Assembly: GCF_963675165.1 (NCBI RefSeq)
Contig: NC_087385.1
Span: 1,674,501 to 1,738,500 of the forward strand
From: Halichondria panicea
Lineage: Eukaryota; Porifera; Demospongiae; Suberitida; Halichondriidae
Length of the DNA stretch: 64,000 bases
Direction: 5' to 3'
In this document: in pieces, positions 1 to 64,000 of the stretch
How the letters are laid out: each line of letters starts with the position of its first letter
How positions within the stretch are numbered: position 1 is the first letter of the stretch
The notes under the pieces: generated by a model
What the model was told of the DNA's origin: nothing
Seen by the model: only the letters and a program-made list of their open reading frames with translations
The model's database searches: none
Program-made: the position numbers and the translations under genes

Positions 1-103
1 TGATATGAAAACTACATATGCACCGTACGCATTTGCACTCCTCAAAATGGTAGATGGCACATGTAAAGTGCATCCAAAGAGAAGAATATATGTACAAACT
101 TAC

Positions 104-34923
<34,820 letters not shown>

Positions 34924-35340
34924 GTTTATCTTCAGTTCTGCACGATGATGGAAAGAATTAAGTACATCCACATGCACGCTGTGAACAATTCTTGGGACTA
35001 AAAATTGAAGTATGCAGTGGAAAGTATTATAATTTTATTTATAATCTACATAATAAAATACATTCGCAATGCGTATTCCTCCATTTTCCCCACCAAGCAT
35101 TTCTATATATAAAGCAGACAGGCTAAATTTCAACACAAAAAGAAGCACTCATTTGATCCTCACGTTTTTTTAACCTCCCCGTGGAGGGCTCGATCTCCCA
35201 CCCTCCACAAAATCATGCTTATTTTTGACTTCCTAGTGGAATCTTTCACCGAAAAACGCTTTCCAGCACTGAATTCAAGCGTGTATCAGTGTGTACTGGT
35301 AAAAGACAAACTCTAACACTAATGCATTGACTCGACTCAC

Positions 35341-35420
35341 CTCACAATGGAGGATTTGCATGAAGGGGCTATTCAGTACGTTCACACGGCTCCCAAAATC
35401 ACGAGGCCATCTTGATTTTT
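35341..35420 (-). other. Probable 5' UTR exon of the CHD gene
   Basis: On the minus strand the sequence ending CCATTGTGAG is followed by a good donor (GTGAGT, at 35340-35335). The block has no usable open frame, and the next exon to splice to would end just before the coding start at 34923 (an AG lies about 6 nt before that ATG). The right limit is a guess, because the transcription start cannot be read from sequence. Confidence 0.35.
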
Positions 35421-35673
35421 CTATTGACAGTATCACGTGCTACCCCAATACCGGAGAGTCATTCTCTCCGTTTATTTGCTCATGCGAGTACCATGTCCCT
35501 AGGCCTGTGTTACTGTGTACGTGTACGTGTACAGACAAACAGAAATATCTTTTCCACCATCATGATATGTAGCACATGTACAACAACTGAACAGTGCTGT
35601 TTAAATGCAAGGAGCGTGATATTACCAAACAACACATAAGTATTCTGTAATAAAAGCTATCAGTTGTACATTT

Positions 35674-37810
<2,137 letters not shown>

Positions 37811-38022
37811 TGCTGTAGCTCTGGAAATTAAACAGTACTGCACTAATATATATACTATACTATTAGCTTAACTTGACAGCTTCACTTCCAATTCCAAATT
37901 TGTCACGTGATAAACTGCACCACCCACGTCCACCAGCATTTATTTTTAACATTTACAGTTAACTGTCCTTACCATGTACCAATAATCATTTATCTATGGG
38001 ATCATGAGTACTGAACTGAACC
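37811..38022. promoter_or_regulatory. Shared upstream region of RAB2 and the sulfotransferase-like gene
   Basis: Only 212 bp separate the two divergent start codons, so both promoters and 5' UTRs must overlap here, unless a 5' UTR is spliced. No clear TATA arrangement is seen. Bidirectional action is inferred from geometry alone. Confidence 0.5.
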
Positions 38023-38871
38023 ATGGCACAGCTACCCTCTCCCCCATCTCCAATGAAGCCTCAAACCCGTGTTATTCTCTGGACAGCAATGAGGTGTTGT
38101 TCAAGTGTCTTTGAAAGATCAATACGAGAGCTTCAAGGAGTTAGATCCCTCTTTGAGCCGCATCAAACACCTTTCTACTTTGGTCCAGAGAGACAACAAC
38201 AAATACCTTCTGATAAAGATCTTCATCTTTTAGCTAGTTGCAACTCACAAATGTATACGTACGACTATGCTGATCAATTGATGCTTGCTGATTTTGTAGA
38301 ATGTAGTGCTGTTTTTGTTAGGGATATGGCAGCCTATATTCCAAAAGAGCGGTTCTCTAGATACATTGAAGGTGATTTTTCCGATTTCAAACACTCGTTT
38401 CTGATAAGAGATCCTCGGAAGGCAATTCCGTCACAATGGAAAGCGTGTATGAGAAGCGGCTTTGATTTTGCGATCGATGAAGGCACTGGTATGAAAGGCT
38501 TTGCTAAACTGTACGAGTTATTTGAATTTATTCGTAGCACAGGGAGAGAAGTTTCCGTTATTGATGCAGCTGATCTCTTGAAAAACCCTGAGTACATCAT
38601 GGAGCTGTATTGCCGACAGACAGGGTTGCCGTACGACAAGAAAATGCTGACATGGACACCAGGAGAAGTGAAAGATTGGACCAGTTCCAAATACTACAAA
38701 GAATGGCACTGGAATGCAATGTACAGCTCTGGATTTGGCACACTCACCCCCCCTCATGATATTCCTCAGTTTCCTTCTGTTCCAGAAAATATTCCAGCCA
38801 TTGTAGAAGAAGAAATTGAAAAGTCGATTCCATTCTATGAAGTAATGCACAATTATTGTGTTCAACTTTAG
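38023..38871 (+). CDS. Sulfotransferase-like P-loop protein, intronless
   Basis: 282 residues. The N-terminal part TRVILWTAMRCCSSVFERSI replaces the classical PAPS-binding P-loop, and HSFLIRDPRKAIPSQWKACM matches the 3'-phosphate-binding RDPR motif of the sulfotransferase superfamily. This type is often labelled branched-chain-aminotransferase-like in databases, but no PLP motif is present. No signal peptide or TM helix, so probably cytosolic. The C-terminal third has EVKDWTSSKYYKEWHWNAMYSSGF, common to this subfamily. Substrate unknown. The start ATG is in good context (ACCATGG). Confidence 0.75.
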   Translation: MAQLPSPPSPMKPQTRVILWTAMRCCSSVFERSIRELQGVRSLFEPHQTPFYFGPERQQQIPSDKDLHLLASCNSQMYTYDYADQLMLADFVECSAVFVRDMAAYIPKERFSRYIEGDFSDFKHSFLIRDPRKAIPSQWKACMRSGFDFAIDEGTGMKGFAKLYELFEFIRSTGREVSVIDAADLLKNPEYIMELYCRQTGLPYDKKMLTWTPGEVKDWTSSKYYKEWHWNAMYSSGFGTLTPPHDIPQFPSVPENIPAIVEEEIEKSIPFYEVMHNYCVQL

Positions 38872-38920
38872 TATATGCATTATCATCAGGAAATTATTTT
38901 TGTTGCCATGATGTTTTATA

Positions 38921-39430
38921 TGGGAGGTGATTACCGAAATAGCAGAGACTCTTTTTGCAATTTTTACACCAACTATTTTGTTGGTGCCGTTTTAGAGAGG
39001 TACATTTTGATAGGTGTTGCTGTTTTTTGCATTTTGAAAGTGGCGCAATGAGGTGCACAGAGGTGCATTTTGTATTATTATAGTGGTGCATTTTCAGAAA
39101 GGTGCGTTTTGTAGAGGTGAATTTTTCAGAGAGTGTAGATCTACTTACTCTGTCCAGCGCTTGTTGTGACCATGAACTCATACTACATGCACTCGTTTGA
39201 AAGGACAGCCAGAGACAGCTTTGTAAAATCATGTGTCATGTGACCAAATGTGGAGTTGGATGAAAAACGCTCTCTGAAAGACGCACCTCTCTACAAAATG
39301 CACCTTCCCACAAAAACAAAATGCTCCCTGTACAAAAACTCTCCAGTAATTGCAGCACATATTTTTTCATGTATAAAACGACATGGCGCAGCACCTATTT
39401 TTCAAAACCTAGGGCGGTAATCACCTCCCA
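38921..39430. mobile_element. MITE, 510 bp
   Basis: Ends TGGGAGGTGATTACCG and CGGTAATCACCTCCCA are exact reverse complements (with GGGAGGTGATTACCG as core). The interior is filled with variations of GAGGTGCATTTTG in both orientations, which makes long partial hairpins. It starts 50 bp after the sulfotransferase-like stop codon. Confidence 0.85.
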
Positions 39431-39581
39431 AGGCTCCCCAAGGCTCCCATAGATGTTTACATAATGCATATCGCGTAACTGTGAATATCCAAAAGCATGC
39501 ATCTTTTTTCACATAATTCTACTACACTAATTTAATTATAGGATACCTGTCTATTAAAGTTTTAAGCTATTAAGGAAAGTT

Positions 39582-40255
39582 TCAAGCTATTAAGGAAAGT
39601 TTCTTCACGTAACTTATAACTGCCTTGTGGGGCTCTTCCACATCTTTGAAGAGAAGTGATTTTGTTCCACTGTCAACATAAGTTGCGTAGCACAATTCTT
39701 TCACCTTCTCAAATTCTAGCTTCTCGAAAAGTCGTTGGGCGTAAGCACTAGTGCAAATCACTCCAGCAAAGGAAAATCCACATTTCACACCATGATCTAA
39801 TGTTCGCTTCACGAGCTCGGTAGCGATACCTAGTTTTTGATGATCAGGATGGACACAAAGTGCAAACAACTCTAACATCTTGCTTTCTTGGTAGGTTGTC
39901 AAGGTCTTTTTGACATCCATTGCAGAATTCAAAAGAACCCAGATTGCAGACCATTCTTTTGACCAACCATGTTGAAGATACTTGTCAAATGTTGGCATGG
40001 TGTCCGGTAGTTCGGTTATCTTTTCGGAACCAGTTATTCTTACACCAACTATTTTACCAGTTCTTTCATCAATTACACACCACGACAAGCCTTGTTTCAG
40101 ACACTTGAGAATTTCCTGATCCGATGAATCAGTTGTGTAGTGCATCCAACAGCTCTTTGTACTGGGTTTAAGGGAAGAAAGAAGTCATTGAAAAGGTCAA
40201 GGGCTTCCTTGTACTGTTCAGGTGTAACAAGCTGGTACATGTATACCGCCATCAT
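39582..40255 (-). CDS. GNAT N-acetyltransferase, arylalkylamine NAT-like, with a frameshift
   Basis: The downstream frame contains the acetyl-CoA-binding pattern ELFALCVHPDHQKLGIATEL (motif A, Q/R-x-x-G-x-A type) and a motif B ending AYAQRLFEKLEFEKV, as in dopamine/arylalkylamine N-acetyltransferases. The N-terminal part, MMAVYMYQLVTPEQYKEALD to NPVQRAVGCTT, lies in another frame that overlaps near 40130. No intron fits between them. The decayed copy at 26815 reads through this point in one frame, so two extra or one missing base near 40128-40134 broke this copy, or the assembly has an error. No signal peptide. Substrate would be an amine or amino acid, by family only. Confidence 0.75.
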
Positions 40256-40307
40256 ATCAACAGCACAGCATGTAAAATACACACCATGCCACAAGGGGTC
40301 GGTCCAC

Positions 40308-40475
40308 AACGTACGAGATTCTGTAAAGATTCCAACGAGATTCCGAGATTCCATTCAAGATTCCAAGATTCCTGAGATTCCATTCAAGATTGCAAGATTT
40401 CTAGAAGATTTCAAGATTCCATTCAAGATTTCTAGAAGATTCCAAGATTCCAGAAAGATTCCAAGACTTTTGGCT
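40308..40475. repeat. GATTCC/AGATTCCA low-complexity array
   Basis: Degenerate tandem AGATTCC motifs with spacing of about 8-18 bp (AAGATTCCAAGATTCC...). A similar array lies at 43731-43885, at the other end of a transposon-rich block. Confidence 0.85.
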
Positions 40476-40594
40476 AGTCCTGGGCGTGGCCTTTCAGAAG
40501 GTTGTGGGCCACGCCCTGATCTAGTCGATCGACGCCGCCCTCCTTCGGGGCAACAGTAGAGGGCGGCGGTAATTATAGCTATATAGATCATGTA

Positions 40595-41837
40595 ACCTTA
40601 CGCCGGGGTAAGGACCTTATCCCGGGGTAAGCACACCCCGGGGCGAAGGATAAGTTTAGGGGTGAATCCACCCCGGGGTAGATTCTCGTGTTTTTGCGCA
40701 TGCTCAGTGTGCTAGTATCAAGCAGCCCCACCCCTCTATAGGCCTTTAGAGAAATGACCCTACAACTCCAGAGAACCTCTGCTACAATCCTACACTGTCA
40801 GACACACATTGTGTCAGACACATGACTACAGCCTGAGTGCAGAGAGCTGCTAGCTTGCTCCAGTATAAGTTGGCTTGGTAGCTTCAACGTATGGTTTCGA
40901 GCTGCCACCATGCAGAACCTTTGTCCATTCAGCTTATAGACCTCGGTATAATGTCCAGCAACTGCCCACCCATGCACTCACCACACAGGTAATCCTTCAT
41001 CGATCGTTTTACTAGACTATTTGTTGGTAGGACGAGTGCATGGCAGTGTGCCAGAGGTGGTAGAGTAGGGCCTGAGAATGATTGTAGCACCAGAAGGCTG
41101 AGCTAGGTTACTTATCTACGTCCTCTAATATCCTTCGACATTTCCTTCCTGCATAGATATTGTTGGAGTATGAATTTTACACTATCACCTCTCATGTAAT
41201 GTATGTCATGTCTGTTCTACTTACGTTTGTCATGTGCTCTATTATGTATCAGTGGAATGTTCTAAACTCTCCAGTGTTGGTCTCTGCACCACATAGTTGA
41301 ATCTTTATGAGTCTGATCTATGTGCCTATAAGCTTGTATCTATACTAACTTATAGGCACTAGGTTACATTAACTGCCTAGGCTACTGGCTAGCTAGAACT
41401 GTCTATCTGAGAGAAAGAACTCAACAGTTGAAGCTCTGTAACCAAGCCTCAGGCTGTAGTCATGTGTCTGACAGTGTAGGGGTTGTATCAGAGGTTCTCT
41501 GGGTATTTCTCTGTAGTCATGTGTCTGACATGTATATACAGTGTAGGGTTGTAGCAGGGTTCTCTGGGGTTGTAGGATCTTTCTCTGCAACATGGTATAG
41601 AGGGGTGGGGCTGCTTAGTACTTAATAGCACACTGAGCATGCGCAAAAACACGAGAATCTACCCCGGGGTGGATTTACCCCTACGTAAACTTATCATTCA
41701 CCCCGGGGTATGCTTATAAGACATAATTATTAACATTACAATTATTTTTCTTAAAAAAAAACAAAAAAAAAAGAAAAAAAAAAAAAAAAAGGGGGTATGC
41801 TTATCCCGGGATAAGGTCGTTACCCCGGCGTAAGGTG
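40595..41837. mobile_element. Foldback transposon, about 1.24 kb
   Basis: The left arm (about 40595-40836) contains ACGCCGGGGTAAGGACCTTA, CTACCCCGGGG-type blocks, GAGAATCTACC complement (GGTAGATTCTCGTGTTTTTG), AGCAGCCCCACCCCTCTATA and ATGACTACAGCCTGAG. The right arm (about 41447-41837) carries their reverse complements in reverse order. A poly-A/poly-G-like stretch at 41750-41794 interrupts the right arm. No transposase frame is visible in the 600-bp centre, so it is non-autonomous. Confidence 0.85.
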
Positions 41838-41959
41838 ATCGTCACCCCGGGGTAACGGTTTGGTAATTTCGTTACATTGGCTTGCCATACGCAGGCAGGC
41901 TAGACTATAGACATCTAGTATGAGCACTTATTATTATAAAGTATATGAATTGATGAACA

Positions 41960-43070
41960 TAAATTAACTAGGGTGACGCAAGCGCCATGGGGCAAGCGAC
42001 GCATCCAACTCTGCTGAAAGATATTGTGCAAATGACACCACATCTTGTGGCAGGTTAATGACATGGTCTGCGTATTCATACTGTCCAAGTGGTAATCGAT
42101 AGATGGACATTATTGGCATGACTGCAGATTATAGATATAAACAGCAGAGTGTTCGAATAGAGGCATATCGGGATTCACTCTGTATGCCTCTGCCTGCATG
42201 TGTTGCTTCAAGCGTACCTGTGTGGCCTCTGGAGTCTCTGTAAGTGTAATGAACATTTAATAATGTTTGGCCACTTTCTGCTGGCTTGTGCACTTTCTAC
42301 ACAACATTTAATAGGCAAACACCTGCAGAACCGTTTCAGTTAGTTACCTTCACTTCCTGCTGCTCCTGTGTGCCCTGTATCTTTCTCTGGGTCTAGCAAG
42401 TCTCCTTTCCCTCTTTTTAGCTGTTTCTGAGGATCTTGCCTGTCGCTCCCGCTCCCTCCTTATCGCTAGCTTTGTCGCTATTCATATCTTTATTGAGCTA
42501 AAGTTATTGACTCACGTAGAAATTGGTAAAGGATCACGAGTCACAAAAGCAAATATCGTATGCCGGTCCATGCCGACCTGCTGGTCCACGACATACATAC
42601 ATACATACACCACCCGGACCACGTGCATGACTAACTAAGGGACTCGCTTCGCTCGCCCCAATTATAAAGACTATACTTGTTGACTATAAAGTCATTGATT
42701 CTAACTACTTTATCGACACTTGGTGCAATATCATAATCCCTTTTTTACTTTGGCGGTGTTGATGCATCTACCAATCTTCACACCTGTCACAGCCTACCAT
42801 TCCTTGTGGCCATCATCTGCACATCGACAGTAGCAATAGACAGGGATTTTCAAAGTGCGTGCAGGTCCTGGTCTTTTTGTTCAGAAGACAGTAAAGAGAT
42901 CCATTGTTTTTGTAGTGAAACACTTGTACAAGTGGTCCCTCATTTGCTGCTGGTCGTAAATGAGGGAACATGGATCTAGTCCATGTGCAATGCTGGTACA
43001 ATATGCAGCTGCAAACAGTGCACAGTCATTTGGTTTGGGAGAGCTTTGTCCCTCGCTTTGTCCATCCTGT
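41960..43070 (-). mobile_element. Remnant of a large DNA transposon (C48-protease-like and Helitron-like parts)
   Basis: Minus-strand pieces in several frames. At 43060-42880: NDCALFAAAYCTSIAHGLDP then YDQQQMRDHLYKCF, which resembles the catalytic-Cys end of Ulp1/C48 proteases carried by transposons. At 42880-42790: IPVYCYCRCADDGHKEW, a Cys-rich tail typical of the same elements. At 42480-42350: ETAKKRERRLARPRERYRA, the Arg-rich repeat at the start of Helitron-associated proteins. At 42125-41990: MPIMSIYRLPLGQYEY and GHV-like ADHVINLPQDVVSFAQ, resembling the region before Helitron Rep domains. Frames are broken by stops, so it is dead. Confidence 0.55.
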
Positions 43071-43540
43071 GATGCATAATTACAATTTTTTCATGTACAC
43101 TGGTACACTGGTATACTGCAGGTCAGACTCATCGGCACCATAAGCTCACTACCATTAAGATGAGAAGGGGAGCCTTGTCCCTCGCTTCGTCCATTCTGTG
43201 ATGCATATACAAACTTTCATGACAACAATTATTACGCTGGTACTGCATACCACCATAAGCTCACCTCATTAAGAGTGGACAGTTTGAACTTGGTCCCTCG
43301 CTTCGTCCGTCCTGTGATGCATAGATCTATATATAATTATGCAACTTTCAACTATAAATTATTACGCTGGTACTGCATCAGACTCACTCAACCATAAGCT
43401 CACTCTCGGCATTAAGAGTGGGCAGTTTGGAGCTGATTTTGGGAGAGGTTTGTCATCACTTTGCTGTTCAGCCTGCATGTATACAAATTTTCATGACTTA
43501 TTATTATGCTGGTTAAACTAGCTCACCTTAATCTCTTTAG
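43020..43540. repeat. Diverged tandem repeat, about 110-150 bp unit
   Basis: The block GTCCCTCGCTTCGTCC, TCTGTGATGCATA, TTACGCTGGTACTGCAT and CCATAAGCTCAC recurs about four times with mutations. It looks like a duplicated exon/intron piece of the transposon remnant. Confidence 0.7.
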
Positions 43541-43730
43541 AATCGTCTATAATCTGCACACAGTACAGAGCTGCTATGAGGAGAATTCTCATCAGAGAGA
43601 GATGTAAATAGCAGCTGAGCCTGCAACCGCAACTGCAACCGTAGCCTCGATAATCGGCCTGGTCTCGAGGCTCAATAATAATCTACGGCGAAGTATAGAT
43701 TATTTATATACATTTACGGGTTAACATTAT

Positions 43731-43885
43731 AACATTCCACAAGATTCCAGAGATTTCAAGAGATTCCAAGAGATTTCAGAGATTCCAAGGGATTCCAGAG
43801 ATTCCACAAGATTTCAAGATTCCAAGTGAGATTTCAAGATTTCAGTTGAGATTCTAAAAATTTTGTACGAGATTCCTGGCCGTTG
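43731..43885. repeat. GATTCC/GATTTCA low-complexity array, second block
   Basis: AGATTCCAGAGATTTCAAGA-type degenerate repeats. Followed by GTACGAGATTCCTGGCCGTT and GCGGACCCCT, which mirrors the GGGGTCGGTCCACAACG...TACGAGATTC just left of the first block. Confidence 0.8.
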
Positions 43886-44094
43886 CGGACCCCTCGGTTC
43901 AAAGCCTTCCTCCTATATAGGTCGAATTTTTCCCAGTTTAACAAAATTAAATAGGCTTTATTGGAGAAAAATTGGTTAGGAATGAGCCAAAATTCAATCT
44001 TGTTATGTAATGGTTCACGTGACAGGCACTTCCGCTCTAGACATCGAGTTGCAAGAACTCTGCAAAGGTCTGTACCCTCTACATGTATACGGTA

Positions 44095-44428
44095 CCTCGC
44101 TTGCGCATGCGCACCGAGGCATAATTAATTGGCTGCCGTCTGCAGAGCCTTGCAGCTCTCTTCTCACTCTTGCAGCTACCAATAGCTAGCGTTCTAGTGC
44201 AGAGCTAACTACTAAGTAGAGTAGCAACATTCAGTAAACAAGTTTGGCTACGTGCTCTTCTGAAAAGGCTGCAATGCCAATGGCATTCCAAGTAAGCAAA
44301 ACTAGGCATAACTCGAGAACGAAGCATTATTTTGCAAATCCACGAATTAAAATCCAAGTAAACATGACTAGAAGACACACACACACACACTACCGTATAC
44401 CTCGCTTGCGCATGCGCACCGAGGCATA
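44095..44428. mobile_element. Repeat family E, copy 2
   Basis: Bounded on both sides by CCTCGCTTGCGCATGCGCAC + CGAGGCATAA. The interior shares TAGCGTTCTAGTGCAGAGCT, CTTCTGAAAAGGCTGCAATG and AAATCCACGAATTAAAATCC with 18500-18800 and 48470-48840. Confidence 0.75.
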
Positions 44429-44579
44429 ACTATTGAGAACAAGGCTAATCATTATCTACAGCACACAATGCCATGATATTATGGAGGGACCTGGGTGAAA
44501 AGGCCTATACAGACCGTCTGCCGGCCATGGCCATGATACAAACGTTTGAATTAGTCTAGTCTATGCATGCGAGTGTTGA

Positions 44580-44800
44580 TACGGTATTATTAAAATGTTT
44601 TGCCAGCATCAAACATTTGCGAACTTTGTGAGGGTTGATCAATTCGCAACGATTAAATCCGCAAAAAACCTAAATTATTACTAGTAAATACACATGATCC
44701 TTTCCAGAACGCAATAGTTGATCACAAAGGGTAAACTTTTCTGCTCATTTGGCTCATTCGCAAAGGTTTTTCACCCACAAAATATTATAGTAATACGATA
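44580..44800. mobile_element. MITE family B, copy 3
   Basis: Same orientation as copy 2 (31782). Contains AGCATCAAACATTTGCGAAC, AATACACATGATCC, GAACGCAATAGTTGATC and CATTCGCAAAGGTTTTTCAC. Ends ACGGTATTAT and ATAGTAATACG are degenerate. Confidence 0.85.
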
Positions 44801-45579
44801 GCTATAATTATAACGGCATATAGGTAGAGCATCACAATATTGCACAGTGACACTATTAAGAGAATTGTATACACATACCGTATCTAGCAGGTTATTTTTG
44901 TATGGTGGAAATTTTCACATTGTAGAATCATACGAAAATTAAAACTGGCTACGAAATCGTTCAACCGCAATAGGTTCAAAGTCACTATATATCCTGAGCT
45001 GTATGTACAGTAGACTCTCGCTATTCCGGCTCTCTGAAGTACGACCACCTCGATATACCGGCCACTTGAATTGGTTTGGCACAGATTGCTAGGTAGATGT
45101 ATACTGCACAAAACTCGCCTGAAATGCGGCCCACACTCGCTATTCCGTACACTGGCCAGTTAATTTTAATACGTTCTAGATATGACAGCAAACGCTTTGG
45201 GTTCTGGTTTGGCAGATAAAATTGAAATGGAGAGCATAATGATTCATTATTCTCGAAACAGAACCACAAAATTGGTCATTGATGCAGGGTCGTTTTTTAG
45301 CCACGGCTATTTTCTGAAATGCAGCCACCTCGCTATTCCTGCCAAGCTGCACTCCCAAGGGTGGCCGGATTAACAAGAGTTTACTGCAAATATTTAATTG
45401 GGAAGTTCACTGATACGAATTAATATTGCACCAATGAAATTTACCTGCTATATATACAGTAGTATACTCTATTGATGATAATCGATTAATTATTAGCTTC
45501 TTGAATTGAAGTTGACGATAAGTTTCCACAAAACAAAAACAAAATATAAGCCAGCTATAGTCAATGTATAGGTACACAG

Positions 45580-47610
45580 CTAAGCTTCGGCACTATCTTT
45601 GCATTTGAATGTTCCGTACCAGTCATGTGACTTAGACAACAGTCTGTCGTGATCAAATCCCGTCCCTCCAGCACAAGACACATGTGCAGAGATCACGCTG
45701 TCTTCTTCACTCTCCCGAAATCTAACATTCTTCTGAGCAGCAAACGTATTTACATTATCACCACTCCTTCTCTCAATGCTTCCAGGAACAATCTCAGGAC
45801 TGTCCAGGACACTATTGTCGTCAGTGTCAACGTGCTGCAACCTTCGCTCGTAAATCTCCTCAATAACGGCCTGAGGGAATGGTTCCTCATCTCTCATTCG
45901 ATACTTGTACCGTCTTCTGATGCATGCAAACATAGCTAGCCCTACTAATGAAACAAACAATGTGGTGAAGAAGTAACTAAATCCACAGCTAAGATATGGG
46001 TAAGGAGAGGCTTCCCAGTATTTCAGAGAGAATGGAATTAGTGAAATGGCAGCCAAAAAACTGTAGCTACCTTTGATAGCAAGGAACGCACCAAACATCA
46101 AACCTTTCATTGCCTGTGGGGTCTGGGCAGAAATAAACTCGAAAGTGGTCACAATAACAATACTTTCGGATAGCGTGCTCAAAAGATTGGGGACAATTAA
46201 GACATACCATGGAAGATTCAGTGTGTAGTAATGCTTGTTATCCTCTCGATTGAGGTTATAGCTCTCAAGAAACATACAGTGTGTACCTGTACTGTTAGTA
46301 GAATCGCTCGTAAGATTATGACCAATTATATCGATGATGAGCATACTGGATACTCCAAGGATTGAAAAAATCATTCCTATCTCGAGTCTAGTGAAAATTT
46401 TAGGTACTCTGTTCCGTAAAACACAATATATAACCCAGGTAAGCGTTGGCAAACACACAAGACCAACGAGGTAGCTCAAGGTTCCACTTTTGACAAATAT
46501 CCATTCATAAGTGCATTTTTCCTCGTTTCTACCGGACACGTGGAAGGAAAACAGTGGGAAGAGAAAGTATGAAGTCGGTACAGAGAGAAAAAAAACTGGT
46601 CCAATAGTTATCAGTACAATTACCACTCGACAAAGAGTTTTGACATCTTCTACTTGACCGGAAGTAAATGGGCCACCATAGCAATTTTTGGCAAAGTCGA
46701 ATCGTGATGGTTTCTCTCCATTTGTCCAGTGTAGTGCACTATGGTGAGTGGGATGCTTGTGAGTTCGCACATATCGTAGAACGTTAAAAACCATTTTGTA
46801 CGGATTGTAATACACATCAGTTGCAATGAACCAACGTTTAGTACAACAACTGATTGCTAACAATATTGATAACAGTGTGAAAAATACACCAGAAAGGGAG
46901 TAACCGACAATCTTAATAGAGTCACCAAAACCAAGTGTAGAACAAACTGTTGTAACAAACACTATATGACTAATAGTCTTTCCCAGTAGATCTACCCACA
47001 CAGCCCAATGTAGAAATATCCCAAGTGTTCGACTGGGTGCATCCTGGAGCTGATCAAGACCAAGTTGTATCATATTGGAATAGAACCCAGAGAGTCCAGG
47101 AATTGATACCAGAAAAGCACCAATTACAAGCACGCCTATGAATACATTCAATTGGTGTGGAGCATGGGGGGTGCTTAGCTTTATGATGACTGCGATCACT
47201 AGCATTATTACAGTAGCCCATAAAAATCCCATGCTGGCAGTGACCATTCTGTACCTGCCACAGTATACATCAGCTATAAATCCACTCACCGGGTAGCAAG
47301 TAGTAATCACAGCCATGAATGCATAAAAACAAGTGAAATATATGAAGGATAGTTTTGCAGGATTGTAACCATGATCAGCAGCTGGTAGAGCCAGTGCTAC
47401 TCCATATTGAACACACACAAAGAGACTAGCCACTACAAAAACCCACACCAGGAGGACAATCACTGGCTTGGAGGTGAGGCACATGGCACGTGGTGAGCAG
47501 TGAAGTTTGTGAAGGAGGATACGAGGGAATGAATTATCTTGAAACTCTGAGCCATTTTCTTGAGCCATTTGTGAAGCCGTAGACCCTATATAGCTAGCAC
47601 TAAACTGCAC
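45580..47610 (-). CDS. SLC15/POT-family proton-coupled transporter-like protein
   Basis: Intronless, 676 residues, with about 12 TM helices and cytoplasmic ends. The loop between TM2 and TM3 has SGFIADVYCGRYRMVTASMG, the POT/PTR2 signature (G-x-x-x-A-D-x-x-x-G-R-Y). After TM4 comes GFYSNMIQLGLDQLQDAPSR, matching the conserved N-x-x-x-F-G-x-D-Q region of the family. A large glycosylated loop (NLTSDSTNSTGTHC) lies between later helices. The C-tail is acidic and Ser-rich with RRRYKYRMRDEEPFP. In the family these carry di- and tripeptides, histidine or other small molecules with protons at plasma or lysosomal membranes; the substrate here is unknown. A second Met (MAQENG, residue 15) is also a possible start. 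Confidence 0.8.
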   Translation of the reverse strand: MQFSASYIGSTASQMAQENGSEFQDNSFPRILLHKLHCSPRAMCLTSKPVIVLLVWVFVVASLFVCVQYGVALALPAADHGYNPAKLSFIYFTCFYAFMAVITTCYPVSGFIADVYCGRYRMVTASMGFLWATVIMLVIAVIIKLSTPHAPHQLNVFIGVLVIGAFLVSIPGLSGFYSNMIQLGLDQLQDAPSRTLGIFLHWAVWVDLLGKTISHIVFVTTVCSTLGFGDSIKIVGYSLSGVFFTLLSILLAISCCTKRWFIATDVYYNPYKMVFNVLRYVRTHKHPTHHSALHWTNGEKPSRFDFAKNCYGGPFTSGQVEDVKTLCRVVIVLITIGPVFFLSVPTSYFLFPLFSFHVSGRNEEKCTYEWIFVKSGTLSYLVGLVCLPTLTWVIYCVLRNRVPKIFTRLEIGMIFSILGVSSMLIIDIIGHNLTSDSTNSTGTHCMFLESYNLNREDNKHYYTLNLPWYVLIVPNLLSTLSESIVIVTTFEFISAQTPQAMKGLMFGAFLAIKGSYSFLAAISLIPFSLKYWEASPYPYLSCGFSYFFTTLFVSLVGLAMFACIRRRYKYRMRDEEPFPQAVIEEIYERRLQHVDTDDNSVLDSPEIVPGSIERRSGDNVNTFAAQKNVRFRESEEDSVISAHVSCAGGTGFDHDRLLSKSHDWYGTFKCKDSAEA

Positions 47611-48942
47611 AAACTAATGTATAGTTACACAAAACGACTACTACATAAACCACTGAAACGAAGTTGATACTTTGGAGATAGAGGTTTTAAAGCATAGTAA
47701 ACAGTAAACAGTTTCCCAGCAGGGTATTTAATAACACTGAAATTGAAAGAATAACACAGATTTACTTTTCAATCCAATGTAAACCACTGATAATATACAG
47801 TAGATAAAAGTATAAAATTAATATACTGATACACCTGCCATTTTCTTACGTTGTTTCTGATGACAGGTGGGACGGTGCACTGCAAAGTTTCAATGCATTT
47901 TGCGATTTATTGAATTGTTGGTCACGATTTTAGTTCTGCGACTTCACAATCTGTAAGCAGATTTTTGGACTTATTGCACAAGTAGTTCAGTGCAAGCTCA
48001 CCTCAGGCTCTGGCTCTTAGCTTGACTGCCATGTTAACTAGTGTTCAAGCTGGCGCTGTGCTAATGCCTCTCGCCATGTTTTTGCTTTCGCTCAAAAGTA
48101 TTAGAGTGTTATCTATAATGAATTTTATATTAAAGCTAGCTTATCTTTATAAAGTTACTGAGAAGAAAAGACTTATTTACATGCATCTATTGTTGTTATT
48201 TATTGTATTATGTGGCTTACCAGGACCTCAAGAAAGAAGAAAATTGATTCTTCCAGGATCTGTAGTTCAGTGTATATAATATCTAAGACCTGTGTACATG
48301 CATATTGTTATATGGTAGTGTTTTGTGGCATACCAGGCCCTCAAGACAAAGATGATTCTGCCAGGAGGATCTGGATCTTGGATATTATTTTCTCACAACA
48401 TGGGGAATGAGCGCGCATGCGCATTACATCCACAGGAATAATTAAAGGGTGTGTCAAATTTCACAAATGGCTACTGCTAGCTAGCTGTTTTAATTAACAG
48501 CTATTTTCTGAGTATTGTAGCTAACAAAAAGCTAGCGCTTTAGTGCAAGGCTAACTCATATGTTGAATAGAAAGTTTGTGCGGACAGATGATGCTATGAA
48601 AGATTCTGAAGAGACTGCAACAGCCTTCAATGTGAGTCAAACTAGCCATAACTCGAGCTTTAGTTTGCTAATCCACGAATCAAAATCCAAGAGAACGTGG
48701 CTAGAAGCCTATAGAAGCTGTTAGCTTTTGTCGCATTGCAACCGTTGAGCAGTTACAGCTGGAACAGCTAAGACACACAGACACACACACAGTCAGCTTT
48801 ACCGCATCCCTGGTGCGGCTATGCCTCGAGGCATAATTAATATGAAAGGTCTTCATTTCTTTGAAAACATCATTACCAAAATTAATTGTTGTATTTACTC
48901 CCACGTGGTTCTCAAGTTTTTTTCTCAACCTAGTACCTAGCC
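47611..48942. other. Spacer between the transporter and OSGEP, with repeat
   Basis: Contains upstream regions of both divergent genes and repeat family E copy 3 (48470-48840). A plus-strand frame at 48022-48279 has hydrophobic stretches but no supporting splice or start evidence. A short direct repeat (GGCTTACCAGGACCTCAAG / GGCATACCAGGCCCTCAAG) lies at about 48210 and 48325. Confidence 0.45.
48470..48840. mobile_element. Repeat family E, copy 3
   Basis: Diverged copy: AGCTAGCGCTTTAGTGCAAG, GAAGAGACTGCAACAGCC, AATCCACGAATCAAAATCCA, AGAAGCCTATAGAAGCTGTT, and ends with TGCCTCGAGGCATAATTA. Confidence 0.7.
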
Positions 48943-49953
48943 ATGGTGATTGCAATAGGATTTGAAGGGAGTGCAAACAAGCTGGGTATTGGCATAATCA
49001 AAGATGGTGCTGTGCTCTCGAATGTAAGGCATACCTATATTTCCCCACCAGGAGAAGGCTTCATGCCTCGACCCACTGCAAAACACCACCAAGAACACAT
49101 TCTCGACATACTCAAGAAAGCCCTGGAGCAAGCAAATATTAAACCTGAAGAGATCGACTGTGTGTGCTACACCAAAGGCCCTGGGATGGGTGCTCCGTTG
49201 GTATCCGTTGCCGTAGTAGCCAGGACAGTAGCTCAATTGTGGAAGAAGCCGCTGGTTGGAGTGAATCACTGTATTGCTCATATCGAGATGGGACGACTTG
49301 TAACAGGTGCACAAAATCCAACAGTGTTATATGTCAGTGGTGGCAACACCCAGGTTATTGCATACTCGCAGAGACGATATCGTATTTTCGGGGAGACGAT
49401 TGACATTGCTGTCGGAAACTGCCTAGACCGTTTTGCTCGAGTTCTCAAACTCTCAAACGATCCTTCGCCTGGATACAACATTGAACAGTTAGCCAAGAAA
49501 GGCGAACAGTACATTGAGCTCCCATATGTGGTAAAAGGAATGGACGTTTCATTTTCTGGTATCCTCTCTTATATTGAAACCATTGCCAAGGCAAAGCACG
49601 ACAAAGGAGAATGTACAGCAGCTGATCTGTGCTACTCTCTACAAGAAACGGTGTTTGCAATGCTTGTGGAGACAACTGAAAGAGCAATGGCTCATTGCGG
49701 TTCTGATGAGGTGCTTATTGTGGGTGGTGTGGGGTGCAATCTTCGTCTGCAAGAAATGATGAGAATAATGGTTGAGGAGAGAGGAGGTAAAGTGTATGGA
49801 ATGGACGATAGGTATTGTATCGATAACGGAGCCATGATAGCTCAGGCTGGATGGGAGATGTTTAAAAGTGGACAATTGACGAAAATGGAAGACAGTTGGA
49901 TTACTCAGAGATACAGAACTGATGAAGTGGAGGTCACTTGGAGAAATGACTGA
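48943..49953 (+). CDS. OSGEP: tRNA N6-threonylcarbamoyladenosine transferase catalytic subunit (Kae1/OSGEP)
   Basis: Intronless, 336 residues (human OSGEP 335). ASKHA-fold enzyme of the KEOPS complex: it transfers threonylcarbamoyl from TC-AMP to A37 of ANN-decoding tRNAs in cytosol and nucleus. Seen: start [18 protein letters not shown]; metal-binding [10 protein letters not shown] (H-x-x-x-H); [15 protein letters not shown] phosphate loop; [46 protein letters not shown]; and [14 protein letters not shown] with the catalytic-site Asp-Asn-Gly. All motifs intact. The ATG has a good context (GCCATGG). Lack of introns contrasts with its neighbour GABARAP. Confidence 0.97.
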
Positions 49954-50262
49954 ATTTAAACATGATTGGTCAGATATAAGTCTTTTGTCATGTTGGTCAG
50001 ATTTTGCAGCTGAGCTGAGAGTGTTTAAGTATTAAAGTGTTTGTGTAGCTAGCTATAGCTGTAATTACACCACACCATGGAACACGCCCAAAAGTTATTG
50101 GGGGATTCCCTTTGGTGCATGTGATCATTTGGCAACAATTATTTGCTCCGTCATCAACATTGATATTTAATCATCAGAGACCTTTGAAGCAGATCAGAAA
50201 CTCAAGACAGGAGATTGAGACTGAAGTAATAGCTAGACCAAAAAAATCTTGTCATCACAACA

Positions 50263-52537
50263 ATGAAGTGGGAATTCAAAGAAAACCATCCATTTGGTAA
50301 GGATTTTAATTTAATAAGGTGTAGAGCCTTTGGAGAATTCCTTAAGTCTAAACTAAAGGTCAGGAATTCTCTATAGTGAGAAGTGGTGAGTACAGTTACT
50401 ACTGTGAAGATTAAAGTTGTGAAACTATGATCCTTGACCTATTATTAGTCTCATGAATCAGCCGCGTCCCAAAAGAAAGACGGCTGATTCATGAGACCTG
50501 ACCAATATGGCCAGTTCAGTTCCCCGGCCTCCTCTTGCATTCCAAGCTATGGTTAAGGTTGTAGAGACATAAACTAATGAGCCATAAATAGAATCTCGTA
50601 TACTGGCACAAATAACATCATATACAAGTTCGAAGGCAGTTTGTCATTTTGTTTCTTTCTTCCCAGAGGTCAGATGTGCTGAAGCATCCAAAATAAGAAC
50701 GAAGTACCAGGACAGAATTCCAGTAAGTCCTACAGTGCTCGTCGCAGAGATAGATACCACTCTTAGTAAATGTTGTATATGTAACAACACATGCACCCAT
50801 ACACACCAAACTTACAAATACATGCACCCCACACATTGTCTCTATTGTGACTTTATTGTTTGTCGTTCAGGTAATTGTGGAGAAGGTACCAAAGTCATCG
50901 ATTCAAGACATTGACAAGAAAAAGTTCCTTGTACCAGCAGATCTCAGTGGTAAGTGAACTTATATGTTTGCCATTGACGTGGTAGTTCCTGTTTGGGAAT
51001 TTATTCATTAGTGACATCATAGTGTCTGTTTGTACCTAAAGTATAGTAATTATAGCTTTGTACACGTAGTTATTCAAGTTTGGGGCAAATAGTACAAAAA
51101 ACTAACGTGAGATATTGGAACAGCTTTGATAAGACCTTTCACAAATGATAGATTGGTGCATAATAATGATCATGCTTTGCTTTGTCACTTATCTTTTTGC
51201 ATTTACACTAACATACTATACTGGAATGTTTTGCGAGCATCAGCGAACTATGCGAGCATTGATTCTGATAAGTTATAAAAGAGAATGGATTTATGAGGTT
51301 GGTAGATACAATGTAGCTGATGAGTAGCCGTTTGTAACTGACTATTGTCCCTCCAGTTGCTCAGTTCATGTACATCATTCGGAGGAGAATCAATCTTCCC
51401 AGTGACAAGGCCATGTTCCTATTCGTCAACAAAGTACTCCCAACAACAAGGTGAGCCACAATATAAATACATGCACAAATTTATTGAAGGGGTCAACACA
51501 TGTACATGTATAATCAACCCTGTAATTTTTTGGGGTGTCCTCAAAGTTCTTTATAAAATGACAATAATATTATACATCAGTGAATAAGTGATTGATCGTT
51601 TGTTAAAGAAGACTTACATAAAGCTATTGTCTTGCTAGAATACTGTGAGCCATATCTGTTTTAATTGTGTATACCGTATTACGAGAATATTTTGCGGGTG
51701 AAAAACCTTTGCGAATGAGCCAAATCAGTAGAAAATTTGACCCTTTGCGATCTAACTATTGTGTTCTGGCAAGGATCGTGTGTATTTACTAAGTAATAAT
51801 TATTTAGGTTTTGCGGATTTTATTGTTGCAAATTGATCAACCATCGCAAATTTCGCAAATGTTTGATGCTCGCAAAACATTCTAGTAATACGGTATAAAC
51901 ATTCTACTGTGTTTAACTATGGTTGTACAGATTGTGGTATATAGCGAAGGCGTCATATCCGGCGCGAGGATATTATGTCATATTTTGGCAGTACCGGGTC
52001 TAAGCGTAGGTCACGTGCCCCACATCTCTGTTGCGCTAGAGGTTGGAGGTCACGTGACTGCGGTTAGGTTTTTGGGGGAGTACTGAGAGAGGGGCCCCGC
52101 GATTAGCCTTAAGCCCTTAAGTGTTGGGAGCCCTCCTCATTCAGCCCCCCAAACCGATAAATCAACATCGTCGGATGGAAAAGGTGGTTATATAGGGCTA
52201 GCTCTAACGGATGTGAATGGGAGGGTGGGAGGCAAAGAGTTAGATGAGTCTTTTCGAACACTCTGGCTACTGACACGTGTGTGGCAGATACTGCGCATGC
52301 GCGATAAGGCCAGAGGGCCAAGCCTTTGTTATCATAGCGTGTACCCGAGGTAACACCGCGGTTAGGGTATTTCCCCTTTTAACTACACATTTTATAGTTT
52401 ATATCAGTGGATTACTATCTTTAATCCTCCCCCCATACACACACAGTGCTTCAATGGGCAGTATATATGCCGAGCACAAGGACGAAGATGGATTTCTTTA
52501 CGTTGCGTACAGTGGGGAGAACACATTTGGACACTAA
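50263..52537 (+). CDS. GABARAP: ATG8-family ubiquitin-like protein, GABARAP type
   Basis: Five exons with exact phases: 50263-50296, 50667-50722, 50871-50949, 51357-51450 and 52447-52537. The product is 117 residues, the same length as human GABARAP. Start [14 protein letters not shown]-binding region with [33 protein letters not shown] and RRRINLP; end [10 protein letters not shown]. The penultimate Gly116 is the site exposed by ATG4 for lipidation to phosphatidylethanolamine on autophagosomes; the single residue after it is His. The N-terminal helix is GABARAP- rather than LC3-like. The last intron (about 1 kb) contains a family B MITE and the first contains a perfect hairpin. Confidence 0.97.
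50448..50497. repeat. Perfect 17-bp inverted repeat
   Basis: GTCTCATGAATCAGCCG (50448-50464) and CGGCTGATTCATGAGAC (50481-50497), 16-nt loop. In GABARAP intron 1. Confidence 0.9.
51674..51893. mobile_element. MITE family B, copy 4 (best preserved)
   Basis: CCGTATTACGAGAATATTTT...GCAAAACATTCTAGTAATACGG, 220 bp, flanked by TA at both ends. Inverted repeats of about 22 bp. Inside GABARAP intron 4. Confidence 0.92.
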
Positions 52538-52824
52538 CAACTATACACTCTCACTGTATTTTATTAGTGCACACTTGTATAATTTCCCCATGCCTTATTG
52601 CGAAATTTTTGAACACAGCAGTGGTATGTATAATGTTATGTGCTCAGTATGATTGTGTCTGTATAATAGCTTAACTTCCAACAATGCTCTCAAATTTTAA
52701 CAGTGTGTTGTGCAAAACTATTTAATTTATGTCTGTGTGCAGAATAAAGTAGATGTTATTGTTGTGTGTGAAACCATAAATTATTCAAAAGCTACCCGCG
52801 GTGTTAATGTGAGGTAAGCAAGAT

Positions 52825-52870
52825 TGGAGACCACACCTTTATACCTTCCAGGTAGAAAGGCGTGGTCTCC
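52825..52870. repeat. Short hairpin between GABARAP and the four-TM gene
   Basis: TGGAGACCACACCTTTATAC and its near reverse complement AAAGGCGTGGTCTCCA, with about two mismatches over 22 bp. It lies 37 bp before the next gene's first ATG. Confidence 0.7.
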
Positions 52871-52907
52871 AGACTAAAGATCGGGCTATAGCTAGCTAGC
52901 TAGCTGC

Positions 52908-53809
52908 ATGATGCCTGGAAGAGAGAGAGTTCCACTGTTGGCTAGAGTTGCTGGAAGCAGGGTCATAGGCCCTCGGCCTGGGAAAGCAATTGTCAGCTTC
53001 TGGCAGGGGATTATAGAGATCATTCTCAGAGCAATAGCAACAGTGAGCCATAAATGAATGCTGTGCAATGAGCTCTTTCCCTGCATGCCTGTAGGTGCTG
53101 TTGCTGATTGTGCTGATTCCTGCTGGTTTTGCGATGGAAAGTATGCGAAGCTACCCTTTCCGAGTCATTAACCTCGATCTCTCCCAGGCTGGTTGTGTGC
53201 TGGTGATAGTGGTAGGGGTGGCCGGAGCAGCAGTGCAAGCGGCTCAGATTATACTGCGCTTTGTCAATGTAGGTGCTATCAACATGACCTTCAGGACCTA
53301 TGGGATCGTGGTCAGTTTGGATGTTTCTCAATCATTTTCAGACTGTATATGACCTTTGCTTTTTCTCTCCAGGATATTGTTGTTGCTAGTATATTTTGCT
53401 TTCTACTGCTCGTGGGAGCCATCATTACTGGATACTCTGCTAATCTCAATTCCTCTAACTCCGTCATATCAACACGTCTGGGAGCTACTGCTGTAAGTTA
53501 TTACTATCATAATTGTTACCCTATAATTATATATTAATTTTATAATCACCTTAATTGCTAATAAGCATCTTATGTGTGTACTGATGTTAGTGACCTTTAA
53601 AGGTGTATTCTATTTAGCAGCCCCACATGCTTTGTACCTGTACCCACAATTAACCCCTCTCCTATACACATACACGTTAATGACAGGGTGTGTGCTTCCC
53701 CCCGATGATAGCACTCGTCGTACAAGGTGTTTGGATGCTTGTGTTTGTCATCTTCAAATGGAACAAGCATGTAGTAACGTACACTATAAAAAAAGCGGTG
53801 TTTGGCTAG
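52908..53809 (+). CDS. Small four-TM membrane protein, family not recognised
   Basis: Four exons, all phase 0: 52908-53042, 53095-53310, 53373-53492 and 53687-53809; 197 residues. Introns are only 52-194 bp. The cytoplasmic start MMPGRERVPLLARVAGSR is followed by hydrophobic helices: IIEIILRAIATVLLLIVLIP, CVLVIVVGVAGAAVQAAQII, DIVVASIFCFLLLVGAIITG and PPMIALVVQGVWMLVFVIF. Two short outer loops hold possible N-glycosylation sites (INMT, NLNSSNS). The layout is like MARVEL or other tetraspan proteins, but I see no diagnostic Cys pattern. The end KWNKHVVTYTIKKAVFG is basic. The consistent exon phases make the gene itself likely. Confidence 0.75.
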
Positions 53810-54009
53810 ACAACTGAATCATATTTTTTTCTTTTTTATTCTTAAAACACTATCCATTTATTCAACAATTCAGTGAACATGTTATTTCAGAGAGAATATT
53901 AGAGACCAAGGCACACACAGCATGAGCACATAAGGTACTATATAGTGGATGGAGATAAAAAATTGAATTGTGAGCTCGAGAATGCTACATGCACTAAGGA
54001 TAATAATAG

Positions 54010-57000
54010 TTAACTGTTAATGAATGACTTTAATTCTTCCTTCCACTTGAGGTGCAATTCTTCTGTCCCCATTCTCTGTAAGATATCTGTGTAGGAGAAA
54101 GTAATAATTATGATAGTCGTAGCATGTATACTATGTACTAGGCCTTACATATGTACAACACATGCAAAATACACGTACATTGTACATTGTACATTGTAAT
54201 AACAATGTGTATAATTTAAGGTCACACATGTAGCTAGCTTGCATTTAACAAGCACAAGGAGCACTTACATTGAGCTTGTGTTGGTGTCCACACAATCTTC
54301 TCCGCCAGCACATGCCTGGAAATAATTCTGAACGATCACACTTAGTATCGGGCCCTCCTCCTCACTCACAAGCACCTTGCACTCTTTGAACACATCGTAA
54401 CCATCTCGACCCTGGGCTATGTATCCCTTAGCAGCCAACTTGTAACTTTTGTTCAATTGCAATTGTTCACCACGGACTAGTACACTGTCAGGGACCACTC
54501 GAGACCCACTAGGTTGTGATTCATCAAACGAAAATTGAATTCCAGACACTTGTGGAAATCGTCCTTCCTTTTTGGGATATTGCGAGACTCCATTTTCAAG
54601 TGCTTGTATTAGCTGCGAACCCTTTACCTCGAGTACTGAGACAGCATCCACCATGGGGAGAATACTCATCAGATCCTATATTATAGTGATAATTTAATGT
54701 GCAATTGAACAACACACTCTGAACAGTCATGAAGCACATCATGTGATGTGTATACGTTTTCATTAAGAAGCAGGAGTTTTATGAACATTGCCTGCCTCAA
54801 ACTAGGTACTTTCATGAAGCAAATAATGCATTTATTAACTCACTCCTCTTCTGAATACTCCAGCATCATGGACAGTGTCCGACCTCAATGTACCAGAGTT
54901 CAAAAGTGCCACATCAGCACGTGTGACTTTCCTCATAATGTCCGTAACCAGGTTACCAAGGTTGCACTCTTGCGTCCTAAGACAGTCAAAGCGCCCCTCT
55001 AGATCGCAGTGTATATAGCCAATCTCTTCTTCCCGTCCTGCCTTTAGTCTTCCCTGAAAGTGGTCCACAATTTTCAAAACATCTTCATCAGGGGCTATTA
55101 CACTGGTTATATCGTGACGTTTTACAGAAACTTTAGGACGAGAAGTGGGCGTGTCAGGGAAAGAGACAGTGAGTTCTGAAAATTCTCTGAAATCAGAGCC
55201 ACTCTTGAGCATCAAAACATCTCCCTCCTGTGTAAATTTAAGATGTGGAAATATTGTGGATAATAATAGAGTGTTAATTGTCTGGTGATGTCAATTGGGG
55301 CTATACAGAATCTAACAAGCCACCTAGCACCTAGCCTCGAGACCAGGCCGGCCTGGTCTCGAGGCTACCTAGCACCCAACTATTCTAGCACACCAAAAGT
55401 TGAATTTCATTGTTCATTCCTACATATGCACATGTACACGTAAAAAGAGATAGGAGAGATACAAGACTTAAACTTAAAATATTTATTTTAGATTATGTGT
55501 AAAAGCATCAAGCTACAGAAAATATGTTACACGTACATGCGTTGCACGCAAGTGCCTTCACGTGCAGCTTCCTGCTCAATGCATACTTGACTTGCGTATA
55601 CACCATTTTGAACTCAAAAGTTTGCTAGGTGGCAATACACATAACACCTAGTCGTACGTGTACTCACCCACTGCTTGAGATAGTGGTGGTCGTGTCCTCC
55701 CAAGATGAGATGGATTTGGGGCACCTCTCTGGCTAGACGAAGGTCATTGGGGTCACGCATATGAGTCAGGGCAATTATCAGATCACATCCCTGAAAATAT
55801 CATAATGTACAGTATAATTATAAACTACATGCATTGTCATTATTGAGTGTCAATCAGCACTTTTACATGTATTCGTAGAAATATTCCTACACAGACACAC
55901 TGATAAAGAACCTATGAATACAACTGATAAAGAACCTATGAATACAAATGTACGAATATTAAGGGAGGTATCTCAATTTCTTGTGAACAAATTCACACAG
56001 TCAAGAAATGCGACTACATCTGGTGCATGTGTGAATACTGTGGGGTACCCAAACATGTCAACACACAGTAATACCTGAAACAAACACTGACCTCTTGTTG
56101 TAGCTCAGGCACAAGTTTCTTGGCTGTTTCCACAAAGTCAGTGTAGTCAACATCTTGTGGCTCCAGTGTAGCCAGAGTCTCAATCCACTCCCATTCTATC
56201 AGACCCAGTAAACCAATCTGAGCAAGGGAACATTGTATATGTTATGGTCTCACAACATAGAGTGGGTATCAAGTGGTTTTTTAATCCGACTTCAAAGGGA
56301 GGGCACATGACTAAAACAAGGTTTCACATTATTATTTCCAGGAAGTCTTTACTGCTAGGTACGCACATTAAGGTATGCATAGTGAGTCAGCAGTTATTAC
56401 TTGCAAAATAATACATTGTGTCACTATGAGATACATGTACGATGGGAGAAATTATACTCATGCAACTAGCACAAACAAGCTACCTTTCTTCCTCTCCAGG
56501 GGATAACGAGTTTCTCCAGACCATCAGCTAGTCTCTTCCCTGTAGAGTGCAGTCTAGCATTACTCATGAGCCAAGGGAACTCCATCTCTTTAGCCAGCGT
56601 TGCCAAGTGTTCCACACCAAAATCTGTGAACACGAAGCAGAAGGATAAAGCAACATGTACACATGCACTTGGATCATGAAATTGTACAGTTAATGAAGAT
56701 GGTCAGAAATTAGGCTACACCAAAGGGATACCGGTAGCATCTATATAATACTGTATTACAAACATGTAAGTATGTTTGTGTTTCAGTGTTACCGAAATCA
56801 TGATTTCCATACACAGCAGCGTGTACTCCAATAGCCTTGAGGATCGGTACCATTTGACGGCCTTCGGTGACGATACTGACTGCAGGGAAAAAAGACAATG
56901 TTAAAAAGAGGGAGGGTATACCAAGGGTTAGGCAAAAAATGGAAGGGGTGAGCACTAGGTGGGGATTAATGTGGGTAATCTTATATCCAGATTTCACAGG

Positions 57001-57423
57001 ATTTATTCTTATATCATTATGAATATGGTCACACACAGAAAGCATACACAATATAAATAAAAAACAGATACGCATACACCAATATAAAATGCTAAACTGA
57101 CTATTTGAAGGATTCAAAGCATCTCCACTAAACAGTATCAAAGGTTCCAAGTGTCTCAGACTGTCTATCTGTGACTTGAACCTCGCAGCACCACCAATAG
57201 GCTCCTTCCCATTAGATCTCTCTTCAATATTGTAGACATCATTGAAGTGAATTAAGGTGATACTGTCAGCTACACTAGCACTGCTACTAGAGGAAGCTTT
57301 CTCAGCATCAGGAGACCAGTTTGTGAGGCTTACAGAGGAGCCACTTCGAGCGCCCTCTCGTCTCTCAGAGTCTATGTCCCCTACTTGGTTTGGTCCAGCT
57401 GTCTTTGACACGTTACAGCCCAT
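54010..57423 (-). CDS. Metallophosphatase / 5'-nucleotidase-family protein with lipidation start
   Basis: Eight exons: 57423-57102, 56879-56793, 56623-56484, 56217-56092, 55790-55668, 55227-54844, 54675-54269 and 54073-54010; about 550 residues. Metal-site motifs in order: LIHFNDVYNIE (metal-binding Asp, with Tyr in place of the usual His), FSGDAL, VYGNHDF, LTHMRD and LGGHDHH. The C-terminal substrate domain starts around residue 340 (VALLNSGTLRSD, then AAKGYIAQGRDGYDVF). MGCNVSK at the N-terminus fits N-myristoylation plus palmitoylation, so a membrane-anchored cytosolic enzyme is inferred; a secreted signal peptide is absent. The last exon is the least certain (acceptor ACAGAG). Substrate unknown; close relatives hydrolyse nucleotides or sugar phosphates. 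Confidence 0.88.
55332..55367. repeat. Perfect 36-bp palindrome
   Basis: TAGCCTCGAGACCAGGCC joined directly to its reverse complement GGCCTGGTCTCGAGGCTA, no spacer. In an intron of the nucleotidase-like gene. Confidence 0.95.
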
Positions 57424-57684
57424 TCTTGATCTTATCTCCCAGCCAACAGCTTATTTAGTCCGATCTCCACGGTCACACAAGTCTTGTTTATGTGGCTACG
57501 TCATGTGATAGATCTAGTAGCCGCAGGTTATATCTACGTGCCCCTCCCCTTTCTTGCAGCATTTTAAAGGGGCCTACCTGCTTGCATGACTGCTGGCTAG
57601 ACTGGCTAGACACAACAGCCACTCCTCTTGCAAGCAAACAAACAACTGGCTTTGTAAAGTGAAGGACTGGACATAACTCAAGAG
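57424..57684. promoter_or_regulatory. Shared upstream region of the nucleotidase-like and SH2-WH1-GBD genes
   Basis: 261 bp between two divergent start codons. Both promoters and 5' UTRs must lie here unless a 5' UTR is spliced. No clear core element was recognised; the call rests on geometry. Confidence 0.5.
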
Positions 57685-60600
57685 ATGGCTTATTACCATG
57701 GATTAATCTCAAGCAGGAGAGCAAATTCATTGCTCACTTCAAAGCCTGATGGCACTTTCTTGATCAGAGACAGCCAGAGTCAGCCTGGAAGCTTTGTCCT
57801 CTCAGCCAAGTAAGTACCAGCAATCTGCAAAATTGTTTTAGCTAGCTAACAGTACTCGTGCTGTACTGCATAAGTCTACTGCTAATATTGTCATCATAGT
57901 GTTTCTTAAGTTATTCAAGCACCTCATAAATTCTCTCATAGAAATGGTCCAAGAATGCACCATGTGCTTGTCTTCCAGAAAGAGGGCAAGTTTCATCTCG
58001 ACAGCGCTGGGGAGCAAAGTGAAGATCCCATCATTTTCGAGACAATGGATGAAATGGTGTCCTTTCTCATTGGTCATGACCTGAAGGTCAATGGGGAAGA
58101 GATACATCTGCAAGAGATGCTACCTTGTATTGATGAGCTGAAGTACAGGGTCCGACTATCAAGCAATGGTAAGATTACTATTTCCTGCTACATTTAATAT
58201 AACATTTTCACAGCTGCAACAAGAGGTGCAGAGACCGAGGACAGTGACCAGTTGACAAATCTTTTTGCTACGTTGTTCGGAACCCACTGTGTGGTAAGAT
58301 TTACTATTTCTTTTTCTCATCACTGGATTGTCTATGTGTGTTTCAGGTTATATGTACAGCACACAGCAAGCTGAGCTTTGATGGGAAACCACTGGCCAAA
58401 GATGGAAAGGAATATATGGCTGTTATTGCAAAAGATGGGAAGCAAAAAGGTTTCTTCTTAAGACTTGTCGACAAAGAAGTGAGCTCTTATAATTTTTATC
58501 TATGAGGTAATCATTCAATTACTCAGGAGAAATGTGTAATTGGCGAGAAAAAAGTTGGGAAAGTGTTTCAGTACGACTTGCCAGGAGACTTAGTCATGAC
58601 ATACTTATCTGAGGTAAATTGCAGCATTCCATCATAGCTTGTATATAGTCTATACATTTACTGCATGTATTGTGGTAAATTTGTGGCAGGAGAATTGTCC
58701 TTGCATGACTGTGGTATATAGTCAGGAGTGTCTCTTCTCTGATATAATACTCTGCATGGTTGCAATTATGAGATACATGTACATGCAGACAGAGTTTGTT
58801 TATGTTGTCATAAGTGAGTGCCTAATTTGCAACTTTGCTAGCAACTCTGTCTGCAAACACCACACTCTTGGCCATGGTTAGTTTTGTCTGGTAAAAGGAT
58901 GGTGACAATGTTTAGTGATTGATTGTGTACGTTAGAGGAACAGTAAAAGCAAAACAAAAATCAGTCCCACTCTACATGCTAGACTATATAATTAAACAAT
59001 ACGGTAACCATATATATAGTGGGTAATTTTCGTATGAACTATAGAGCACTGAAGTGCAAACCCTCGACAAATTTGGTCTACAGCCTCGAGTCAAAGCCGC
59101 GTGTACATCTATATATGGCTATGTGCAGGTTCGAGCTTTAGCTTTTGCTTACTTTTATTCGACAACAAAGCTTTAACATCAAAATCTGCCAAATTTAAAA
59201 CTATACTAACCTGTTGTGTTGAGGCTATCCATGGTACAAACGCAGTACTATCGCATCCAGGTGAGTAGACTCAGATTACATAGAATGACGGGCAGACAGA
59301 CTGACCGACTACTATAACGTTATTTAAATATTCGTATGGCTCAGGATAGAACCTGTTGCGGCAGAATGATTTTTTTTTCGTATGATACTCTACAATACGA
59401 AATATACGAAAAATTCAACCATACACGCGAAAATAACCCGCTATACGGTATGACACTCTGTATGATATGCTCCATGCATGCTTTATCTTGTAGCATGGGA
59501 TAACGTGTATTGGTTTCCGTGACACTCGTGAAAAGGACCGGTTTCTGCACCAGATTGACAGAATTGTCAAGCTGCATCAAGATCGTGCCGTCAAACTGAG
59601 AGGGAGATCAGAGTCCGACGCTAGACCACCACCCTCAAACCCAACCGAGTAAGTTGTGTATTAATTATCTTAAGATTGATGTCAGATGCATTTTCCTCCC
59701 TCACATTTCAGAGTGGTGCACAAAATGAAAGCCACAGATTTTGATGTAAGCTGAATCATTCATGCATGATTATACTGATATATTGATGTGTTTCGATCAC
59801 CTCCATGCACACAGATCTATGACATCAGTCCTGAGTGGCAGTACTTGTTCGACCAGGCAGGCATTACCCAGGAGATGCTAGAGAACACAAAGACACTACA
59901 GTTCATCTTGGACACAGTGTATAAAATTGGAGGAGAACCAGAGAAAATTGACAGTGTACTAGAAGGTGGGTGACGTATAGAAGAAAATACAGTCTTAATC
60001 TGCCTAATATCTACAGCAAATGGCCACTCTAACGGGGACAGTGGAGACCAAACAAAGGAGAGAATAGAAGCTCTAACACTAGATGCCAATCTTAAACGAG
60101 AATCAATGCGAGCATCGTTACTATCAGAAGAGCTCATGAAAAGCTCTCTTACAAAGTACCTCCACAAATCAACCTCACATGTGTGCTCGTATCTTATTCT
60201 GTGTGAGAGGTTCAAGGATCATCTGGTTGTAAAGCACTCGCTGATTTCACTGAGCCCAGAAAATGCTGTATGTTTCTGTGAGAAGTGTGCCGCTGGGAAG
60301 CCAATGGTTCAGATTGCTGGCAATCCTCCTCAGCAATACTCCCTTCCGCTGGGTTGGTGTCAATTCATTCACCAGTAAGCAAACTAGAACGCTTAATTTA
60401 TGTAATTAATACCTATACAACTGCACATGATAATGTACACATGCATGCTAAGACTTGTATTATACAATAATTATTTGCCCTTTCTAGATGGATGTATGTA
60501 TTATAGAGTAAATTGACATTTTACCTTTTACACTGAATGTTCTTGTAGCGGAAATTCTGTTCTGTTTTCAGTTCCATTAAGTATACGTAGCTAATAACTA

Positions 60601-62354
60601 TATTAAATGGTACCCTAATGCATTCTTCACATTCACACACATGCAGATCTCAAACTCACAAGTTCTCTCAGCGCTTTGCCTCCCATTGGCATGTGGGTTA
60701 CTGCTGCGTTCCAGCGTCCAGAGTTGGCGGAGTCTTTAGGACGGGGCAGTTGCTCCATGCCCACTCGACGGGCAAGGTTCTCCTCAGTCCAGACGTCAAC
60801 TGTGCCTGCAGGGTTTCTTCCATTGCACCAGAAACGTAAGCTTACACGTGTACGTACACACCTCTATACCCCTAGAAAACAACAGCTATATAGATCAATC
60901 TAGTTAGCTAGAGCCCGGCCGTCTGCCCGTTATATAGGGGACTGAAGAAGTATTATTAGTATCATTTTACTGTACATAATTATAATCTTTAGCCTGCATG
61001 TATAGTTAACCGGTACATGTAAATGTATAATACTCTACCAGTTAGACAAATCCCCTCGATCTGCAAAGGATATGCATGTCCCTGGAATTAACATTAAAAC
61101 TATACAATTGGCATAAAGGTTGCATATAATTATCCTTAAGGTGACATATTTCGTAGGTATTATTATGAATTTGTACTATCACCGTCCGTATTACAAGAAT
61201 TTTGCTGGTGAAAAACATTTGCGAATGAGCCAAATCAGCAGAAAAATTGACCTTTTGCGATCTAACTATTGCGTTCTGGCAAGGATCGTGTGTATTTACC
61301 AGTACTAATTTAGGGTTTACGATTTTATTATTGCGAATTGATCAACCTTCGCTAATTAAGTTAGCATAATTATGTTTGATACTCGCAAAACATTCTAGTT
61401 TATAGGGTTAATTGGGAATCTCATTAGAACCACTTAATTGCAAGTAAGTATGAAAACTCATATAACTTGAGCAGATCGAATTGAATACCAGCTAAACAGC
61501 ACGCATGAATCGTAGACAAATCTACCTGTGAAAATATAAGGCCATTCCAAGTGATACTCTGGTTTCTGGTCCACCGCCTGCACCAGATTTTATTCTTGGA
61601 TTTCTACCTCATTATTGGATTTCTATCTCATTATTTCGACTATACGTATACACATGTGCGGAATGGTCCAAAATAAGTGTGATAATGATATTATATACAA
61701 ATAATGAGTTCATAAGGTGAAACCAATAATGACATAATGAAAAAAGCCACCCGCCCGCATACAATTAGAGAAACTTCAGGACCAGAAACCAGATTATCAC
61801 TTGGAGTGGCCTAAAGGCACGTCAGATATGCATAAAAAAAATTCATGCATGTTATAAAAAAAAATTATATATCACATGCATGCATGCATGTATATAGTTT
61901 CGTTTCGGTGCATCTCTAGCTATCAAAAGTAGATAATTAGACAGTGATGTCGATGACGCATGCATGTCAAGGCAATAATGCGGTTCTACGATTACTATAC
62001 AGCAGTTCAACACTCTTATAGCTATATAAAGGCAACTTCGTTCTATTAAAGAAAAATCGAACCAAGACTATATTTAATTAATTTTATAGTTGTGAGTTTT
62101 CTATATACAATACATGTACATCACTAACATACTTTACCACCATGCATGACTGTAGGTATCACGACCAAGCTATGGACCAACATTTCAAGGTGCACACAGT
62201 GTTTCAAGTGTTCATTCAGCCGGGGACCTACAATGTGCAGGTGGCTACAGAGCCAAGCTCCTCCACCCTCAGCACACAGCTAGAGTGGCACGTCTCAGAG
62301 AGAACTTACATCATCCACTCACTACTCGTCTTATTGGTGCCCTCAGCTAATTAG
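57685..62354 (+). CDS. Mosaic SH2-WH1-GBD (WASP-like) protein with an unknown C-terminal module
   Basis: Eleven exons, all phases agree: 57685-57809, 57942-58168, 58214-58293, 58347-58478, 58527-58613, 59494-59648, 59712-59745, 59815-59965, 60017-60374, 60647-60835 and 62156-62354; 578 residues. SH2 (about 3-110): YYHGLISSRRANSLL, TFLIRDS with the phosphotyrosine-binding Arg, and FETMDEMVSFLIGH. WH1 (about 129-250): LTNLFATLFGTHCVVICTAH, GFFLRLVDKE and REKDRFLHQI, in the same order as WASP (LFSLLGKKCV, YFLRIFD). GBD helices (about 275-325): ISPEWQYLFDQAGITQEML then FILDTVYKIGGEPEKI, compare WASP DPELKNLFDMCGIS. The CRIB core (I-S-x-P...H-x-x-H-V-G) is not present. No Pro-rich segment or WH2/VCA follows. 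Instead come CFCEKCA, YSLPLGWCQFIH, SHWHVGYC, TGQLL and LEWHVSERTYIIHSLLVLLV. That last region is unnamed. Likely a cytoplasmic phosphotyrosine adaptor. Confidence 0.85.
59043..59320. mobile_element. Repeat family A, copy 3
   Basis: AGAGCACTGAAGTGCAAACC, TTCGACAACAAAGCTTTAAC, GTTGAGGCTATCCATGGT and CATCCAGGTGAGTAGACTCA. It lies in the intron that splits the WH1 domain (58614-59493). Confidence 0.75.
61187..61403. mobile_element. MITE family B, copy 5
   Basis: CCGTATTACAAGAATTTTGC...ACTCGCAAAACATTCTAG. Contains GGTGAAAAACATTTGCGAAT and GGCAAGGATCGTGTGTATTT. The right end is degraded. In the last intron of the SH2-WH1-GBD gene. Confidence 0.85.
61539..61812. mobile_element. MITE family C, copy 2
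   Basis: AGGCCATTCCAAGTGATACT...ATCACTTGGAGTGGCCT, 274 bp. The interior matches the copy at 12358-12613 in reverse orientation (CACCCGCCCGCAT; CATAAGGTGAAACC). Confidence 0.85.
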
Positions 62355-62643
62355 GGATAATTACTGACTGACAGCAAACCAAACTATAATTATAGTAAAC
62401 AACACGATATAGCTATACTCACTTTATATGGAACTTTAATTATTATTGCACGACAATATTAAATTGTACAGTCATGCAATTTTACGTCAATGTAATTATG
62501 TCCCTAATCAGATGTTGTCGAAGTTATAGACTACTATATATAATTATACTATAATAATAATTATACTTAAGAACAATTGTTCTGTAAACATCCAAATCAA
62601 TAGAAAATTCTTAATTAGTGCAGCTCATTATAGGAAAGTTTGC

Positions 62644-63519
62644 TTATAGTTCACTACTAGCAAAAGTTTTAAACTTGCTCATAATCTTGAATCTGTCCAC
62701 CACAACTATTCCAATCTCCTTCAACACATTCTTCATCAGTCCCTGTTCTGTATCCATCATCATATCGCCATCAATCTCATTTTTCTCGAAAAGCTCAACA
62801 TACTTTTCAAATTTATTTTCTTTTAAGAACCTCAGTACTTCGGAGACAGGGAGGCGTGGCTCAGTGTCCTGTAGTCGCCGTGGAAATAGAGTCATGATAC
62901 GAACACAATCAAGAAGAGAGTTGACTCCGAGTTCATTCAGGAATTCGCAATCAGCATCCAACAAGACGTCCCCTCCAACCTCAGCTTCAACAAACGCTTG
63001 TCGGTACTTGTCTAGCTTAATGCTTGTAAGGAAGTCTCCAACATCTTCAGGTGTGTAGGTCCTGGCCTTGGGGGCTAACTCTTCGTTATCTGAATAGACA
63101 CAACGCCAAATCAATGGAATTCAACAGTCAGTCATATGCATACATGTAACTTTGATATAAGCACACAATATGAATGTACACGATAGCGCCAATGGCATAT
63201 AAAAGAAGAGAGGGCATGCAATACAGCAAAAGAGCAAGACTATTTTTAGCACTTCATGCAAATTCCCACATTCCTCCGCCCACATTTGACTTCTGCTAGC
63301 TACGTGTACTAGTTAGTGAGCTGCATGCACTCTCTTCTTTTATACGCCTTTGATAACGCTCTGTATAATTATGTACATATTTATATAGTGCTCAACAATA
63401 TTAAATTATTTGTACGCACTTATAAGTTTATGCATACACACCTTTCTTCATGATGATGCTCTGTGCCATGGACATTATCTTCTTCTGGAAGTCAGGGTCT
63501 TCTTGGAATCTTGATTTCA
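62644..63519 (-). CDS. Tandem SAM-domain protein, C-terminal part (5' end outside window)
   Basis: Two exons are visible: 63519-63442 and 63089-62644, with matching phase; the acceptor at 63519 shows that more exons lie upstream. The first encodes SRFQEDPDFQKKIMSMAQSI, a basic helix. The second has two SAM domains: YTPEDVGDFLTSIKLDKYRQ ... LNELGVNSLLDCVRIMT, and LPVSEVLRFLKENKFEKYVE ... VLKEIGIVVVDRFKIMSKF. SAM domains mediate protein-protein oligomerisation. Without the N-terminus the family cannot be named. Tail to tail with the SH2-WH1-GBD gene, 289 bp apart. Confidence 0.85.
63191..63352. mobile_element. MITE family D, copy 2 (uninterrupted)
   Basis: GGCATATAAAAGAAGAGAGG...CACTCTCTTCTTTTATACGCC; 162 bp; interior CAGCAAAAGAGC and CTATTTTTAGCACTTCATGC shared with 31380-31430. 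In an intron of the SAM gene. Confidence 0.85.
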
Positions 63520-63601
63520 CTGAAAAAGCGGTGTGGTGTAGTCAATTATGAGAGGTGAATAGTGCCAAAATGATGCAAGCTAGTGTGAGACAAAACTTTG
63601 T

Positions 63602-63948
63602 TGGGGGCGGCGGCTTAGCCTCAAATATGTTACTGTGGCCGTGAATAAGATGAGGTTGAAACCATTTTGACCTTAGCTAATTAAGGTCACTAATTGCATT
63701 TCTCCAAAAATTACTTCTATAGCCTAGTTTTTAGAGTTTTAGGGTGTGGTCAAATTTATACAAATTGGTGCTGTTGTGTTACCTTCGAGACCAGGCAATT
63801 GCTCTAGGCTCTAGTGCTAACTTCAATATCAGGCCGCTCATGGTCTCGAGGCTAGCACATGCAGGAACACTATTAGCTAAGGTCATGTAGTTCCAACCTC
63901 ATCTTATTCATGGCCCCCTTAACACATTTAAGGCTAAGCCGTTGCCAC
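63602..63948. mobile_element. Foldback/MITE element at the right edge
   Basis: Left GGCGGCTTAGCCT then CCGTGAATAAGATGAGGTTG; right CAACCTCATCTTATTCATGG then AGGCTAAGCCGTTGCC. About 347 bp with arms of 60-70 bp. It encloses a further palindromic pair (CTCGAGACCAGG / TGGTCTCGAGG) at 63783-63853. Confidence 0.8.
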
Positions 63949-64000
63949 CAACTAAACACCTGCCGCCTCCTAGTACAGATCATGCAGCCACATTTTGGCA

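Follow-up and report, generated by a model that had tools for sequence, protein, structure and literature searches.

On the forward strand of NC_087385.1 of the sponge Halichondria panicea, at 57685-62354 of the 64,000-nucleotide stretch that we analysed (the window, whose numbering is used throughout), lies a gene in which, as modelled, 11 exons splice in phase, with GT-AG at all exon junctions, into exactly 578 codons. The sequence-only reading had proposed this single frame, and the observation is confirmed both by the splicing check and by NCBI's uncharacterized LOC135341052 (H. panicea; our P0001), to which the window protein is identical (100% over 100% of its length), so that an independent annotation arrived at the same model. 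Its parts are as follows.

57685-62354, + strand: whole gene, 11 coding exons, 578 aa (GT-AG, in phase, identical to NCBI LOC135341052)
57685-57809, 57942-58168, 58214-58293, 58347-58478, + strand: exons 1-4
58527-58613, 59494-59648, 59712-59745, 59815-59965, + strand: exons 5-8
60017-60374, 60647-60835, 62156-62354, + strand: exons 9-11 (stop included)
57691-58140, + strand: SH2 domain, aa 3-108 (exons 1-2), from Pfam and PDB matches
58237-59592, + strand: WH1 domain, aa ~126-250 (exons 3-6), EVH1-type Trp absent, from Pfam and a PDB profile search
59731-59964, + strand: WASP autoinhibitory domain (second half of the GBD, "WAID"), aa 276-330 (exons 7-8), from N-WASP GBD matches
60055-60150, + strand: conserved charged stretch, aa 344-375, consensus ERxxALAVDHALRRESxRASRLADEL, in 10/10 rows
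60184-60297, + strand: Cys-rich stretch, aa 387-424 (C...CxCxxC), from invariant Cys in alignment A2
60334-62351, + strand: probable NEURL4-type ADP-ribosyltransferase-like (ART-like) domain, aa 437-578 (exons 9-11), from hhalign and motif tables

Is this one gene or two neighbors run together by a gene predictor? The SH2 domain is confined to exons 1-2, as a chimera of two adjacent genes might have it. A full-length protein search returned nine relatives beyond LOC135341052, making a family of 10 proteins, and the identical fusion, SH2 and WH1 in a single protein, recurs in seven of the nine (eight of 10 with the window protein counted); in P0007 and P0010 Pfam gave no SH2 match. For three of those seven, P0002, P0003 and P0006, the longest contig measures only 1761-2136 bases, which is too short for an intron-bearing gene of this kind, so these are probably transcripts. 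Two transcripts divided between exons 2 and 3, the outcome named beforehand as refuting, were not seen, seven of the nine relatives being one polypeptide, and a chimera is so improbable that we rejected it. On the sequences compared, this is a conserved demosponge gene, not confined to one species: the family covers four demosponge orders, a spread suggesting that the gene is older than their split. Two full-length searches returned the same ten proteins and, outside sponges, nothing except one vertebrate PI3K subunit (an SH2 match), in searches that scored 7996 candidates sharing most words and that distant relatives can escape. The earlier statement that no described animal protein with the order SH2-WH1-GBD was known held up in the parts of the open-licence literature covered, where no such description was found.

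The head of the protein is an SH2 domain (Pfam PF00017, 2.3e-13, aa 3-58) whose best PDB matches are SHP2 SH2 structures (5e-15, aa 4-108), and one relative, from Geodia, carries the label corkscrew. SHP2 and corkscrew differ in what surrounds the domain, for Pfam finds neither a phosphatase domain nor a second SH2 in the window protein. The FLVR arginine (F[LI][IVL]RDS) is present in 8/8 rows with an intact SH2, and the domain may bind phosphotyrosine.

Behind the SH2 stands a block of WASP. The WH1 domain of the window protein scores 19.3 bits, under the Pfam cut-off of 22.4, which all nine relatives exceed, and the structural matches of the family profile are N-WASP (6uhc_H) and the WIP-WH1 fusions 1mke and 2ifs; the locus L018 is a second WH1 match. 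The GBD part has no Pfam match at E<=10 in the window protein, and in a single-sequence PDB search N-WASP came up at 2e-8, aligned best over aa 263-321. A profile of WH1 plus GBD (aa ~120-335, from seven of the 10 family proteins) reached N-WASP at 3.6e-19 in two separate stretches, WH1 and GBD, and matched the short GBD chains 9r3y, 8s5t and 2lnh at 1.6e-6 to 1.9e-6; every one of the 10 PDB sequences with E<=1 is a WASP or N-WASP. The profile match expected over exons 3-8 was thus found, and the proposed domain order stands: the three domains occur in sequence, the GBD being present as its autoinhibitory half, with the CRIB core missing. The pocket core of that half is kept (YLFDQAGIT in the window protein, NLFDMCGIS in N-WASP).

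A WASP origin of the WH1-GBD block is supported by its introns. The introns after aa 144, 188, 217 and 280, each in phase 0, share their alignment columns with four of the five introns, all phase 0, in the modelled part of H. panicea's own WASP gene; two introns of the window gene and one of WASP have no match in the compared part. From four WASP introns recurring at the same column and phase we conclude that a block of a WASP gene was reused. At the protein level the window product is 25% identical to sponge WASP and 24% to N-WASP over this stretch.

WASP is opened by Cdc42 (through CRIB), by Src-family kinases (through the GBD tyrosine) and by phosphoinositide (through a basic stretch), and its output runs from the VCA to Arp2/3. 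How much of this is left? In an alignment with sponge WASP and N-WASP, a gap between KA and FD takes the place of the CRIB core in 6/6 family rows; Leu replaces the tyrosine of FIYDF/VIYDF in 10/10 rows; and the aligned place holds no basic run like KKKGKAKKKR, P0003 having a short GERKKKGR nearby. A six-frame scan of 57000-64000 yielded no WH2-like, acidic-Trp or P5+ motif; it recovered all three in the genome's own WASP locus as a positive control, and a motif cut by a splice site would escape it. The claimed loss of CRIB, the Pro-rich part and the VCA is borne out by that gap and that scan, and the same genome has a true WASP gene whose product carries WH2 and an acidic tail.

One further residue changes the picture of the WH1 domain. 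The conserved Trp of the proline-binding site, which we take to be part of the aromatic cluster that contacts proline ligands in EVH1/WH1 domains, is not found at its place in any of the 10 family rows; the same Trp is present in sponge WASP and in N-WASP. Its loss makes classical WIP binding doubtful, and the suggestion that this WH1 binds WIP is weakened. A Trp occurs elsewhere, close to the WH1 end, in P0003, P0007 and P0009.

The C-terminal module had been called unknown and Cys/Trp-rich. The Cys-rich part was seen, with C13, C42, C44 and C47 of alignment A2 (aa 387, 416, 418 and 421) invariant in 9/9 A2 rows, and what follows is now read, from hhalign, as a degenerate NEURL4-type ART-like domain. 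Against the genome's own ART family the module scored 28-29 (E 8e-4 to 1.4e-3), which 0/300 column shuffles reached and which other domains of the same protein fell below (WH1 control 18.5, E 0.031), at an hhalign probability of 17-24%, or 5% (E 7.5e-3) with the comparison reversed. That ART family in turn meets PARP PF00644 at a best E of 4.1e-4, with three of four members at E<=10 and the score shown, 15.5 bits, below the Pfam cut-off of 26.7. The nine C-terminal rows gave no credible Pfam match (best E 0.086) and their alignment profile no credible PDB match; smoothelin, at a PDB profile E of 0.25, was judged chance. With the NEURL4-type family (De Souza and Aravind 2012, as cited in PMC7955679) the profile alignment has collinear blocks in common, PxGW ... 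W-x-V-x-Y ... SP ... Q-x-x-[IV]-x-P; the window protein differs in lacking the His and a ubiquitin-like region, while four related sponge genes keep YHGT. The module was found nowhere else in the H. panicea genome than in its own three exons, and it had no relatives in viral contigs, nor the ART family any in viral and prokaryote contigs. A search with the C-terminal part of P0004 found five family members among 173 candidates and nothing else, and it missed the other family members, which marks its sensitivity as low; the pattern LPxGW, tried for NEURL4, returned the window gene itself and matches with no fitting reading frame around them. Neuralized exons are listed in the genome.

Human NEURL4, in the passages of PMC7955679 that describe it, has motif II LLS and the catalytic set H-L-E. 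In the window protein the motif I His position is C469 and the second motif reads VLLSPD. The His is replaced in 9/9 readable rows (Cys in six, Ser in two, Thr in one), P0009 having been left out because it is misread in that stretch; in P0010 a His directly follows the position. Near the third motif, the Glu of QLE occurs in the window protein only, among the nine rows reaching it; a second glutamate, the ER one further along, persists in seven of the nine rows that extend to it. The triad H-[Y/L]-E is therefore absent, its His replaced and its Glu not kept across the family. The module is probably, not provenly, a NEURL4-type ART-like domain that lost its histidine, and it presumably lacks catalysis.

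None of the closest systems compared has quite this layout. Like WASP and N-WASP, the gene encodes a WH1 with the autoinhibitory half of the GBD after it, and with its own sponge WASP it has four intron positions and phases in common; it differs in having no CRIB, polyproline or VCA, an SH2 in front and an ART-like module behind. Rearranged WASP relatives, WAWH and WAML, have been described (Kollmar et al. 2012, PMC3298513), and in the sections of that paper that treat them they too recombine WASP blocks with other domains, WAML lacking CRIB and keeping the autoinhibitory domain. WAWH is the reverse of our protein, without WH1 and with VCA, and WAML, headed by an IMD domain, again keeps the VCA that is lost here; the main text of the paper never uses the words SH2, Amphimedon or sponge. 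WH1 plus GBD without VCA is also the layout of the N-WASP truncation V418fs, which, in the part of PMC11720165 concerned with it, acts as a dominant negative towards nuclear F-actin in U2OS cells and leaves nuclear F-actin unaltered in the other cells tested. That, however, is a cancer mutant with neither SH2 nor ART-like domain, whereas here the layout belongs to a conserved gene.

What, then, might such a protein do? We favor, at somewhat better than an even chance, a rebuilt WASP gene that likely encodes a phosphotyrosine-recruited adaptor with a non-catalytic ART-like end. The WASP block from WH1 to the autoinhibitory domain would have been joined, introns included, behind an SH2 and before a degenerate NEURL4-type ART-like domain, and the WASP inputs (CRIB, GBD tyrosine, basic stretch) and output (VCA) would have gone. 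The SH2 would carry the protein to tyrosine-phosphorylated receptors or scaffolds, where WH1 and the autoinhibitory domain could engage partners of the WASP pathway and the ART-like end could serve as a binding module. The autoinhibitory domain itself would most likely hold an amphipathic helix, supplied in trans as the C-helix of true WASP or else by the protein's own chain; capture in trans, the restraint of true WASP that the sequence-only reading had suggested and with which the kept helix-holding half would agree, would amount to a local brake on Arp2/3. Adaptor or brake is the most likely role as judged from the protein's parts. A bolder version, in which a stripped WASP of demosponges has become a dedicated, heritable Arp2/3 brake, off Cdc42 and Src control, under a phosphotyrosine reader and with a dead ART-like docking module attached, strikes us as unlikely, yet if true it would provide nature's equivalent of the dominant-negative N-WASP that lacks its VCA, and WASP and ART would here be seen fused for the first time.

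Should the helix be its own, the protein would be a closed switch, with aa 344-375 lying on the autoinhibitory domain where WASP has its C-helix until SH2 engagement of phosphotyrosine opened it and freed the ART-like module. That stretch, probably a helix, is kept in all 10 rows shortly downstream of a domain whose pocket core is kept as well. Against this, the GBD C-helix ligand pattern as given in the relevant passage of PMC11253601 ([ILV][VA]xx[LI]xxx[LM] without Pro) has no match in the window protein and none within the conserved stretch in any of the 10 rows; it occurs elsewhere in five of the 10, within the SH2 (P0002) and near the C-terminus (P0003, P0005, P0007, P0009). Relaxed to admit Met at position 1, a change of our own, it picks out the C-region in both copies of sponge WASP and even then not aa 344-375. 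We rejected the stretch as a C-helix mimic by that published pattern, which leaves a closed state of the protein's own unsupported and makes the switch distinctly unlikely.

An active ADP-ribosyltransferase, aimed by SH2 and WH1 at proteins of phosphotyrosine complexes or the WASP pathway and working through an unusual catalytic set, could point to a motif II identical to that of human NEURL4, to the QLE and ER glutamates and to the His beside the His position in P0010; with the motif I His replaced throughout the readable rows and the QLE Glu in a single protein, we think it very improbable. A scaffold unrelated to Arp2/3, whose WH1 and autoinhibitory domain had drifted to new partners and whose WASP parts were only structural spacers between SH2 and C-terminal module, fits the lost WH1 Trp, CRIB and GBD tyrosine and the low identity to either WASP; the autoinhibitory core kept in the aligned rows suggests, on the contrary, a kept binding surface, and we hold this alternative to be somewhat unlikely.

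WASP is the textbook autoinhibited switch, and what is known of its holding module comes mainly from the cis arrangement with its own VCA. A gene that has kept the holding module and, on this reading, shed the known WASP inputs and output amounts to a natural experiment in how the module behaves alone. By its spread over four demosponge orders and its presumed age, it bears on how tyrosine-kinase signaling was wired to actin in early animals, and it offers a simple test, namely whether in a living animal an autoinhibitory domain on its own holds back WASP in trans.

The gene at 57685–62354 on the forward strand has exactly the structure that the sequence-only reading had assigned to it: 11 exons with GT–AG borders, spliced in phase into 578 codons, whose product is identical at 578/578 residues to LOC135341052, which NCBI lists as uncharacterized in the demosponge Halichondria panicea (131-Mb genome). 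A divergent neighbour at window 56500–57423 (reverse strand), by eye 5'-nucleotidase/metallophosphoesterase-like and with the N-terminus MGCNVSK, has its start codon 262 bases from that of the gene, and the two possibly share a promoter. Downstream, on the opposite strand (62650–63520), lies a neighbour that looks SAM-domain-like by eye.

The SH2, WH1 and GBD called from the sequence hold up against databases. The SH2 matches Pfam at 2.3e-13 and SHP2 SH2 structures at 5e-15. The WH1 of this one protein, at 19.3 bits, lies below the Pfam cut-off of 22.4; in all nine relatives the WH1 lies above it. A family profile of WH1 plus GBD (aa ~120–335, built from 7 of the 10 proteins) found N-WASP in the PDB at 3.6e-19 over two stretches, one covering the WH1 and the other the second half of the GBD, which is the part called WAID (WASP autoinhibitory domain) in the naming of Kollmar et al. 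(PMC3298513). All 10 PDB sequences matched at E<=1 are WASP or N-WASP, and none is Ena/VASP, Homer or SPRED.

A set of 5.8 billion proteins was searched twice with full-length sequences, only the best 7996 word-sharing candidates being scored; both searches gave the same ten proteins as a family, the next match, after a drop, being a PI3K subunit. The nine relatives are 41–55% identical to the window protein, and SH2 and WH1 match together in eight of the ten; the exceptions are P0010, which starts inside the SH2, and P0007, whose N-terminus is unrelated. Members with a named source come from Halichondria, Amphimedon and Geodia, which, with P0004 (identifier Em0018g935a, taken by us as Ephydatia muelleri), represent four orders of Demospongiae by taxonomy; we infer that the remaining six are sponge proteins as well. 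No relative from outside sponges was among the 7996 best word-sharing candidates scored, which does not prove absence elsewhere. The Geodia barretti relative (P0009) bears the database name "Tyrosine-protein phosphatase corkscrew (Fragment)," and one stretch of its C-terminal domain is unaligned and probably misread. To judge by their listings, no papers in an open-licence library describe an SH2+WH1 protein or a sponge WASP with an SH2, in keeping with the earlier remark that no described animal protein is known to have this domain order.

Several elements of WASP are missing. KA and FD are separated by 2 residues in the family rows versus 22 in sponge WASP and 21 in N-WASP; the HVG core of CRIB lies within that segment of the WASPs, and the CRIB core is absent from the family. 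The tyrosine of the FIYDF/VIYDF stretch, the Src-family site, is leucine in 10/10 rows. A six-frame scan of 57000–64000 detected no WH2-like, acidic-Trp or P5+ stretch, and a control scan of the WASP locus detected all three (two extra WH2-like matches there look like chance). The loss of CRIB core, proline-rich region and VCA noted in the sequence-only reading is borne out, and because CRIB, polyproline and VCA are lacking, the protein is WASP-derived and not, by definition, a WASP-family Arp2/3 activator. Its suggested binding of WIP fares less well. WH1 domains of the WASP type have a Trp at their proline-binding site; sponge WASP and N-WASP have it, and no family row has it at that position, so that binding in the classical mode is doubtful.

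The same genome carries WASP genes in tandem on contig C7:

G000:C7:1790500-1800400, two tandem WASP-like genes (locus L017)

An acidic-Trp tail ends copy 1; none was found downstream of copy 2 within the locus. Copy 1 was spliced over its first six exons, which gives five introns to compare with the window gene. Four of the five fall in the same alignment column, at phase 0 in both, after CV, DKE, LSE and FD, and the exon bounded by shared introns two and three has 29 codons in each gene. The WASP intron after aa 137 is unmatched, as are the window-gene introns after aa 268 and 330. Such agreement is unlikely to arise by chance and indicates that the window gene reuses a WASP gene block, introns included.

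The C-terminal module (aa 437–578) has no credible Pfam match in 9/9 rows (best E 0.086), and a search of the H. panicea genome turned up no further copy. Its pattern, PxGWxxF ... WHVAYxxV ... LSPD ... FQVxIQPGSY, resembles, as we see it, NEURL4-type ADP-ribosyltransferase-like (ART-like) domains. Searching the genome for VA[YF]HGT gave one match, as did the reversed-pattern control; the match lies in an open frame that combines a NEURL4-type ART-like domain with what by eye is a ubiquitin-like region, and three further related genes bring the family to four:

Contigs C3, C9 and C17, open frames of 320–481 codons, four NEURL4-type ART-like genes with YHGT intact (L031–L034)

In these genes an apparent ubiquitin-like region (by eye) lies upstream of the ART-like domain. 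Neuralized (NHR) exon matches form a dense cluster over 56 kb (G000:C3:447015-503390), suggesting a tandem gene expansion. The ART-like family reaches PARP (PF00644) at a best E of 4.1e-4, three of the four members giving E<=10; PARP10 structures come in at 0.011. Profile–profile comparison aligns it with the window family over 92–99 columns in order (E 8e-4 to 1.4e-3); the score of 29.2 was equalled by 0/300 column shuffles (mean 13.0, highest 22.8), the reversed alignment scored 13.4, and the same-protein controls scored 12.1 (SH2), 18.5 (WH1) and 15.0 (WAID plus the following stretch). Against the relationship speak the probability given by hhalign itself, 17–24%, and the comparison turned round, which gives a score of 23.4, E 7.5e-3 and a probability of 5%. 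We consider a relationship of the module to NEURL4-type ART-like domains probable. Its motif I histidine is replaced in 9/9 readable rows (Cys 6, Ser 2, Thr 1), and no relative has the QLE glutamate seen in the window protein. Human NEURL4 is listed in PMC7955679 as H-L-E, with HGS, LLS and ELE. Of these the LLS recurs in the window protein, but the His does not. On these residues, the module is likeliest to be a dead enzyme serving in binding.

How might such a protein work? The SH2 would carry it to tyrosine-phosphorylated sites, and the WAID, its core kept, would bind an amphipathic helix. That this helix is the protein's own is the less supported reading, because the conserved stretch at aa 344–375 fits the published GBD-helix pattern (PMC11253601) in 0/10 rows, also when, by a relaxation of our own, Met is allowed at the first position; the C-regions of both sponge WASP copies fit it only in the relaxed form. 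VCA-less N-WASP lowered nuclear F-actin in U2OS cells (PMC11720165), and the other cells tested there showed no alteration. The protein is conserved and joins a phosphotyrosine-reader domain to the part of WASP whose normal task is to hold the VCA. Since the WAID core is kept and a true WASP with its C-region is encoded in the same genome, it is possible that the window protein acts in trans as a brake on Arp2/3.
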